Part shown: piece after piece, positions 1 through 64,000 of the stretch
How the letters are laid out: each line of letters starts with the position of its first letter
How positions within the stretch are numbered: position 1 is the first letter of the stretch
Assembly: GCF_002095535.1 (NCBI RefSeq)
Contig: NZ_MLJI01000002.1
Span: forward strand, 257,786 to 321,785
DNA from: Pantoea cypripedii
Lineage (GTDB): Bacteria; Pseudomonadota; Gammaproteobacteria; Enterobacterales; Enterobacteriaceae
Direction of reading: 5' to 3'
Length of the DNA stretch: 64,000 nt
The notes under the pieces: generated by a model
What the model was told of the DNA's origin: nothing
What the model saw: the letters and a program-made list of their open reading frames with translations, nothing else
Databases searched by the model: none
Position numbers and translations under genes: made by a program

Positions 1-429
1 ATGCATCGCCTGGGCTTTGTGCGCCAGGCCTACTTTTTCCAGCAGTTGCATCGCCAGCTGCTGCGCAAACGCCCGGCCCTGCTTCAGTATTTTGTGTGGC
101 CCGATCGCCACATTGTCGAGAATCGACAGATGAGGGAACAGGTTGAATGACTGGAAAACCATACCTGCCTGACGACGCAGGAGATTGAGATCCGGCTCGG
201 CTAACATTTTCCCATTCTGCAACAGGTGCTGGCCGCACAGCCGGATGCTGCCCTGCTGCGCCACCTCCAGACCATTGCAGCAACGTAAAAACGTGCTTTT
301 GCCCGAACCGCTCGGACCAATAATCACCACCACCTCACCGCGCGCCACTGACAGGCTGATGCCCTTCAGGACATGGTGCTGGTCAAAATATTTTTCGACG
401 TTAACCGCCTCAATGATGGCTGGATTCAT
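1..429 (-). CDS. Polar amino-acid ABC transporter, ATP-binding subunit (partial)
   Basis: The 3' end lies outside the window; 143 codons are visible. The protein is the cytoplasmic ATPase of a GlnQ/HisP-type importer. Seen: it begins MNPAIIEAVNV, carries a Walker A motif GPSGSGKST near residues 39-47, and a Q-loop in GMVFQSFNLFPHLS near residue 95. The signature and Walker B motifs would lie in the missing part. Its ATG overlaps the stop of the permease gene (ATGA), so the two are translationally coupled. With the permease and binding protein upstream it forms a complete three-gene import operon. The substrate is probably a polar or basic amino acid, by family and by the neighbouring ureohydrolase. 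Confidence 0.93.
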   Translation of the reverse strand, partial: MNPAIIEAVNVEKYFDQHHVLKGISLSVARGEVVVIIGPSGSGKSTFLRCCNGLEVAQQGSIRLCGQHLLQNGKMLAEPDLNLLRRQAGMVFQSFNLFPHLSILDNVAIGPHKILKQGRAFAQQLAMQLLEKVGLAHKAQAMH

Positions 430-1097
430 TGCACCATCCCTCCCGCCCGCAGCTTTTTCTCCGCCAGACGCAATAACAGCATGGTGCTGCTGGTCATCAG
501 CAGGTAGATAAAGGCGATCACGATATACACCTCCAGTGAACGATAGGACACGCTGATCACTGTTTGCCCCTCATGCATCAGATCGTGGATGGTAACCAAA
601 GACACCAGCGCCGAGTTTTTGGTTAGCGCAATAAACTCATTCGCCAGCGGCGGCACCATGCGCACCAGCGCCTGCGGCAGGATAATCAGCCGCATCGCCT
701 GCGCACCGGACATGCCCATTGAACGCGCCGCTTCGGTTTGTCCGCGGTCGATGGACAGAATCGCACCCCGCACCAGCTCTGAAACGTAGGCGGCGGAATA
801 ACATCCGAGACCGATAATGCCGCAGACAAAGGCGGGAATGACAATATTGAAATAGGGCAGACCAAAGTAGAGGATAAACAGCTGCACCAGCAGCGGGGTA
901 CCACGCACGAAAACCACGTAGCTGTTGCAGAACCACCACACCAGCTTACGCTGGGGAGCAAGCCTCCCCAGACCGATTAAGGTTCCCAGACAACAACTGA
1001 TCAGCAGGGCGCACAGGGTGACTTCAATCGTCACCCCGGCTCCTGAGAGCAGATCGCGCCAGGCGGCAAACGCGGGCGTAAAATCAAATTCGACCAT
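426..1097 (-). CDS. Amino-acid ABC transporter permease (HisM/GlnP family)
   Basis: Inner-membrane permease of 223 residues with about five hydrophobic segments. The EAA-type loop is visible in the stretch around EAARSMGMSGAQAMRLIILPQ, typical of polar amino-acid importers. I chose ATG 1097, preceded by GGGGTG at a suitable distance; a GTG two codons earlier (1103) is possible. The gene lies 12 bases after the binding-protein gene and overlaps the ATPase gene by four bases, so all three are probably one transcript. The family is clear and the substrate cannot be read from the permease. Confidence 0.93.
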   Translation of the reverse strand: MVEFDFTPAFAAWRDLLSGAGVTIEVTLCALLISCCLGTLIGLGRLAPQRKLVWWFCNSYVVFVRGTPLLVQLFILYFGLPYFNIVIPAFVCGIIGLGCYSAAYVSELVRGAILSIDRGQTEAARSMGMSGAQAMRLIILPQALVRMVPPLANEFIALTKNSALVSLVTIHDLMHEGQTVISVSYRSLEVYIVIAFIYLLMTSSTMLLLRLAEKKLRAGGMVQ

Positions 1098-1109
1098 GCT
1101 CACCCCGGC

Positions 1110-1838
1110 TTATTGCGCTGCGTTACCAAACCATTTTTTCTGCAACGCGTCATAAGTGCCGTTGGCTTTGATGGCTTTCAGCGCATCATTCAGCTGCTGA
1201 CGCAACTCCGGTTCACGTTTGCTGACGGCGATACCGTACTCTTCATGGGTTACCGGCTCCGCCAGAATCTGCGTGGTGCCACGGGTTTTGCTGTACAACA
1301 GCGCCGCCGGTTTGCCGGTCACCACCGCATCAGCGCGGCCCGCTTCCAGCGCGTTAAACATCTCTTCGTTCTTTTCCACTTCTATCGTCTTTGCGGTCGG
1401 GAATTCATCAGCCATCACTTTGACCGATTTGGTTCCGACCTGCACCGCGACACGCTTACCCGCCAGATCCTGAGGGGTTTTGATCCGCGTATCGCCTTTT
1501 TTCACCATCACCACCAGGCCTGCAGCGAAATAAGGGTCGGTGAAATCCACCACTTTCTTGCGATCGTCAGTGATGTAAATGGCGGACAACACAATATCCT
1601 GACGACCGGCCAGTACAGACGGCACCATCGCCTTAAAATCCATGTCGGTATACACCAGCGGACGTCCCATCTGCTTTGACAGCGCAGCCGCTAAGTCCAC
1701 ATCGAAGCCGGTCCGCTGGTTGTTCTGGATAAACTCCATCGGCGGGAAGGTCGGGTCAATCGCCACGCGGATGGGTTCGGCGGCCTGAGATAACGAGGAA
1801 AACAAGAGCGCACTGAGCAGAAGTGAACGAAGAGTCAT
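1110..1838 (-). CDS. Amino-acid ABC transporter periplasmic binding protein
   Basis: Periplasmic solute-binding protein (SBP_bac_3 family), 242 residues. A signal peptide is visible (basic start, hydrophobic core, cut probably after SLSQA near residue 19). The mature start, EPIRVAIDPTFPPMEF, and the later GFDVDLAAAL are standard for this family. It is first in the operon with the permease and ATPase and follows the ureohydrolase gene by 15 bases, so uptake and hydrolysis may be co-transcribed. A guanidino or basic amino compound would fit the neighbour, but that is inference. Confidence 0.93.
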   Translation of the reverse strand: MTLRSLLLSALLFSSLSQAAEPIRVAIDPTFPPMEFIQNNQRTGFDVDLAAALSKQMGRPLVYTDMDFKAMVPSVLAGRQDIVLSAIYITDDRKKVVDFTDPYFAAGLVVMVKKGDTRIKTPQDLAGKRVAVQVGTKSVKVMADEFPTAKTIEVEKNEEMFNALEAGRADAVVTGKPAALLYSKTRGTTQILAEPVTHEEYGIAVSKREPELRQQLNDALKAIKANGTYDALQKKWFGNAAQ

Positions 1839-1853
1839 ACGTCCTCCAAAAGA

Positions 1854-2819
1854 TTAAACGTTGCTGTCGCAGTAGCCGGCGCGAATCGCCGCGCCAATTA
1901 AATTGAGCACCAGACGGCCTGCGGTCATGCAGGAAAGCTGGTGCACGTCTTTTGCGGGTTGAATTTCCACGATGTCCATGCCGACCACACGTCCTTTTTT
2001 CACTAATCCGTGGATCAGTTTCCGTGCCTGAACAAAGGTGACGCCGCCCGGTGAAGGGCCTGCCACCGCGGGCATCACCGCAGGATCAAAACCGTCCGCG
2101 TCGATGGTCAGGTAATAACGGCCACCGTCCGGGATTTGCTCCAGCACCGCGTCCATGCCGCGATCGTGCAACTCATACGCGGTAATGATTTTGGCCCCCC
2201 ATTCACGGGCGTAATCGGCTTCTTCCTGACGTGCGCTGCCTGAGGCACGCATGCCAATCTGAATGATGTCTTTTACAAACGGCAGCTCCGACGCACGACG
2301 CATCGGGCTGGATAAACCATCACGCACGCCATTGACCTCATCACGCCAGTCAAGATGCGCATCAAGATGGACGATGGTGATTGGCCCCTGGTCGTCAAAG
2401 GCACGCAGAATCGGGTTGGTAATACCGTGGTCACCGCCTAAAACGATGGGGATGGCTCCCGCCGCGAGAATTTTGCGTACCGCCTGTTCTGCACGGACGA
2501 AATGACCACGCGGATCGTTAAGGTCAGCAGGCACGTCACCACAATCGACAAAGCGGACATCATCCCGTCCCTGTAACAGCGGGCCATCAATATCAAAGTC
2601 ATAGCGCTCAGGACCGCGGATCACCCGGTCAGACGCCTGACGAATGGCGGTGGGTGCACGTACCTGGTCGTTGTTGTAGTCCTGCGGGGTGTAGGCAGCG
2701 CCATAAGGCATGCCCAGTACGGCAAAATGTGCTTGCAAATTATCGAGATCGAGGGCTAATTCGGAAAACAGCAGTGATTTATGATTAGTTTGCGGTGGCA
2801 CTGTTAACGGTAAAGACAT
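1854..2819 (-). CDS. Agmatinase / ureohydrolase family protein
   Basis: Manganese-dependent ureohydrolase of 321 residues that should split a guanidino compound into an amine and urea. The metal-binding motifs are present: GGDHG, DAHLDWRD and DADGFDP. The start MSLPLTVPPQ at 2819 has AGGAAAT upstream; a longer open frame exists but runs across the divergent LysR gene. The protein belongs to the agmatinase branch by overall pattern. Guanidinobutyrase or guanidinopropionase activity cannot be excluded. The divergent LysR regulator 106 bases away and the transporter downstream suggest an inducible guanidino-compound pathway. Confidence 0.88.
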   Translation of the reverse strand: MSLPLTVPPQTNHKSLLFSELALDLDNLQAHFAVLGMPYGAAYTPQDYNNDQVRAPTAIRQASDRVIRGPERYDFDIDGPLLQGRDDVRFVDCGDVPADLNDPRGHFVRAEQAVRKILAAGAIPIVLGGDHGITNPILRAFDDQGPITIVHLDAHLDWRDEVNGVRDGLSSPMRRASELPFVKDIIQIGMRASGSARQEEADYAREWGAKIITAYELHDRGMDAVLEQIPDGGRYYLTIDADGFDPAVMPAVAGPSPGGVTFVQARKLIHGLVKKGRVVGMDIVEIQPAKDVHQLSCMTAGRLVLNLIGAAIRAGYCDSNV

Positions 2820-2925
2820 AATGATTTCCTGGTATTGGCGAAATACGAACTGAGGCGAGTGTAGGGAGGCGTCTTCACCAGGAAAACTGATCTTATTTGC
2901 AATCACGGTTACGGAAACAGCAACC

Positions 2926-3807
2926 ATGAAACCCCGGACACTGAACGAAAAAGATTTACGCGCCCTGAGGATATTCTGCGTTGTGGCGCAATCTGGCGGA
3001 TTTTCTGCTGCTGAAAAATCTCTCAATATGACCAAAGCGACCATCAGTCGTCAGATTAAATCGATTGAAGAAACGCTCGGCACCGCGCTCTGTACACGCG
3101 GACCAAAAGGTTTCGAACTGACGGCGGCGGGTGAGTCGGCATTGCTTTATGCGCGTGAAGCGCTCGGTGCACTGGATCGCATCTTCCCGGCGATGGATGC
3201 CAGCCGGGGCGTGATTTCAGGGCCGCTGGTGATGGGGATCACCGATAATGTGATCAGCCACAGTGCCTCACATCTGCAACAGGCCTTGCGCGCGCTGCGC
3301 CAGCGGGCACCACAGGTGCAGCTGTCACTTAGCGTGATGACGGCATCGCAACTGATTCAGGCCCTGCTCGACAGAAGGCTGGATATTGCCATTAAAGGGG
3401 TGATGGATTATCAGAAAACACCTTCGCTGCATTACGCCGAGTTATTTGCCGAGTCGCATGGCCTGTACACCCTGGCGGGTCATGAACTGCGTGCCCGACA
3501 GCTGCCGCTGGTGTACCGGGCGCAGCAACCCTTCGTTGAGGACGCGCTGGCCCGGCTGCACCTGAGCCGGGGCCCCGAAGCGGTCGGTATCGAAGCGGTG
3601 GCGATGTTGATTGCCGCCGGAGATGTGGTGGGGATTCTGCCGCATCATTATGCGCAACTGATGCAGGCGTGTATCCCTCTGGTGAAGGTGCCGGATTCAC
3701 CGACATGGACCGTGACCCACTATGCGGTCACGCACGCCGCCTATCCGCAATCACCGGCAGCGGAACAAATGATTGCTGAACTGCGCCGTGCGCAGCATAT
3801 TCTGTAA
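2926..3807 (+). CDS. LysR-family transcriptional regulator
   Basis: DNA-binding regulator of 293 residues. The N-terminal winged helix-turn-helix is visible at about residues 10-68 (SGGFSAAEKSLNMTKATISRQI), followed by an effector-binding domain. It is transcribed away from the ureohydrolase/ABC operon with 106 bases between the two starts, the usual position for a LysR protein controlling its divergent neighbour. The effector is probably the substrate of that pathway (inference). Confidence 0.9.
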   Translation: MKPRTLNEKDLRALRIFCVVAQSGGFSAAEKSLNMTKATISRQIKSIEETLGTALCTRGPKGFELTAAGESALLYAREALGALDRIFPAMDASRGVISGPLVMGITDNVISHSASHLQQALRALRQRAPQVQLSLSVMTASQLIQALLDRRLDIAIKGVMDYQKTPSLHYAELFAESHGLYTLAGHELRARQLPLVYRAQQPFVEDALARLHLSRGPEAVGIEAVAMLIAAGDVVGILPHHYAQLMQACIPLVKVPDSPTWTVTHYAVTHAAYPQSPAAEQMIAELRRAQHIL

Positions 3808-3865
3808 ACGCCCGGACGGGGGCTGCCAGTGGCTTTTATTATGACTGGCGCGGCTTCCTGCGGTG

Positions 3866-3924
3866 GTTTCATCAAAAATTCATATCAGCATCTGCTGCAG
3901 CCATTGCCGCTGCCAGCGTTGCTG
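3866..3924 (-). repeat. Direct repeat copy A: relic of the 3' end of nifM
   Basis: This 59-base stretch matches 4812-4870 with three mismatches by eye. On the minus strand it reads NQQRWQRQWLQQMLI-stop, against NQQRWQRQWLKQILI-stop in nifM, and the match continues 14 bases past the stop codon. Upstream of the Asn codon the similarity ends abruptly. It is therefore a detached nifM tail about 0.9 kb from the intact gene, and it brackets the two DUF1471 genes. Confidence 0.85.
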
Positions 3925-4097
3925 ATTGGTTTTTGCCCACCGTTGTTGCGGCGCAATGTATTGCGCATTTATCATTCAATTTTTTTGAATTATTTCAGCA
4001 AATCCCTCAGCTTTTACTCGCCGCTCCGCAGGTCTATTCTCTCTCACATCGGGGCACAACACCCCACCCACTAAAAATTATCTCTGAGGAAATGACC

Positions 4098-4307
4098 ATG
4101 AAATCTATCAAAACTTTCGTTGCAGTTGCGGCCCTGTCACTGGTTTCTTTCGGCAGCTTCGCACAGAGCATCACCGCTTCCGCTTCAACCCTGGATGGTG
4201 CAGAAGCCAAAATCGCTGCTCAGGCTAAACAGGCCGGTGCCTCTTACAAAATCACCGGTGCACGCGTCGATAACGGTGCTTACCTGTCAGCTGAACTGTC
4301 CAAATAA
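4098..4307 (+). CDS. DUF1471 (YhcN/BhsA-like) secreted small protein 1
   Basis: 69-residue protein with a signal peptide (MKSIKTFVAVAALSLVSF, cut after SFAQ) and a short mature region with the DUF1471 pattern DGAEAKIAAQAKQAGASYKITGA and a C-terminal SAELSK. I chose ATG 4098 because GAGGA lies eight bases upstream; the nearby ATG 4092 is too close to it. Family members are periplasmic or outer-membrane stress proteins with no enzyme activity known. A paralogue follows 138 bases downstream, and both sit between two copies of the nifM tail. Confidence 0.85.
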   Translation: MKSIKTFVAVAALSLVSFGSFAQSITASASTLDGAEAKIAAQAKQAGASYKITGARVDNGAYLSAELSK

Positions 4308-4318
4308 TTGAACTACGC

Positions 4319-4398
4319 GGGAAGTAATGATTAGCCAGATCACAATGATCGCACTAATTATCAATCATGAAACAATAACTATGGTTATTATTACTTCC
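4319..4398. repeat. Inverted repeat between the DUF1471 paralogues
   Basis: A perfect 9-base inverted repeat, GGAAGTAAT at 4319-4327 and ATTACTTCC at 4390-4398, encloses 62 AT-rich bases between the two genes. It could be an mRNA fold or a pair of operator half-sites. Its role is unknown. Confidence 0.4.
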
Positions 4399-4445
4399 AT
4401 CGAAGGCACACAGCCTTCCACCCAAACAAATTAAGGATTAAGACC

Positions 4446-4661
4446 ATGAAAACTATCAAAGCAATGTCCATCGCCGCTGTCGCTGCTCTTTCACTGATGT
4501 CATTTGGCAGCTTTGCTCAGAGCATCTCCGTCACCTCCTCAACTCTGGACGGTGCGGAAGCGAAAATCGCCGCTCAGGCAGCACAGCAGGGTGCGCAGTA
4601 CAAAATTACCGAAGCGAACACCAATAACCGTGTTCACATGACCGCAGAACTGTACAAATAA
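4446..4661 (+). CDS. DUF1471 (YhcN/BhsA-like) secreted small protein 2
   Basis: 71-residue paralogue of the preceding gene: signal peptide ending in SFGSFAQ, then SISVTSSTLDGAEAKIAAQAAQQGAQYKIT in the DUF1471 pattern. The ribosome site AAGGA lies upstream of ATG 4446. The two proteins are alike along their whole length, so they arose by tandem duplication. A hairpin terminator follows. The role is probably envelope stress or surface properties, by family only. Confidence 0.85.
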   Translation: MKTIKAMSIAAVAALSLMSFGSFAQSISVTSSTLDGAEAKIAAQAAQQGAQYKITEANTNNRVHMTAELYK

Positions 4662-4691
4662 CGGATGGTCGTACAGGGAAGTGCCGGAAAA

Positions 4692-4715
4692 GGTCGCCGC
4701 AAGGCGGCCTTTTTC
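4692..4715 (+). terminator. Rho-independent terminator after the DUF1471 pair
   Basis: GGTCGCC-GCAA-GGCGGCC, with one G-U pair, forms a stem followed by TTTTTCG. It lies 30 bases after the second DUF1471 stop codon. Confidence 0.75.
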
Positions 4716-4811
4716 GTCTGTTTGACCCGTCCTGACGGCCAGAGCGGGTCATCGTCTCCCCTATTCGGCTCTGTTTAAGCGTCTGGTTTCGAAAAAATTA
4801 TTCCGCGCTGC

Positions 4812-4870
4812 GTTTCATCATAAATTCATATCAGTATCTGCTTCAGCCATTGCCGCTGCCAGCGTTGCTG
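4812..4870 (-). repeat. Direct repeat copy B: 3' end of the intact nifM
   Basis: This is the partner of 3866-3924, 946 bases away in the same orientation, 56 of 59 bases alike by eye. It covers the last 14 codons and stop of nifM plus 14 bases beyond. The arrangement resembles the direct repeats left when DNA inserts at a gene's 3' end and restores it, but no integrase gene lies between the copies. Confidence 0.85.
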
Positions 4871-5608
4871 GTTCTGCTGGTGCAGCAGAGACCGAACCTG
4901 CGCCAAAGCCGCTTCCCGTTCCATCGGCGCAGGAGGGCGAATCAGTTCACACCACAGCAAATGCCAGCCCAGAGCAGTTTCTATCGGCGGGCTCACGCCG
5001 TTGGGCTTCATCTGAAACAGCACGCGGTCCAGCTCGGGGAAGAGCAAGCCCCGGCTGATCCAGCCCATCCGTCCCCCCTCCAGTGCACTCGGGCAATGGG
5101 AATAGCGTTGCGCAAGGGTGCTGAAGGCCTGACGAGATGCGCTTATCTGCTGGTGGAATTGCTGGATCTGGCGCTGGATCGCCGCACCATCATTCTCCGT
5201 GGTCAGCAACAGATGCCAGCTCAGGCGCTGTTCCGGGCGCATAAATTTTTCCTGATGATCCTGATACCAGGCCAGCACCTGGAAATCATCCGGCGCGGGG
5301 GCCTGTGCGGCTACGCGCTCCAGCTGCATTTCCATGCGGGCGTGGTGGCGGATGATGGAAGCCCGCTCATCATCACTAAAAAGCTGCTGTGACAGGGCAG
5401 CATTAAGTGACATTGTCACGCTATCGATAACCTTTTCCGGGATGAAATCATCACCCGTTTCCCTGACCACGGCGTATTCCAGCTGTCGCTGGCGCTGCCA
5501 CAGCCGGTTAAACTCCGCCTGTTGATCGGCGGGGACCGACTCCGGCTGGCACTGCCAGCGCGACTGACTAAGCTGTTGCCGGGAAAAACGTTCCCAAAGT
5601 TCAGCCAC
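4826..5608 (-). CDS. nifM: NifM, peptidyl-prolyl isomerase for nitrogenase Fe protein
   Basis: 260-residue accessory protein needed to mature the NifH dimer. The C-terminal half carries a parvulin-type PPIase domain (about residues 125-225, including RLSWHLLLTT, FSTLAQRYSHCPSALEGGRMGWISRG and ALGWHLLWCELIRPP). The N-terminal half is helical and Gln-rich. It is the last gene of nifUSVWZM, five bases after nifZ. In Klebsiella the next gene is nifF; here the DUF1471 pair follows. A second copy of its 3' end lies at 3866-3924. Confidence 0.95.
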   Translation of the reverse strand: MAELWERFSRQQLSQSRWQCQPESVPADQQAEFNRLWQRQRQLEYAVVRETGDDFIPEKVIDSVTMSLNAALSQQLFSDDERASIIRHHARMEMQLERVAAQAPAPDDFQVLAWYQDHQEKFMRPEQRLSWHLLLTTENDGAAIQRQIQQFHQQISASRQAFSTLAQRYSHCPSALEGGRMGWISRGLLFPELDRVLFQMKPNGVSPPIETALGWHLLWCELIRPPAPMEREAALAQVRSLLHQQNQQRWQRQWLKQILI

Positions 5609-5613
5609 GCGTG

Positions 5614-6051
5614 TTATTCCCCCAGCAGCCTGATGGCGCTGGCGGGCACCTGAAACCAGCGTTCACCAAACATTACCGTGTAAATTTCACCATTTTCTCC
5701 CTGGTCGGTACGCTCAATGCGTCCGCGTTCACCTGCCCGGACCACCACCTTGCCGTCAGAAGTGAGGATATGGCGTGAGGTGACGCTGTCACCAAACTGA
5801 AAATGACCGGCATGCCAGGCTGCCGCTGCGCTGATAATTTCCGGCTCCCGGCAACCGACAATCATGTCGGTATCGAGGAAATGAACCTGATAAATCAGTT
5901 GGTCGATCAGGAAGGTACCGCATCCCCGCACAAAGCCAGTACTGCCGCGCCGCACCAGCAATTCACCGGTGGCGTAGCCATACATGGTGCCGTCATTTCG
6001 GATCGCGCGGATCACCCTGACTTCGTCTCCTAACGCAAACTTTGCTCTCAT
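5614..6051 (-). CDS. nifZ: NifZ, MoFe protein P-cluster maturation factor
   Basis: 145-residue NifZ, a cytoplasmic factor that helps form the second P-cluster pair of NifDK. Two copies of the NifZ fold are visible: FALGDEVRVIRAIRNDGT near the start and FQFGDSVTSRHILTSDGK near residue 85. Its ATG overlaps the nifW stop (ATGA) and nifM follows after five bases, so the three are tightly coupled. Length is as in Klebsiella-type NifZ. Confidence 0.95.
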   Translation of the reverse strand: MRAKFALGDEVRVIRAIRNDGTMYGYATGELLVRRGSTGFVRGCGTFLIDQLIYQVHFLDTDMIVGCREPEIISAAAAWHAGHFQFGDSVTSRHILTSDGKVVVRAGERGRIERTDQGENGEIYTVMFGERWFQVPASAIRLLGE

Positions 6052-6305
6052 GTCTGGCTCCCGTGCAGATGATGCTGATAGCTTTCCGTCAGCAAACGTC
6101 GCGCCAGCAGCCAGGGGCCACGCGGCTCCACTTCCAGATGGTTTTGCAGAGGCACGTTGTCGCGCAGTCGCTGGTGAAAATCGCGTAACACCGGCAGGCA
6201 GCAGGGTTTCAGTCGTGCGGCATCGTAATCAACGGCAAAGAACTCGAAAAAGGATTCCGCCGTATCGAGTGCCTCGACTCCGGGGATTTGATAAAACCAT
6301 TGCAT
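6048..6305 (-). CDS. nifW: NifW, nitrogenase-stabilising protein
   Basis: 85-residue NifW, thought to protect or stabilise the MoFe protein. The family pattern is visible: FYQIPGVEALDTAESFFEFF near the start and LPVLRDFHQRL in the middle. It begins one base after the nifV stop codon and overlaps nifZ by four bases. Confidence 0.94.
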   Translation of the reverse strand: MQWFYQIPGVEALDTAESFFEFFAVDYDAARLKPCCLPVLRDFHQRLRDNVPLQNHLEVEPRGPWLLARRLLTESYQHHLHGSQT

Positions 6306-6306
6306 A

Positions 6307-7449
6307 TTAACCCCTTAGTGTCTGGGCGGTTTCTCCACAAAGCTGGTCATAAATGGCGATCAGTTCGTAATCCTGCGGGATGCGTTTCCAGCTTTCGGCG
6401 AAACGGCGGATGGCGGGCAGGATCAGGTCAATCTGCAAGGTGTCGAGGCGGTAGCCCATTTTGCTGAACACCCCGTCCACCGCCTGACGCCCGGAATGCT
6501 TACCCAGCACCAGGCGATACTCGCGTCCCACCAGTTCGGGATCGATGGCCTGATAACTCTCGCGATCGTGCAGCAGTGCGGCGACATGGACGCCGGATTC
6601 ATGGGTAAAAACCTGGTCGCCCACCAGCGGGTGCTGGACATCAATGATGCGTTGCGCAGCCACCGCCACCGACTGACACAGCGCTGGAAGCATGCGGAAA
6701 TTGACGCCGCAGTCTATGTCCAGACAACGACTGAGGCCCAGCGCCACCGTCTCCAGGGCAGCATTGCCTGCCCGCTCGCCCAGTCCCAGCACCGTGGTGT
6801 TGACGCTGGTGGCACCGGCCTGCACCGCAGCCAGTGTGTTGGCGGTTGCCAGCCCCAGATCGTCATGGGCATGCATTTCGATCTCACCGGGCCAGAAGCT
6901 GCGCAAGGTGGTGATACGCGCGGCGGTGGTGAAGGGATCGAGTATGCCGAGCGTGTCGGCAAAGCGTAACCGCTGCGCACCGGCTTCCTGCGCGGCTTGC
7001 GCCACCAGCCGCAAATCCTCATCGCTGGATCGTGAGGCATCTTCACAACCGACACACACCTGCATACCAAGTAAGCGGGCGAAGCGAATCAATTCAGCCA
7101 GCCTCGGCAGCAGCACCGGCAGAGGCTCACGCAATTTGTACTGGCGCAGCTTCTCTGACGTTGGCAGGGAGATATCGACCCAGTTCATCCCGAGATCGGC
7201 ACTCTGGCGGATTTCCTCACGGTTCATCCGGCACCAGGTCATTAAGGTGGCATCCGGCAGGTGACGGCGCACCAGCTGAATGCGGGTGCGTTCCTCCTCA
7301 CCCATGGCAGGCGTGCCGACCTCCAGCGCCGTGACGCCCGCGTCAAACAGCGCCTGAGCAATAGCGATTTTTTCACTGGCGCGAAACGCGACGCCGGGAC
7401 TCTGCTCCCCGTCCCGCAGCGTAGTATCGTTAATCAACACCCTGGACAT
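6307..7449 (-). CDS. nifV: NifV, homocitrate synthase
   Basis: 380-residue enzyme that condenses acetyl-CoA with 2-oxoglutarate to make homocitrate, the organic ligand of FeMo-co. The DRE-TIM metallolyase signature [20 protein letters not shown] is at the N-terminus, with a metal-ligand motif [11 protein letters not shown] and the later [13 protein letters not shown] chose ATG 7449 (MSRVLIN), seven bases from AAGGA and matching the family start; ATG 7452 is adjacent. The open frame extends further up but that part overlaps nifS. It is 13 bases after nifS. Confidence 0.95.
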
Positions 7450-7462
7450 CATCGGTTCCTTC

Positions 7463-8665
7463 TTAGCCGTAGATCGGCATAAATGAAGCCTGTTGCTGAA
7501 CTGGCTTACCATCCTGCCAGTAAGGTGACAGCAGGCGCAGACGGGCAATAATCGATGGCAGCGTCTGGATGACGTACTCGATCTCTTTTTCCCGCGTATA
7601 ACGCGACAGGGAAAAACGGATGCTGCCGTGCGCCGCCGTATAGGGGATGTCCATCGCCCGCATCACATGGGAGGGTTCCAGCGATCCCGATGTGCAGGCG
7701 CTGCCGCTGGAGGCGGCAATCCCGGCCTGATTCAGCAGCAACAAAATGGCTTCCCCTTCGATAAACTCAAACGCGATATTAACGGTGCCGGGAACGCGTG
7801 GCTGATTGCCACCCATCACCTTCACCGAGGGAATCTGTGCCAGCACGCCTTCCTGTAATGTGTCGCGCAGCTGGGCAATGCTGCTCATACCGGGTAAATG
7901 CACCTGCGCCAGTTCACAGGCCATCCCCATCCCGACAATACCGGCGATATTTTCCGTGCCCGCACGCCGACCGCGCTCCTGATGCCCGCCGCGCAATAGC
8001 GGGCGAAAGCGGGTGCCGCGCCGCAGATAAAGGCAACCCACCCCTTTCGGGCCATGCAACTTGTGGGCTGAACAGGAGAGCATATCGATGCTGCTCTGCC
8101 CGATGGACAGCGGGATCTTTCCGGTAACCTGAACCGCATCGCAGTGAAATAACGCGCCGTATTCATGGGCCAGCCCGGCCATTTCCTCCACCGGAAACAT
8201 CACACCGGTTTCGTTGTTGGCCCACATCACGCTCACCAGCGCCACCCGGTCACTCAGCGCCTGGCGATACTGTGCCATATCCAGCGCACCATCACTGTCT
8301 ACCGCCAGCCGGTGAATAACGTATCCCTGGCGCTCAAGATGCTCACACACTTCAAGGGTGGCAGGGTGTTCCACGGCAGTGGTGATAATCTCCCGTCGGT
8401 CCGGCTGCGCTTCGATAGCGCTATGCAGCGCGGTGGAGGTGGCTTCGGTGGCGCAGGAGGTGAAAATAATTTCACTGCCGTGCTCCGCACCAAGCAGTGC
8501 CGCCACCTGCTGATGTGCGCGTTCTAATGCCGCGCGCGATGGTGTACCAAAATCGTGGATCGAGGATGGATTTCCGTAGTACTCGGTGAGGAAAGGCATC
8601 ATCGCCTCAAGTACCATCGGGTCAATACGGGTGGTGGCGTTGTTATCCAGATAAACCTGTTTCAT
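7463..8665 (-). CDS. nifS: NifS, cysteine desulfurase
   Basis: 400-residue PLP enzyme that takes sulfur from cysteine and gives it to NifU for Fe-S cluster assembly. Visible: [16 protein letters not shown] at the N-terminus, the PLP-lysine region [14 protein letters not shown], and the active-site cysteine loop [19 protein letters not shown] 8665 gives the family length and lies nine bases from AGGAGG; ATG 8671 is also possible. It is the second gene of the nifUSVWZM operon. Confidence 0.96.
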
Positions 8666-8695
8666 TGGCATGTTCCTCCTGTGAGTCACGACGGT

Positions 8696-9520
8696 CTAAG
8701 CCGCCACCACTTCCATATAACAACCGGTACGTTCCATCAGCTTTTGCTGCAACCAGGCCAGCGTCATATCGGTCATCATGCAGCCGCTGCAACTGCCCGC
8801 CAGGCTGACGGTGACGGTGTGATTGGCGACATCAACCAGTGACATATCGCCACCGTCGGCCTGGATAAACGGGCGCAATTCGGTGATGGTTTCCATCACC
8901 TCCTGCCAGTGGGGATCTTTTGCAGTGCTGACCGGGGCGGCGACCTGCGGGGCGTTAGCCAGTATGTTGGCCAGGGCCAGCTCAATCTTTTCATGGCAGG
9001 AGGTACAGCCGCCGCCCGCTTTGGTGTAGTTGATCACCTCTTCCAGCGTGGTCAGGCCGTTGGTGAGTACCGCGCGGCGGATGTGTCCCTCATCGACGCC
9101 GAAACATTTACAGATCAGCGCGCCTTCCTCATGGTCATCGTCGAGACTCAGGCCGCGATAGTTAGCGATGGCGGCATGCAGCGCTTCCTGGCCCATCACC
9201 GAACAATGCATTTTCTGCGGCGGCAGTCCGTCGAGATAATCGGCGATTTGCTGATTGGTGACCTGTTCCGCTTCGGACAGGGTGCGCCCGATAATCAGCT
9301 CGGTCAGGGCGGAAGACGAGGCGATGGCGCTGCCACAGCCAAAGGTCTGAAATCCGGCCTCAAGGATGGTTTCATTTTCCGGATCAACCCGCAGCATCAG
9401 CCGCAGGGCGTCGCCGCAGCTCAGCGATCCCACGTCACCCACCGCGTTAGCGTCATCGACCACACGGGCATTACGGGGATTAAAAAAATGGTCTTTCACC
9501 TTCTCGGAATAATTCCACAT
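8696..9520 (-). CDS. nifU: NifU, Fe-S cluster scaffold
   Basis: 274-residue three-domain scaffold that builds [2Fe-2S] and [4Fe-4S] clusters for NifH and NifDK precursors. The IscU-like domain has Cys 35, 62 and 106. The central permanent [2Fe-2S] domain has Cys 137, 139, 172 and 175 (CKCF and CTSC). The C-terminal Nfu domain has CSGC at 244-247. All expected cysteines are present. It is first in nifUSVWZM, about 80 bases below a sigma54 promoter. Confidence 0.96.
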
Positions 9521-9598
9521 GCTCTCAGCTCCCAGTACTCAGACGGAAAGCGCCTTGGCGCATCTCCCCGCAGCAATCAACAGCGGGATAACAGAACC

Positions 9599-9616
9599 AA
9601 GCAAAAGCAGTACCAG
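9599..9616 (-). promoter_or_regulatory. sigma54 promoter of nifUSVWZM
   Basis: Minus strand reads CTGGTACTGCTTTTGCTT, with GG and GC exactly ten bases apart (-24/-12). It lies 78 bases above the nifU start, and a NifA-type site lies about 110 bases further upstream. Confidence 0.85.
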
Positions 9617-9659
9617 AAGTGGAAAGTGTTAATATTCAAATGGATAGTGGGTTGTGGTA

Positions 9660-9687
9660 ATAAAAAACCGCGCCCTGTGTCGCGGTT
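9660..9687 (-). terminator. Rho-independent terminator after nifENX
   Basis: On the minus strand AACCGCG and CGCGGTT form a 7-base stem followed by TTTTTATTA. It lies about 40 bases after the nifX stop and upstream of the nifU promoter, so it separates the two operons. Confidence 0.85.
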
Positions 9688-9690
9688 GCG

Positions 9691-9706
9691 TGTGAGGTTT
9701 GTCACA
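9691..9706. promoter_or_regulatory. NifA upstream activator site for nifU
   Basis: TGT-N10-ACA (TGTGAGGTTTGTCACA), about 110 bases above the expected nifU transcript start. It overlaps neither the nifX coding region nor its terminator. Confidence 0.78.
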
Positions 9707-9724
9707 GTTGTGTCAGAGAAACGA

Positions 9725-10189
9725 CTAGCGATCGTCTTTATCCTGCCATTCGTGTTCTTGCAGTAGCTGAGTGAAGCGATCCGGATTGCGCTGACGCTGC
9801 TGTTTACGTTGTTCTTTGTCGTACCAGTAATGTTGGATCTCCTGCAACAGCGCGCTGACCGACGTATTGGCCGGTACCCGCACCGCACGTACGCCAGTCT
9901 TTAATAACTGGCTGAACACCCTCTCACCAATCGCCACGCAATACAGGGTGACGCAGTCCTCCAGCGCGTTGATGCGGTAACTTATTTTCTCCTCCTGATG
10001 CCCATTGAATACGGAAAAGTCGGCCACCCGCAGCAGCATGGCGTCATCCTGTTTCACCCCGTATACCACCAGCCGCGGAGTGGCACCAAAGTGTTGATCG
10101 ACGTGGCGGCAATCCGAACTGGCAAATGCCACTTTCATTGGCCACTCTTCCGCGCAGATGGTGCTGAACTGCCGGTTAACATGTTGCAT
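9725..10189 (-). CDS. nifX: NifX, FeMo-co precursor carrier
   Basis: 154-residue protein that binds NifB-co and passes FeMo-co precursors to or from NifEN. The Dinitrogenase_iron-molybdenum domain is visible: MKVAFASSDCRHVDQHFGATPRLVVYGV, with the conserved HVDQHFG. The first 17 residues are a family extension also found in Klebsiella NifX. The start overlaps the end of nifN by 14 bases. Confidence 0.95.
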   Translation of the reverse strand: MQHVNRQFSTICAEEWPMKVAFASSDCRHVDQHFGATPRLVVYGVKQDDAMLLRVADFSVFNGHQEEKISYRINALEDCVTLYCVAIGERVFSQLLKTGVRAVRVPANTSVSALLQEIQHYWYDKEQRKQQRQRNPDRFTQLLQEHEWQDKDDR

Positions 10190-11549
10190 GCTGATCCCCC
10201 TGGCTGAATTGCTGACGCAAGGGAGATCGCCAGGCGGGGAGGGTGTGATGGTGCTGACTCATCACATTCGCCAGCTCAAACAGGGTATCGCGCATGCCCA
10301 TATAGCCCTGACGTACGCGGCGAAATTCTCCCAGCCGGTCATAGATCGGGAAACCGGCGCGAATCAGGGGAATGTTCATCTGTTGCGCCAGATGCGCCGC
10401 GTGGGAATTGGCTACCAGCAGTGCCGCCGGGTTGTCGTGCAGCAGGTCCTGCATATCTTCCAGATCGCCGATCACCACTTTTCCGACCGGCAAGCGACTG
10501 AGTCCGCGCTGGCTCACCGGGGCAATCAGCGGGCCAGGCACCATGCCCTGGCTGGCGGCAAAATCACACCAGGCGGCCAGCAAATCCCCTTCCGCCGCCA
10601 TCGCTACCGGCACCCCCTGCAACCACATATGACAATCGATCATCGCATCCTGTAGCTGCCCGCGCTGACGTTCAATCCAGCCAGGCACGTTGCGACCGGA
10701 GATGACTTTCAGCTGATGGATAAACCGGTCACAGGTTTCCAGCGTCATCAGGTGCGGCAAGGCGATCACCTCACCACGGCTGCGCTGGGCCAGCAGGGTG
10801 GAGGCATGTCCCAGCGACACCCCGATAGCCAGGGTGCATAAACTCTGACCCATCTGCTCGATCTGGGCCAGCGGCGTGCCGCCCTGGGTGACCGGCGAGA
10901 AATCACCGCTCGCCAGATGTCCATCAAGCGATAACGACAGGTCCGGCACTATCACCGGCTGTAAACCGAAGGCTTCCACATAGCTGCGCAGCAACTCGAT
11001 ATCGCCTGGGGTGAGCAGATGGCTGAGCAACAAATTGACGCGGCGGTTACGCCCGGCGGGCAGCGGTTTTTCCGGTATCCATTGCTCGATCATGCTTTCC
11101 AGCACCGCGCTGAAGCCATTTTCCAGCGAGCCATAAAAGTCAGGCGTGTTAACGGTTAACAACGCCACGTTTTTATAACGTGGTGACGCCTCGCGAAACT
11201 GACGCACCACGCGTGTGATATCGCTGCCCTGAGCCTCAGACAACCCGGTACTCAGCAGCACAATGGCTTTCGGGTTATTGCGCTGACACAGGGTGTTGAG
11301 CGCGGTAATGATATTGTCGTCGGACCCCATGATGGTGGACATCGGGTCCATTGCGGTGGATTGCAGTGGGATCGGATCGTGAAAATGCTGGATAAAAAAC
11401 ACCTTAGCGAAGGCGCTACAGCCCTGCGCGCCATGAACCAGCGGGATGCAGTGCTCAAAACCCATGCTGGCAAGGATGGCCCCCAGCGGTTGTCCGCTTT
11501 TCACCGGGCTGACGGCCAGCGGTTTTTTAGAACGAATGATTTCAGCCAT
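10176..11549 (-). CDS. nifN: NifN, FeMo-co assembly scaffold beta subunit
   Basis: 457-residue partner of NifE in the NifEN scaffold where the FeMo-co precursor receives Mo and homocitrate. It is related to NifK. Visible: the Cys-containing HGAQGCSAFAKVFFIQHFHDPIPLQS near residue 40 and TGLSEAQGSDI near residue 105. Sequence continuity with NifE, 15 bases upstream, and NifX, overlapping downstream, fixes the identity. Confidence 0.96.
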   Translation of the reverse strand: MAEIIRSKKPLAVSPVKSGQPLGAILASMGFEHCIPLVHGAQGCSAFAKVFFIQHFHDPIPLQSTAMDPMSTIMGSDDNIITALNTLCQRNNPKAIVLLSTGLSEAQGSDITRVVRQFREASPRYKNVALLTVNTPDFYGSLENGFSAVLESMIEQWIPEKPLPAGRNRRVNLLLSHLLTPGDIELLRSYVEAFGLQPVIVPDLSLSLDGHLASGDFSPVTQGGTPLAQIEQMGQSLCTLAIGVSLGHASTLLAQRSRGEVIALPHLMTLETCDRFIHQLKVISGRNVPGWIERQRGQLQDAMIDCHMWLQGVPVAMAAEGDLLAAWCDFAASQGMVPGPLIAPVSQRGLSRLPVGKVVIGDLEDMQDLLHDNPAALLVANSHAAHLAQQMNIPLIRAGFPIYDRLGEFRRVRQGYMGMRDTLFELANVMSQHHHTLPAWRSPLRQQFSQGDQHATC

Positions 11550-11564
11550 AACCTGCTCCTTCCT

Positions 11565-12938
11565 TTAGTGCCAGGGTGCGCGGGCGTGCGTTTGTGACCA
11601 TATCGGGCTTTCCAGCGTCTGACATAACTGCTGTGCCAGCGTGACAATCCCGTGATAACCCGCGTAAGCATGCTCACGCTCCTGATTGATATCGAGAAAC
11701 GGCAGCCGGGCCTTGTAAGCGGTATACATATTGCGTCCACCGGCGATCATCATGTCGGCCTGATAGCGATAGACCACATCAAGCAGGGTGCGGGCGTTGC
11801 CTTCATCCAGCATCAGGGCATCCTCGCCCATCAGTTCCCGAATGCGTTGCTTGTCCTCCTCAGTGGATTTGCGCGTACCGGTGGCGACCACCGTCATGCC
11901 GAGATCCTGCAAGGCCGACACCACCGACCAGGATTTCACGCCGCCGGTATACAGCAGCGCCTTGCGTCCGCGCAGCCGTTCCCGGTAGGGAGCGAGTGCT
12001 TCGTCAGCGACCCGTTCTTCGCGCGCAATCAGGGCTTCGGTGCGCTGCATCAGGTCGTGATCACCGGTCAGCGCGGCCAGCTGGCGCAGGGACTCTGAGG
12101 TGGCACGCACGCCATAAAAACTGCCTTCAAACCACGGTGTGCCGTAACGTTGTTCGAGGGCGCGCGCCACGTTGATCAGCGCACGGGAGCACACCAGCAT
12201 ATTGACCTGGGCACGGTGCAAGGTCTGGATCTCGGCAAAACGCCCGTCGCCGGACAGGGTGCCGAGCACGCGAATACCCAACTCATCCAGCAGCGGCTGG
12301 ATATGCCAGAACTCCCCGGCGATATTGTATTCACCAATCAGGCCGATATCGTGGCGGTGTTCAGGCGGGAAAGGGGTATCCACAGGCCAGGGTGCAGGCT
12401 CACGTCCGCCTATCACCTGTTTCACCATCATTTCTCCCGCCAGCCGGTTGCCGAGATTCTTGCTGCCATAAAATCCAGCCACATCGATCGCGATGACCGG
12501 CACGCCGGTGGCGGTGGCTGCGGCGCGGCACACCGCTTCAATATCGTCGCCTTCCATCGCCGGTACGCAGGTGTTGTAGATAAACACCGCCGCCGGATGG
12601 TAACGATTGACGATATGGCGAACCGCATGAAACAGGCGGCGCTCGCCGTTGCCCATAATCACATCCTGTTCATTTAAATCGGTGGTGAACCCCAGCCGGT
12701 TAATCACCGCACCCGAGCTGAAACTGCCCCGATTATCCCAGGAACTGCCTGTGCAACCGATCGGGCCGTGTACCAGATGCGCCACATCGGCAATCGGCAG
12801 CAGGGTGATTTGTGCCCCATCGAAAGCGCAACCACCGGCCGTCGCGCCGGGTTTGGGGGCACTACAGCCGGATTTTTGTTTATGGTTATGCTCGCAGGCA
12901 GGCTCATCCAGCAGGGCCAGGATTTCATTCCCTTTCAT
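11565..12938 (-). CDS. nifE: NifE, FeMo-co assembly scaffold alpha subunit
   Basis: 457-residue NifD-like scaffold subunit that forms a complex with NifN. Cluster-binding motifs are present: GGCAFDGA near residue 37, [16 protein letters not shown] near residue 61 and the central [20 protein letters not shown] 12938 ([10 protein letters not shown]) has GAGG upstream and matches the family start; 43 more codons are open upstream but cover the sigma54 promoter. It leads the nifENX operon. Confidence 0.96.
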
Positions 12939-12974
12939 AGTTACCTCATTGACTGATTGGGTTAGCTGAACCGT

Positions 12975-12991
12975 TGCAAATCCCGGACCAG
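12975..12991 (-). promoter_or_regulatory. sigma54 promoter of nifENX
   Basis: Minus strand reads CTGGTCCGGGATTTGCA, with GG and GC ten bases apart. It is about 37 bases above the nifE start codon. Confidence 0.85.
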
Positions 12992-13023
12992 AAAATAATC
13001 TTTGATTTATAAGGAGAAAATGT

Positions 13024-13039
13024 TGTCGGCTTTGCGACA
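13024..13039. promoter_or_regulatory. NifA upstream activator site for nifE
   Basis: TGT-N10-ACA (TGTCGGCTTTGCGACA), only about 45-50 bases above the -24/-12 element, closer than the sites at nifH, nifJ and nifU. Confidence 0.7.
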
Positions 13040-13058
13040 AAACAGACAACGCAGGAAG

Positions 13059-13092
13059 GGACCCCACAAGACAAGACTTGTCCGATGGGGTC
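13059..13092 (-). terminator. Hairpin after nifY
   Basis: GACCCCA and TGGGGTC arms, with an inner ACAAG/CTTGT pairing, lie just after the nifY stop. No T run follows, so it may be a weak terminator or an mRNA-end stabiliser. Confidence 0.5.
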
Positions 13093-13100
13093 AGAACGGA

Positions 13101-13763
13101 TCAGAAAACGCGTGATTCCAGCGGATTGGCGCGGTCGAGGCGTTTTGCCAGCCACGGTGGCAGCTGCCCGACAAACAGCTTTTTGATGTTGTCACACTGG
13201 GAGGTGATGGTCAGTCCTGGTGGTACTTTGATGGGATGGATATTGTGGCGAATCAGCCGGGCGGCGGCAGGGCCACCAATCGCTTCGCAAAATAATAACT
13301 GACAGTCGCGCAGCAACTGCGCCCGCACTTCGTTCGCTTCTTCCTGCTGTGGCGCAGAAGGAAAACGCCGTAAGCTGTGCAGCCAGTAACCGTCATCATC
13401 GAAGGCGTAGACAAAGAACAACCGACCCTGTCCAAAGTGACCATTGATCATCAACCCATCCTGCGAAGCAAAAGCCGCCAGTAACTGCGGCTGACGCTGG
13501 GCAAAGGTTACCACCCGCAGATGCTGCGGTAGCTCACCGCGCAGACAGGCTTTTACCCGTGACCAGCGTCCCGGCGACATCAGCACCTCATCGCCAGGAA
13601 AGAAGGCTTCCAGCTGGCTTTGCGTAAAAGCCGCCAGCCGAGCCGGGGTCAGCGCGTCATCCTGATCGCGGGTCAGCCAGGCCATGATTTGCGCGGGCTG
13701 GAGTTCCGGCAGGCTCTGAAACAGCGCCAGCATGCGCCAGAAAAGAATATCGTGGTCAGACAT
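13101..13763 (-). CDS. nifY: NifY, apo-dinitrogenase chaperone
   Basis: 220-residue protein that binds apo-NifDK and stabilises it until FeMo-co is inserted. It has an N-terminal helical region and a C-terminal NifX-like domain (about residues 90-210, with SQDGLMINGHFGQGRLFFVYAF and CEAIGGPAAARLIRHNIHPI). ATG 13763 (MSDHDILFW) gives the family length; the longer open frame overlaps nifT. It is the last gene of nifHDKTY, 11 bases after nifT. Confidence 0.94.
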   Translation of the reverse strand: MSDHDILFWRMLALFQSLPELQPAQIMAWLTRDQDDALTPARLAAFTQSQLEAFFPGDEVLMSPGRWSRVKACLRGELPQHLRVVTFAQRQPQLLAAFASQDGLMINGHFGQGRLFFVYAFDDDGYWLHSLRRFPSAPQQEEANEVRAQLLRDCQLLFCEAIGGPAAARLIRHNIHPIKVPPGLTITSQCDNIKKLFVGQLPPWLAKRLDRANPLESRVF

Positions 13764-13774
13764 CTCACTCCCCC

Positions 13775-13993
13775 TTAATTCTGTGCATCGCGACTGGCGC
13801 GCAGGCTGACGGGAAAATCCGGGCGTCCCGGTTGCTCGCTGACGAAGTAGCGGCGTCCCCCTTCCAGAGACACGGCACCTCCCCAGCGCTCCGGGGTGTC
13901 GTGCTCGACTGCGATCACTTTGGCTTCCAGATCCTGTTTGGCGATATAACAATACAAATCCGCCCCACGTCGACGAAAGATAACCATCGGCAT
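13775..13993 (-). CDS. nifT: NifT/FixU small protein
   Basis: 72-residue NifT of unknown biochemical role, probably linked to nitrogenase maturation and not essential in tested species. The family pattern RRRGADLYCYIAKQDLEAKV and ERWGGAVSLEGG is clear. It lies between nifK and nifY in the structural operon. Confidence 0.93.
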   Translation of the reverse strand: MPMVIFRRRGADLYCYIAKQDLEAKVIAVEHDTPERWGGAVSLEGGRRYFVSEQPGRPDFPVSLRASRDAQN

Positions 13994-14035
13994 ACTGTCC
14001 CCCTGTAGCCCCGCGTCTGGCGGGGCAGGTGTTGG

Positions 14036-15598
14036 TTAACGGATAAGGTCAAAGCCGTAATCGGTTTTGCCGAGTTTGATGGTGTCTCTGTCCACTTTTT
14101 CCAGCACTGCATTCACCAGCGTGGTCAGCATGCTCATCGCCCCTTCGTAACCCCAGGTGGTCTGGCGATGCAGGTGGTGGCGATCAAACAGCGGGAAGCC
14201 GAGGCGAATCAGCGGCACTTCAAACTGTTCGCCTTTTGCCAGGGTGTCACGCTGGATGAATTTGGCGTAAGAGTTACCGATCATAAAGTCCGGCTGGCGG
14301 GTGAACATCAGGGAACGGAAATGCCACAGGTCACAGTTGATAAAGACTTCGCTCTCCTGCCCGTAAGGTGACGCCTCCAGCATCTTCTTCATGGCCTTTT
14401 GCCAGCGTTTATTGCCGTTATGGCTCAGGATAACGGTGGGTTCGCAACCCAGTTCCAGCAGGAAGCGCGTCAGTCCCATGACAAAATCCGGATCGCCATA
14501 CAGGCCGAATTTTTTCCCGTGCAGCCACGAGTGGGAATCCAGCATCATATCCACCAGACGACCACGCTCCAGCGCCAGCACATCGGGGATGGCTTTGCCG
14601 GTCAGCTGGCTGATGGTCATCAGTAACTCGTCCGTGCCTGCCAGCCCCAGCGGGATCGGTACCTCGGTAGCAGGCTGGTGCCACAACTCCTGTACCACTT
14701 TTTTGCTTTTCACCAGCTGCCACGGCTGTAGTAGCAGGGTGTCGATGGCATCAGGGGCATCGCGCATTTCCTGCTGCGTGGTGCCACCAGCGTACATGCG
14801 GTAATGGCCGTCAGCCGGGGTATCCAGCACGTCCGAAGGGTCGGAAAGCAGGCTGGCAGGCACCTCCATTTGCGCCAGCATGCGTTTCAGTACGCGGAAA
14901 TTCCCCAGATAGGTTTCAAATCCGGTCACCAGATTCAGTCGCGGGAGTTTGCCCGGCTGGCCCTGGTGTTCTGCGGTGAAGGTTTTGGCAAAACCTTCAA
15001 ACATATTGTCCCAGCCGGTGACATGGCTGCCGATAAAACTGGGCGTGTGGGCAAAGGGCACCGGCAGGCTGGCATCGACAAAACCGTCTTTTTTGGCGTT
15101 GGCGATAAACGCCTGTAAATCATCGCCAATCACTTCAGCCATGCAGGTGGTGGACACTGCGATGATTTCCGGTTGGTACAGGGTGCTGGCATTTTGTAGC
15201 CCGGTATTCATATTGTTGTTGCCGCCAAACACCGCCGCGTCCTCGGTCATTGAGTCAGAGACGCAGGCCACCGGCTCTTTGAAATGACGGTTAAAGTAGG
15301 TGCGGAAATACGCCACGCATCCCTGCGAACCGTGGACATAGGGCAGGGTGTTGGCAAATCCCAGCGAGCAGAGCACTGCTCCCAGCGGCTGGCAGGCTTT
15401 GGCCGGGTCAATGGTTAGCGCTTCGCGTTTAAAATTCAGCGCTTCATATTCGGCAGTGGTGGTCCATTGAAAGACTTCCTGCACGCGTGCCTGATCCCAG
15501 GCTTCTTCCTGCGATCGTTTGCTGCTGAACAGCGTCTGGTATTCATCCTGTTCAAATAAAGGATGACAATTATGAATCTTATCAACAGTCTGGCTCAT
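14036..15598 (-). CDS. nifK: NifK, MoFe protein beta subunit
   Basis: 520-residue beta subunit of dinitrogenase. P-cluster cysteines are visible in CQPLGAVLCSLGF, HGSQGCVAYFRTYF and STTCMAEVIGDD. I chose ATG 15598 (MSQTVDKIHN) because GGAGGAG lies upstream and it matches the family start; the open frame has seven more codons. It follows nifD by 55 bases, within nifHDKTY. Nothing suggests loss of function. Confidence 0.97.
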   Translation of the reverse strand: MSQTVDKIHNCHPLFEQDEYQTLFSSKRSQEEAWDQARVQEVFQWTTTAEYEALNFKREALTIDPAKACQPLGAVLCSLGFANTLPYVHGSQGCVAYFRTYFNRHFKEPVACVSDSMTEDAAVFGGNNNMNTGLQNASTLYQPEIIAVSTTCMAEVIGDDLQAFIANAKKDGFVDASLPVPFAHTPSFIGSHVTGWDNMFEGFAKTFTAEHQGQPGKLPRLNLVTGFETYLGNFRVLKRMLAQMEVPASLLSDPSDVLDTPADGHYRMYAGGTTQQEMRDAPDAIDTLLLQPWQLVKSKKVVQELWHQPATEVPIPLGLAGTDELLMTISQLTGKAIPDVLALERGRLVDMMLDSHSWLHGKKFGLYGDPDFVMGLTRFLLELGCEPTVILSHNGNKRWQKAMKKMLEASPYGQESEVFINCDLWHFRSLMFTRQPDFMIGNSYAKFIQRDTLAKGEQFEVPLIRLGFPLFDRHHLHRQTTWGYEGAMSMLTTLVNAVLEKVDRDTIKLGKTDYGFDLIR

Positions 15599-15653
15599 GG
15601 TATTCTCCTCCCGCGCCACAAATCGGTGAACTGACGGGATTGCAAAAGAGATG

Positions 15654-17102
15654 TCAGGCGGACTTCAGCCAGGGCGCGGTTAGCTGGCCCCAGGCGGGAT
15701 TGTTCAGGGTCATATCCATATCCCGGGCGAAGATGGCGAAGCCGTCATAGCCGTGATAGGGGCCGGAGTAGTCCCAGGAGTGCATCTGGCGGAACGGGAC
15801 GCCCATCTTCTGGAAAATGTATTTTTCCTTGATGCCGGAGCCGATCAGGTCTGGCTTCAGCGCTTTCACAAAGGCTTCCAGCTCATAACTGCTGGCATCA
15901 TCGAACAGCAGAGTGCCTTCCTTCAGGTCCGGCAGGGTACGATCGTAATCGTCGTTATGACCGAACTCGTAACCTGCGGCGATAATCTCCATGCCGAGAT
16001 CTTCATAGGCCCCGATCAGATGACGTGGACGCAGCCCGCCCATGTACAGCAGCACTTTGCGGCCCTCCAGGCGTGGGCGATACTTCGCGATGATGGCATC
16101 GTTCTGCGCCTGATATCGGGCAATCACCGCTTCGGCATTGGCCCGAATGGTATCGTCAAACTGGTCGGCAATTTTGCGCAGCGACTCCGCCACTTTGGTC
16201 GGCCCGAAGAAGTTGTATTCCATCCACGGGATACCGTGCTTCTCTTCCATATGACGCGAGATGTAGTTCATCGAACGATAGCAGTGCACCAGGTTGAGTT
16301 TTACGAACGGGGTGTTTTCCATTTCAACCAGGGTGCCATCGCCTGACCACTGCGCCACCACCCGCAGCCCCATCTCTTCCAGCAGAATACGCGAAGCCCA
16401 GGCATCGCCACCGATGTTGTAGTCACCGATAATCGCCACATCGTAAGGCGTGGTGGCAAAGGGTTGGCCTTCGCGGTTATCGAGGATCCAGTCGCGGATC
16501 ACGTCGTTGGCGATGTGGTGGCCGAGGGATTGCGACACGCCGCGAAAACCTTCACAGCGCACCGGCACCACCGGCTTGTTAATCGCCTTCTCACTGGCTT
16601 TGGCGACGGCAGAAATATCGTCGCCAATCAACCCGACCGGACATTCCGACTGAATGCTGATCCCTTTGGTGAGCGGGAACAGTTCCTCCATCTCTTCAAT
16701 CAGTTTGGTGAGCTTTTTGTCACCGCCAAACACGATGTCGCGCTCCTGAAAATCCGAGGTGAAGTTGAGGGTGACAAAACTATCGACACCGCTGACCCCG
16801 GTGAAGTAGTTACGACGCCCCGCGCGTGAATACTGGCCGCAACCGACTGGGCCGTGCGAGATGTGGGCCATATCTTTGATCGGCCCAAATACCACCCCTT
16901 TCGATCCTGCATAGGCGCAACCGCGCACCGTCATCACACCTGGCTGCGATTTGCGGTTGGAGATGATGCATTTACCGACGCTCTCCATTTCCGGGTCGGT
17001 CACCATCATGTGTTTGCGGCGTTCTTTGCGCGTCTTCTCCGGGTAGATCTCCAGCACTTCCTGGATGATCGCCAGATTACGCTCCGCTGTTTCGTTACTC
17101 AT
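15654..17102 (-). CDS. nifD: NifD, MoFe protein alpha subunit
   Basis: 482-residue alpha subunit that binds the FeMo cofactor. P-cluster ligands Cys 62 ([10 protein letters not shown]), Cys 88 (GPVGCGQYS) and Cys 154 ([12 protein letters not shown]) are present. The FeMo-co Cys is near 274 ([10 protein letters not shown]) and the His is in [15 protein letters not shown] near 441. Gln 191 and His 195 of the active-site wall are in [13 protein letters not shown]. This is molybdenum nitrogenase; nothing in the sequence points to a V or Fe-only enzyme. Confidence 0.98.
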
Positions 17103-17128
17103 GGACGACTCCTGTTAGGCCTGGGGCA

Positions 17129-18216
<1,088 letters not shown>

Positions 18217-18311
18217 GGTTGTCGGGTTGGCTGTGCTGTTCCGCGCAATGCATCCTGCGCCATACGGCAGGGTGTTCTTCCATCTCATTGTTTTTATTCA
18301 GAACAGGCAAA

Positions 18312-18329
18312 CTGGCACAGGCTGTGCTT
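18312..18329 (+). promoter_or_regulatory. sigma54 promoter of nifJ
   Basis: CTGGCACAGGCTGTGCTT, with GG and GC ten bases apart, about 36 bases above the nifJ start. The rest of the 354-base nifH-nifJ interval holds only regulatory sites and AT-rich spacer. Confidence 0.87.
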
Positions 18330-18364
18330 CGGGCAAGGTCACGACGGTTTTTGAGGAAACAGAC

Positions 18365-21300
18365 ATGTCCGGAACAATGAGAACGATGGATGGCAACGCG
18401 GCGGCGGCCTGGATCTCCTATGCCTTTACCGATGTGGCGGCGATTTACCCCATCACCCCCTCCACGCCGATGGCGGAAAATGTTGATGAGTGGGCCGCTG
18501 CCGGGAAGAAGAACCTGTTTGGTCAACCGGTGCGGGTGATGGAGATGCAGTCGGAAGCGGGTGCCGCCGGGGCGGTACACGGTGCACTCCAGGCGGGGGC
18601 GTTAACCACCACCTACACCGCATCGCAGGGACTGCTGCTGATGATCCCGAATCTCTACAAAATCGCCGGGGAACTGTTGCCTGGGGTGTTTCATGTCAGT
18701 GCCAGGGCGCTGGCGACCAATTCGCTGAATATCTTTGGTGATCATCAGGACGTGATGGCGGTACGCCAGACCGGCTGCGCGATGCTGGCCGAAAGCAATG
18801 TGCAGCAGGTGATGGATCTGTCGGCGGTGGCGCATCTGGCCGCCATTAAGGGGCGGGTGCCGTTTATCAACTTCTTTGACGGCTTTCGCACCTCACATGA
18901 AATCCAGAAAATCGAGGTGCTGGATTACGATGAACTGGCGCCGCTGCTGGATAGTGAGGCGCTGGACCGTTTCCGCCGCAATGCCCTCAACCCGGATCAC
19001 CCGGTAATTCGCGGCACGGCGCAGAACCCGGATATTTACTTTCAGGAACGCGAAGCCGCCAACGGCTTCTATGCGGCGCTGCCGGACATCGTGGAAAATT
19101 ACATGGCGGAGATCGCCGCCATCACCGGACGTGAATATCATCTGTTTGATTACTATGGTGCCGATGATGCCGAACACATCATTATCGCCATGGGGTCGGT
19201 ATGCGACACCATCCAGGATGTGGTCGATGCGCTGCTCGACAGCGGCGAAAAGGTGGGGGTGCTGATGGTCCATCTGTTCCGGCCCTTTTCTTTAACGCAC
19301 TTTTTGGCTCGCATTCCTGCCAGCGTAAAACGCGTCGCCGTACTGGATCGCACCAAAGAACCCGGCGCGCAGGCCGAACCGCTATGCCTGGATGTGAAAA
19401 ATGCGTTTTATCAGCGTGAACATGCGCCGTTGATAGTTGGCGGACGCTATGCCCTCGGCGGCAAGGATGTGCTGCCAGACCATATCCTTTCTGTATTTGA
19501 GAACCTGAAAAAACCGACGCCGCAGGATGGTTTTACCGTGGGGATTTTTGATGACGTCACCCATACCTCGCTGCCGGTACCGGTCAATGAGGTGCCGGTT
19601 TCCACCGAGGGGATTACCGCCTGTAAATTCTGGGGATTGGGTTCGGATGGCACGGTGGGTGCCAACAAAAGTGCGATTAAAATCATCGGTGATAAAACCC
19701 CGATGTATGCCCAGGCCTATTTCGCCTATGACTCGAAAAAATCTGGCGGGATTACCGTTTCCCACCTGCGTTTTGGTCAGCGTCCCATCAATGCCCCGTA
19801 TCTGATCCACCGGGCTGATTTTATTTCCTGCTCGCAGCAATCCTATGTCGATAAATACGACTTGCTGGAGGGGTTAAATCCAGGCGGGACCTTCCTGCTC
19901 AACTGCACCTGGTTTGGTGAGGAACTGGAAGAGAAATTGCCCGCGAATATCAAACGTTATATCGCCCGTAATAGCATTCGTTTTTACACCCTGAACGCGG
20001 TGGAGATTGCGCGGCGGCTGGGACTGGGCGGACGTTTTAATATGCTGATGCAGGCAGCCTTTTTTAAACTCACCGGCATCATTGAACCCGCAACCGCAGC
20101 GGCCTATTTAAAGCAGGCGGTGGAAAAATCCTATGGCAGCAAAGGGCAAAACGTTATCGATATGAATAATGCCGCCATTGATTTGGGGATGGAGGCGATT
20201 CAGGAGGTGATGGTGCCGGAGCGCTGGGCCGGGCAGGTGGATACGCCCGCTGCCACGCTGATGATGCCTGATTTTATCAGTGACATCCTTGCTCCGATGA
20301 ATCGCCAGTGTGGCGATAAACTGCCGGTAAGTGCCTTCGCCGGGATGGAGGACGGTACGTTTCCCACCGGCACCTCGGCCTGGGAAAAACGCGGGATCGC
20401 GCTGGAGGTGCCGGTGTGGAATCCTGACGGCTGCACCCAATGTAATCAATGCGCGTTTATCTGCCCCCATGCCGCCGTGCGTCCGGCGTTGCTGACCAGC
20501 GAAGAACGTTATTTTGCGGTGCCGGAGCTGTTAAGCAAGCCAGCCCAGGGGGCGACGGATTATGAGTATCACCTGGCGATCTCTCCGCTGGATTGTTCCG
20601 GCTGTGGTAACTGCGTTGATATCTGTCCGGCTAAAGGCAAGGCACTCAGTATGCAGCCGCTGGAAACGCAGCGTCATATGAGCACGGTCTGGGATTATGC
20701 GATGGGGCTGTCGCCAAAAACCAATCCCTTCGGCAAAACCTCGGTAAAAGGCAGCCAGTTTGAAACCCCGCTGCTGGAGTTCTCCGGTGCCTGCGCCGGT
20801 TGCGGCGAAACGCCTTATGCCCGGCTGGTGACGCAGCTGTTTGGCGACCGGATGATGATCGCCAATGCTACCGGCTGTTCTTCCATCTGGGGAGCCAGCG
20901 CCCCCTCCATCCCCTGGACCACCAACCATAAAGGGCAGGGACCGGCCTGGGCTAATTCACTGTTTGAGGATAACGCCGAATTTGGTCTGGGTATGATGCT
21001 GGGAGGACGGGCGATCCGCGAACAACTGGCCCAGTGTGCCAGCGAGGCGCTGCATCTGCCTCTGAGTGGCGAACTGCACCAGGCCTTGCATCAGTGGCTG
21101 GAACTGAAAGACCGGGGCGAGGGCACACGCGAACGGGGAGAGAAACTCAGTGCGCTGCTGGCTGCGGAAAAGGGTAATGATGTGCTGCTGAATCGTCTCT
21201 ATCAAAATCAGGACTATTTCGCCAAACGTTCCCAGTGGATTTTTGGTGGCGATGGCTGGGCTTACGATATTGGCTTTGGCGGCCTGGATCATGTGCTGGC

Positions 21301-21883
21301 ATCGGGCGAGGACGTTAATGTGCTGGTCTACGATACCGAGGTGTACTCCAACACCGGCGGGCAGTCTTCGAAATCCACTCCCGCCGCCGCCATCGCAAAA
21401 TTTGCCGCCGAAGGGAAACGCACCCGTAAAAAAGATCTCGGCATGATGGCGGTCAGCTACGGCAATGTTTATGTGGCGCAGATTGCGATGGGCGCGGATA
21501 AAGCGCAGACCTTGCGCGCTATCGCCGAGGCGGAGGCCTGGCCGGGTCCGTCGCTGGTGATTGCTTACGCCGCCTGCATCAATCACGGGTTAAAAGCAGG
21601 GATGGGGTGCAGCCAACGCGAGGCGAAACGCGCGGTCGAGGCGGGTTACTGGCACCTGTGGCGCTACAACCCGCAACTGGTCCAGCGTGGCAAAAATCCG
21701 TTTATCCTCGACTCAGAAGAACCCGAAGAAAGTTTCCGTGACTTTCTGATGGGCGAGGTGCGGTATGCCTCGTTAGTCCGTACTGCCCCGGAAACCGCGG
21801 ATCAGTTGCTGCAACAGACGGAACTTGATGCAAAGCAGCGGTTTGAACAGTATCAGAGTATGGCAGGGGAGTTGGATATTTAA
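18365..21883 (+). CDS. nifJ: NifJ, pyruvate:flavodoxin oxidoreductase
   Basis: 1172-residue homodimeric enzyme that oxidises pyruvate to acetyl-CoA and CO2 and reduces flavodoxin (NifF) for nitrogenase. Domain order is as expected: an N-terminal pyruvate-binding part (AAWISYAFTDVAAIYPITPSTP), two ferredoxin motifs near residues 690-760 (CTQCNQCAFICPHA, CSGCGNCVDICPAKG), a further cluster region CAGCGETPYARL, and the TPP-binding GGDGWAYDIGFGGLD. ATG 18365 is preceded by GAGGA; the open frame reaches back through both promoters and that part is not coding. nifF, which makes its partner flavodoxin, is not in this window. Confidence 0.97.
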   Translation: MSGTMRTMDGNAAAAWISYAFTDVAAIYPITPSTPMAENVDEWAAAGKKNLFGQPVRVMEMQSEAGAAGAVHGALQAGALTTTYTASQGLLLMIPNLYKIAGELLPGVFHVSARALATNSLNIFGDHQDVMAVRQTGCAMLAESNVQQVMDLSAVAHLAAIKGRVPFINFFDGFRTSHEIQKIEVLDYDELAPLLDSEALDRFRRNALNPDHPVIRGTAQNPDIYFQEREAANGFYAALPDIVENYMAEIAAITGREYHLFDYYGADDAEHIIIAMGSVCDTIQDVVDALLDSGEKVGVLMVHLFRPFSLTHFLARIPASVKRVAVLDRTKEPGAQAEPLCLDVKNAFYQREHAPLIVGGRYALGGKDVLPDHILSVFENLKKPTPQDGFTVGIFDDVTHTSLPVPVNEVPVSTEGITACKFWGLGSDGTVGANKSAIKIIGDKTPMYAQAYFAYDSKKSGGITVSHLRFGQRPINAPYLIHRADFISCSQQSYVDKYDLLEGLNPGGTFLLNCTWFGEELEEKLPANIKRYIARNSIRFYTLNAVEIARRLGLGGRFNMLMQAAFFKLTGIIEPATAAAYLKQAVEKSYGSKGQNVIDMNNAAIDLGMEAIQEVMVPERWAGQVDTPAATLMMPDFISDILAPMNRQCGDKLPVSAFAGMEDGTFPTGTSAWEKRGIALEVPVWNPDGCTQCNQCAFICPHAAVRPALLTSEERYFAVPELLSKPAQGATDYEYHLAISPLDCSGCGNCVDICPAKGKALSMQPLETQRHMSTVWDYAMGLSPKTNPFGKTSVKGSQFETPLLEFSGACAGCGETPYARLVTQLFGDRMMIANATGCSSIWGASAPSIPWTTNHKGQGPAWANSLFEDNAEFGLGMMLGGRAIREQLAQCASEALHLPLSGELHQALHQWLELKDRGEGTRERGEKLSALLAAEKGNDVLLNRLYQNQDYFAKRSQWIFGGDGWAYDIGFGGLDHVLASGEDVNVLVYDTEVYSNTGGQSSKSTPAAAIAKFAAEGKRTRKKDLGMMAVSYGNVYVAQIAMGADKAQTLRAIAEAEAWPGPSLVIAYAACINHGLKAGMGCSQREAKRAVEAGYWHLWRYNPQLVQRGKNPFILDSEEPEESFRDFLMGEVRYASLVRTAPETADQLLQQTELDAKQRFEQYQSMAGELDI

Positions 21884-21903
21884 CGACAGACAGCACGTCC
21901 CGT

Positions 21904-21922
21904 CCCCCTGTTGATCAGGGGG
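21904..21922 (+). terminator. Hairpin after nifJ
   Basis: CCCCCTG-TTGAT-CAGGGGG, starting 20 bases after the nifJ stop. It has no T run and overlaps the end of the convergent HNH reading frame, so termination is not certain. Confidence 0.45.
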
Positions 21923-22154
21923 GCGAGTGACGGCGAATCCCGGTAAACTCAGTGCGTAATTGTTTCATGTTCTGACCGTAGTGTGCTTTACGATGATCAT
22001 TTGGGCACAACACGATCAGGTTAGACGCCTCATCCGCGCCACCTTCACTCAGTGGGATAATGTGATGCACCTCGGCAAAAATCGCCCCCTGCTGAGTCCG
22101 AAAGCCGGGCTGACCGCGTGCAGTGTATTGCGTGGTATAGGGTTCTTCTGGCAC
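21915..22154 (-). CDS. HNH endonuclease domain protein, probably truncated
   Basis: 79-residue frame with an HNH nuclease core: VHHIIPLSEGGADEASNLIVLCPNDHRKAHY, with the His pair, Asn and the C-x2-D-H-x3-H end. The start would be GTG 22154, and the in-frame sequence above it has no ATG before a stop that overlaps the end of hipA. HNH proteins usually have more sequence before this core, so this is either a stand-alone mini-HNH or the tail of a lost gene. It sits at the right edge of the nif cluster. Confidence 0.6.
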   Translation of the reverse strand: MPEEPYTTQYTARGQPGFRTQQGAIFAEVHHIIPLSEGGADEASNLIVLCPNDHRKAHYGQNMKQLRTEFTGIRRHSPP

Positions 22155-22207
22155 GGTTGGGGTGAGGTTGAGGGTTAAATTAATAGGTGCTGCCCATCCA
22201 GAGCAAA

Positions 22208-23471
22208 TTATTCAAAGACGAAAGGATTTAAAAACTGACGTTTCCAGAAAAGCCTGCGATCCACTTCTGATAATTCAGCTTCATCACAAACGTCATTCCA
22301 GCGAGACGTTATGATCTCAACCTGCGCATCGAAAATTTCCAAAGCTTCTTCTTGTGACAGCAGAAAGTTATGAGCGGTTTCCAGACATACACTGCGCTGA
22401 CTGAGTCGGTTATTACCATTAATAAGCATTGCTTGTGTGGCTTCATTTCCGGCACGACCTTGTGGACAGATGTCATATGCTGGAGTGAGTGACAACCTTT
22501 CACCATTCCAGAAGGCTGCATGGTTTCGGGCATGGTCATCAGTATTCCCGCAAAGAATATTGAAGCAGATACGTGCAAATAGCTCCCTAAGCGTCTCCTT
22601 CGGACGTTCGAAGCGCTGGCGAATGAGTTGAGCGAACTCCTCATAGCTGGCATACCTTGCCATCATGTCATCCAGGCCGAAGAGGGTTAAGGCAGACACC
22701 ATCGACCTTCGTGTCCAGCCTGCTTTGGTTTTAATTCGGTCAAACCGTTCTATCAGCAGAATATCTTTACCACCGGCGTGCGTCATGAGAACTGGCGCGC
22801 AATCCAGACCACAAAGGGAGCCTAATCTCATAGCGATAAATTCAGCTTTAACCACACTATAGAGATCGTTGCTGGCTGAGAACTTGGCAATGTATTTTTT
22901 ACCTTGTTCTTCGATCAACGCTTTTGGGCGTGCGCCACCGATAGAACTACCATGAAATAATGCCTGATCCAGTTCTGGAGTAAGGGGAATACCTCGCTCA
23001 ACACGCTCAGCCGATCGAAGTAATTCTTCCATCTCAACATTTTTTAGCGGAGCGTGGCTCATAATCCGTTGCCGATCGTTGGAAATCCAGGGCACCGATT
23101 CGGTCAGAACCTGATTCAAGCAGGTAGGTTAGTTCATCAAGTAAAGCTGTGTCGGTATCTGCTCCCCTGACACCCAATTTACGATTAATAATAACCCGTC
23201 GCCCCCATGCATCCGGTGCACTGTCACGGATAGCGGATGGCATGGTAAGTCCTGGTAATAAGGGAAGGACGCCAGATTGTAAAGGAAGCTCAGGAAGATA
23301 AATTGGAATGGCGGCGGGCTGATCCCTGATACGTTCGAGATAGCTTCTGCCGTAGTTAAAAACCAGATTTCCCGCATTATCGTTACTCAGGCGACCAGAG
23401 ACTACAGGTGATGTTTCTCCAGGCAGCCAAATCCATACAAATGCCTGTTGTGGAGATTGTTCAGAAATCAT
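22208..23471 (-). pseudogene. hipA: HipA-family serine/threonine kinase toxin, frameshifted
   Basis: Two adjacent frames together make one HipA of normal length. The N-terminal part (start 23471, stop at 23034) ends DRIGALDFQRSATDYEPRSAKKC. The C-terminal part continues as KNVEMEELLRSAERVERGIPLTPELDQALF. The break is at an A6 run (23040-23045); removing one A restores a continuous protein. The kinase motifs in the second part look intact: SIGGARPKALIE, GNTDDHARNHAAFW and AYDICPQGRAG. A shorter protein could start at internal ATG codons and lack the N-terminal subdomain. Its start overlaps the end of hipB. Decay, phase switching or a sequencing error are all possible. Confidence 0.85.
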
Positions 23472-23799
23472 CAAACGTTTCCTTCGTTTGTTTACGTATG
23501 CGTTGTGGCAGAAGACTTAATTTGTCTTCGGCCTGTTTACGGGTGCTCACTAATTTATTCGAATCAGCATCAAATAACCGTATTCCCAGCAATGCTGCTA
23601 CCTCAAAAACCATCCCGAGTTCACATTTTGGGTCTGCTTTTTCAATACGCTGCAACATGCTCCGGGATATACCCGCACGTTCCGCCAGTTCAGTTTCAGT
23701 CATCTTCTGAGTTTTACGCTCAAGGCGAATCATGGCAGCCAGTAAATACAGGGCTTCCTGGGTATAACGAGAGTAAGCCCTGGGAGCAGAACGAGGCAT
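23461..23799 (-). CDS. hipB: HipB-family antitoxin, XRE helix-turn-helix
   Basis: 112-residue DNA-binding antitoxin. The helix-turn-helix is at about residues 35-90: MTETELAERAGISRSMLQRIEKADPKCELGMVFEVAALLGI. HipB proteins bind their own promoter and neutralise HipA. The stop lies inside the start of hipA, the normal coupled arrangement. The upstream region carries six copies of an 18-base motif, candidate operators. With hipA broken, the antitoxin may persist alone. Confidence 0.88.
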   Translation of the reverse strand: MPRSAPRAYSRYTQEALYLLAAMIRLERKTQKMTETELAERAGISRSMLQRIEKADPKCELGMVFEVAALLGIRLFDADSNKLVSTRKQAEDKLSLLPQRIRKQTKETFDDF

Positions 23800-23830
23800 A
23801 TTGACCTCCTTTTAAAGGCCATTAACGTAT

Positions 23831-24020
23831 TTGATGACTTATATAGTAGCCATACTATCACTTCAGGAAGGTATAATCCATTGTCATAATGACTCACATA
23901 TGAGCCATTAAGTGGCTTAATGGCTCATATGTGAGTCATTATGATGTGCGTGCTGGTTCTGCTACACCATCAAGCAGGCCCTCCTGCACAGGTTGTGCTA
24001 ACGCGGTTCTGCCTGACTGA
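23831..24020. repeat. First copy of a 290-bp-spaced tandem duplication
   Basis: This unit matches 24121-24307 with divergence. Shared parts are TTGATGACTT at the start, CACTTCAGGAA in the middle, a large palindrome, and an end resembling the last codons of the downstream DapA-family gene (GCA GAA CCG CGT TAG here). No gene was found in 23800-24284; the interval holds these repeats, the palindromes and presumably the hipB promoter. Confidence 0.7.
23884..23944. repeat. 29-bp perfect inverted repeat with a TGG centre
   Basis: Arms at 23884-23912 and 23916-23944 are exact inverted copies by eye, around TGG. Each arm contains the 18-base motif TGACTCACATATGAGCCA. No T run follows on either strand, so this is not an ordinary terminator. 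Confidence 0.85.
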
Positions 24021-24041
24021 TTGCTAAACAATTCTTCACAT

Positions 24042-24083
24042 GCCAACACTCTTATTAAAACTTCCTTTAATAAGAGTGTTGGC
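24042..24083. repeat. 18-bp perfect inverted repeat, 6-base loop
   Basis: Arms GCCAACACTCTTATTAAA (24042-24059) and its exact inverse (24066-24083) surround ACTTCC. It lies between the two duplicated units and differs in sequence from their palindromes. It could be a bidirectional terminator or a relic end of a mobile element. Confidence 0.8.
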
Positions 24084-24120
24084 TGTTTAAATACACTTTA
24101 ATGGCTATCCCATTATTAAT

Positions 24121-24307
24121 TTGATGACTTGTATAAAAGCCCTGCCACCACTTCAGGAATGCATGAGTTATCGTCAAAATGACTCATATATAAGCCATTA
24201 ACTGGCTTAATGACTTATATATGAGTCAATATGGATTAAACGAGGGACCTGGCGCACCATCCCGCCAGGTTTTTCCTGGTTGTACTAACGCAGTTGTGCC
24301 AGCTTCG
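24121..24307. repeat. Second copy of the 290-bp-spaced tandem duplication
   Basis: This unit includes the 3' end of the DapA-family gene (GCA CAA CTG CGT TAG). Its palindrome (24180-24201 and 24207-24228, one mismatch) matches the first copy in position, and the centres are 290 bases apart. Confidence 0.7.
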
Positions 24308-25211
24308 CTTCCTGGCGGGTGATAAGGTATTCAACCTCGCTAATCGCTGCACTGCTGAGCACGCTGCCGGGACGGCGCTGTGAGGCGTGGGCAATGGCAC
24401 CACGGCGTGCCAGAATGTGTTTTCTGATTGCCAGCCCCAGACCCGGCTGTTGCTCATAGCGCATCAGCGGCAGGTACACATCAAAAATATCCTGCGCTAA
24501 ATCGCGCTGGCCGTTACTGACCAGCCGTGTCACTTCAACCATCATTTCCGGATAGCCGAAACCGGTCATTGCACCATCGGCACCGCGCGCCATCTCTTCC
24601 GGTAAGAACATCCCCGCGTTGCCGCACAGGATGGAGACACGACGACTGCCGTCTGCTTCCGACTGACGAATAGCGCTGATCTTTTGCAGGCCAGGCCAGT
24701 CCTCATGTTTTAACATCACAATGCTCGGATGCGCGGCGAACAGCCTGATAAGCACCTCTGACGACATCTGTACGCCGGTAGCAAGTGGGAAATCCTGTAG
24801 CACCACGGGCACGTCTGGCCCCAGCGTCTCGATGACGTTGCGGTAGTAGTTGAGGATCTGCTCGTCGGTGCGTAGCGCTGAAGGGGGAGCGACCATCACT
24901 CCGGCAGCTCCAGCCTCCATGACCCGGTGCGATAGCTCACCGATCGCCGCCAGCCCTGGCGCAGACACGCCGACAATCACCGGTTTGCCCGCTGCTCGTT
25001 TCAGCGTCTGGCGGGTAATTGCAACCGATTCTTCCAGCGTCAGCTTAGGCGCTTCACCCATCATGCCGAGGATCGTCAGGCCATCCGCACCCTGGTCAAA
25101 GTAAAAGTCAGTGACGCTGTCGATGCTGCTGTGATCGATAGCGCCATCCGGCAAAAATGGCGTGACCGCAATAACATAAACGCCTTTCGTCTGGTTAGTA
25201 ATCAGAGACAT
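24285..25211 (-). CDS. Dihydrodipicolinate synthase (DapA) family aldolase/lyase
   Basis: 308-residue TIM-barrel protein of the class I pyruvate-aldolase family. The N-terminal GVYVIAVTPFLPDGAID, the FDQGADGLTILGMMGE segment and VLQDFPLATG follow the family. The Schiff-base Lys is probably in IVMLKHEDWPGL. ATG 25211 is seven bases from AAGGA; ATG 25214 is adjacent. It is the last gene of a pxpB-pxpC-dapA-like operon, so it probably acts on a catabolic substrate and not in lysine synthesis (inference). Confidence 0.85.
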   Translation of the reverse strand: MSLITNQTKGVYVIAVTPFLPDGAIDHSSIDSVTDFYFDQGADGLTILGMMGEAPKLTLEESVAITRQTLKRAAGKPVIVGVSAPGLAAIGELSHRVMEAGAAGVMVAPPSALRTDEQILNYYRNVIETLGPDVPVVLQDFPLATGVQMSSEVLIRLFAAHPSIVMLKHEDWPGLQKISAIRQSEADGSRRVSILCGNAGMFLPEEMARGADGAMTGFGYPEMMVEVTRLVSNGQRDLAQDIFDVYLPLMRYEQQPGLGLAIRKHILARRGAIAHASQRRPGSVLSSAAISEVEYLITRQEAKLAQLR

Positions 25212-25242
25212 CATCGTTTCCTTGTGAGCCAGCGACGGGCAA

Positions 25243-26190
25243 TTACTGCTGATCCAGCGCGGCTCGTTTCTGGTTTAAAATCGCCTGGCGACCCCGCCAG
25301 ATCTCTTCCGCTTTCTCAACCGACACCGCTTCGAAGCGCACAGCATCGCCCGGCTTCAGTTGGCCCAGGCGCGCCAGGTCGGCCCGAATCACGGTGGCGA
25401 TTTTTGGGTATCCGCCGGTGGTCTGCCGATCATTCATTGCTACGATCGGCAAGCCGTCGCCAGGAATCTGGATGCTGCCATGGGCAATGGCATCGGAAAT
25501 AATATTGAAACCCCGGCTGTGGCTGAGTGGCTCGCCATGCAGGCGATAACCCATACGGTCGCACTGGGGGGATAGCGTATAAGTCTGGGACTGAAAACGT
25601 GCGCGCGCCGCATCATCAAAATAACTGTCCTGCGGCCCCCAGATCACCCGTACCGGGCGTTTCTCCATCTGTGGAAAAATACGGTCGGTACGGAGGCCTG
25701 GACGTACCTGCCGTGTCGGAACCGCCAGCGGTAACCGGTCATTTTTCTGTAGCGGACGCCCGTCAAAGCCACCCAGCTTTGCCCTGATCAGCGTAGCGAC
25801 GCTGCCCAGTTGTGGTTGCACCGCAAAACCCCCGGCGACGGCAAGATAACCGCGCGCCCCAGAGCGCAGGCGCTGTATGGCCAGAACATCTCCCGGCAGC
25901 ATTTGCCGGGACTGATAAATCGGGCAGGGTATATCGTTTAATGTTGCTACCGCATCGCCGGTAATAGCGAAGATGCAGGGTTGATCACCGCACAGCTTCA
26001 GCCTCGGCCCGGTCAGGGTGAATTCGATGACGCCGGTGTTGGCGGGGTTGCCCACCAGCGCATTGGCGAGGGCAAAGCTTAACTCATCCATCACCCCCGA
26101 AGGCGGCACGCCACGATCCTCATAACCGACGCGCCCGCTGTCCTGTAAGGTTGACATGACGCCTGGTGACAGCACCTCGAAATAATTCAT
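25243..26190 (-). CDS. pxpC: 5-oxoprolinase subunit C (biotin-dependent carboxylase-like)
   Basis: 315-residue PxpC, the allophanate-hydrolase-subunit-2-type component of the ATP-dependent 5-oxoprolinase PxpABC. The family start MNYFEVLSPGVMSTLQDSGR is clear, as are the later MNDRQTTGGYPKIATVI and DLARLGQLKPGD. ATG 26190 overlaps the pxpB stop (ATGA), giving coupled translation and a fixed subunit ratio. The DapA-like gene follows after 31 bases. Confidence 0.9.
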   Translation of the reverse strand: MNYFEVLSPGVMSTLQDSGRVGYEDRGVPPSGVMDELSFALANALVGNPANTGVIEFTLTGPRLKLCGDQPCIFAITGDAVATLNDIPCPIYQSRQMLPGDVLAIQRLRSGARGYLAVAGGFAVQPQLGSVATLIRAKLGGFDGRPLQKNDRLPLAVPTRQVRPGLRTDRIFPQMEKRPVRVIWGPQDSYFDDAARARFQSQTYTLSPQCDRMGYRLHGEPLSHSRGFNIISDAIAHGSIQIPGDGLPIVAMNDRQTTGGYPKIATVIRADLARLGQLKPGDAVRFEAVSVEKAEEIWRGRQAILNQKRAALDQQ

Positions 26191-26918
26191 GGCAGCAGGC
26201 TCCATTCAGGCTGGTAATGCCGGTCGGCGAGTAACGTCTGATAATCGTGTTCGCTGACGGGGATAAAACGCACTTCCTCGCCCGCGTTAAATAAAAAAGG
26301 CTGCTCACGCTGTGGATCGAAACTTTTTACCGGCGTTCGTGCCAGCAAATGCCAGCCGCTGGGCGCAGCGACGGAACCGATAGCCGACTGAACCCCGCCG
26401 ATACTGATGCTGCCGCCGGGCACTTCCTGGCGCGGTGATGTCCGTCGGGCGAGGTGTAAACGCGGATCGAGCCCACCCAGGTAAGCGAAACCCGGCATAA
26501 AACCAATCATATAGATGCGATAGGGCTGGGCGCTGTGGATCTCAATCAATTCGGCGGGTGTCAGGCCCAGGGTGGTCGCTGAGCTTGCCAGATCGATGCC
26601 GTAGTCACCGCCGTAACAAGCCGGTATCAGCCAGCACTTGCGCGGCGGCGTGTGCAGCACGTCCGTGTTGAGCAGCAACTCTACAGCCTGGATCAGTTCC
26701 CTCTGGCGGATAACGACCGAGTCATAAGTCACCGTCAGCGATCGGTAGGTCGGAATGCAACCGGTGACGCCCGCTATGTTTTGTTGCCTGATGGCTGCCG
26801 CTAACGACGTCACGCGCTGATTCACCCGCGCGTCAATCACTTCACCAAAATCGATATTCACCGCCTGATCGGCGATGGTCTGAATCGCCCAGCTCAGCGG
26901 CACGACGTCTTCATTCAC
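26187..26918 (-). CDS. pxpB: 5-oxoprolinase subunit B
   Basis: 243-residue PxpB (allophanate-hydrolase-subunit-1 type). Visible: MIGFMPGFAYLGGLDPRLHLARRTSPRQEVPGGSI and the following IGGVQSAIG. The frame opens at ATG 26972, but I prefer GTG 26918. It has AGGA seven bases upstream, the N-terminal extension has no counterpart in E. coli PxpB, and the longer start would sit inside a palindromic operator candidate. PxpB and PxpC together activate and cleave 5-oxoproline delivered by PxpA. Confidence 0.87.
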   Translation of the reverse strand: MNEDVVPLSWAIQTIADQAVNIDFGEVIDARVNQRVTSLAAAIRQQNIAGVTGCIPTYRSLTVTYDSVVIRQRELIQAVELLLNTDVLHTPPRKCWLIPACYGGDYGIDLASSATTLGLTPAELIEIHSAQPYRIYMIGFMPGFAYLGGLDPRLHLARRTSPRQEVPGGSISIGGVQSAIGSVAAPSGWHLLARTPVKSFDPQREQPFLFNAGEEVRFIPVSEHDYQTLLADRHYQPEWSLLP

Positions 26919-26960
26919 GTTCGCTTCCTGACATACATTTTCGTTATTTGCATCATGGAA

Positions 26961-26982
26961 TACTTTTGGCATACCATAAAAA
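26961..26982. promoter_or_regulatory. Candidate GntR operator, pxpB/pxpA interval
   Basis: CTTTTGGCATACCATAAAAA, with core TTGG-CATA-CCAT, lies between divergent pxpB and pxpA. It shares TTGG-N4-CCAA/T with sites at 28866-28887 and 34574-34597. Confidence 0.6.
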
Positions 26983-27064
26983 TGTTGTCAATAAACGCTG
27001 TCAGATTAAATACTTATTGCCTGAATAAACAGATGAATAATCAGTAGCCTGGAGTGAAGTTTGA

Positions 27065-27844
27065 ATGTTGATTGACCTGAACTGTGACATGGGAGAAAGC
27101 TTCGGCGTCTGGAAGATGGGGGCGGATGAGGAGATGCTCTCGATCGTGACCTCCGCCAATATCGCCTGCGGATTTCATGCGGGTGACCCGGATGTGATGT
27201 TCTCAACGTTACAAAATGCCCGACAGAAAAACGTTGCGGTAGGTGCCCACCCTGGCTTCCTCGATCTGGCCGGTTTTGGCCGCAGACCGATCTACGGCTA
27301 CACGCCACAGCAGATCCGTAACATGGTGATCTACCAGATTGGCGCGCTGAAGGCACTGGCGGAAAGTCAGGGCTTTTCCCTGCAACACGTCAAAACCCAT
27401 GGGGCATTCGGCAATATGGCGGCGGAAAACAGCGAATGGGCGCAGGCGGTGGCGGAGGCCATTTATCAGGTGGATCAGGATCTGATTATGGTGGTGATGC
27501 CGGGGATGTGCACCGAGGCGGCTGCCGTGCAACAGGGGCTGCGGGTCATAAGAGAAATTTATGTCGATCGCGCTTACGCTGCTAACGGCAATCTGCTTTC
27601 GCGCCAGCTACCCGGCGCGGTGCTGCACGATCCACAACTCGCTAGCGAACGCATCCTGCGCATGATCGATCAATCCGCCATCACCACGGTAAACGGCAGC
27701 ACCCTTCCGGTGGAGATCGACTCGCTCTGCGTACACGGCGACTCGCCCGGCGCGGTAAACATGGCCCGTGCCGTTCGCAGCCTGCTGGAAGGACGGGGCA
27801 TCCAGTTTGCCCCGATGGCGCAGGTGCTGGCCGCTAAAGGCTGA
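27065..27844 (+). CDS. pxpA: 5-oxoprolinase subunit A (LamB/YcsF family)
   Basis: 259-residue PxpA. The family start MLIDLNCDMGESFGVWKMG is exact, followed by SANIACGFHAGDP and VGAHPGFLDLAGFGRR. With PxpB and PxpC it hydrolyses 5-oxoproline to glutamate using ATP. It is transcribed away from pxpBC with a shared regulatory interval, a split arrangement; many genomes keep pxpABC in one direction. Confidence 0.92.
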   Translation: MLIDLNCDMGESFGVWKMGADEEMLSIVTSANIACGFHAGDPDVMFSTLQNARQKNVAVGAHPGFLDLAGFGRRPIYGYTPQQIRNMVIYQIGALKALAESQGFSLQHVKTHGAFGNMAAENSEWAQAVAEAIYQVDQDLIMVVMPGMCTEAAAVQQGLRVIREIYVDRAYAANGNLLSRQLPGAVLHDPQLASERILRMIDQSAITTVNGSTLPVEIDSLCVHGDSPGAVNMARAVRSLLEGRGIQFAPMAQVLAAKG

Positions 27845-27855
27845 AGCGCTGCCTG

Positions 27856-28821
27856 TTACTGACGCCGCGTTGACCAGACAGCCGGGTTAATCAGCGAGAG
27901 CGGCGGCTGATTATTCAGTACCGTCACCACCCCCTGTGCCGCTGCCAGCGCCATATTGCGCATCGCACTATCCGAAGAGGCGGCAGTGTGCGGGGTGAGA
28001 ATCAGGTTCGGGGCGGTCATCAGCGGAGAATCAGACGCCAGAGGCTCCAGTTCGAACACGTCCAGCCCTGCACCCGCCAGCTCGCCCTGGTGTAGCGCCT
28101 CGGCCAACGCGCTTTCATCGATCAGTGAACCACGACTGGTGTTGATCAGGCAGGCACTGCGCTTCATCAGCGCCAGCCGCTGGCGATCCATCAGGTGATA
28201 AGTGTCAGCGGTGGCAGGGGCATGCAGGGAGACAAAATCACTCTCACGCAGCAGGGCGGCTAAATCATCAGCCTTACTGCATCCCGCCTGGGCAATCACG
28301 TCCGCTGGCTGGCTGGTATGAACCATGACCTTCATGCCCAGCGCCACGGCCATGCGGGCCAGAATTTGCCCGATAGCGCCATAACCGACAATGCCCAGCG
28401 TCAGGCCATAAATCTCCTGAAAACCGCCAGTGTATTTTATCGCCATGTACTGCTGCTGGTGGACGGCACGATCACAAACGGTCAGACGTTTCGCCAGATC
28501 GAACAGCAGGGCGAGGGCGTGTTCCGCCACCGAGCGGCTATTCATGCCTGGCGTATTCAGTACCACGATGCCGTTTTCGGTGGCGGCGTCGAGATCAATA
28601 CCGTCCGTTCCAACACCGTGCACCGCAATGACTCTCAGGTGCGGAAGTTGCTCCATCATCGTGCGCGTGAATTTTCCGCTACGAAAAATGGCCGCCACGA
28701 TCTGCTGACGCTGCTGTGGATCTTCTGGCGAAGTTTCGGTGGAAACGGCCAGGCCATTTTCTTCCAGGTAATTGATTCCTGATGAGTTTATCGGGTGCGG
28801 TGCCCAACACATCTGTTTCAT
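27856..28821 (-). CDS. D-isomer-specific 2-hydroxyacid dehydrogenase
   Basis: 321-residue NAD-dependent dehydrogenase of the SerA/GhrB type. The Rossmann motif GIVGYGAIGQILARMA, the catalytic Arg region INTSRGSLIDESALAEAL and the C-terminal PHTAASSDSAMRNM are present. ATG 28821 (MKQMCWAPHP) has AGGGAAA upstream; the longer open frame overlaps the promoter of the divergent ABC genes. The substrate is a 2-hydroxy/2-oxo acid, plausibly the product of the nearby aminotransferase (inference). Confidence 0.88.
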   Translation of the reverse strand: MKQMCWAPHPINSSGINYLEENGLAVSTETSPEDPQQRQQIVAAIFRSGKFTRTMMEQLPHLRVIAVHGVGTDGIDLDAATENGIVVLNTPGMNSRSVAEHALALLFDLAKRLTVCDRAVHQQQYMAIKYTGGFQEIYGLTLGIVGYGAIGQILARMAVALGMKVMVHTSQPADVIAQAGCSKADDLAALLRESDFVSLHAPATADTYHLMDRQRLALMKRSACLINTSRGSLIDESALAEALHQGELAGAGLDVFELEPLASDSPLMTAPNLILTPHTAASSDSAMRNMALAAAQGVVTVLNNQPPLSLINPAVWSTRRQ

Positions 28822-28865
28822 TGAGTTTCCCTGATGGTGTTTAACATTATTGGCATTCTCTTTGC

Positions 28866-28887
28866 ATTTCTTTGGAATGCCAAGAAA
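28866..28887. promoter_or_regulatory. Candidate GntR operator, dehydrogenase/ABC interval
   Basis: TTTCTTTGGAATGCCAAGAA, with core TTGG-AATG-CCAA, lies between the divergent dehydrogenase and ABC-transporter genes. A TTGGCAT half-site lies just upstream at 28850-28856. Confidence 0.6.
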
Positions 28888-28930
28888 AAACATTCTGGTT
28901 AAGTATCGAATAATGCACAGGAGTCCCCGT

Positions 28931-29734
28931 ATGAGCGAGGCCATTAAGCCTTTACTGAAAATCCGCGAGCTGAACAAGAGTTTTGGCGATCTTCACGTGT
29001 TGAAGAACGTGGCGCTTGAGGTCCATCAGGGCGAGGTCGTTTCGATCATCGGCGCCAGTGGCTCAGGCAAAAGCACCTTTTTGCGCTGCCTGAACGTGAT
29101 GGAAATGCCGCAGAGCGGCTTTATGGATTTCGGCGATTTTTCGTTTGATTTTCGCGATGGCGCCCGCGCCCAGCCCGACCAGCAGCAACTGCAATTGCTG
29201 CGCCAGCAGATTGGCATGGTGTTCCAGAACTATCACCTGTGGCCCCACATGACGGTGCTGGAGAACGTCATTGAAGCGCCGATGCGGGTGAAGAAAATGA
29301 CACGCAGCGCAGCGGTAAAAATTGCAGAAGAGTTGCTGAACCGGGTGGGCATGTTTGAAAAAAGATTTCAGTACCCGGCGCGCCTGTCCGGTGGACAGCA
29401 GCAGCGCGTCGCCATTGCGCGTGCGCTGGCGATGAAACCCAAAATGATGCTGTTTGATGAGGCCACGTCCGCGCTCGATCCCGAGCTGGTGGGTGAGGTG
29501 TTGGCGCTGATTGCGATGCTGGCCGAAGAAGGCATGACCATGTTGCTGGTCACCCATGAAATCGCCTTTGCGCGTGAAGTCTCGTCGCGCGTGTTGTTCT
29601 TCGATCAGGGCGTGATGGCGGTTGACGGTCCCCCGGAAAAAGTGCTGGCCGAGCCGGAAAGTCCGCGCCTGCGCCAGTTCCTCAGCCGCATTTTACACGA
29701 CGATATTAAAGCCATTAAAGGAAACGCCGCATGA
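28931..29734 (+). CDS. Amino-acid ABC transporter, ATP-binding subunit
   Basis: 267-residue ATPase of a polar amino-acid importer. Walker A is GASGSGKST near residue 41, the signature is LSGGQQQR and Walker B is MMLFDEATSALDPE. ATG 28931 has AGGAG upstream. It is first of three genes (ATPase, permease, binding protein) and overlaps the permease by four bases. The ATPase-first order differs from the transporter at the left edge of the window. Confidence 0.94.
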   Translation: MSEAIKPLLKIRELNKSFGDLHVLKNVALEVHQGEVVSIIGASGSGKSTFLRCLNVMEMPQSGFMDFGDFSFDFRDGARAQPDQQQLQLLRQQIGMVFQNYHLWPHMTVLENVIEAPMRVKKMTRSAAVKIAEELLNRVGMFEKRFQYPARLSGGQQQRVAIARALAMKPKMMLFDEATSALDPELVGEVLALIAMLAEEGMTMLLVTHEIAFAREVSSRVLFFDQGVMAVDGPPEKVLAEPESPRLRQFLSRILHDDIKAIKGNAA

Positions 29735-30387
29735 TGCAGCTTTATCAGGATCTTCAGGATTATGGCAGCGGCTTTCTGACTGCCGCGATTATCGTGCTGG
29801 GTATTACCGTGCTGACCATTGTCCTGAGCTGGGTATTTGGCTTGCTGGCTGCACTGGCGAAACGATCACACATCGTCGCACTGAGAAAAATTGCTGAATT
29901 TTATATCTGGTTTATTCGCGGCACACCGGCGCTGATTCAGGTGTTTATCATCTATTTCGGCCTGCCGCAGTTTGGTCTCAGCTTCTCGCCATTTTTTGCT
30001 GGTGTGATTGCGCTGGCGCTTAACGGCGGCGCTTATGTCGCTGAAATCATCCGCACCGGCCTGAACGCGATTCCGAAAAGCCAGATCGAGACCTCTTACG
30101 CATTAGGTATGTCCAAAAGTGACGTGATGCGTCGCATTATTCTGCCGCAGGTGTTCCGCATCATTCTGCCATCACTAACCAATGAGGCGATCTCGGCGCT
30201 GAAAAACACCTCGCTGCTCTCGACGATCACCGTGATGGACGTGACCTTATATGCGCAGACCATTATCTCCAGCACCTTCCGTCCTTTTGAATTTTACATC
30301 GCGGCATCTGTGATTTACCTGGTGATGACCACCCTGCTGACGCGTCTGACGGGCTGGCTGGAACGTCGCCAGGAGAGATACGTTTAA
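29731..30387 (+). CDS. Amino-acid ABC transporter permease
   Basis: 218-residue inner-membrane permease with about five hydrophobic segments and the EAA-type loop YALGMSKSDVMRRIILPQ. WFIRGTPALIQVFIIYFGLP is typical of the HisM/GlnP family. The start overlaps the ATPase stop (ATGA). A single permease gene suggests a homodimeric channel. Confidence 0.93.
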   Translation: MMQLYQDLQDYGSGFLTAAIIVLGITVLTIVLSWVFGLLAALAKRSHIVALRKIAEFYIWFIRGTPALIQVFIIYFGLPQFGLSFSPFFAGVIALALNGGAYVAEIIRTGLNAIPKSQIETSYALGMSKSDVMRRIILPQVFRIILPSLTNEAISALKNTSLLSTITVMDVTLYAQTIISSTFRPFEFYIAASVIYLVMTTLLTRLTGWLERRQERYV

Positions 30388-30434
30388 TCTGCCTTATTTT
30401 GCTACCACACCATCATCTTAATGGGAGTTTTTGC

Positions 30435-31232
30435 ATGAAATTGAAGTCTTTTATTTGCGGTCTTTTACTCACTTCACTGCTGAGTTCGACAGCCGCCTTT
30501 GCGGAAGGGGATAAAAAGCTGGAGCTGCTGACGCCGGGCGAACTGCGCGTCGCCACCGAGGGCACGGCACCTCCCTATAGCATGCGCGGTCCGGGCGGCC
30601 AAATCTCCGGTCTGGAAATCGCGGTGATGACCGAAGTCGCGAAACGTCTGCACCTGAAACTGGTGCCAGTGGTCACCAAGTGGGACTCGATTCTGATCGG
30701 CTTACAGGCCAATAAGTTTGATATGAGCATGGCCGCCATCGATATCACCCCGGAACGTCAGAAATCCGTGGTATTTGCCGATGCATGGATTGAGTCCGGC
30801 GGCCGAATCCTCGCACCGAAAGACACCAGCATCAAAACGCCGGACGATCTTAAAGGTAAGAAAATCGGCGCGCAGGTGTCATCCACCTATGCCCGACTGG
30901 CCGAAGAACACGGTGCACAGCTGAAAAACTACAGCGACATCACTTCCGCGGTGCAGGATATGATCAATGGTAATCTCGACGGCGTGATCAACGATTCCAT
31001 CGGCAACGCCTACCTGATCGAGCATAACCACCTGCCGTTCGTGCAGGTGCCCGGCTACCTGAGCCAGGTGCAGAAAGGCTTCACTTTCGCCAAAGGCAAA
31101 CCTAACCTGGTGGCTGCGGTGAACAAAGCGCTGGCCGATATGAAAAGTGACGGGACCTTTGCCCGCCTGACGACAGCGATTGTCGGTCTCGATCCTGCCC
31201 CGAAGAATCCGGTACTGACACTGCCGCAATAA
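30435..31232 (+). CDS. ABC transporter periplasmic substrate-binding protein
   Basis: 265-residue binding protein of the SBP_bac_3 family with a signal peptide (MKLKSFICGLLLTSLLSSTAAFA). The mature region has LRVATEGTAPPYSMRGPGG and GLEIAVMTEVAKRL. ATG 30435 has GGGAG upstream. It completes the importer. By context the ligand is a cyclic or N-substituted amino acid handled by the neighbouring hydrolases, which is inference. Confidence 0.93.
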   Translation: MKLKSFICGLLLTSLLSSTAAFAEGDKKLELLTPGELRVATEGTAPPYSMRGPGGQISGLEIAVMTEVAKRLHLKLVPVVTKWDSILIGLQANKFDMSMAAIDITPERQKSVVFADAWIESGGRILAPKDTSIKTPDDLKGKKIGAQVSSTYARLAEEHGAQLKNYSDITSAVQDMINGNLDGVINDSIGNAYLIEHNHLPFVQVPGYLSQVQKGFTFAKGKPNLVAAVNKALADMKSDGTFARLTTAIVGLDPAPKNPVLTLPQ

Positions 31233-31242
31233 TCCTCGACCG

Positions 31243-31276
31243 GCCCTGAGCGCATCCGGAATGCGCCAGGGCTTCT
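31243..31276 (+). terminator. Hairpin terminator after the ABC operon
   Basis: GCCCTG-A-GCGCAT-CCGGA-ATGCGC-CAGGGC forms a long stem with one bulge, followed by TTCTCT, 11 bases after the binding-protein stop codon. Confidence 0.6.
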
Positions 31277-31368
31277 CTGTGAAGATAAAAACTCATATCA
31301 TCGCCGTTAACGGTAATCGAGCGGCCACGACAATGGCGGGGAAGGGAACATTATGCGGGTGATCAATC

Positions 31369-32040
31369 ATGGCGCTGGCTGACCAGTTATTAAAAGAGGC
31401 GGATGACGGCGAGCAGAATTTAAGCCAGAAAGCCTATGAAACCATCCTGAATAAAATCATCAGCCGTGAATTTGCGGTCAACACCGTGTTGCAGGAACGA
31501 CGCCTGGCAGAGATGCTGGATATCTCCCGCACACCGGTGCGTAACGCGCTGAACCGGCTGGAAAATGAAGGGTTTATCGCACGCAACGGCGGCAGAACGC
31601 CGGTGGTTAAAGAGTTTTCGATTCAGGAGTTAATTGAAACCCTGCATATCCGGCGCGTGCTGGAGGCTGAGGCGACACGTCTGGCGACGGGTAAAATTCC
31701 CCTGAGCGAGCTGGACGCGATTCAGACGCTGGTCGAAGGGCTGCTGATCAAGAAAGTGCCGGATACGGAAGAGGACTGGGCTGCGGATTCGCGTATTCAT
31801 GAGACCATCGCCTTTTACAGCGGCAACAAGACCATGGCCGATTACATCAAAACCCTGCGTCTGAAGACCCATATGTTTAATTTAAGCGAAGTGCCGGAAC
31901 GCTTTGAAGCGGGTCACCGCGAGCACCTGCAAATCATTCAGGCGCTGCGCGACAACCAGCCAGATTTGGCACAAAGTCTGGTTGCCGCGCATATCGATAA
32001 CGTCCGTCAGGGCATTATCAAACGCCTGAGTCAGTTCTGA
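31369..32040 (+). CDS. GntR-family regulator with FCD domain
   Basis: 223-residue repressor-type protein. The winged helix-turn-helix is at about residues 20-80 (LQERRLAEMLDISRTPVRNALNRLENEGFI) and the helical FCD ligand domain follows (LHIRRVLEAEATRLA, RIHETIAF, HREHLQIIQAL), with His residues likely to hold a metal. Its gene sits in the middle of the 24-34.6 kb catabolic locus, and a shared palindrome in three promoter regions is its likely operator. Confidence 0.9.
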   Translation: MALADQLLKEADDGEQNLSQKAYETILNKIISREFAVNTVLQERRLAEMLDISRTPVRNALNRLENEGFIARNGGRTPVVKEFSIQELIETLHIRRVLEAEATRLATGKIPLSELDAIQTLVEGLLIKKVPDTEEDWAADSRIHETIAFYSGNKTMADYIKTLRLKTHMFNLSEVPERFEAGHREHLQIIQALRDNQPDLAQSLVAAHIDNVRQGIIKRLSQF

Positions 32041-33314
32041 TCCCTGAACATCATCGTGACCAGAGTTTGATTCAGCACCCGGACGGCAAGCGCGAAATCT
32101 GAGAACTCCATTGCCTCATCAGGATTGTGGCTGCCGTTCTGGTTACGGACAAACAACATCGCACCCGGTACGCCGCAGTTCACGAACTGCGCACAATCGT
32201 GGCCCGCACCGCTTGGCATCACCTGTGCTGCAATAGCCAGATCATCTGCCGCATTCTGCAACGCCACCACCAGCCCCGGATCCATCAGGGCTGGGGTACT
32301 GCGACTCTGCTCCCCGAAATCAAACCGCACCCCGTGACGCTGCGAAATTGCTGCGGCCGTCTGTTGCAGATGCGCATCAATGGTTTGCAGCGTCTGTGCG
32401 TTACGCGAACGAAAATCAATGGAGAAATCCACCAGCCCGCTGACCTTACTCATATCGGCATCGACGGCATCGGTAAAGAAGCGGCCAAAGGTGACGGTAA
32501 GTTCGTGTCCGGCTTTCTCCAGCTCATGCCAGTAACGGTGCATCTCGCTCACCAGCTCCGCGGCGGCGATAACGGCATCCTGACGGCACCACGAGGGGCA
32601 GGCACCGGAATGTGCGTATTGTCCGTATGCCCGGGCAAAACGGTAGCGCAAGCTGCCGCAAATGCCGCTGACGATCCCGACCGGGATCTCCGCGCTTTCC
32701 AGCACCGGCCCCTGTTCAATATGGATTTCCAGGAAAGCTCGCAACTGTGCTGGCCCAAACAGCGGCGGCTCATCCACCACCTTATCGGGATTGCCGCCAC
32801 AGTTGATCATGTGCTGGGCGATGGAGATTTGGTTGTCCCGGCGCAGGATCGCCAGATCGGCACGGGTCAGTTGTCCCAGCACCGTTTTGCTTCCCAGATA
32901 GGAGATAGGGAACCATGCGCTCTCTTCAGCGCGAATCGCAATCAGCATCAGATCGCAGGGGGGAACGAGTCCCGCCGCTTTCCAGCCCGCCAGAATCGCC
33001 AGACCGGCCAGCACGCCAGCTGCGCCATCGTAGTTACCCCCGGCTGGCACTGAGTCAAGGTGCGAACCAACCACCACTTTCGGCGCATGGCGGTCCGCGC
33101 CGGGCAGGATGATATACAGGTTGACCGCCGCATCGGTCATCACTTCAAAACCCAGCTGGCGGGCAAGCTGGCTGACCAGATCATGAGCGCGCTGCTCGCC
33201 GGGACCGTAGGCATCGCGGGTGATGCCTTTGCCGTCAAAACTCATTTCACGCAGTTGCGCAAACAACGTTTCGGCCAGCGCCAGATCCGGCTCTGGCAGG
33301 GTAGCAGGCATCAT
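32031..33314 (-). CDS. M20-family amidohydrolase (N-carbamoyl-L-amino-acid hydrolase type)
   Basis: 427-residue dinuclear-metal amidase of the HyuC/allantoate-amidohydrolase group. Metal ligands appear in GSHLDSVPAGGNYDGAAGVLAGLAI, AEESAWFPISYLGS and EIHIEQGPVLE; the dimer-domain Asn/Arg region FSIDFRSRN is also seen. It removes a carbamoyl or ureido group from an amino acid, giving ammonia, CO2 and the amino acid; the exact substrate is unknown. The start overlaps the aminotransferase stop, and the 3' ends of this gene and the convergent GntR gene overlap by ten bases. Confidence 0.88.
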   Translation of the reverse strand: MMPATLPEPDLALAETLFAQLREMSFDGKGITRDAYGPGEQRAHDLVSQLARQLGFEVMTDAAVNLYIILPGADRHAPKVVVGSHLDSVPAGGNYDGAAGVLAGLAILAGWKAAGLVPPCDLMLIAIRAEESAWFPISYLGSKTVLGQLTRADLAILRRDNQISIAQHMINCGGNPDKVVDEPPLFGPAQLRAFLEIHIEQGPVLESAEIPVGIVSGICGSLRYRFARAYGQYAHSGACPSWCRQDAVIAAAELVSEMHRYWHELEKAGHELTVTFGRFFTDAVDADMSKVSGLVDFSIDFRSRNAQTLQTIDAHLQQTAAAISQRHGVRFDFGEQSRSTPALMDPGLVVALQNAADDLAIAAQVMPSGAGHDCAQFVNCGVPGAMLFVRNQNGSHNPDEAMEFSDFALAVRVLNQTLVTMMFRDQN

Positions 33315-34528
33315 TTCAGCGTCTCCATTGCGGCGACGATCGCCTTACAGGCCGCAGTGACATCTTCACTGGCGATGCTGAAGGCCAGCCTGAAGTGACC
33401 CGGCATGCCAAAGGCGCTACCCGGCACCACTGCCACGCTGGCGTGCTCGATCAGGAAACGGGCAATGTCGAGGTCATCCGCCAGCACACTGCCATCGGCC
33501 AGGGTTTTCCCCAGTGCCTGCTGACAATCGACAAACAGATAAAATGCGCCCTGCGGTTTTTGCAAATGCAGCAGGGAAGAGGCAGCCAGAATCTCACATG
33601 CCTCGTCGCGGCGTTTGACCAGGATCTCACGCCAGCCGGTCAGAAACGAGGAATCGCCCATTAACGCAGTGGCGGCGGCGGCCTGGCTGATGGAACTCGG
33701 GTTCGAGGTGCTTTGCGCCTGGATCTTCTCCATGGCTTTGATCAACCATTCCGGACCCGCCGCGTATCCCAGACGCCAGCCGGTCATCGCGTAGCCTTTA
33801 GAGACGCCGTTTAGCGTCAGGGTGCGATCTTTCAGCTCCGGTGCCGCCGTGGCAAAGGAAATAAACGGCACATCGTAGGTGAGCGGTTCATAAATATCGT
33901 CAGAGAGCACCAGCACGCGCGGATAGTCCTTCAGTACGTCAGCCAGTGCCTGCAATTCCTCACGCGAGTAAATCGCCCCGGTCGGATTACCCGGCGAGTT
34001 AATCAGCAGCCATTTGGTTTGCGCTGTCAGGGCTGCGCGGAGCTGGTCCGGGGTAATTTTGTACCCGCTATCAACCGTAGTGGTGACAGTAACCGGCGTG
34101 CCGTCAGCCAGCCTGACCATATCCGGATAGGACACCCAGTAAGGGGCCGGGATGATCACTTCGTCGTTCTCATCGACGGTCGCCTGCAAGGCGTTGAACA
34201 ACAGTTGTTTGGCACCGGTACCCGCAATGATTTCGCTCAGCCCATAGGAGAGCTGGTTTTCGCGCTGGAATTTTTGCTGAATCGCCTGAGTGAGTGCGGT
34301 GGTGCCCCCGACGTTGGTATAACGGGTCTGCCCCTCAAGGATGCCCTTGATCGCCCCCAGCTTGATGTATTCCGGTGTATCAAAATCCAGCTCACCGGCA
34401 CCCATATTGATAATTTTCTTACCCTGCGCCTGCAACTCGCGGGCGCGCTGCGCGATTTTGACCGTCATTGACAGCCCAATGCGCGAGACGCGTTTCGCCA
34501 GTCGGCTGTCGATATTCTGCTGAGACAT
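33311..34528 (-). CDS. Class I PLP-dependent aminotransferase
   Basis: 405-residue aminotransferase of the aspartate-aminotransferase fold, type I. The N-terminal substrate strand MGAGELDFDTPEYIK, LINSPGNPTGAIYS, LSDDIYEPLTYD and the PLP-Lys region LNGVSKGYAMTGWRLGY are all present, and a C-terminal Arg lies in FRLAFSIA. It is first in a two-gene operon with the amidohydrolase, below a perfect palindromic operator candidate. It may convert the freed amino acid to a 2-oxo acid for the hydroxyacid dehydrogenase (inference). Confidence 0.92.
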   Translation of the reverse strand: MSQQNIDSRLAKRVSRIGLSMTVKIAQRARELQAQGKKIINMGAGELDFDTPEYIKLGAIKGILEGQTRYTNVGGTTALTQAIQQKFQRENQLSYGLSEIIAGTGAKQLLFNALQATVDENDEVIIPAPYWVSYPDMVRLADGTPVTVTTTVDSGYKITPDQLRAALTAQTKWLLINSPGNPTGAIYSREELQALADVLKDYPRVLVLSDDIYEPLTYDVPFISFATAAPELKDRTLTLNGVSKGYAMTGWRLGYAAGPEWLIKAMEKIQAQSTSNPSSISQAAAATALMGDSSFLTGWREILVKRRDEACEILAASSLLHLQKPQGAFYLFVDCQQALGKTLADGSVLADDLDIARFLIEHASVAVVPGSAFGMPGHFRLAFSIASEDVTAACKAIVAAMETLK

Positions 34529-34573
34529 CTTTAACCCTTACGTAATGTGATCATATCTGCGCGCGGCGGCGCA

Positions 34574-34597
34574 ATTTCTTTGGCATACCAAAGAAAT
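34574..34597. promoter_or_regulatory. Candidate GntR operator, aminotransferase promoter
   Basis: Perfect palindrome: ATTTCTTTGG, CATA, CCAAAGAAAT, 46 bases above the aminotransferase start. It is the best of the three related sites. Confidence 0.68.
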
Positions 34598-34665
34598 GCA
34601 ATAACAATGCCAATGTAATTCAGGATGATGCGTGTGCCACGGCAGGCGTGCTGAGTCCCACCCGA

Positions 34666-35079
34666 TTATTTAGCAAACACACGGTCCCAGTCAGAAAATC
34701 CTTTGATTTCAATTGGGTTGCCTGATGGATCCTGCATAAACATGATCGCCTGCTCACCCGGTTCGCCGACGAAGCGTTTTTGCGGTGGCAGGATGAATGC
34801 AATGCCAGCCTGTTGCAGTCGGGCGGCCAGCGGTTCCCATTCCGTCATCTCCAGCACCAGCCCCAGATGGGGCATCGGCACCATGTGATCGCCCACCTTA
34901 CCGGTGTTGGTCACCGCGAAGGGTTCGCCGAGATGCAGGGAAATTTGGTGACCAAAAAAGTCGAAGTCGACCCAGGTGTCAGTGCTGCGCCCCTCGGTGC
35001 AACCCAGTAACTCACCGTAAAAACGGCGGCTTTCATCGAGATCGGTGACGTGATAGGCAAGGTGAAATGCAGATTTCAT
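34666..35079 (-). CDS. VOC (glyoxalase/dioxygenase) family protein
   Basis: 137-residue vicinal-oxygen-chelate protein. Metal ligands are likely His 7 (FHLAYHVTDLDESRRFYGELLG), a middle His in HMVPMPHLGLVLEM and Glu in DPSGNPIEIKGF. Family members are glyoxalases, dioxygenases or resistance proteins; this small one is not assigned. It is divergent from a LysR gene. Confidence 0.82.
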   Translation of the reverse strand: MKSAFHLAYHVTDLDESRRFYGELLGCTEGRSTDTWVDFDFFGHQISLHLGEPFAVTNTGKVGDHMVPMPHLGLVLEMTEWEPLAARLQQAGIAFILPPQKRFVGEPGEQAIMFMQDPSGNPIEIKGFSDWDRVFAK

Positions 35080-35170
35080 GTTCTGTCTCCATTTAAAGAT
35101 TGAGGCAGAATCTCAAATCACGTACAAAAGCGTTAGCATGTTTTTATGCATTCAATCGTAAGGAATAGCT

Positions 35171-36031
35171 TTGGATAGTAAGTACCTTGCCAGCCTGATT
35201 GCCGCCATTGAATGCGGCTCCATCGCCGAAGCGGCGCGTCGCCAGGGAATTACCGCCGCAGCGGTGAGTCAGCGTATTCAGGTACTGGAGCGGGAACTGG
35301 ACACACCTTTGCTGAACCGGGTAGGGCATACCGCCAGACCCACCGATGCCGCGATGGCGATGCTGACCCGCGCCAGGCGCATCGTGCGTGAAGTGGAGCT
35401 ACTGAGTAGCGATGTACATGCCAATGCACTGAGCGGGACGCTGAAGATTGGTGCCATCTCAACGGCGCTGACCGGGATTTTGCCCGGCGCCTTGCTGATG
35501 CTGCATCGGCAGGCACCGGATGTCAGGCCGCAAATCATTCCCGGCACGTCCACTACGCTGTACGATGCTCTGGCACGCGAAGCGATCGACGCGGCGATTA
35601 TGGTCCAGCCGCCGTTTGAAATCCCGAAACGCTACCGCTGGCAACCGCTGCATCACGAGGAGCTGATTCTGCTGTCCAGCGCACCGCTGGAGCAGGATGT
35701 TGCTCACGCCCTCAGCACGCTGCCTTATATCAGTTATGACCCCAACTCCTGGGGTGGGCGGCTGGCGCAGCAGTACCTGAATGACCACGACCTGCATCCC
35801 CGCCTGTTGCTGGAGCTGGATGGAATCGAAGCGATTTCCCTGCTGGTAAAAGAAAAGATGGGAGTGAGCCTGCTGCCGCGCTGGCCAGGCCTTGCTGCGA
35901 TTTCGCAGCACCTGGTGCAGACCTCGGTCGGCGGCGGTTACGATCGCAAAATTATTCTGCTGGTGCGCCCGGAGTCGATAAACGAGCAACTGCTTAACCT
36001 GTTAATCTCTGCGCTGAGTTCCGCCCGATGA
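35171..36031 (+). CDS. LysR-family transcriptional regulator
   Basis: 286-residue regulator with an N-terminal helix-turn-helix (ECGSIAEAARRQGITAAAVSQRIQVLEREL). The start is TTG 35171 with AGGA six bases upstream; no ATG fits the family start. It is divergent from the VOC gene with 91 bases between, so it probably controls that gene. Confidence 0.86.
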   Translation: MDSKYLASLIAAIECGSIAEAARRQGITAAAVSQRIQVLERELDTPLLNRVGHTARPTDAAMAMLTRARRIVREVELLSSDVHANALSGTLKIGAISTALTGILPGALLMLHRQAPDVRPQIIPGTSTTLYDALAREAIDAAIMVQPPFEIPKRYRWQPLHHEELILLSSAPLEQDVAHALSTLPYISYDPNSWGGRLAQQYLNDHDLHPRLLLELDGIEAISLLVKEKMGVSLLPRWPGLAAISQHLVQTSVGGGYDRKIILLVRPESINEQLLNLLISALSSAR

Positions 36032-36132
36032 TTGTTCACTACGCCCGATGGTTGCGCATTCGTTGCATATAAACAGTGCACTCAGCGCATCCCGATACCC
36101 ATTGTGTATTGGATATTCAACGTCGTTATTAT

Positions 36133-36477
36133 TTAAGAAAGTTCTGGTGAGTAATGTTCACGCCTCCACTTTGCCGGTGGCTCCTGAAAATATTTCGTAA
36201 AAGACCGGGTAAACGATTGCTGGCTATCAAAACCATATTTAAGTGCAATCTCAAGAATCGAACCATGAGAGGACGCGAGTTCGGATGCGGCCAGAATGAC
36301 TCTCCTTTTACGAATATATTCTCCCAGCGTTTGTTGCGTTTCTCTTTTAAAGAGTCGTTGCAGGTGCCATTTTGAATAGCCTGCCTTGGTGGCAACGGCA
36401 GAAATGACCAGTGGGAGATGGATATTACGGTCAATCCAGACCATCAACTCATTCACTGTATCTTTATGAATGACCAT
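36133..36477 (-). CDS. AraC-family regulator, MarA/Rob/RamA-like
   Basis: 114-residue protein made of little more than the two helix-turn-helix motifs of the AraC family: AGYSKWHLQRLFKRETQQTLGEYIRKRR and the C-terminal ALKYGFDSQQSFTRSFTKYFQEPPAKWRR. ATG 36477 is six bases from GGAGG; the frame extends six codons further. This resembles RamA/MarA activators of efflux genes, and it lies 60 bases beyond the end of an RND pump operon on the same strand. Confidence 0.9.
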   Translation of the reverse strand: MVIHKDTVNELMVWIDRNIHLPLVISAVATKAGYSKWHLQRLFKRETQQTLGEYIRKRRVILAASELASSHGSILEIALKYGFDSQQSFTRSFTKYFQEPPAKWRREHYSPELS

Positions 36478-36537
36478 GTGATTCCTCCAGTTCATTGCAG
36501 CGCGCCGTGGAGGCGCGCTGTTAAAAAGACCAGCGAT

Positions 36538-39500
36538 TCAGGGCTTTTTCGTGATGGCACTGGATATTTTGTTAACCCAGGTCATGACGAAGATAAAAAA
36601 GGCCGGAACAAAGAAAACAGCCAGCAATGTACCGCTGATCATGCCGCCAAATACCCCGGTCCCTATTGCATGTTGCGTGGTAGCACTCGCTCCGACAGCC
36701 AGCATTAAAGGCACTACACCTAATGTGAAGGCTAATGACGTCATTAAAATCGGACGCAAACGCATTTTGGCCGCGCGAATTGTTGATTTAATCAGGTTGC
36801 CTTCTTCCTCATAAATCTGTCTGGCAAATTCAATAATAAGGATGGCGTTTTTAGCTGAAAGACCAATGATAGTGATCATCCCGACTTTAAAGAAAACATC
36901 ATTCGGCATATCACGTATCACCACCGCAATAACCGCACCGAGTAATCCAAGTGGCACGACAAGCATGACTGATAACGGAATAGCCCAGCTTTCATAAAGC
37001 GCGGCCAGTACCAGAAATACCACCAGCATGGAAAGCAGCATCAGCATAGGAGCCTGAGAGGCGGATTGTTGTTCCTGCAACGATTGACCCGTCCATTCAA
37101 CGGCAAATCCAGCAGGTAGCTCAGCCGCAATCTTTTCCATTTCAGCCATCGCGGCACCGGTTGAATAACCCGGTCCGGCATTCCCGGCGATACGAAAGGC
37201 GGGATAGCCCTGATAACGGACCATCTGTAAGGGGGACGTTTTCCACTCGCCACGCACCACTTCCGACAACGGAACCATGCCGCCGGACTTATTACGCACG
37301 TAGAGTGACAGTACATCTTTCAGTTGCATGCGATAAGGAGCATCAGCCTGAATAATCACCTGCTGGATACGCCCCTGATTAGGAAAATCGTTAATGTAGG
37401 ATGACCCCATCGCACCGGATAGTGTCTGGCTGATATCACTGAATGCAATACCCAGCGTTTCCGCTTTCTGGCGATCAATACTGAGATCGATGCTTGTCCC
37501 ATCAGGCAGGCCATCGACATACACGTCAGTCACGATTTTACTTTGTGCTGCCTTGCTTAACAGCTGGTTGACGGCCTCAGATAGCGCCTGATATCCATGG
37601 CCACTGCGGTCTTCAAGACGCAGAGTAAAGCCGGTGGAATTGCCTAATTCCGCGATCGGAGGCGGCAGGAGACTCATTACCGTTGCATCCGGTACAGCGG
37701 ACATCACTGCCTGTAAATGGTCTGCCTCTCCCTGTGCGGTTGCACCGTCTCTTTCTCCCCAGTCTTTGAGGGTGGTAAACGCCAACGCCGAGTTAGCACC
37801 GGAACCCGAAAAGCTGAATCCAAGCACCGACAGGTTACGTTGAATACCCGGACGCTCAGCGACAGCATTTTCCAGCTTCTTCACCACCTCTCCGGTTCTT
37901 TCTAATGTGGCATCAGAAGGCAGCTGGATCGACGTCATGAAATACCCCTGGTCTTCCGAAGGCAGAAAGGACGAGGGAAGTCGGGTAAAGGCATAAAACA
38001 ACACGCCACAGAGCGCACCGTAAACCAGCATCATCCTGCCGGTTCTTTTCAGCAGACGGGTTAAGCGGGATTCGAAGCGGTCTGACATGCGATCAAAGCT
38101 ACGGTTAAACCAGCTGAAGAAACGCCCTTTTTGATGAGATTCCTGCGTCACCGGTTTTAACAACGTAGCGCACAGTGCCGGGGTAAGGCTCAATGCTAAA
38201 AATGCGGAGAAAAGAATGGAGACGGCCATCGAAAGGGTGAACTGGCGATAAATGATACCGACCGACCCGCTGGCTAATCCCATGGGAATAAATACCGCAG
38301 TTAATACCAGCGTGATCCCGACCACCGCACCGGTAATCTCACGCATCGCTTTTTCTGTAGCCTGCCGGGGTGAAAGACCCTCTTCAGACATCAGGCGTTC
38401 TACGTTTTCGACCACGACGATCGCGTCATCAACAATGATCCCTATCGCCAGTACCATACCGAACATCGTCAGTACGTTTATCGAGAAACCGCATAGCATC
38501 ATCACGGTGAAGGTGCCCAGCAGCGCGACGGGGGCCACGATAGCAGGAATAAAGGTATATCGGATGTTCTGTAAGAACAGGAACATGACGATAAACACCA
38601 GCGCCATGGCCTCGATAAAGGTATGGATGACTTTCTCGATGGAAATTTTAACGAAGGGCGAGGTATCAAACGGAACGGTGAATTTCATCCCGTCCGGCAA
38701 GGCTTTGGCCATTTCAGTCAGACGGTCCTGCACGGCCTGCGAGGTTTGTATCGCATTAGCGCCCGGTGACAGCTGGATCGCCACCGCCGTCGAAGACTGA
38801 CCATCCTCACGTACCGCAAAAGAATAGGTCTGTAAGCCGAGGTCTACCCTGGCGACATCACCGAGCGTGACGGTCGAACCGTCAACATTGGCTTTGAGTA
38901 CGATATGGCGAAATTCGTCAGGTGTGCCAAGCTGACCGCGTACGGTAAGCGGGTAACCGGTTTGCTGTCCATAGACGGTGGGAGCATCACCAATCCGGCC
39001 TGGCGCTATTTGCACGTTTTGCTGGCTGATGGCGGTACTGATGTCACTAATGGTCAGACGGTAGGAAATGAGTTTTGCCGGATCAACCCATATGCGCATG
39101 GCTTTCTCCGCACCAAACGCCTGCACCTTGCCGACACCCGCAACGCGGCGTAATTCTTCGGTCACGTTACGCGCAAAGTAATCACTGAGGTCAGCTTCTG
39201 AGAAGTTTCCACCCGGTGATGTCAGCCCGACCATCATCAAAAAGTTAGATGATGCCGCTTCAACCGTCAGCCCATTTTGTCTGACAGTCTGCGGTAAACG
39301 TGATTCAACGGTTTTAATTTGGTTCTGGACATCGACCTGCGCCAGTTTGATGTTGGTACCCGGCTTGAAAGTGACGGTGATGGTCGCCGTCCCTGACGTA
39401 TCGCTTGATGACTCGAAATAAAGCAGGTCATCAACACCGGATAATTCTCGCTCAATAAGCGAGATAACCGATTCATTCATCGTCTGAGGCGTAGCCCCAG

Positions 39501-39648
39501 GGTAATTCACCGTTATTGATACACTCGGGGGGGCAACCGAGGGATACTGTGCAATGGGCAATTGAGGTATGGTGATAAGACCAAATAACACAATAAACAG
39601 CGCAATGACCCACGCAAATACCGGGCGATTTATAAAAAACTGTGGCAT
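36538..39648 (-). CDS. RND efflux pump inner-membrane transporter (AcrB/AdeB type)
   Basis: 1036-residue HAE1 transporter with the usual 12 membrane segments and two large periplasmic loops. The N-terminus MPQFFINRPVFAWVIALFIVLFGL is standard. The proton-relay Asp pair is in IGIIVDDAIVVVENVERL and the relay Lys in LSAKNAILIIEFA. Likely substrates are drugs, bile salts or plant phenolics by family. It follows its adaptor by 36 bases. No outer-membrane channel gene is here, so a chromosomal TolC is presumably used. Confidence 0.93.
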   Translation of the reverse strand: MPQFFINRPVFAWVIALFIVLFGLITIPQLPIAQYPSVAPPSVSITVNYPGATPQTMNESVISLIERELSGVDDLLYFESSSDTSGTATITVTFKPGTNIKLAQVDVQNQIKTVESRLPQTVRQNGLTVEAASSNFLMMVGLTSPGGNFSEADLSDYFARNVTEELRRVAGVGKVQAFGAEKAMRIWVDPAKLISYRLTISDISTAISQQNVQIAPGRIGDAPTVYGQQTGYPLTVRGQLGTPDEFRHIVLKANVDGSTVTLGDVARVDLGLQTYSFAVREDGQSSTAVAIQLSPGANAIQTSQAVQDRLTEMAKALPDGMKFTVPFDTSPFVKISIEKVIHTFIEAMALVFIVMFLFLQNIRYTFIPAIVAPVALLGTFTVMMLCGFSINVLTMFGMVLAIGIIVDDAIVVVENVERLMSEEGLSPRQATEKAMREITGAVVGITLVLTAVFIPMGLASGSVGIIYRQFTLSMAVSILFSAFLALSLTPALCATLLKPVTQESHQKGRFFSWFNRSFDRMSDRFESRLTRLLKRTGRMMLVYGALCGVLFYAFTRLPSSFLPSEDQGYFMTSIQLPSDATLERTGEVVKKLENAVAERPGIQRNLSVLGFSFSGSGANSALAFTTLKDWGERDGATAQGEADHLQAVMSAVPDATVMSLLPPPIAELGNSTGFTLRLEDRSGHGYQALSEAVNQLLSKAAQSKIVTDVYVDGLPDGTSIDLSIDRQKAETLGIAFSDISQTLSGAMGSSYINDFPNQGRIQQVIIQADAPYRMQLKDVLSLYVRNKSGGMVPLSEVVRGEWKTSPLQMVRYQGYPAFRIAGNAGPGYSTGAAMAEMEKIAAELPAGFAVEWTGQSLQEQQSASQAPMLMLLSMLVVFLVLAALYESWAIPLSVMLVVPLGLLGAVIAVVIRDMPNDVFFKVGMITIIGLSAKNAILIIEFARQIYEEEGNLIKSTIRAAKMRLRPILMTSLAFTLGVVPLMLAVGASATTQHAIGTGVFGGMISGTLLAVFFVPAFFIFVMTWVNKISSAITKKP

Positions 39649-39684
39649 CAGAATTCCTGTATAATGACTAAATAAAATCTGGCA

Positions 39685-40800
39685 TTAGGCGCCGTTTTTA
39701 TCGCTTAAAGATTCCACTGGAATGCCATCCTGTAATTTCTCTTTTCCTTCGATGATCAATTTATCCCCAGCCTTTAAGCCATTTAATACAATTCTTTTAT
39801 CGTTGAACTGATCACCAATTTCGATCTGCTTTCGCTCAGCTTTATTTTCGGCTGTTTCAAGCCAGACATAGGTATTGTCCTGCGCATGCTGAATAGCTTT
39901 TTCCGGAATAGCGATGCCATTATTGTCCAGTAAGCGGCTAATTTTGACGCGTACAAACATACCGGGCATCAGCTCCCCCTGCGGGTTTTCAGCTTCTGCG
40001 CGTAACACTACATCACCCGTTTCGTTATTCACGTTGATGCCTGAGAAAAGTAATCGCGGCCTGACGTTGTAAGGATGATTATTCTCATCAAACAGCGATA
40101 CCGTAACTTGTGATTCGCGTTGGTTATGCGCCAGTAAACCTCGTAATTCGGCGGCAGGCAGGCGGGCATCGATATATACACTTCGCGTTTGCTGGATAGT
40201 GGCCATGGCCTGCGTATCGGAGGCGCTGACTAACGCTCCCTCGGTCACAAATTCCTGATCGATACGACCATCAATCGGCGCCCGCACCGTTGAATAAGCT
40301 AATTCCAACTTTCTCCGTTCGAGCGTGGCTCGTGCCTGCGCGACATCAGCGGCGGCACCGGCACTATTGGCGCTGGCATCATCATAATCCTGATGGCTCA
40401 CTGCGCCTGTTTTTTGCAGCAGTTTCAGCCGTTCTGCCCGGGACCTAAGCTGCCGGTAAGTGGCTTCGGCCTTAACCAGCGCTGCATTAGCCATTTGAAC
40501 ATCCGCTTCAAAAGGTGCGGGATCGATTTGAAAAAGGGGCTGCCCGGTTTTGACGTCCGAACCCTGAGAAAACAAGCGAGATACCACAATCCCTCCCACC
40601 TGCGGTCTGATCTGCGCGGTTTTAATGGCGCTGATACGGCCAGGCCAGGTGCGCACCAGCGAAACCTCTGAGGGCTGGAGCGTGGTGACGGCAACCTGCA
40701 CAGGTTGCGGCGGGGCGCCTGACGCGGTTTCTTCCTGTTTGCAGCCTGCTGCCGTTAAAATGGCGGCTGCAACGATTAATGCCAGTCCCTTTGTCTTCAT
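39685..40800 (-). CDS. RND efflux periplasmic adaptor lipoprotein (AcrA/AdeA type)
   Basis: 371-residue membrane-fusion protein. A lipobox LTAAGC places the lipidated Cys at residue 20. The lipoyl-like half (SAIKTAQIRPQVGGIVVSRLFSQGSDVKTGQPLFQID), a coiled-coil hairpin and the second half (YSTVRAPIDGRIDQEFVTEGALV) are in order. It links the RND transporter to an outer-membrane channel. It is transcribed first in the pump operon, divergent from the two-component genes. Confidence 0.92.
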   Translation of the reverse strand: MKTKGLALIVAAAILTAAGCKQEETASGAPPQPVQVAVTTLQPSEVSLVRTWPGRISAIKTAQIRPQVGGIVVSRLFSQGSDVKTGQPLFQIDPAPFEADVQMANAALVKAEATYRQLRSRAERLKLLQKTGAVSHQDYDDASANSAGAAADVAQARATLERRKLELAYSTVRAPIDGRIDQEFVTEGALVSASDTQAMATIQQTRSVYIDARLPAAELRGLLAHNQRESQVTVSLFDENNHPYNVRPRLLFSGINVNNETGDVVLRAEAENPQGELMPGMFVRVKISRLLDNNGIAIPEKAIQHAQDNTYVWLETAENKAERKQIEIGDQFNDKRIVLNGLKAGDKLIIEGKEKLQDGIPVESLSDKNGA

Positions 40801-40879
40801 AAAGTTTCAACCCGGTGAGTAATGTGAGAGTGCAAAACGAGGAGGGTACGCGGTGTTTATTGAGGAAGGGTGCAGGTAT

Positions 40880-40899
40880 TATGTAGATTGTGTGGAGAT
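40880..40899. promoter_or_regulatory. Candidate response-regulator direct repeat
   Basis: TATGTAGAT and TGTGGAGAT occur 11 bases apart in the divergent adaptor/regulator interval. Direct repeats with this spacing are usual for OmpR-family regulators, and the second half resembles the AdeR site I recall from Acinetobacter. Confidence 0.4.
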
Positions 40900-40954
40900 G
40901 AAAAATAAAAATATTATTCTTAACAGCGACGGTCTGATGCAATAAGGTAATGAA

Positions 40955-41653
40955 ATGAATATGACGCCTTTAATCCTGTTAGCCGAAGATGATGCGGAAA
41001 TCGCCGACATTGTTATCGCCTATTTAAAACAAAGTGGTTTTGAAACGTTGCACGCTGCTAACGGTAAGGATGCATTGGATTTATACGATAAGACGCAACC
41101 GGCATTAATCATTCTGGATATACGCATGCCATTGATGGATGGCTGGCAAGTGTTGACCGAACTCCGCCGTCGTGGCGATACGCCCGTTCTGATGCTGACA
41201 GCGAATGATGACAATGCGGATAAATTATCGGCATTGCGCATCGGTGCAGACGACTATGTTGTCAAACCCTTTAATCCGGCCGAGGTCGTTGCCCGAACCC
41301 AGGCAATATTAAGGCGCACGGGTAATGCTCAGGCGAAAAATAAACCCAGAGTCAGCGTTCATAACCAAATTGAATTTTATCATGACGAGCACCGAATTAT
41401 TCTGCGTCATTCCGGTGAGGATATCGCCTCTCGTCTTACTTCAACGGAATTCAGAATACTTGAACGCCTGGCCGAAGCGCCGCGAAAAGTTTTTAGTCGG
41501 CTGGAGATTCTTGAGTCTTGCCTGCCTCAGGGAGAAACGCTGGAAAGAACCGTTGATAGCCACATCAGTAAACTGAGAAAAAAATTAGAGGATGCTGGTG
41601 TGCCGGGCATCCCCGAAAGTGTACGCGGCTTCGGCTATCGGCTGGGGGATTAA
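40955..41653 (+). CDS. OmpR-family response regulator (AdeR/BaeR-like)
   Basis: 232-residue response regulator. The receiver domain has the acidic pair ED (residues 11-12), phospho-Asp 55 in LIILDIRMP and Lys in YVVKPFNPAEV. The C-terminal winged helix has RLTSTEFRILERLAEAP and RTVDSHISKLRKKLED. The sensor kinase gene starts one base after its stop. The divergent RND operon is the likely target. Confidence 0.92.
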   Translation: MNMTPLILLAEDDAEIADIVIAYLKQSGFETLHAANGKDALDLYDKTQPALIILDIRMPLMDGWQVLTELRRRGDTPVLMLTANDDNADKLSALRIGADDYVVKPFNPAEVVARTQAILRRTGNAQAKNKPRVSVHNQIEFYHDEHRIILRHSGEDIASRLTSTEFRILERLAEAPRKVFSRLEILESCLPQGETLERTVDSHISKLRKKLEDAGVPGIPESVRGFGYRLGD

Positions 41654-41654
41654 C

Positions 41655-42722
41655 ATGAAAGGATCAGGGTTAAGTCGACATCTCATTATTTTAATGATCC
41701 AGCTCGTCTGTTCTTCATTGCTCATCACCTTCATTACCTGGTATGCGTGGGTCGGCCTCGCGGTGATGGTATTTGGCGAACAAGCAAAACAATTCGAGTA
41801 TGTCGCCACCACCTCGGACTGGGTGCAACTTGGTGTATCTGCCGGACTTTCGATTATCGTGGCCGTCATTACCGCAGTCAGGTTTGCAAAAAAGATTCTT
41901 CATCCACTGCAATCCCTGGCCGATAGCGCACGCCGTATCGCCGGTGGTGAACTCAGTGCCAGAGCCGATGCCGGGGATCGCAGACTCTCGGAAACCGCTG
42001 CCCTGGTCGATGATTTCAACATCATGGCTGAAAAACTTGAGGTGGCTTCTGGTGAAATCGTGACGTGGAATGCCGCCATCGCACATGAGCTGAGAACGCC
42101 AGTCACCATTTTGCGTGGCAGACTTCAGGGGCTGGCCGATGGCATCTTTCCGCCGGAGCAGGGGTTATTTAAAAATCTCGTGCGGCAGACGGAAGGACTG
42201 GCAAGGCTGATCGAAGATCTGCGTACCTTAAGTCTGGCCGCCAGTGAACACTTTTCCTTACGCGCCGAGAAGGTGGACATTGCGCAGGAGCTGATTAGCG
42301 TCGTCGAGCTGGTCAAACCCGCCATGAGTGAAAAACATCTCTCTGTGATTACGAAAGTGGATTCAGTTGACCTCAGGTGTGATGCGGCACGCGTCCGGCA
42401 AATGATCCTTGCGCTGCTGGATAATGCCCGCCGCTATGCCGTGCCTGGGGTGGTTTTGCTGGCATGTCAGCAACATGCTGAAGGGGTGATCATCAGTATT
42501 GAAGACGAGGGGCCGGGTATTCCCGAGGACAAGATCGGCTCTATTTTTGATGCTTTTAGTCGGCTGGATCATTCCCGTTCGCGTGACAGTGGTGGGACAG
42601 GCCTGGGTCTGGCTGTCGTGAAGGCCATCGCTCTTGCCCATCACGGATATGTTAAATATGAGCGCAGTGAACTAGGCGGAGCAGGTTTTAAGGTTTTTCT
42701 TCCTTTTGACCAAATCCCCTAA
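41655..42722 (+). CDS. Sensor histidine kinase (AdeS/BaeS-like)
   Basis: 355-residue membrane kinase: two transmembrane segments (about 8-38 and 58-77), a HAMP region (KILHPLQSLADSARRIAGGELS), phospho-His 144 in AIAHELRTPV, and ATP-binding boxes LLDNARRYA, DEGPGIPEDKIGSIFDAFSRLD and GGTGLGLAVVK. The short periplasmic part suggests sensing within or near the membrane. It pairs with the preceding regulator. Confidence 0.92.
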   Translation: MKGSGLSRHLIILMIQLVCSSLLITFITWYAWVGLAVMVFGEQAKQFEYVATTSDWVQLGVSAGLSIIVAVITAVRFAKKILHPLQSLADSARRIAGGELSARADAGDRRLSETAALVDDFNIMAEKLEVASGEIVTWNAAIAHELRTPVTILRGRLQGLADGIFPPEQGLFKNLVRQTEGLARLIEDLRTLSLAASEHFSLRAEKVDIAQELISVVELVKPAMSEKHLSVITKVDSVDLRCDAARVRQMILALLDNARRYAVPGVVLLACQQHAEGVIISIEDEGPGIPEDKIGSIFDAFSRLDHSRSRDSGGTGLGLAVVKAIALAHHGYVKYERSELGGAGFKVFLPFDQIP

Positions 42723-42792
42723 TAACACCACGAAAACGTTAATGATGGATCCGCCCGGAAGAAGGATATCGGGTTCAGCGGTGCGACTTTTG

Positions 42793-44190
42793 TCAGTTCG
42801 CCACTTTTACCAGCGCCTCAGACTTGCTGAGCAGATACGGGCGCAGATAACCCACCGTATTTGACAGCAATAACACATCCGGATGCAGCTGAATATTGAG
42901 TACATCCTCAACATATTGCCGCCGCGCCTGCATACGCTGCCAGACCTCCGGCCAGGCTTCAGCAATCTCCGCCTGTAGCTGGGCATCCGCCAGCGCAACG
43001 GTGTCTTCAATGCTGCATCCACCGTAGCCTTTGACGGAAGGAATAATATCGATCTGCAACAGCATGCCGCTGCCCAGCACCGCTTTGGAGCCACTGCTGA
43101 CCGGTGAACATAGCCATTCTTCATCCGCTACCAGGTGGCCGGGATTGAGATGCCAGTGCCAGCGGTCCTTTGGCAGCACATGCTCAACAATCTGGTACAA
43201 CTCGCCACCTGTCAGGCCGCATCGGAGACTTTCAAGCCAGGTGACGACGGCGTGATAATAAGGCTGGGCCACGCGCGGCAGATAATCCGTCACTTCGGCG
43301 GGTAATTCGTCTGCTGCGGCGACAACGTAGGCTGCGCGGCTGCTTAATCCGCCTTTGTAACCTACCGTCAGCGAGAACTTATCACCCAGTGCGATGAGTT
43401 TATCGCGTGGATAAAGCGTGGCGTGGGTAAAACGATCGCCGGTGGCCGCAATGGAGATCACGCTCGATGGCTGTCCCGAGGCGGCCAGTAACTGCCCAAT
43501 CGACTTTTCACTTTTGCCAACCTCGATGGCATCAAGCGCGTTGAGCAGGCAGGTGGACGCCAGATTGGCACCGTATTCGTAGAATGCCACTTCGGCTGCG
43601 CTGTTATGGATACGGACGCCCGTTTCCGGCGAGATAAACAGTCCGGTAGCGTTAATCACGTTATGTTTACCGCCGCTCGCCTGAAAAACAGCATCCACGA
43701 CAAATGCCGGGACATCGAACAGTTGTTTTGCTGCACTCAGGCCGCTAAACAACTTCCAGCCTGCGATACCGGTACGTGACGACGCAGTGATACCACAGCT
43801 TTCCAGCAGTTTGTGTAGCGGTTGATCACCGTCCATCGGCTGATTCGGCAGAGAAAAAATGGGGGCGTGCAGGCAGTTACCTGTGTTGCGGGCGAACGGC
43901 ACCAGTTTGAGGTTTTCATTGCCCATCACCCAGCTAAGCGTTCCTTGCGCACTGATGACCAGTAAGGCTTCCTCGAAACGCGGAATAAAACCGGAGAGAT
44001 ATTCAAAGTTGCCGCCATGTTCTTTGTCGGCATAGATGACCAGAAACTCAAGCCCCTGTGCGCTCATCGCCGCGAGAACGTTCGCGAGGCGCTGATGCAT
44101 CACTTCATCCGGGATCACCGGCGTTGTGACATCCGGGAAGGTGGGAGGAGCCGGTTTCTTCATCAGCCTGTAGGGGTATTGCTGCGTCAT
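42793..44190 (-). CDS. M24-family (Xaa-Pro aminopeptidase/creatinase-like) protein
   Basis: 465-residue protein with an N-terminal creatinase-like domain (GLEFLVIYADKEHGGNFEYLSGF) and a C-terminal pita-bread domain. Normal M24 metal ligands are not obvious: around HLNPGHLVADEEW and LLQIDIIPSVKGYGGCSIEDTVAL only part of the D-D-H-E-E set can be seen. It may be a non-peptidase member. It lies 26 bases below the LacI gene on the same strand. Confidence 0.75.
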   Translation of the reverse strand: MTQQYPYRLMKKPAPPTFPDVTTPVIPDEVMHQRLANVLAAMSAQGLEFLVIYADKEHGGNFEYLSGFIPRFEEALLVISAQGTLSWVMGNENLKLVPFARNTGNCLHAPIFSLPNQPMDGDQPLHKLLESCGITASSRTGIAGWKLFSGLSAAKQLFDVPAFVVDAVFQASGGKHNVINATGLFISPETGVRIHNSAAEVAFYEYGANLASTCLLNALDAIEVGKSEKSIGQLLAASGQPSSVISIAATGDRFTHATLYPRDKLIALGDKFSLTVGYKGGLSSRAAYVVAAADELPAEVTDYLPRVAQPYYHAVVTWLESLRCGLTGGELYQIVEHVLPKDRWHWHLNPGHLVADEEWLCSPVSSGSKAVLGSGMLLQIDIIPSVKGYGGCSIEDTVALADAQLQAEIAEAWPEVWQRMQARRQYVEDVLNIQLHPDVLLLSNTVGYLRPYLLSKSEALVKVAN

Positions 44191-44216
44191 TTACCGTCTC
44201 CTAAGAGTTTGTCGTG

Positions 44217-45158
44217 TTAACGGGGAACGAACAGGTCCCCCCGTAGCGTATAAGAACCCAGCATGTCCTGGGTCTTTTTCGTCAGCCAGCCCACAATTCG
44301 GGTTGCCAGCGCATCCATGGAATATTCAATCGCCGGGATGGTGGGCAGGCCAGGCAAATGTACGGAACCGGCCAGGCTAAATACCATGATGTCGCCCGGC
44401 ACCGATTTATTAAATGCCTGGAGCTGCGTCATCACCTGCTGCGCTTCCTGATCGTTTGCCACTAACAAGGCATTAAAATTCAGGGTGCTGGCATTGTTGA
44501 GCAGCACCTGCAGCGCCACCGACGAAGAGGGCGAGTCCATCAGCACCAGATTACGATTATAGGGCAGGAGGTTATTTTCCAGCGCCAGTTTATAACCGAA
44601 TAACACCTGTTCCCCTGCATTTCCGGCGTCAGGATAGATCAAGGCGATCTGCCGCTTCCCCTGGCTAATCAGGTAATTACAGGCGGTTTCGGCGGCGAAG
44701 GCGTGATCAAACTGGAGGCTATTTGGCCATGCAGTTTCGGCACAATCCACCAGGATGACATTGTCGTCCTGAATATCGAGGGGGAAGCGGGCACCAATGA
44801 TCAGCACATCATCGCACAGCCCGCAGGTCAGCTCATCAAGGGCATTCATCACATCGGTTTTACTGCTGGCAAAGCGCAACAGCAGATGTTTTTGATGCTG
44901 GCTCAGTTGTTTTTCCAGTGCATAGAGATAGCCGGTGGTCTGATTGATGTTTTCCTGCGCGCAGATAACACCAATGCAACCGGTGGACTGGCTGAACAAC
45001 GATTGAGCAATGACGTTAGGCCGATATTTCAGCTCGTCCACCGCTTTCAGCACTGCGAGGCGGCTGGCTTCCTTCACGCCGCGCGAACCACTCAACACCC
45101 GAGACACTGTGGCTTTTGAGACCCCAGCTAAGCGCGATACATCGTTGATCGTAGACAT
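44217..45158 (-). CDS. LacI-family transcriptional repressor
   Basis: 313-residue repressor: N-terminal helix-turn-helix and hinge (TINDVSRLAGVSKATVSRVLSGSRGVKEASR) followed by a sugar-binding periplasmic-protein-like domain. ATG 45158 has GGGGAG upstream; the longer open frame crosses an operator-like palindrome. It is divergent from the PTS operon and is its likely regulator, binding the GGAAACCGGTTTCC-type sites between them. Confidence 0.92.
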   Translation of the reverse strand: MSTINDVSRLAGVSKATVSRVLSGSRGVKEASRLAVLKAVDELKYRPNVIAQSLFSQSTGCIGVICAQENINQTTGYLYALEKQLSQHQKHLLLRFASSKTDVMNALDELTCGLCDDVLIIGARFPLDIQDDNVILVDCAETAWPNSLQFDHAFAAETACNYLISQGKRQIALIYPDAGNAGEQVLFGYKLALENNLLPYNRNLVLMDSPSSSVALQVLLNNASTLNFNALLVANDQEAQQVMTQLQAFNKSVPGDIMVFSLAGSVHLPGLPTIPAIEYSMDALATRIVGWLTKKTQDMLGSYTLRGDLFVPR

Positions 45159-45220
45159 CTTTCTCCCCGGATACTCTGAACAAACTTTCGCCAGCGGCAG
45201 TATAGCGATTTCGATTCTGG

Positions 45221-45239
45221 ATGGAAACCGGATTTCCAT
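45221..45239. promoter_or_regulatory. LacI-type operator 1
   Basis: ATGGAAA-CCGGA-TTTCCAT, 7-base perfect arms, 63 bases above the LacI gene; it suggests autoregulation. Confidence 0.7.
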
Positions 45240-45348
45240 TTCAGCATAAAACACATCCATATTGCCGGTATTTTGTGATGGGAATCTAATAAAAAAACCA
45301 CCAATGAATAATAAATTGACCGTTATCACATTTCATTGGCTGCTTGAT

Positions 45349-45362
45349 GGAAACCGGTTTCC
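45349..45362. promoter_or_regulatory. LacI-type operator 2
   Basis: GGAAACCGGTTTCC, a perfect 14-base palindrome with a central CG typical of LacI/GalR sites, 55 bases above EIIB. It lies 110 bases from operator 1, so DNA looping is possible. Confidence 0.78.
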
Positions 45363-45416
45363 GTATGGTATCCAATCATAACCACATTGAGGCATATCAC
45401 TGAAGGATGGATAACG

Positions 45417-45731
45417 ATGGTCAGGATTATGTTGTGTTGTTCAGCGGGGATGTCCACCAGCATGCTGGTGCGCAAAATGCAGGACGTGGCGCAGAAAAGG
45501 GGATTGGCTGTCGATATCGCCGCCTATGGGGTGACCGAATTTGATGAGCAATTTTCACGTTATCAGGTGGTTTTGCTGGGGCCACAGGTGAAATACATGC
45601 TGAAAACGCTGGCGGATAAAGCAGCCAGCGCGGGGATCCCCGTCCAGCCAATCGAGATGATGGACTACGGTATGCAGCGCGGTGACAAAGTGCTGGATTA
45701 CGCGCTGTCGCTTATTGAGGCAGCTCACTAA
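45417..45731 (+). CDS. PTS EIIB component, lactose/cellobiose family
   Basis: 104-residue phosphotransferase. Phospho-Cys 8 lies in the loop LCCSAGMSTSMLV, which starts the protein as in ChbB/CelA. It accepts phosphate from EIIA and passes it to sugar during import by EIIC. It is first in the EIIB-EIIC-GH1-EIIA operon. The start ATG 45417 is chosen by family length. Confidence 0.92.
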   Translation: MVRIMLCCSAGMSTSMLVRKMQDVAQKRGLAVDIAAYGVTEFDEQFSRYQVVLLGPQVKYMLKTLADKAASAGIPVQPIEMMDYGMQRGDKVLDYALSLIEAAH

Positions 45732-45743
45732 AAAGGTGATGGT

Positions 45744-47099
45744 ATGAGCTCGTTATATCAGTCGATGATTACCGTTATCGAGCAATCGATAACGCCGTTA
45801 GCCGGACGTCTCGGGCAACAGAAATACATCATTGCGATCCGCGATGGCTTTACTGCCGCGCTGCCGTTTATGATCATCGGTTCGTTCATGCTGGTCTTTA
45901 TCTTCCCGCCGTTCTCCGCCACGACGACCAACAGTTTTGCCCGTGCCTGGCTGGATTTCTCCGCGACCTACCGCGAACAACTGATGCTGCCGTTTTACCT
46001 CAGCATGGGCGTCATGACATTTTTTATCTCGGTAGGGATCGGCGCAAGCCTCGGGCGGCAGTTCTCACTGGATCCGGTGATGTCGGGCCTGCTGGCATTT
46101 ATGGCATTCCTGCTGGTCGCCGCACCTTACTCCAACGGTACTATCTCCACCGCCTATCTTTCCGGACAAGGGATTTTTACCGCGCTGATCACCGCCATTT
46201 ATTCAACGCGAGTCTATGCGTGGCTTAAGCAGAAAAATATCACCATCCGCTTACCTAAAGAAGTCCCCACTGGTGTTGCTCGCTCCTTTGAAATATTGAT
46301 TCCGGTGGTGGTGATTATTGGCACCCTGCATCCCCTGAACTTATTTATCCAGGCGCAGACCGGCATGATTATCCCCGAGGCGATTATGCATCTGCTCGGG
46401 CCACTGGTTTCGGCGTCAGATTCCCTGCCCGCGATTTTACTTTCGGTGCTGCTGTGCCAGCTGTTCTGGTTCGCCGGTATCCACGGTGCGCTGATCGTGA
46501 CCGGCATTATGAATCCGTTCTGGATGGCAAATCTCTCGGCCAATCAGGCGGCACTGGCGGCAGGCACGGCGCTGCCGCATATCTATCTGCAGGGTTTCTG
46601 GGATCACTATCTGTTGATTGGTGGCGTGGGTTCCACCTTACCGCTGGCGTTCCTGTTGTTACGTAGCCGCGCAACCCATCTGCGTACCATCGGCAAGATG
46701 GGAATTGTGCCGAGCTTCTTCAACATCAACGAACCGATTATGTTCGGCGCGCCGATCATCATGAATCCCATGCTGTTTATTCCCTTTGTCTGCGTGCCTA
46801 TGGTCAACGCCATCCTTGCCTGGACGGCCACCAAAATGGGCTGGCTGGCGCAGGTGGTGTCACTCACGCCCTGGACGACGCCCGCGCCAATTGGTGCCTC
46901 ATGGGCTGCCAACTGGGCCATCAGCCCGGTGGTGATGTGCCTGATTTGCATGGTGATGTCGGCCCTGATGTACCTGCCTTTCCTGCGCGCTTATGAACGT
47001 TCGCTGCTGAAGACAGAAGAACAAAAAGCCCAGGACAACACCGTGGCCCCTCTGACTAATAAATCCGGAGATAAGCGTAATGAAGTATCAGTTTCCTGA
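45744..47099 (+). CDS. PTS EIIC component, lactose/cellobiose family
   Basis: 451-residue membrane permease of the EIIC Lac family with about ten hydrophobic segments. Conserved elements include FWFAGIHGALIVTGIMNPFW and FNINEPIMFGAPIIMNPML, which holds the sugar-binding Glu. It imports a beta-diglucoside or similar as its 6-phosphate. It lies 12 bases after EIIB and overlaps the GH1 gene by 20 bases. Confidence 0.93.
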   Translation: MSSLYQSMITVIEQSITPLAGRLGQQKYIIAIRDGFTAALPFMIIGSFMLVFIFPPFSATTTNSFARAWLDFSATYREQLMLPFYLSMGVMTFFISVGIGASLGRQFSLDPVMSGLLAFMAFLLVAAPYSNGTISTAYLSGQGIFTALITAIYSTRVYAWLKQKNITIRLPKEVPTGVARSFEILIPVVVIIGTLHPLNLFIQAQTGMIIPEAIMHLLGPLVSASDSLPAILLSVLLCQLFWFAGIHGALIVTGIMNPFWMANLSANQAALAAGTALPHIYLQGFWDHYLLIGGVGSTLPLAFLLLRSRATHLRTIGKMGIVPSFFNINEPIMFGAPIIMNPMLFIPFVCVPMVNAILAWTATKMGWLAQVVSLTPWTTPAPIGASWAANWAISPVVMCLICMVMSALMYLPFLRAYERSLLKTEEQKAQDNTVAPLTNKSGDKRNEVSVS

Positions 47100-48480
47100 G
47101 AATTTCTGGTGGGGCAGCGCCAGTTCGGCTCTGCAAACCGAAGGAGCGAGTTTGTCTGGCGGGAAAAGTGCCACCATCTGGGATCACTGGTTTGAGCAGC
47201 AACCGTGGCGCTTCCATCAGCAGGTCGGCCCCGCAGAGACCTCAACCTTTTATCAGCACTGGCAGCAGGATATCGCCTTATTACGCCAGCTGAATCACAA
47301 CAGTTTTCGCACCTCGCTGAGCTGGTCGCGCTTAATTCCAGACGGAATCGGTGAAGTGAACCCAGACGCGGTGGCCTTTTATAATCGCGTCATCGATGAA
47401 CTGCTGGCGCAGGGCATCAAACCCTTCCTCACCCTGTTCCATTTTGATATGCCGCTGGCAATGCAGGAGAAAGGGGGCTGGGAAAGCCGTGAGGTGGTGG
47501 AAGCATTCGCCCGCTACGCGCAGCTGTGTTTTGAGCTGTTTGGTGACCGGGTACTGCACTGGTTCACCTTTAACGAGCCGATTGTGCCGGTTGAGGGCGG
47601 TTATCTTTATGATTTCCACTATCCCAACGTGGTCGATTTCAGGCGCGCCGCGACGGTGGCTTATCACACCGTGCTGGCCCATGCTTCGGCGGTACGCGCA
47701 TATCGGGCAGGGGGTTATGGCGGCGAAATCGGCATCATCCTTAACCTGACGCCGTCATACCCGCGTTCACAGCATCCGGCCGATCTTAATGCGTCGCATC
47801 ATGCGGACCTGCTGTTTAACCGCAGCTTCCTCGACCCGGTGCTGCTGGGGGAATATCCGGCGGATCTGGTGGCCTTGCTTAAGCAATACGATCAACTGCC
47901 AGCCTGTTTACCGGGTGACAGCACATTGATTGCGGCCGGTAGAATTGACCTGCTGGGCATCAATTATTATCAGCCGCGTCGGGTTAAATGCCGGGAAAAT
48001 GCGGTGAACCCCGCCTCGCCATTAATGCCGGAATGGTTTTTTGACCATTATGAGATGCCGGGGCGCACGATGAATCCGTATCGCGGCTGGGAAATCTACG
48101 CGCCAGGTATTTATGACATTCTCACCAATCTGCGGGTGAACTACGGCAATCCACGCTGCTTTATTTCAGAGAACGGCATGGGGGTTGAGAATGAACAGCG
48201 CTTTGCCGCGGAGGGCCAGATTGACGATCAGTACCGCATCGATTTTATTTCCGATCACCTTAAATGGCTGCACAAGGGGATAAGCGAGGGCAGCAACTGC
48301 CTTGGCTACCATATGTGGACCTTTATTGATAACTGGTCATGGTGCAACGGCTACAAAAACCGCTACGGCTTTGTGCAGCTCGATCTCACCAGCCAACAGC
48401 GTACCGTGAAAAAAAGCGGGGAGTGGTTTGCCGCCACCGCCGCGCATAATGGTTTCAGTGAGCAGGAGTCCACATCATGA
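47080..48480 (+). CDS. GH1 6-phospho-beta-glucosidase
   Basis: 466-residue glycoside hydrolase family 1 enzyme. The acid/base Glu 166 is in WFTFNEPIVP and the nucleophile Glu 364 in CFISENGMGVE. The N-terminal FPENFWWGSASSALQTEGA is diagnostic. It should split the phosphorylated disaccharide or aryl-beta-glucoside imported by the PTS. It overlaps EIIC upstream and EIIA downstream (ATGA), so all are one transcript. Confidence 0.94.
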   Translation: MKYQFPENFWWGSASSALQTEGASLSGGKSATIWDHWFEQQPWRFHQQVGPAETSTFYQHWQQDIALLRQLNHNSFRTSLSWSRLIPDGIGEVNPDAVAFYNRVIDELLAQGIKPFLTLFHFDMPLAMQEKGGWESREVVEAFARYAQLCFELFGDRVLHWFTFNEPIVPVEGGYLYDFHYPNVVDFRRAATVAYHTVLAHASAVRAYRAGGYGGEIGIILNLTPSYPRSQHPADLNASHHADLLFNRSFLDPVLLGEYPADLVALLKQYDQLPACLPGDSTLIAAGRIDLLGINYYQPRRVKCRENAVNPASPLMPEWFFDHYEMPGRTMNPYRGWEIYAPGIYDILTNLRVNYGNPRCFISENGMGVENEQRFAAEGQIDDQYRIDFISDHLKWLHKGISEGSNCLGYHMWTFIDNWSWCNGYKNRYGFVQLDLTSQQRTVKKSGEWFAATAAHNGFSEQESTS

Positions 48481-48779
48481 TCGATTTAGAAGAAGCGGTG
48501 ATGGAAATTATCGTCAATGCCGGTCAGTCGCGCAGTTTATGTTTTGAGGCGTTACAAGCGGCCCGTCAGGGGGATTTTGACGCGGCGAAAAACCTGTTGC
48601 AGGAAGCGGATACCTTCTCCCGGCAGGCCCATAAAATGCAAACAAAGTTGATTGAACAGGACGCGGGTGAGGCCCGTCAGCCGATGTCATTGATTATGGT
48701 GCATGCCCAGGACCATTTGATGACATCCCTGCTGGCGCGCGAGTTGTCCGAAGAGATTGTGCATCTTTATCAACGCTGA
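48477..48779 (+). CDS. PTS EIIA component, lactose/cellobiose family
   Basis: 100-residue trimeric helical EIIA. Phospho-His is probably His 76 in SLIMVHAQDHLMTS, with the conserved Asp in AQDH. It takes phosphate from HPr and gives it to EIIB Cys 8. It is the last gene of the operon and is followed by a strong hairpin. Confidence 0.93.
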   Translation: MIDLEEAVMEIIVNAGQSRSLCFEALQAARQGDFDAAKNLLQEADTFSRQAHKMQTKLIEQDAGEARQPMSLIMVHAQDHLMTSLLARELSEEIVHLYQR

Positions 48780-48788
48780 GGCGTGGCG

Positions 48789-48812
48789 GCTGGACGATCG
48801 CGGTCGTCCAGC
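48789..48812. terminator. Bidirectional hairpin between PTS operon and ybiI
   Basis: GCTGGACGA-TCGCGG-TCGTCCAGC, 9-base perfect stem between two convergent genes. No long T run follows on either strand. Confidence 0.65.
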
Positions 48813-48816
48813 TCGC

Positions 48817-49083
48817 TTATCTTAACTGACTGTCTTTGCTGCCGCGTCGGTTGTAACCGCTGTGGCTCGCTTCGCGCTTATCACGCTCGCTCTGGCATTT
48901 AATGCAATAACGCACGCCGGGTAAGGCCTGCCGACGCGCCTCGGGGATTGGTTCACCACATTCATCACAATATTCTGCACTCTCGCCGTGTGCCAGCTGA
49001 CTGCGCGCCCTGGCAACCGCATCATCGACGGTGGCGTCAATCTGATCCTGAACCGCACCATCGCCAGACCAGCCGCTAGCCAT
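48817..49083 (-). CDS. ybiI: TraR/DksA-family C4 zinc-finger protein YbiI
   Basis: 88-residue protein with a CDECGEPIPEARR and CIKCQSERD four-Cys zinc finger and a conserved tail YNRRGSKDSQLR that matches E. coli YbiI. The family is related to DksA, but the coiled coil that enters RNA polymerase is very short here. Its function is not established. Confidence 0.9.
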   Translation of the reverse strand: MASGWSGDGAVQDQIDATVDDAVARARSQLAHGESAEYCDECGEPIPEARRQALPGVRYCIKCQSERDKREASHSGYNRRGSKDSQLR

Positions 49084-49176
49084 ATTCCGCCTCCTCTGTC
49101 TCAGTTAACCTTAAAAGAGTACAGTTAATCGCCCGTATTTGAGAAATCGAACGTTGCTCTTTTTAAGGTGACCGTG

Positions 49177-49512
49177 ATGATCAAACCAAAAACCAATAAC
49201 CGGCTCGACGAAGATATCTGCGTGCATATTTTCACCGCTTCGGCTGCGATGGTCGGCGTCTGTATTACCGTCATCGGTATTTTTCAGGTGATTACCGCCT
49301 TAAGGCGGGAAGATACGCTGGGTGACGATATGCTGGCCGTCAATGCCATTCTGTATCTGGTGACGACTATTATGTCCTACTGGGCGCTGCGCACCCGCAA
49401 CCAGCGGCGCAATCATAAGCTGGAAAAGATGGTCGATATTCTTTTTCTTGTCGCATTAACCTTTACCACGGTTGCCGCCGGGGTGATTACCTGGGCCATG
49501 ACGTTCACTTGA
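49177..49512 (+). CDS. Small inner-membrane protein of unknown function
   Basis: 111 residues with three clear hydrophobic segments: about 20-42 (FTASAAMVGVCITVIGIF), 58-74 and 90-110. Charged residues lie at the N-terminus and between segments 2 and 3. I chose ATG 49177; GTG 49168 and 49174 are in frame. I do not recognise a named family. Confidence 0.75.
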   Translation: MIKPKTNNRLDEDICVHIFTASAAMVGVCITVIGIFQVITALRREDTLGDDMLAVNAILYLVTTIMSYWALRTRNQRRNHKLEKMVDILFLVALTFTTVAAGVITWAMTFT

Positions 49513-49515
49513 TTA

Positions 49516-50679
49516 TCACTCGTCAGGCCATCGCCAGGCAGGCACGTCCAGCATGCTTTGTCCCTTGATTCGGGTCTGCCCCAGCTCTTTTTCGAGTTCT
49601 ATCATGTGGCATTCCGGGTCACGCATCAGCGCATTCACCAGCCGGTTAGCATGCGATATCACCCAAATCTGCGTGTGCTGCGATGCCTGCAAAATCAGCC
49701 GCGCCAGTGCAGGTAACAGGTCCGGATGCAGGCTGGTTTCTGGCTCGTTAAGCACCATCAGTTCCGGTGGACGCGGCGTCATCAGTGCCGCCACCCAGAG
49801 AATAAACCGCAGCGTGCCATCCGATAACTCGGCAGCAGAAAGAGGGCGCAGCAGCCCCTTTTGGTGGAAGGCCAGCGAGCTACGTCCTCCTGAATGGTGG
49901 ATAACTTCGAGCCGACTGCCGGGAAATGCATCATCAATCGCATGAGCCAGCGCGTGTCGATCGCCGATTTCCATAATTGTCTGAAGCGCCGATGCCAGGT
50001 CTCGCCCGTCATGATGCAGGACGGGGGTGCGTGTCAGCAGCTGTGCCTGGCGGGCGGGTGCATCTTTATCCGTGCGAAAATGATCGTAAAAGCGCCAGTT
50101 GCGGATCGTTTCACGGACCAGGAACACTTCAGGGGCAGCGTGAGGGTCCGCCAGCTGATCAAACATGCTGCCATACACCGGTATTTGCTGAGAGACGACT
50201 TGCCACTGCCGGTCTTCCCGGATCTTAATGAGGTTGGCTTTTCGCTCCACTAAGGAGGAAGCGGGGCGATAATACGGCCCGCTAAAAATGACCTCGCGTT
50301 TGATCTCCGGATCATGGGCAAAGGCTGATGAACTCGGGGTCGGCAGACCGAGTGTGATGGCGTAGCCGAAATGGTCACTGGCGAATCCCAGCTTCAGCCG
50401 CAGCACATTGTGGCGCGGCCCGCCTTCGATCGGCACATCTCCACGCCTCATGCCAGGTGACAGCGTTTCTGGTCCGGCCCAGTAAGTTGAAGTCAGCCCG
50501 CCTTCTTCAGCCAGAGAACTAATTACCCCCTCTTTTGCTGTCTCTGCAAGCAGTCGCAGCGCCTTGTAGAGATTGGATTTCCCACTGCCATTTTCACCGG
50601 TGATGACGTTCAGCCGCCCTAACGGCAGGGTGAGATCGCAGATAGAACGATAATTGGCGATAGAAAAGCAGGTTAACAT
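49516..50679 (-). CDS. AAA_21-type ATPase (RecF/ABC-like)
   Basis: 387-residue ATPase. Walker A GENGSGKSN follows the start (MLTCFSIANYRSICDLTLPLGRLNVIT). Near the C-terminus, LSDGTLRFILWVAALMTP is a signature-like motif, LMVLNEPETSLHPDLLPALARLI is Walker B and VISHAN is the switch His. I chose ATG 50679 by family; the frame runs 33 codons further (50778) without a good ribosome site. Such ATPases often belong to repair or defence systems, but no nuclease partner is adjacent. Confidence 0.8.
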   Translation of the reverse strand: MLTCFSIANYRSICDLTLPLGRLNVITGENGSGKSNLYKALRLLAETAKEGVISSLAEEGGLTSTYWAGPETLSPGMRRGDVPIEGGPRHNVLRLKLGFASDHFGYAITLGLPTPSSSAFAHDPEIKREVIFSGPYYRPASSLVERKANLIKIREDRQWQVVSQQIPVYGSMFDQLADPHAAPEVFLVRETIRNWRFYDHFRTDKDAPARQAQLLTRTPVLHHDGRDLASALQTIMEIGDRHALAHAIDDAFPGSRLEVIHHSGGRSSLAFHQKGLLRPLSAAELSDGTLRFILWVAALMTPRPPELMVLNEPETSLHPDLLPALARLILQASQHTQIWVISHANRLVNALMRDPECHMIELEKELGQTRIKGQSMLDVPAWRWPDE

Positions 50680-51034
50680 AGGCTCGGTTTTTCCCTGGAT
50701 AGTGATGCCAGCTGAGTTATCGGCAGGGAGGGTTTTCTCTGACACTCCAGGACCAGGAGCGACAGTATTCCCACTCATACAAACCGTTAACTTATTGATG
50801 CTTCATTTATTAGTCATAAAATTTCAGCATGAAATTCCCGTTCAGGATTTGCCATTTCAGGAACAAACTTACTCCCGCATGCGTGACAGTGTAACTCTGT
50901 AGGCCTGATATCTCTGCCGTTGCCCGATTTCTCTTACCTGAATTTTGCAAGTAAACATGTATTTTACTGTTGGTTGCATGGGTAAGTGGTACTGTGACGG
51001 CATTATCCTTCCTGTCAGTACCCAAAGGAAAAGC

Positions 51035-51550
51035 ATGTTAACCGGCAAACTTTTAATCAAGCCACTGTTAGTGGCATTACCCCTTTATACCTTCTTTTCA
51101 TCATTGGCTGTTGCTGCACCGATGCCTGCAAATCGTGCTGAAGCGCAAAAAGTCAGCAGGCATGTTGATTCTAATATGCAAAATCAATGGGTTAATTGCA
51201 GTTCACAAGGCGAGATGAGTCAGGATAACTGCATGTATGGTTATACGGCGTTAACCTTCGACGATGCGATGAAAAAGGAAGGCTATAGCTATAAGGATAC
51301 GCTGCATCAGATTGCTGAGAGCAATTCGATGACCAGTTATATGAATTCAGGTCTGAAGGCTATGTTCTCTCCAATCGCCGCATTAGAAACCAAACAGGGG
51401 ACAAAGTTTTTTGTCCAGCATGACCTGGTCTACAAAAAAGATGTGAAGACATTACGGGGTATTTTTGCTGAAAATTACCCGGATGCCGTCCCACAAAAGC
51501 AAGGGAAGCATCATTCCAAAAGATATGAAAATCTATCGGATGACATGTAG
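51035..51550 (+). CDS. Secreted protein of unknown function
   Basis: 171 residues with a signal peptide (MLTGKLLIKPLLVALPLYTF through AVAA, cut near residue 28). The mature part has two Cys (VNCSSQG and DNCMYGY) ten residues apart, which could form a disulfide in the periplasm, and a basic His/Lys-rich end. ATG 51035 has AAAGGA upstream. I do not recognise the family. A hairpin follows. Confidence 0.72.
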   Translation: MLTGKLLIKPLLVALPLYTFFSSLAVAAPMPANRAEAQKVSRHVDSNMQNQWVNCSSQGEMSQDNCMYGYTALTFDDAMKKEGYSYKDTLHQIAESNSMTSYMNSGLKAMFSPIAALETKQGTKFFVQHDLVYKKDVKTLRGIFAENYPDAVPQKQGKHHSKRYENLSDDM

Positions 51551-51557
51551 CTTAATC

Positions 51558-51577
51558 CCCAGCCCTTTGTGGCTGGG
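51558..51577. terminator. Hairpin between secreted protein and DUF333 gene
   Basis: CCCAGCC-CTTTGT-GGCTGGG between convergent genes. No T run follows, so the role as a terminator is tentative. Confidence 0.5.
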
Positions 51578-51588
51578 AGAGTAGTCGG

Positions 51589-51825
51589 TCATATTTTGTG
51601 GTCCCGGTGGTATAGCGCCCATTCCTCGATCAATTCCCCCGAAGGCAGCGTACAGTATCCGGTGGTTTGACCATTGGAGCTGATGAGACTCAGCTTACCT
51701 CCTTTGTCATGGCAATATACCGAAGCAGGGTTGGCCATGTTAACGGGAACATTTGTTTTAACGGCGGTTCTGTTCTGACAGGCGCTTAAGGTCAGGATGG
51801 TCAGAAACAAGAATAATATTTTCAT
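51589..51825 (-). CDS. DUF333 lipoprotein (YoaF-like)
   Basis: 78-residue lipoprotein. The lipobox LSAC places the lipidated Cys near residue 15. The mature part follows the DUF333 pattern: ANPASVYCHDKGGKLSLI, then GYCTLPSGELIEEWALY. ATG 51825 overlaps the stop of the LysR gene (ATGA); the longer frame above lies within that gene. Family members are enteric lipoproteins of unknown role. Coupling to a LysR gene is unusual. Confidence 0.85.
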   Translation of the reverse strand: MKILFLFLTILTLSACQNRTAVKTNVPVNMANPASVYCHDKGGKLSLISSNGQTTGYCTLPSGELIEEWALYHRDHKI

Positions 51826-52787
51826 TGTGTCACTCTCATGCGGATTGGTCGTTTCCTGTCCCTCTGTTCTGCTTCCGTCTCTTCCTTCAGTACGTCGATC
51901 AGCTCCCTCAGCCCCTGCGGGGTCTGACGGTGTCCGGGATAGTAAAGATACATAGCGGGCTCCATGGGAGACCATTCCGGCAGAACGACCCTCAGGCTGC
52001 CATCCCGAAGATACGTGCTCACGCGGTCTTCAAGACAGTAGGCGATACCGGTGCCTGCGAGGGCCAGCTCTATCGCCAGCGCCGTTTCACTGACGCAAAT
52101 CTGACCGGGAACATCAATAACGCGATAATCATCACCACGGCGAAACTCCCATTTATAAATGGTGCCCTGACCGGTACGCATTTGCAGGCAGGAATGCCGG
52201 CGCAGATCCTCGGGAACTGCCGGGGCGGTACGGTGATAGAGATAACGCGGGGAAGCCACTGCCACCCATTTTAAATCGGGACCCAGCCTTACAGCGACTA
52301 AATCTTCCGGCACAGTATTGCCGAAACGTATGCCTGCATCGAATCCCTCTGACACGATATCCACCATCCTGTCGTCTACGCTAATTTCAACCTCAACATC
52401 CGGGTACAGGCTGATGAACTTGGACAGATGACGGGCAATGATGAGTCTGGCGCCGTCGCTCAGTACGTTGAGACGCAGGCGGCCAACCGGACGGTCGCGC
52501 ATACGGTTGATATCATCCAGTGCTTCACCTATTTCACGAAATCCCACCTCAAGCCGTAGTGCCAGGCTGGCACCCGCCTCCGTTGGTGCAACGGTACGGC
52601 TGGTCCGGTTCAGTAACCGCACGCCCAGGCGCGTTTCCAGATTACGCACGGAGTGACTGAGTGCGGACGTGCTGATCCCCAGTTCTATCGCTGCTTTAGT
52701 GAAACTGCGCAGTCTTTCGACCGCTTTGAATGCGTTGAGGTCCGCCAGGTCGCTACGCGAGAGCCTGGCAATAGGTCTTACTGGCAT
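51822..52787 (-). CDS. LysR-family transcriptional regulator
   Basis: 321-residue regulator. Helix-turn-helix at about residues 15-70 (LRSFTKAAIELGISTSALSHSVRNLETRLG), then an effector domain with PRYLYHRTAPAVPEDLRRHSC typical of the CrgA/DmlR group. ATG 52787 is chosen; ATG 52796 is also in frame. It is divergent from the MFS-SDR pair with 137 bases between and probably controls it. Confidence 0.88.
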   Translation of the reverse strand: MPVRPIARLSRSDLADLNAFKAVERLRSFTKAAIELGISTSALSHSVRNLETRLGVRLLNRTSRTVAPTEAGASLALRLEVGFREIGEALDDINRMRDRPVGRLRLNVLSDGARLIIARHLSKFISLYPDVEVEISVDDRMVDIVSEGFDAGIRFGNTVPEDLVAVRLGPDLKWVAVASPRYLYHRTAPAVPEDLRRHSCLQMRTGQGTIYKWEFRRGDDYRVIDVPGQICVSETALAIELALAGTGIAYCLEDRVSTYLRDGSLRVVLPEWSPMEPAMYLYYPGHRQTPQGLRELIDVLKEETEAEQRDRKRPIRMRVTQ

Positions 52788-52924
52788 AATCAACATCCAA
52801 TCGTTGAGTTTAATTCACTGATTCATGGGTTAATGCTAAACAATAACCGCATTCTGCCGACTTATAGTGTACTCCAACTCAACCATACTTATGCAGACCT
52901 TGCTCGGGGGGAACAATAAAAGCG

Positions 52925-54127
52925 ATGTCAGAACAGACTTACCCTTCAGAAATGGACAGAGTACAGCCACCCGCAGGGATATTACCCGCCATGCTGGCGC
53001 TGGGGGCTGGCGGATTATGCATCGGCACCGGCGAATTCTCTCCCATGAGTTTGCTGCCGGATCTGGCGAAAGGCACCGGTGTTTCCGTTCCTGCTGCGGG
53101 GGCCTATATCAGCGCCTATGCAGCAGGCGTGGTGGTTGGTGCACCGGTGATCGCCATTCTGGGAGCACGCTGGCCGCGCAAGCTTTTGCTGCTGGCGTTG
53201 CTGCTCATTGCACTTGCCGGTTATGGCTTCAGTGCAGCAGCCTGGAGCTACAGTTCTCTGCTCATTGCCCGCTTTATTTCAGGATTGCCCCACGGTGCCT
53301 GGTATGGCGTTTCCGCGCTGGTTGCTGCGTCAATGGTGCCTTCCGATCAGAAGGCGCGTTATATCGGTTACGTGATGCTGGGGCTTGCTGTAGCCAACGT
53401 TGCCGGAGTTCCCCTGGTCACCTGGGCGGGACAATCGCTGGGCTGGCGCATGTCTTTCGCGGTAGTGACCGTGGGTATCGTTCTGACGGCGGTGATGGTG
53501 AAGCTGTTTGTTCCGTCAGTTCCGGCTGAGGGTGGAGCATCACCATTGAAGGAACTGGGGGCGTTGCGCAGCCCACAAATTCTGATGACGTTCGGGGTAG
53601 CTTCGGTCAGTTTTGCCGGTATGTTCGCCGTTTATAGCTTTATCACCCCGGCCCTTACCGAAGCCAGCGGCTTCGATCTGAAATGGGTGCCGTGGATCCT
53701 CGTGCTCTGGGGGGTTGGCATGGTCACCGGCAATGTGATTGGCGGGCGTCTGGCGGACCGAGCCTTGATCCCGTCGGTCTTTGGCATGATCTGCTGGAAT
53801 ATGCTCGTGCTGGGCCTTTTTGCACTCGTTGCTGCATGGAAGGTGCCGGTGTTGATCGCGATTTTCTTTCTCGGTAACGGATTCGCGCTGGTGCCTGCGC
53901 TGCAGTCTCACATGATGAATATCGCGGGTGACGCGCAGACACTGGCTTCTTCACTGACGCACAGCGCATTTAATATTTCCAATGCGCTGGGGGCCGCCTG
54001 TGGCGGACTGGCAATTGCTGCGGGGGGCTCCTGGATTTCCACAGGTTGGGTTGGCGTGGTGTTCTCAGCAATAGCGCTGTTGCTCATGTATCTCTCGGTT
54101 CACATCACCAGAAGGAGTCAGAAATGA
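52925..54127 (+). CDS. MFS transporter, DHA1 (AraJ-like) family
   Basis: 400-residue membrane protein with 12 expected hydrophobic segments. The N-terminal GTGEFSPMSLLPDLAKGTGVSV and loop 2-3 region ILGARWPRKLLLL follow the DHA1 drug/sugar efflux group. The substrate is unknown. Its stop overlaps the start of the SDR gene (ATGA), so export and reduction may be linked. Confidence 0.89.
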   Translation: MSEQTYPSEMDRVQPPAGILPAMLALGAGGLCIGTGEFSPMSLLPDLAKGTGVSVPAAGAYISAYAAGVVVGAPVIAILGARWPRKLLLLALLLIALAGYGFSAAAWSYSSLLIARFISGLPHGAWYGVSALVAASMVPSDQKARYIGYVMLGLAVANVAGVPLVTWAGQSLGWRMSFAVVTVGIVLTAVMVKLFVPSVPAEGGASPLKELGALRSPQILMTFGVASVSFAGMFAVYSFITPALTEASGFDLKWVPWILVLWGVGMVTGNVIGGRLADRALIPSVFGMICWNMLVLGLFALVAAWKVPVLIAIFFLGNGFALVPALQSHMMNIAGDAQTLASSLTHSAFNISNALGAACGGLAIAAGGSWISTGWVGVVFSAIALLLMYLSVHITRRSQK

Positions 54128-54966
54128 CAAATCCAGTCATCGCAGCCGGCCGCGTGGCGGTCATTACCGGTGCGGCAAAAGGTATCGGCGCGGCACTTGC
54201 CCGTCGTCTGAGCAGGGAAGGGATGCGGCTAAGCCTGTTCGACAGAGATGAAGCGGGGCTACAGGCGCTGGCAACCACCCTGGGGACGGAATGCTGTCTT
54301 GTCACCGGCGATGTGACCAGCGCTGATGATCTGACCCGCCTGCGCGATAAAACGCTTGCAGCATTCGGCGGAATCGCTCTGCTTATCAATAATGCCGGTA
54401 TTAAAGCGGGCGGTGGCCCCTGGGATTCTCCCGACAAATGGCGCCACAACCTCGAAGTCAATCTGCTGTCCGCTGTGACCCTGCAACACCTGTTTGTGCC
54501 TCTGATGCTGGCGATGGAACAAAGCGGTGCGATTGTGAACCTCGGTTCAAAGGAAGGGATCACCACTCCGCCTGGCAATGCCGCTTATAGCGCTGGCAAG
54601 GCTGCCATTAAGGTGTTAACCGAGCAACTCGCCCATGAACTTTTACACGCGACATCCGGGCGTGTGACGGCTCATTTGCTGGTTCCGGGTTTTACCTGGA
54701 CGGACATGAATTTCCCGGGAATGAATGAGCAGGCCGACGCTAAACCTGATGAAGCCTGGACATCGGGCCAGGTAGTGGATTATTTCGTCAAACATTTTAC
54801 CGCCGGTGATTTTTACATTATCTGCCCGGATAACGCGGTGTCTTCTGATCTGGACCGGAAGCGAATCACCTGGGCAATGCAGGATATGGTTGAGAACCGT
54901 CCGGCATTGTCTCGCTGGCATCCGGACTGGCAAGAAGCATTCAACCGTTGGGTAGATATTTGCTAG
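54124..54966 (+). CDS. Short-chain dehydrogenase/reductase
   Basis: 280-residue NAD(P)-dependent enzyme. The cofactor motif TGAAKGIG is at residues 17-24, NNAG follows near residue 92, and the catalytic YSAGK is near residue 159 with the Ser in VNLGSKEG. The C-terminal extension is longer than the core 250. ATG 54124 is coupled to the MFS gene. The substrate is not known. Confidence 0.9.
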   Translation: MTNPVIAAGRVAVITGAAKGIGAALARRLSREGMRLSLFDRDEAGLQALATTLGTECCLVTGDVTSADDLTRLRDKTLAAFGGIALLINNAGIKAGGGPWDSPDKWRHNLEVNLLSAVTLQHLFVPLMLAMEQSGAIVNLGSKEGITTPPGNAAYSAGKAAIKVLTEQLAHELLHATSGRVTAHLLVPGFTWTDMNFPGMNEQADAKPDEAWTSGQVVDYFVKHFTAGDFYIICPDNAVSSDLDRKRITWAMQDMVENRPALSRWHPDWQEAFNRWVDIC

Positions 54967-55214
54967 TTCAGACTGGTTCTATTTAGGAATAACCTCATGA
55001 TTCTTTATTCATTCTTAACTGATTTCCAGGAATCGCTTCGAAACAGAATGAAAGGTTATTTTGTTTTTTCCGCTCTGTTTAGATTGTTTGCAAAAAATCC
55101 CATTTGTCAGGTTGAGTTCAGGAAAACATCCGCATCTCCCTTCAGCTACAGCAATCGTGTTGCGTGTGGCTGGCATCACCCTTTTTCTGATAGGGGTTCT
55201 GGCAAACATAAAAC

Positions 55215-55359
55215 GCGATTCCCTGCACTCGTACAAATGGCAGAAGGCGGACCGATTATTCTGGAGTCGTCACAGGGACCGGAGCGGATAGACCAGATAA
55301 AATATGCCGTATTTGAAGTCAATGGTCATATTTCCGTCATGCCTGCGGCAGAAAAATAA
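55215..55359 (+). pseudogene. C-terminal remnant of a DUF421 (YetF/YcaP-like) membrane protein
   Basis: The frame beginning at 54997 has no recognisable N-terminus, but its last 45 or so residues end IDQIKYAVFEVNGHISVMP, the hallmark C-terminus of DUF421 proteins. The membrane segments expected before it are absent in this frame, so this looks like a decayed gene tail. The interval 54967-55604 has no intact gene; it holds this remnant, a hairpin and the SDR fragment below. Confidence 0.5.
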
Positions 55360-55389
55360 ATAGCCTTATGATGAAACGCTGCACCGCTT

Positions 55390-55419
55390 AAGAATACCCG
55401 GTTGTTATCCGGGCTTCTT
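55390..55419. terminator. Hairpin between two gene fragments
   Basis: AAGAA-TA-CCCGG-TTGTTAT-CCGGG-C-TTCTT: an outer and an inner stem with small bulges, followed by AATT. Confidence 0.5.
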
Positions 55420-55433
55420 AATTCAGGACTGAG

Positions 55434-55571
55434 TTTGGCGAGCAGGCTCCACTGGGCCGTCCCGGTCAGCCGGTGGAAATCGCTCCTCTGTATGTGCTGC
55501 TGGCTTCTGATGAAGCAAGTTACACCTCCGGCCAGGTCTGGTGTTCTGATGGAGGCACTGGCACAGTTTGA
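55434..55571 (+). pseudogene. C-terminal fragment of a YghA-type short-chain dehydrogenase
   Basis: 45 codons read FGEQAPLGRPGQPVEIAPLY, then VLLASDEASYTSGQVWCSDG and a stop. This is the conserved end of YghA-like SDR enzymes. There is no start codon and no upstream domain; the sequence before it is a hairpin. It differs from the intact SDR upstream, so it is a separate relic. Confidence 0.65.
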
Positions 55572-55604
55572 TGTTCTCTGTCATGGCCGCTGTTAGCGGC
55601 CACA

Positions 55605-56672
55605 TTACTTAGGATGGTGGGTTCTCAAAAAGCGGGCACTTAACGACATCGTTAAAGCCAGTAATACCATACCGATAATAATACTGGCTACCCGAGTAGC
55701 CGCAATGGACGGCTCTGTGCGCCAGACTTCATCCTGAATATAAACAATCAGCCAGGCAACGGTGAACTGTCTGCCAAAGTAACTTGCCTTTGCTCCCTGC
55801 TGCAGGATGCAACCCACGGCAAGACCGACGACAAGTGTCATCAGATACGGCATCGGCCCTCCCTGTAACACTGGCATCACCACTAAGCTGACCAGCGCCG
55901 CAGTGAGACAACCGAGCAATCGCTGTTTCATACGCGACACCACCTGCTGATTTGTGTCTGTTACGCCTTCCGGGAGGGTGAGCAACGCCAGCACAGTGAT
56001 GATCGCTTGCCAAAAACCTGCAAGATTAAACGTGAGGAGAAGGGCGGTAACGATGGCGACCGTCACACCACCCTGCAAAGCCAATAATATCCTCACCCGT
56101 GCCTTAAGTTTTTCTTTGTGACCGGGAGGCTTAACGGCAGAGGCAGGAACAAATATACCTGTAAGTCGCTGTAGTGGTTTAAATAGCAGGTGAGTCAGTA
56201 CGCATATTGAACAACCCATTGCGACCTCTGCCACCCTTGCTGCGATAAAGATGTGTAAGTGGTGGATGTCGAAGGTGTGCTGCGCTTCTGCCATCACCAT
56301 TATGGCCGTTACACCTCCCAGCACCCATGCATACGAAAAGGCAGAACCATTTGCCAGCCAAACAGTCATTCCGCCTGTAAGCGCAGATAACAGCGTTAAA
56401 GCAATGGGATTGTGAGCAATGAGGGGCAACAAAATTAATGCAAGGGCACCTCCAGCCAGCGTTCCCAGTACACGCTGAATGGCACGCACTAAACTTTCAA
56501 AGGTGGTGTTTTTCATCACGGCGAAGCTGCTCAAGGCGGCCCAGCCGGGATAAGTCATTCCTGATGCATCAGAAATTAAAACGGTGAGAAGTACAGCGAC
56601 AATCACCTGCAATGAGAACAACAAATGCTCAGGTGGGATTTGCCAATAATTCCGCATGGTTCGAAAATGCAT
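55605..56672 (-). CDS. FUSC-family membrane protein (aromatic acid exporter type)
   Basis: 355-residue protein with two sets of hydrophobic segments joined by a cytoplasmic stretch near residues 180-200, as in the FUSC/AaeB/YccS group. Visible: DASGMTYPGWAALSSFAVMK and RAIQRVLGTLAGGALALIL early, then SRMKQRLLGCLTAALVSLV later. ATG 56672 is eight bases from GGAG. Members export aromatic acids or confer fusaric-acid resistance. It lacks the long central domain of AaeB. Confidence 0.83.
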   Translation of the reverse strand: MHFRTMRNYWQIPPEHLLFSLQVIVAVLLTVLISDASGMTYPGWAALSSFAVMKNTTFESLVRAIQRVLGTLAGGALALILLPLIAHNPIALTLLSALTGGMTVWLANGSAFSYAWVLGGVTAIMVMAEAQHTFDIHHLHIFIAARVAEVAMGCSICVLTHLLFKPLQRLTGIFVPASAVKPPGHKEKLKARVRILLALQGGVTVAIVTALLLTFNLAGFWQAIITVLALLTLPEGVTDTNQQVVSRMKQRLLGCLTAALVSLVVMPVLQGGPMPYLMTLVVGLAVGCILQQGAKASYFGRQFTVAWLIVYIQDEVWRTEPSIAATRVASIIIGMVLLALTMSLSARFLRTHHPK

Positions 56673-56800
56673 CAATTGGTCTCCTCACACCCGGCATTCG
56701 ACAATGGTGGCCGCTCCCGATTTTGCAGCACTAATAATCAGGATAGTGTTGGCTGACGTTATGGTCTTTTAAATTTCTCAAGGCGACTCTGGAGAGTCCA

Positions 56801-57208
56801 TTAACGTTTAAGGAAGGTTGGCTTCAGGGCATATTTACCGTCACCCGTCAGGGCAAGAACGATCAGACCCACAATCCAGAAAGCAGGGAATTCCCAGCCA
56901 CCATTCGGATTAGTAAAGAAGAAACCAGCCGGGCCGTGGACGCTATAGATGGCACCCAGTAAAACCGGAATTAACAGTACAGCCACGACGCGAGCATAAA
57001 CACCGAGGATAAGTGCAATGGCACCCACAAATTCTACGGCCATCGTGACATAGGCCAGGCCACCAGGCAGGCCGAGTGATGCGAAGAATTTTGCTGTCCC
57101 GGCGGGTGTGAAAACAAAGAACTTCAGACCGAAATGGGCCAGGAACAGGATGCCCAGCGCGATGCGCATGATAAAAGCGGCGTAAGGGGTGGTACGGTTA
57201 TCAGTCAT
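56801..57208 (-). CDS. DoxX-family membrane protein
   Basis: 135 residues with four hydrophobic segments. The family pattern is visible: MRIALGILFLAHFGLKFF, FFASLGLPGGLAYVTMAVEFVGAIALILGVYARVVA and a C-terminal TGDGKYAL. Such proteins are small inner-membrane partners of redox or detoxification enzymes. It shares orientation with the LysR gene upstream, 98 bases away. Confidence 0.88.
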   Translation of the reverse strand: MTDNRTTPYAAFIMRIALGILFLAHFGLKFFVFTPAGTAKFFASLGLPGGLAYVTMAVEFVGAIALILGVYARVVAVLLIPVLLGAIYSVHGPAGFFFTNPNGGWEFPAFWIVGLIVLALTGDGKYALKPTFLKR

Positions 57209-57306
57209 GGTTATATCCTCTCAGGTAGTTGATAAGGAGAATCTACCTTCTTTCCGGAGAGAGTATTATCCGCCTCAAAAGGGCATGTTTATTTCCATTT
57301 TGGAAA

Positions 57307-58221
57307 TTATTGCCAACCCTTATCCCATTCAGGCTGACCAGCAAACACATTAACCATGAAATCAATCAGTACCCGTGATTTGTGAGCAAGGTATTTGGCG
57401 GGTGGGAAAACGGCAAATAATCCCAGTGGCTGCGCTTCATAACGCTCAAGAACGGGTACGAGAAGCCCCTGTTTCAATGCATCACTGACGATAAAAGAGG
57501 GGAGACGGGTGATACCTAACCCGGAGCAGGCCGCCTGGAGGCACACTTCAGCGTTTGAGAACTTCAGCCTGCCATGGACTGCCTGTAGCAGCTGTTCATT
57601 ATGTTCATCGCGAAAAGGCCAATGCCAGGGATCGCGAAAATTGGTATCCACAATGCATTCATGCTGTGAGAGTTGTTCCTGATGGAGCAGAGGGGCATGT
57701 TGAGACAGATATTCCGGAGAGGCGACCAGCACAATACGAATGTCAGACAATTTGCGGGCGATGAGGGTACTGTCAGTCAGATTGCCGATGCGAATGGCAA
57801 GATCAAAACCTTCATCAACGACGTTAACAGGACGATCGGAAAAACTGACATCTAATTCAATTTCCGGAAATTTTTCGGCGAAATTGACGAGAGGCTTTGC
57901 AAGCTGAACAGATCCAAAGGAAACCGGAGCCGATATTCTCAGTATGCCTGACGGGGAGGCATGTGTATGGCGTATGGTATCGCTGAGTTCATCATAGTCG
58001 GTGAGGATCTGCCGGACTCGCTCATAATAGGCTTTACCCACCTCAGTCGAGGATAGCGAACGTGTACTACGCCTGAAGAGACTCGTTCCCAGCTCTTTCT
58101 CCAGCCGCGATATAAGCTTTGATGCCTGACCGTGACTGGTACCTAAACGCTGAGCTGCAGCAGTAAAACTACCTGTTTCCATTACTGCGATAAACATACG
58201 ATCGCATTCCATTCTTTCCAT
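57307..58221 (-). CDS. LysR-family transcriptional regulator
   Basis: 304-residue regulator of the CrgA/DmlR type: helix-turn-helix ETGSFTAAAQRLGTSHGQASKLISRLEKELG and an effector domain with GFDLAIRIGNLTDSTLIARKL. It is upstream of doxX on the same strand and probably controls it, or an aromatic/quinone response. The 173 bases above it hold no gene. Confidence 0.89.
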   Translation of the reverse strand: MERMECDRMFIAVMETGSFTAAAQRLGTSHGQASKLISRLEKELGTSLFRRSTRSLSSTEVGKAYYERVRQILTDYDELSDTIRHTHASPSGILRISAPVSFGSVQLAKPLVNFAEKFPEIELDVSFSDRPVNVVDEGFDLAIRIGNLTDSTLIARKLSDIRIVLVASPEYLSQHAPLLHQEQLSQHECIVDTNFRDPWHWPFRDEHNEQLLQAVHGRLKFSNAEVCLQAACSGLGITRLPSFIVSDALKQGLLVPVLERYEAQPLGLFAVFPPAKYLAHKSRVLIDFMVNVFAGQPEWDKGWQ

Positions 58222-58394
58222 TGTTGTCTCCTGCGATTAAGCCTGCGATCATTTTAACGGAGAGGAAGAGATTTCAACATCCATTCATTTCTCTGGTCGT
58301 TTCGTTGGTGATATCACGTTTGAAACGTGATGCAGGATAAGCACGCTCCCTGTACTTATTCTGGTCATAATAAAGAATTAATACTAACGATCTG

Positions 58395-59729
58395 TCAGCG
58401 CATTGTATTGTTCAGATTTACGTCAGGACCTCTTGTCACATCGCTTCCTTTAACAGTCTTAATGCTGACATTTTTCAGGTCACCACTTACATATCTTGCC
58501 TGAATACCCTGTTCGGCGGTTATTGATACATTATCAATCTTGAGGTTTTTAATTGGCGCCTCAGGAAGACCTGATAAAATCATTGCGTAACGTGCATTGG
58601 TTGCTTTGAGGTTATGCACGGAAACACCCGAAATTAGTGGTGTGGTTTGAGTTAGATCATTATATTCGATAGGCGAAACAAGAGAATTTCCGGCTGCTCC
58701 TGCTTGTCCAGAATAACTGTCCGTTATGAGAAGAGGCGTCGCAACATTCGTCATGCTAACATTGTTAATGATAAAAGGCCCGATAAGATTCCCTCTATCT
58801 CTACCCGATTTAACCCTGATTCCATTTTCAGAATTCACAAAGTTAACATCAGAGACAGAAACATTACCTATCCCATTAATTGTCTCGCTACCAATGGAAA
58901 TACCATGCCCTAGCCTCATGATTGAGTGGGAGATGTTTATGTTCCCTGATGTTTCTCCAGATGCACGTTTGATGCCTGATTTAATGGCAATGTGATCATC
59001 TCCGGTGCTTATATCTGCATGCTTAATATTAATATCCGTTGACGATACAATGTCAATGCCATCTGTATTAGGCGATTCAGGTGGATTATTTATTTGGATT
59101 CTATCGACATCAATGTTATGGCTTTTTCTTAAAACCAGGTTCCACATAGGCGAGTTTTCAAGGTGGATGTTGTTAATTTTTATGAATGATGAATTGTTAA
59201 TCTCAACCAGCCAGGGGCGTGGCATACCATTGGCCAGCGGTATACCTTTATAGCGATCAGTGAAGGCTTCAGGGTGTCCTGAACGTACTTCCTTTCTCAG
59301 GGCTAATGCATCCGGCCACCATGTTTTATCGCCATTTCCATTTATTGAACCGCCACCTGAAATGGAGCTATTGTAAATATTATCCGCCATTATAAAGGCT
59401 TCCCGCTTTTGTGCCTGCTGACCTATGAATGCAGGAACGAAGGCGTTTTTGTCATCAACTGCCTGTAAAGTTGTATTTTTCGGGATGATAAATGAAACAT
59501 TGCTTTTGAGAGTAAGCGGACCGGATAGCCAAACGCCAGGCTCCAATTTAACTGTGCCCCCGCCATGCTGAGAGCAGGAGTCAATGGCTTTCTGGATTGC
59601 TGATGTTTCAACTGTGTGCCCATCAGCCACTCCACCAAAATCCTCTGGTGAACACGTGTAAAGCGTCGGTGCGGCAAAAACAGGAGAAGATATAATACAG
59701 CTTAATAAAATGGGGGAGATACGTCTCAT
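58395..59729 (-). CDS. GH28 polygalacturonase, secreted
   Basis: 444-residue pectin-degrading enzyme with a signal peptide (MRRISPILLSCIISSPVFAA). Catalytic motifs of family 28 are complete: NTDGID at 221-226, GDD at 243-245, GHG at 274-276 and RVK at 305-307. It should cleave alpha-1,4 bonds of polygalacturonate in the periplasm or outside the cell. It is a single gene with no uptake genes beside it. It fits a plant-associated life. Confidence 0.93.
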   Translation of the reverse strand: MRRISPILLSCIISSPVFAAPTLYTCSPEDFGGVADGHTVETSAIQKAIDSCSQHGGGTVKLEPGVWLSGPLTLKSNVSFIIPKNTTLQAVDDKNAFVPAFIGQQAQKREAFIMADNIYNSSISGGGSINGNGDKTWWPDALALRKEVRSGHPEAFTDRYKGIPLANGMPRPWLVEINNSSFIKINNIHLENSPMWNLVLRKSHNIDVDRIQINNPPESPNTDGIDIVSSTDINIKHADISTGDDHIAIKSGIKRASGETSGNINISHSIMRLGHGISIGSETINGIGNVSVSDVNFVNSENGIRVKSGRDRGNLIGPFIINNVSMTNVATPLLITDSYSGQAGAAGNSLVSPIEYNDLTQTTPLISGVSVHNLKATNARYAMILSGLPEAPIKNLKIDNVSITAEQGIQARYVSGDLKNVSIKTVKGSDVTRGPDVNLNNTMR

Positions 59730-60002
59730 TTTAACTCCATATTAACTTTTTAATTATTTGTGCCTGGGCAGGGGGTGCTCATGCTATCGTCATCATTTAT
59801 AACAGAGGTAAATTGTAAGAGTGTGACTCTTTAAAGCAGAAATACGATTAATTGTGAGCAATAGTTTGCAACGTTACAGGTTACTTACTTTTCGTCATAA
59901 TTTTTATAAGTGACAGGCTTATCCTCCCCATAAACATTCATTCTCTAATCTCCTGTCCGCTATGGGTGAAATAAAAATTCATCATGTCTGAATGATATGT
60001 GT

Positions 60003-60890
60003 TCAAATATCGTGTGATAGCTTCATGCTTTTTTTAAGCCTATCCAGAAATACTGTAACCCTGGCGGGTAAGTGCCGGGTGGTAGGGAACAAGGCCCAGA
60101 CTGCGAGCATTTGTGGCTTCGCATCCTCTAATTCAATCGCAACAAGTTTGCCTGCCAGCAATTCTTCTTTGACATCCCAAAGTGACAGCTGCGCAATTCC
60201 GCAACCCTCAATACAAAGAGCCCGAACACTTTCAACATTACTGGCACTGAAACGGCCATCGACAGTGATACTTGAGGTATGCCCGTCAACGATGAAGCTC
60301 CACTGAAGTACACCCGACAGGCGAAGGCAGTTATGTTGGTGCAGATCTGATAGCCGAATGGGGTTGCCAGACTGGAGAAGATAACCGGGAGAAGCACATA
60401 GCACTCTTGGGTTATCAGACAAACGATGAGCGACCAGTCGTGAGTCCCTGAGAGGGGCGATGCGAATAGCAATGTCAAATCCCAACCCAACCAGGTCAGT
60501 TATACTATCGCTAAGTTGTAATTCAATTTTGAGGTCCGGATTGTCAGCCATCAGAGCAGGAATAAGGGGAATAATATTACGGCGTCCAAACCCAGTCGGC
60601 GCTGTTACCCGAAGCTGACCTGAAACGCCAGGCCGGTCTGGTGAAAACAGATTTCTGGCATTTCTCTCCGCCTCTGCCAATGATTTTGCGTAAGGAAGAA
60701 ACTCTTCACCTTCATCAGTCAGAGCAACAGCGCGTGTCGTGCGATGCAACAGCCGCTTGCCTAATTCATCTTCGAGGGAGGCCAGACGTCGTGAAACAGT
60801 CATCGCCGTCACTCCGAGCCGTTCAGCAGCTTTCGTCAGGCTACGTGTTTGTGAAACCATCAGGAAGGATTCGATGTCGTTCAGATTCAT
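60003..60890 (-). CDS. LysR-family transcriptional regulator
   Basis: 295-residue CrgA/DmlR-type regulator: MNLNDIESFLMVSQTRSLTKAAERLGVTAMTVSRRLASLEDELG at the N-terminus. I chose ATG 60890 by family; 19 more codons are open but cover the divergent promoter. It is 103 bases from the divergent Old Yellow Enzyme gene, which it probably controls. Confidence 0.9.
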   Translation of the reverse strand: MNLNDIESFLMVSQTRSLTKAAERLGVTAMTVSRRLASLEDELGKRLLHRTTRAVALTDEGEEFLPYAKSLAEAERNARNLFSPDRPGVSGQLRVTAPTGFGRRNIIPLIPALMADNPDLKIELQLSDSITDLVGLGFDIAIRIAPLRDSRLVAHRLSDNPRVLCASPGYLLQSGNPIRLSDLHQHNCLRLSGVLQWSFIVDGHTSSITVDGRFSASNVESVRALCIEGCGIAQLSLWDVKEELLAGKLVAIELEDAKPQMLAVWALFPTTRHLPARVTVFLDRLKKSMKLSHDI

Positions 60891-60993
60891 TATAACTCTT
60901 TCCGTTATACCAACGTATCTTTGATGACTGTTTTTGCCCTTATCCATAATAATTACAATGCTCCAGGTAGATAATCAACCATCGGAGTCATTA

Positions 60994-62037
60994 ATGTCAG
61001 ACAGTACTTTGTTTAAAAGCGGAACGTTTGGGAAAGTAGAGGTGAAAAATCGCCTCATGGTTGCACCAATGACACGGATCTCAGCCAGTGAATCCGGTGT
61101 TCCTGGTGATCGTATGGCGCAGTATTACACTCGCTTTGCTCTGGGTGAGTTCGGAACGATTATCACTGAAGGTATTTATATTGATAATGCATGGTCTCAG
61201 ACTTACTCGTTCCAGGCGGGTCTGGTAACGACAGAACAGATTCAGGGCTGGCGTAAAATTACTGATGATGTTCACCTGAATGGTGGAAAAATTTTCGCTC
61301 AGCTTATGCATGCTGGTGCGATTTCTCAGGGCAACATTTATCGCGATGACACTGTAGCACCATCAGGCATTCAGCCTGAAGGTGAGCAGCTCGAATTCTA
61401 TTATGGGAAAGGGAAATATAAATTTCCAAAAGCCCTCAACGAAGATGAAATTCTCGAAATAATACGCCATTTCGCTGAAGCGGCTGAACATGCTGTCGTT
61501 GAGGCCGGTTTTGATGGAATCGAAATACACGGGGCGAATGGTTACCTTCTTGATCAGTTCTTTACTGATTACAGCAACCAACGGACCGATCGCTGGGGGG
61601 GTGATATTACAGGACGACTCTCACTCACACTTGCCGTTATCGCTGCCGTGCGGGAAAGTGTTGGGGCAGATGTGCCAGTTGGCGTCCGTATTTCACAAGG
61701 TAAAGTTAACGACTTCAATCATAAGTGGAAAGAGGGCGTTGAAGGTGCTTCGCGGGTATTCGCTTTGCTGGCTAAATCTGGAGTTGATTTCATTCATATC
61801 ACTGAGCATGACGCGTTAAAATCTGCCTTTGATGATTCACCGTTATCGCTTATTCAGATAGCCCGTAACGCGGCTCCAGCAACAAAAATTATTGCTAACG
61901 GCGCTCTGGGAGATGGAGAGCGTTCAGCTCTGGCAATAGAACAGGGGGCCGACTTCGTCGCTCTCGGAAAAACGTGCGCTGGCCAATCCAGATTGGCCGC
62001 AACGTGTTCGCTATGGTGGCCCTTTACAGGAGTTTGA
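60994..62037 (+). CDS. Old Yellow Enzyme-type NADH:flavin oxidoreductase, C-terminus frameshifted
   Basis: FMN-dependent ene-reductase. Visible: KNRLMVAPMTRISASE, QLMHAGAISQGN, GFDGIEIHGANGYLLDQFFTDYSNQRTDRWGG and KIIANGALGDG. At 61968-61972 a run of five A shifts the frame. The present frame ends at 62037 with 18 unrelated residues. The correct end lies in another frame to 62092: RALANPDWPQRVRYGGPLQE, then FDKDILGPVANVKDSELSL. Removing one A gives a 365-residue protein. The lost part normally covers FMN-phosphate contacts, so activity is doubtful unless this is a sequencing error. Start ATG 60994 has GGAG upstream. Confidence 0.88.
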   Translation: MSDSTLFKSGTFGKVEVKNRLMVAPMTRISASESGVPGDRMAQYYTRFALGEFGTIITEGIYIDNAWSQTYSFQAGLVTTEQIQGWRKITDDVHLNGGKIFAQLMHAGAISQGNIYRDDTVAPSGIQPEGEQLEFYYGKGKYKFPKALNEDEILEIIRHFAEAAEHAVVEAGFDGIEIHGANGYLLDQFFTDYSNQRTDRWGGDITGRLSLTLAVIAAVRESVGADVPVGVRISQGKVNDFNHKWKEGVEGASRVFALLAKSGVDFIHITEHDALKSAFDDSPLSLIQIARNAAPATKIIANGALGDGERSALAIEQGADFVALGKTCAGQSRLAATCSLWWPFTGV

Positions 62038-62263
62038 TAAGGACATTCTTGGACCTGTCGCGAATGTGAAAGATTCGGAACTCAGCCTGTAAATCTTCAA
62101 AAAATACGATCCTCGGGATTATGCCGGGGATCGAAATACGTATTAATGATGCGAGTGTTGCATACTCTTTGGTTATGGTTGATTAGCACACGCGAATATA
62201 AATACACGGTCAGCAAGAACGATAAATCCCATAGTCCAGCCAGAGCATTGCTGGGGCAAGTCA

Positions 62264-62704
62264 TTACTCATTACGGCTTTCAATTCGTTGCAAAAATGAA
62301 GTCAGTACTGTGCGTTCATCTGCCGACAATCCCCGTAACATATCGGCGTCGTGCCCTGCGACGAGTTCGTAAGCTTTACTGTAGACAGTTTCAGCAGCTT
62401 CCAGCCTGCGAACCAGAAAAGCCCTTTTGTCAGTAGGGTCAGGAAGTTTTTCAACCCATCCCCGGTTTACCAGCCTTTCTACCGTTCTGCCAAGCGTGCT
62501 GCGGTCAGACTGGGAATGTTCAATAACGATACTCATTGGGATGGCAGCTGCGTAGCTGTGAATGATCCTCATGATGCGCCATTCCGGGAGCGTTAATCCG
62601 ATCCCTGCCAGCTTTTCAGTCAAAGCTCGTTCCCTGTATCTCACTATGTTAGTCATGAAATAAAGTTCGCCAGAGGGAAGAGGCGTTTCTGGTATGTTTT
62701 CCAT
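62264..62704 (-). CDS. MarR-family transcriptional regulator
   Basis: 146-residue winged-helix regulator: LTLPEWRIMRIIHS, SQSDRSTLGRTVERLVNRGWVEKLPDPTDKRAFLVRRLEAAETV. The DxR wing pattern DPTDKRA is present. It lies 113 bases from the end of the ubiD-like gene on the same strand, and regulators of phenolic-acid decarboxylases are often MarR or PadR proteins. A hairpin at 62107-62133 lies beyond it. Confidence 0.88.
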   Translation of the reverse strand: MENIPETPLPSGELYFMTNIVRYRERALTEKLAGIGLTLPEWRIMRIIHSYAAAIPMSIVIEHSQSDRSTLGRTVERLVNRGWVEKLPDPTDKRAFLVRRLEAAETVYSKAYELVAGHDADMLRGLSADERTVLTSFLQRIESRNE

Positions 62705-62817
62705 AAATTAAGTTTGTTATCTGGTGTGTAAGGTGATTTTAAGGGGTGTGTCTTGAAAGATCCATTACAGTGAAAAGCTGCCTTTTCAGGCAGCAAGAGA
62801 GGCAGCAGCTTTAAACA

Positions 62818-64000
62818 TTAATAGCCGTATTTTTTCCAGTTAGCCAGAACATGATTTTTCAGACTTTCAGGGTAGGAGTGCTCAAACGAAGCCGTGCTGG
62901 CGCGTATCTCACCGGAAAACTGTTCGGGCAGGATGCAGTTGATGACCATATTACCACCGGCACCTTTTGCCAGATCTTCCTTAGTGAGGTAAGGAACCAT
63001 CGGGAAGCCAGGAAGATCCGGGTAGGCAATAAAGTCGGTTTGCGGATGTGCTCTGGTCGCCAGCACCCAGACAACTTCATCAATATTTGTGATGTCGATG
63101 TCATTGCCAGTAATAATCAGTTTTGGCACCAGATATCCTGCATGCGTGCTGAAATAAACTTCAGCTACACGATCCGCAAACTCACGCGGCGTGACATTCA
63201 TTTCCCTCAGTTTTTTCGTATCCACCGAAACCACGGTCCAGCAGGTTACGGCTTCATATGAGCACCACGCCATGTCAACCGGCAAACCGGCGTTCTGGAG
63301 ATCACTCAGTACCTGCGCGGAAATCATGGTTCCCCAGATAGTATGATTTTCCTCTGGCGGCAATCCGGCAACGCAGATGGGCAAAATGGGCTTATTACGG
63401 AAGGTTACCGCTTTAACATGGAATAATGGTTGTGGTTTGCCCTTATTATGTTGATAACCGTGGTATTCACCCATAGGACCTTCATCAGCCATTTCTTCGA
63501 TGCTGATTTCACCCTCAATAATGATTTCTGCATTTGCCGGTACCATCAGATTGCTCAGCTGGGCTTTCACCACATCGACCGGTTTACCCAGCAGTGCCCC
63601 GACATAACCGGGTTCGCTGACAAAGGCAGGTAGAGGCATACCTGCTACTGCGACAGCAGCAGGGGGGCCACCAAGTACAAAAGCCCATGGGGTCGGCTTA
63701 CCTTGTTTCGTCCACATCTCACGAACCATACCGATATGCTGGGTAGGAATAGTGGGTCCGGTCATTTTGTTTTATCGACCAGCATCATACGACCAATGCT
63801 CCAGCTATCCCAAGTACCGTCCGGCGACTGCACGATATGGAATCCATAGGTGCCGATATAACGCCCCCCATCTTTCTCATGCAGAAGCGGTACTGGAAGG
63901 CGCGTGAGGTCGACCTCATCTCCGATCCATTTGTTTTCATGGCAGGGGGCAGATTCGACAACACGGGGTTCAATAGGTGAACGCTGCATGGCGGCCAGGA
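62818..64000 (-). pseudogene. UbiD-family non-oxidative aromatic-acid decarboxylase, frameshifted and partial
   Basis: Two frames form one UbiD-type protein that continues past the window edge. The upstream frame ends SPDGTWDSWSIGRMMLVDKTK-stop at 63762; the next, from 63765, begins MTGPTIPTQHIGMVREMW and runs to 62818. In UbiD proteins such as LpdC/AroY these parts are continuous. One missing A in ACAAAATGACC explains the break. The second part has EMADEGPMGEYHGYQ, GLPPEENHTIWGTM and AHPQTDF, typical of gallate/protocatechuate decarboxylases that use prenyl-FMN. ATG and TGA overlap at the break, so re-initiation could still give the C-terminal part. Confidence 0.82.

Follow-up and report, generated by a model that had tools for sequence, protein, structure and literature searches.

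The operator of the Escherichia coli hipBA operon is among the closest described counterparts of the locus considered here. According to two reports (PMC3376134, PMC3920265), HipB binds four operator sites cooperatively and represses hipBA, HipA serves as co-repressor, and the binding of HipA-HipB bends the operator by 70 degrees. In our own reading of this operon (L066), the operator sites TATCCN8GGATA are located at -134, -106, -67 and -39. In the HipBST module of Legionella, several 18-nt sites (O1-O3) are likewise found above hipB, and PMC10653801 describes them as conserved across species, bound by HipB and detected nowhere else in the genome; they differ from the present sites in being three and evenly spaced, with 53-bp gaps and another motif, and in accompanying a toxin that is split into hipS and hipT. 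In Caulobacter, the promoters of hipBA1 and hipBA2 carry identical inverted repeats at intervals, which are judged in PMC7029023 to be consistent with the E. coli complex, although these modules are alphaproteobacterial, unlike the one described below. Among the matches listed by the literature search, no recognised account of the operator class described here or of a duplicated hipBA operator was found.

The window, namely the whole 64-kb stretch of Pantoea cypripedii DNA that was analysed, harbors an array of near-palindromes above a hipB gene, which resembles the operator of E. coli K-12 in its 18-bp sites, its 5-bp arms around N8 and its arrangement in two pairs. The two differ in spacing (28 bp in E. 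coli versus 31 bp in the window within a pair, and 67 versus 86 bp from pair to pair) and in their letters, TATCCN8GGATA in the former and TGACTYATATATRAGYCA in the latter, the 5-N8-5 frame being all that is shared. Neither the consensus TATCCN8GGATA nor 28-bp pairs are present in the window array, and its tandem duplication is a feature of the window, unlike the E. coli K-12 operator. Judged from the sequence comparisons given below, the array is very probably the autoregulatory operator of the hipBA module, with HipB as the predicted binder.

The hipBA module and the duplicated array

The array lies directly upstream of hipB, which is followed by the Couple_hipA and HipA_C frames that characterize a hipBA module, the hipA gene being split. 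The genes of the locus are listed below.

21915-22154: HNH frame of 79 aa beside hipA
22208..23119, minus strand: C-terminal part of HipA (HipA_C kinase domain)
23034..23474, minus strand: N-terminal part of HipA (Couple_hipA), in a frame that differs from that of the C-terminal part
23461..23799, minus strand: hipB, an open reading frame for a 112-aa Xre/HTH_3 antitoxin (Pfam HTH_3, E 4.8e-09), the presumed binder of the array
24285..25214, minus strand: DapA-like gene of the DHDPS family, located above the array and on the strand of hipB

HipB matches the NCBIfam model couple_hipB, but under its cut-off, and it scores 23.9 bits with the NCBIfam model of E. coli HipB, for which the cut-off is 79. 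The hipA gene (22208-23474) consists of two overlapping frames, and both parts share one frame in eight of nine relatives. Owing to this split, which weighs against the operator reading, either HipA may have been lost or the assembly may be in error, and the co-repressor HipA may then be missing; autoregulation by HipB would manage without HipA, and co-repression would need it. In another genome of the genus (G003), hipA is broken at a different place, and the accompanying hipB relative (L034) has no ATG at the expected start.

The preliminary description had recorded an 18-bp motif in six copies, distributed over two diverged units 290 bp apart, each unit with one single copy and one head-to-head pair. 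All six positions were reproduced, together with the 290-bp distance and the start of the nearest copy 36 bases above the hipB start codon. The copies taken as single are indeed present, but they turned out to be the third sites of a four-site layout. In the 64-kb window, 10 strand-hits with at most three mismatches were obtained, every one of them at the six copies, against an expectation of 0.06; none of 100 shuffled windows reached 10 hits, the largest number being 1. The sites are given below with their approximate positions from the hipB start and with their scores under an independent matrix, which is described in a later section.

23921..23938, minus strand: proximal site 1, about -139, head-to-head with site 2, score 21.0
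23890..23907, minus strand: proximal site 2, about -108, 31 bp from site 1, score 21.0
23835..23852, minus strand: proximal site 3, about -53, 86 bp from site 1, formerly a "single" copy, score 14.1
23802..23821, minus strand: degenerate fourth site of 20 bp instead of 18, adjoining the ribosome-binding region of hipB, at the place predicted by the layout
24211..24228, minus strand: distal site 1, score 25.3, the best of the window
24180..24197, minus strand: distal site 2, score 24.2
24125..24142, minus strand: distal site 3 (weak), score 11.2, only just over the next place of the window (10.6)

At the fourth place (23802-23821), the independent matrix finds no 18-mer scoring above -5.5. The proximal pair forms a perfect inverted repeat of 29 bp, as had been noted, and the 22-bp arms with one mismatch of the distal pair are legible in the sequence, where an inverted-repeat search gives 27 bp at 89%.

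The two units are 81% identical over 115 nt without gaps (23829-23943 versus 24119-24233), and gapped alignment extends them to the following boundaries.

23829..24013, minus strand: proximal duplication unit, in which about 23998-24013 is a probable copy, now decayed, of the 3' end of the dapA-like gene
24119..24300, minus strand: distal duplication unit, overlapping the genuine dapA-like gene at its 3' end
24042..24083, minus strand: inverted repeat, perfect over 18 bp and with a loop of 6 nt, located between the units and single-copy in the genome

The inclusion of the DapA-like tail in the duplication was borne out by a gapped local alignment, in which the distal unit takes in the stop codon and the 13 coding bases before it. 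The overall divergence of the units is 19%, and the distal unit has neither the -10-like element nor the fourth site. In a scan for extra sites, 42 loci of 2-64 kb each, the window included, were searched with a matrix made from each locus's own four sites. Further sites as strong as a locus's own were found in the window only, namely the two sites of the distal pair; the locus L067, the own sites of which are poor, gave one weak far-off hit in the same scan. To judge from these sequences, the kind of operator is one known from E. coli, with an analogous two-pair arrangement, and the second strong pair of sites is particular to this genome among the 42 loci.

When the 61 genomes of the genus were searched for the dapA-like gene at E <=1e-60, it was present in two, that of the window and G006, with proteins 96% identical. 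The DNA of G006 aligns to the window on both flanks at 93-94% and has no match to 22117-24241 except a 57-bp piece, which indicates that the hipBA cassette and its array are variable at this spot. On this alignment, the dapA 3' end that adjoins the distal unit belongs to the host DNA common to both genomes, and it was probably copied to give the stretch at 23998-24013. The corresponding slot of G006 contains a longer HNH frame and, beside the dapA-like gene (L098:8518-9170), two small frames that resemble, by eye, another toxin-antitoxin pair, so that the spot may exchange such modules. Since the G006 counterpart of the HNH frame has 243 aa and a similar end, the copy in the window looks truncated. 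No match was obtained when E. coli genomes and plasmids were searched with the DNA of the region.

The preliminary description had also allowed for an undescribed repeat family, in which case a REP- or MITE-like dispersed repeat would stand beside hipB by chance, a reading that accommodates the tandem units, the palindromes and the extra hairpin at 24042-24083 between the units. The 6.55-Mb genome contains nine strand-hits with at most two mismatches to TGACTYATATATRAGYCA; all of them fall in the array, on five of the six copies, and the motif is therefore confined to the hipB locus instead of being dispersed. Among the 13 rows with three mismatches, two are in the array and 11 (at nine places) elsewhere, fewer than the 22 given in all by a reversed control pattern. 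Moreover, the interposed hairpin has no second copy, and other genera likewise have 18-bp sites in this layout beside hipB, all of which makes a chance neighbor of this kind scarcely credible.

Four-site layout above related hipB genes

The layout was derived from 50 loci encoding HipB relatives (39-78% identical), which were drawn from the genus (6), the order (3), the class (17), the family (12), plasmid records (1) and another search (11). The genus search gave a match in 29 of 61 genomes, from which the six strong loci besides the window were used; 113 plasmid records hold a HipB relative, one of which was taken, and a single phage record was left out. Relatives are sparse at E <=1e-15 with the own genome counted: the order has 4 genomes with one among 394, the class 18 among 369 and the family 14 among 392. 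Both flanks of each of 23 weak Xre loci from the genus search (L040-L062) served as controls.

When the 18-mers upstream of hipB were compared for self-similarity with no motif given, the top distance was 31 bp in both halves of the sample, with z 29.3 in the 25 closer relatives and z 20.6 in the 25 more distant ones. A motif-free fit of four sites, in which the spacing was free from 20 to 45, was then compared with 40 dinucleotide shuffles of each region. The fit exceeded all 40 shuffles in 39 of the 51 regions (the window included), a count across mutually related loci that are not independent of one another. In 37 of the 39 fitted regions the spacing within a pair is 31 bp, and in 30 of them the distance from pair to pair is 82-87 bp, the rest having 74-75, 93 or 97-98 bp; the usual site starts are near -140, -109, -54 and -23 from the ATG. 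The free fit fails in 12 of the 50 relatives, which weighs against the operator reading. Some relatives appear to hold two or three sites only; by eye, the Idiomarina loci L022 and L024 show the lower pair only, and L086-L088 are without the first site.

The layout is specific to the upstream regions of hipB. A fit score of at least 15.5 was attained in 35 of 50 such regions, compared with 2 of 400 other windows from the same loci (drawn from 813) and none of the 46 weak-Xre flanks, and the spacing of 31 was chosen in 40 of 50, 19 of 400 and 0 of 46, respectively. The 18-bp near-palindromes thus recur above related hipBA loci in a fixed geometry, as regularly spaced palindromic sites in the manner of an operator array. 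The rarer distances from pair to pair (74-75 and 97-98 bp, versus 82-87) differ by about one helical turn, which is suggestive of phasing, with the qualification that the loci at 97-98 bp all belong to the genus of the window, that L038 (74 bp) is a doubtful fit, and that E. coli is without phasing.

Promoter-like hexamers were analysed in 37 of the 51 loci, and those located between the pairs score over the shuffled mean in 30 of the 37. In 23 of these 37 loci, site 3 follows the start of the first hexamer by 28-30 bp, so that the second hexamer touches it. The counterpart in the window, read at the offset of the relatives, is as follows.

23852..23880, minus strand: weak promoter-like hexamers TGGATT-17-TAGTAT, the second touching site 3

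A consensus scan finds no promoter in the window, where the best-scoring hexamer pair is another than TGGATT-17-TAGTAT; the weakness of the window promoter by consensus is another point against the operator reading.

An RNA structure had been offered as another option, whereby the long head-to-head palindromes would act as hairpins in a dapA-hipB transcript, in processing, attenuation or termination. The minus-strand RNA of 23800-24060 does fold better than each of 200 shuffles, with a z of -7.48 that is due for the most part to the 29-bp stem, although head-to-head palindromic operators fold so anyway. The mates of a pair also mirror each other more closely than shuffled partners, with 12.86 versus 9.76 of 18 in the upper pair and 11.36 versus 9.69 in the lower pair (34 of the 50 relatives and the two units of the window), in shuffles that mix motif classes. 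However, the two sites of a pair mirror each other no more closely than do sites from different pairs of one locus (difference 0.07, p 0.89). This comparison covered 34 of 51 regions, the 14 that lack a good 31-bp fit having been set aside together with L038, L087 and L088. In addition, the mirror match is stronger in the upper pair, which would be located above the promoter and outside the hipB leader, and the spacing of 31 is kept while the letters change class, single sites being near-palindromic on their own. No terminator-like site was found in 23750-24400, and the inverted repeat at 24042-24083 has no T-run acceptable to the terminator scan. The 20 Rfam matches listed for 23400-24700, none of which attained the gathering score, belong to eukaryotic microRNA and lncRNA models. 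An RNA element is accordingly disfavoured and appears most improbable.

The differences between the two units are partly mirrored in both arms of a pair. Concerted evolution of the arms by hairpin-templated repair was considered as a candidate and dropped, because the mirror match within pairs is not above that between pairs in the 34 loci (p 0.89).

Site letters and their co-variation with HipB

The consensus of the sites was tallied from 136 sites of 34 loci, which were turned outer end first. Position 1 is T in 128 of them and position 2 is G in 129; position 5 is a pyrimidine in every one of the 136 and position 14 is a purine in 133; C at position 17 is present in 121 and A at position 18 in 101, resulting in TGNNY-N8-RNNCA across the relatives. 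The independent matrix was constructed from 64 sites of 16 of the 50 relatives, which were chosen by motif class and from which the window was excluded. Its top six places in the 64 kb are exactly the six copies (25.3, 24.2, 21.0, 21.0, 14.1 and 11.2); the next place scores 10.6, so that the sixth copy is barely over background, which also counts against the operator reading.

Relatives with other HipB types have the same layout in other letters, for example the TGACCATTATAATGGTCA and TGTTCYATTAATRGAACA classes. A second, chromosomal HipB type of the window's genus (L035-L039, 51-57% identical) has sites of another class, TGTTCY...; most of its five loci show 31-bp pairs, and the distance from pair to pair is 97-98 bp in L035, L037 and L039. 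In a co-variation test on 36 of the 51 regions, site similarity correlates with the similarity of the recognition helix (r 0.58) and of the rest of HipB (0.61), and the correlations of the DNA between sites are lower (0.28 and 0.33). The partial correlations of the sites are 0.37 with the recognition helix, a value reached by 0 of 2000 permutations, and 0.42 with the rest of HipB. Because the rest of the protein predicts the site classes as well as the recognition helix does (0.37 and 0.42), the proposal that the helix itself explains them was dropped, and this lack of a difference weighs against the operator reading. Letters that change with HipB would fit a self-regulator.

A regulator other than HipB might bind the sites and control hipBA, and an IHF site above E. 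coli hip, mentioned in PMC3376134, implies that other regulators of hip operons exist. Such a regulator, if it had further targets, should show sites elsewhere in the genome, and none were seen in 6.55 Mb; it should also keep a stable motif, whereas the letters here track HipB, in the frame of the E. coli HipB operator. Judged by these comparisons, control by another protein seems quite unlikely. The assignment of the array to HipB, which had been one of several options in the preliminary description, is well supported by the comparison, in view of the motif confined to the locus, the layout that recurs with hipB and the letters that change with HipB.

Predicted mode of action and the distal unit

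In the proposed mechanism, HipB dimers would bind the 18-bp near-palindromes TGNNY-N8-RNNCA, which in this HipB branch would be deployed as four sites in two pairs, with 31 bp (about three helical turns) within a pair. Given this spacing, both dimers of a pair would occupy one face of the helix. The upper pair would be located above the promoter, and the lower pair would begin at the -10 region and reach the ribosome-binding region; by analogy with E. coli, HipB bound to the pairs, alone or together with HipA, would switch off the operon that encodes it. As for the history of the window, we infer that the control region and the 3' end of the dapA-like gene were duplicated in tandem and subsequently diverged, in that order. 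The proximal unit, with three sites and one degenerate site, would be the working operator, and the distal unit would most likely be an auxiliary platform for HipB, serving local concentration, looping or titration, or else a slowly decaying relic.

That the array is a HipB operator whose distal unit is a functionless relic of the duplication has somewhat less than an even chance. The -10-like hexamer and the fourth site of the distal unit are gone, its third site is weak, the units have diverged by 19%, and no fitted relative has a comparable second set of sites. Against this, the distal pair outscores the proximal pair (25.3 and 24.2 versus 21.0 and 21.0), and when equal numbers of random changes (3 and 2) were introduced into the proximal pair, the distal scores were reached in 0.0% and 0.7% of trials; the same test of the third site reached the distal score in 11%. 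In the reverse direction, with the distal sites changed, the values are 8% and 20%, which are not significant, and 2% for the third site. These scores suggest, without proving it, that the distal pair has been kept as binding sites, the support being in one direction and for two of the three sites. The chances that the distal unit still matters are put at about even.

A broader reading, which we hold to be possible yet rather doubtful, would make the 31-bp pair the geometry on which higher-order assemblies of HipB or HipBA generally dock in this branch, and the duplicated distal set, promoterless yet near the consensus, part of a six-site switch that buffers or sharpens repression. Within this docking geometry, the 31-bp pair would be used twice on roughly one helix face and would have been kept as the letters drifted through several classes.

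The analysis provides a predicted operator code and geometry for a HipB branch that is spread over the gammaproteobacteria, and it discloses a natural case of a doubled operator set. The question of whether the number and the spacing of operators set the switching of hipBA, which is a model for persistence, thereby becomes testable, and if the six-site switch is real, it may set how often cells switch state.
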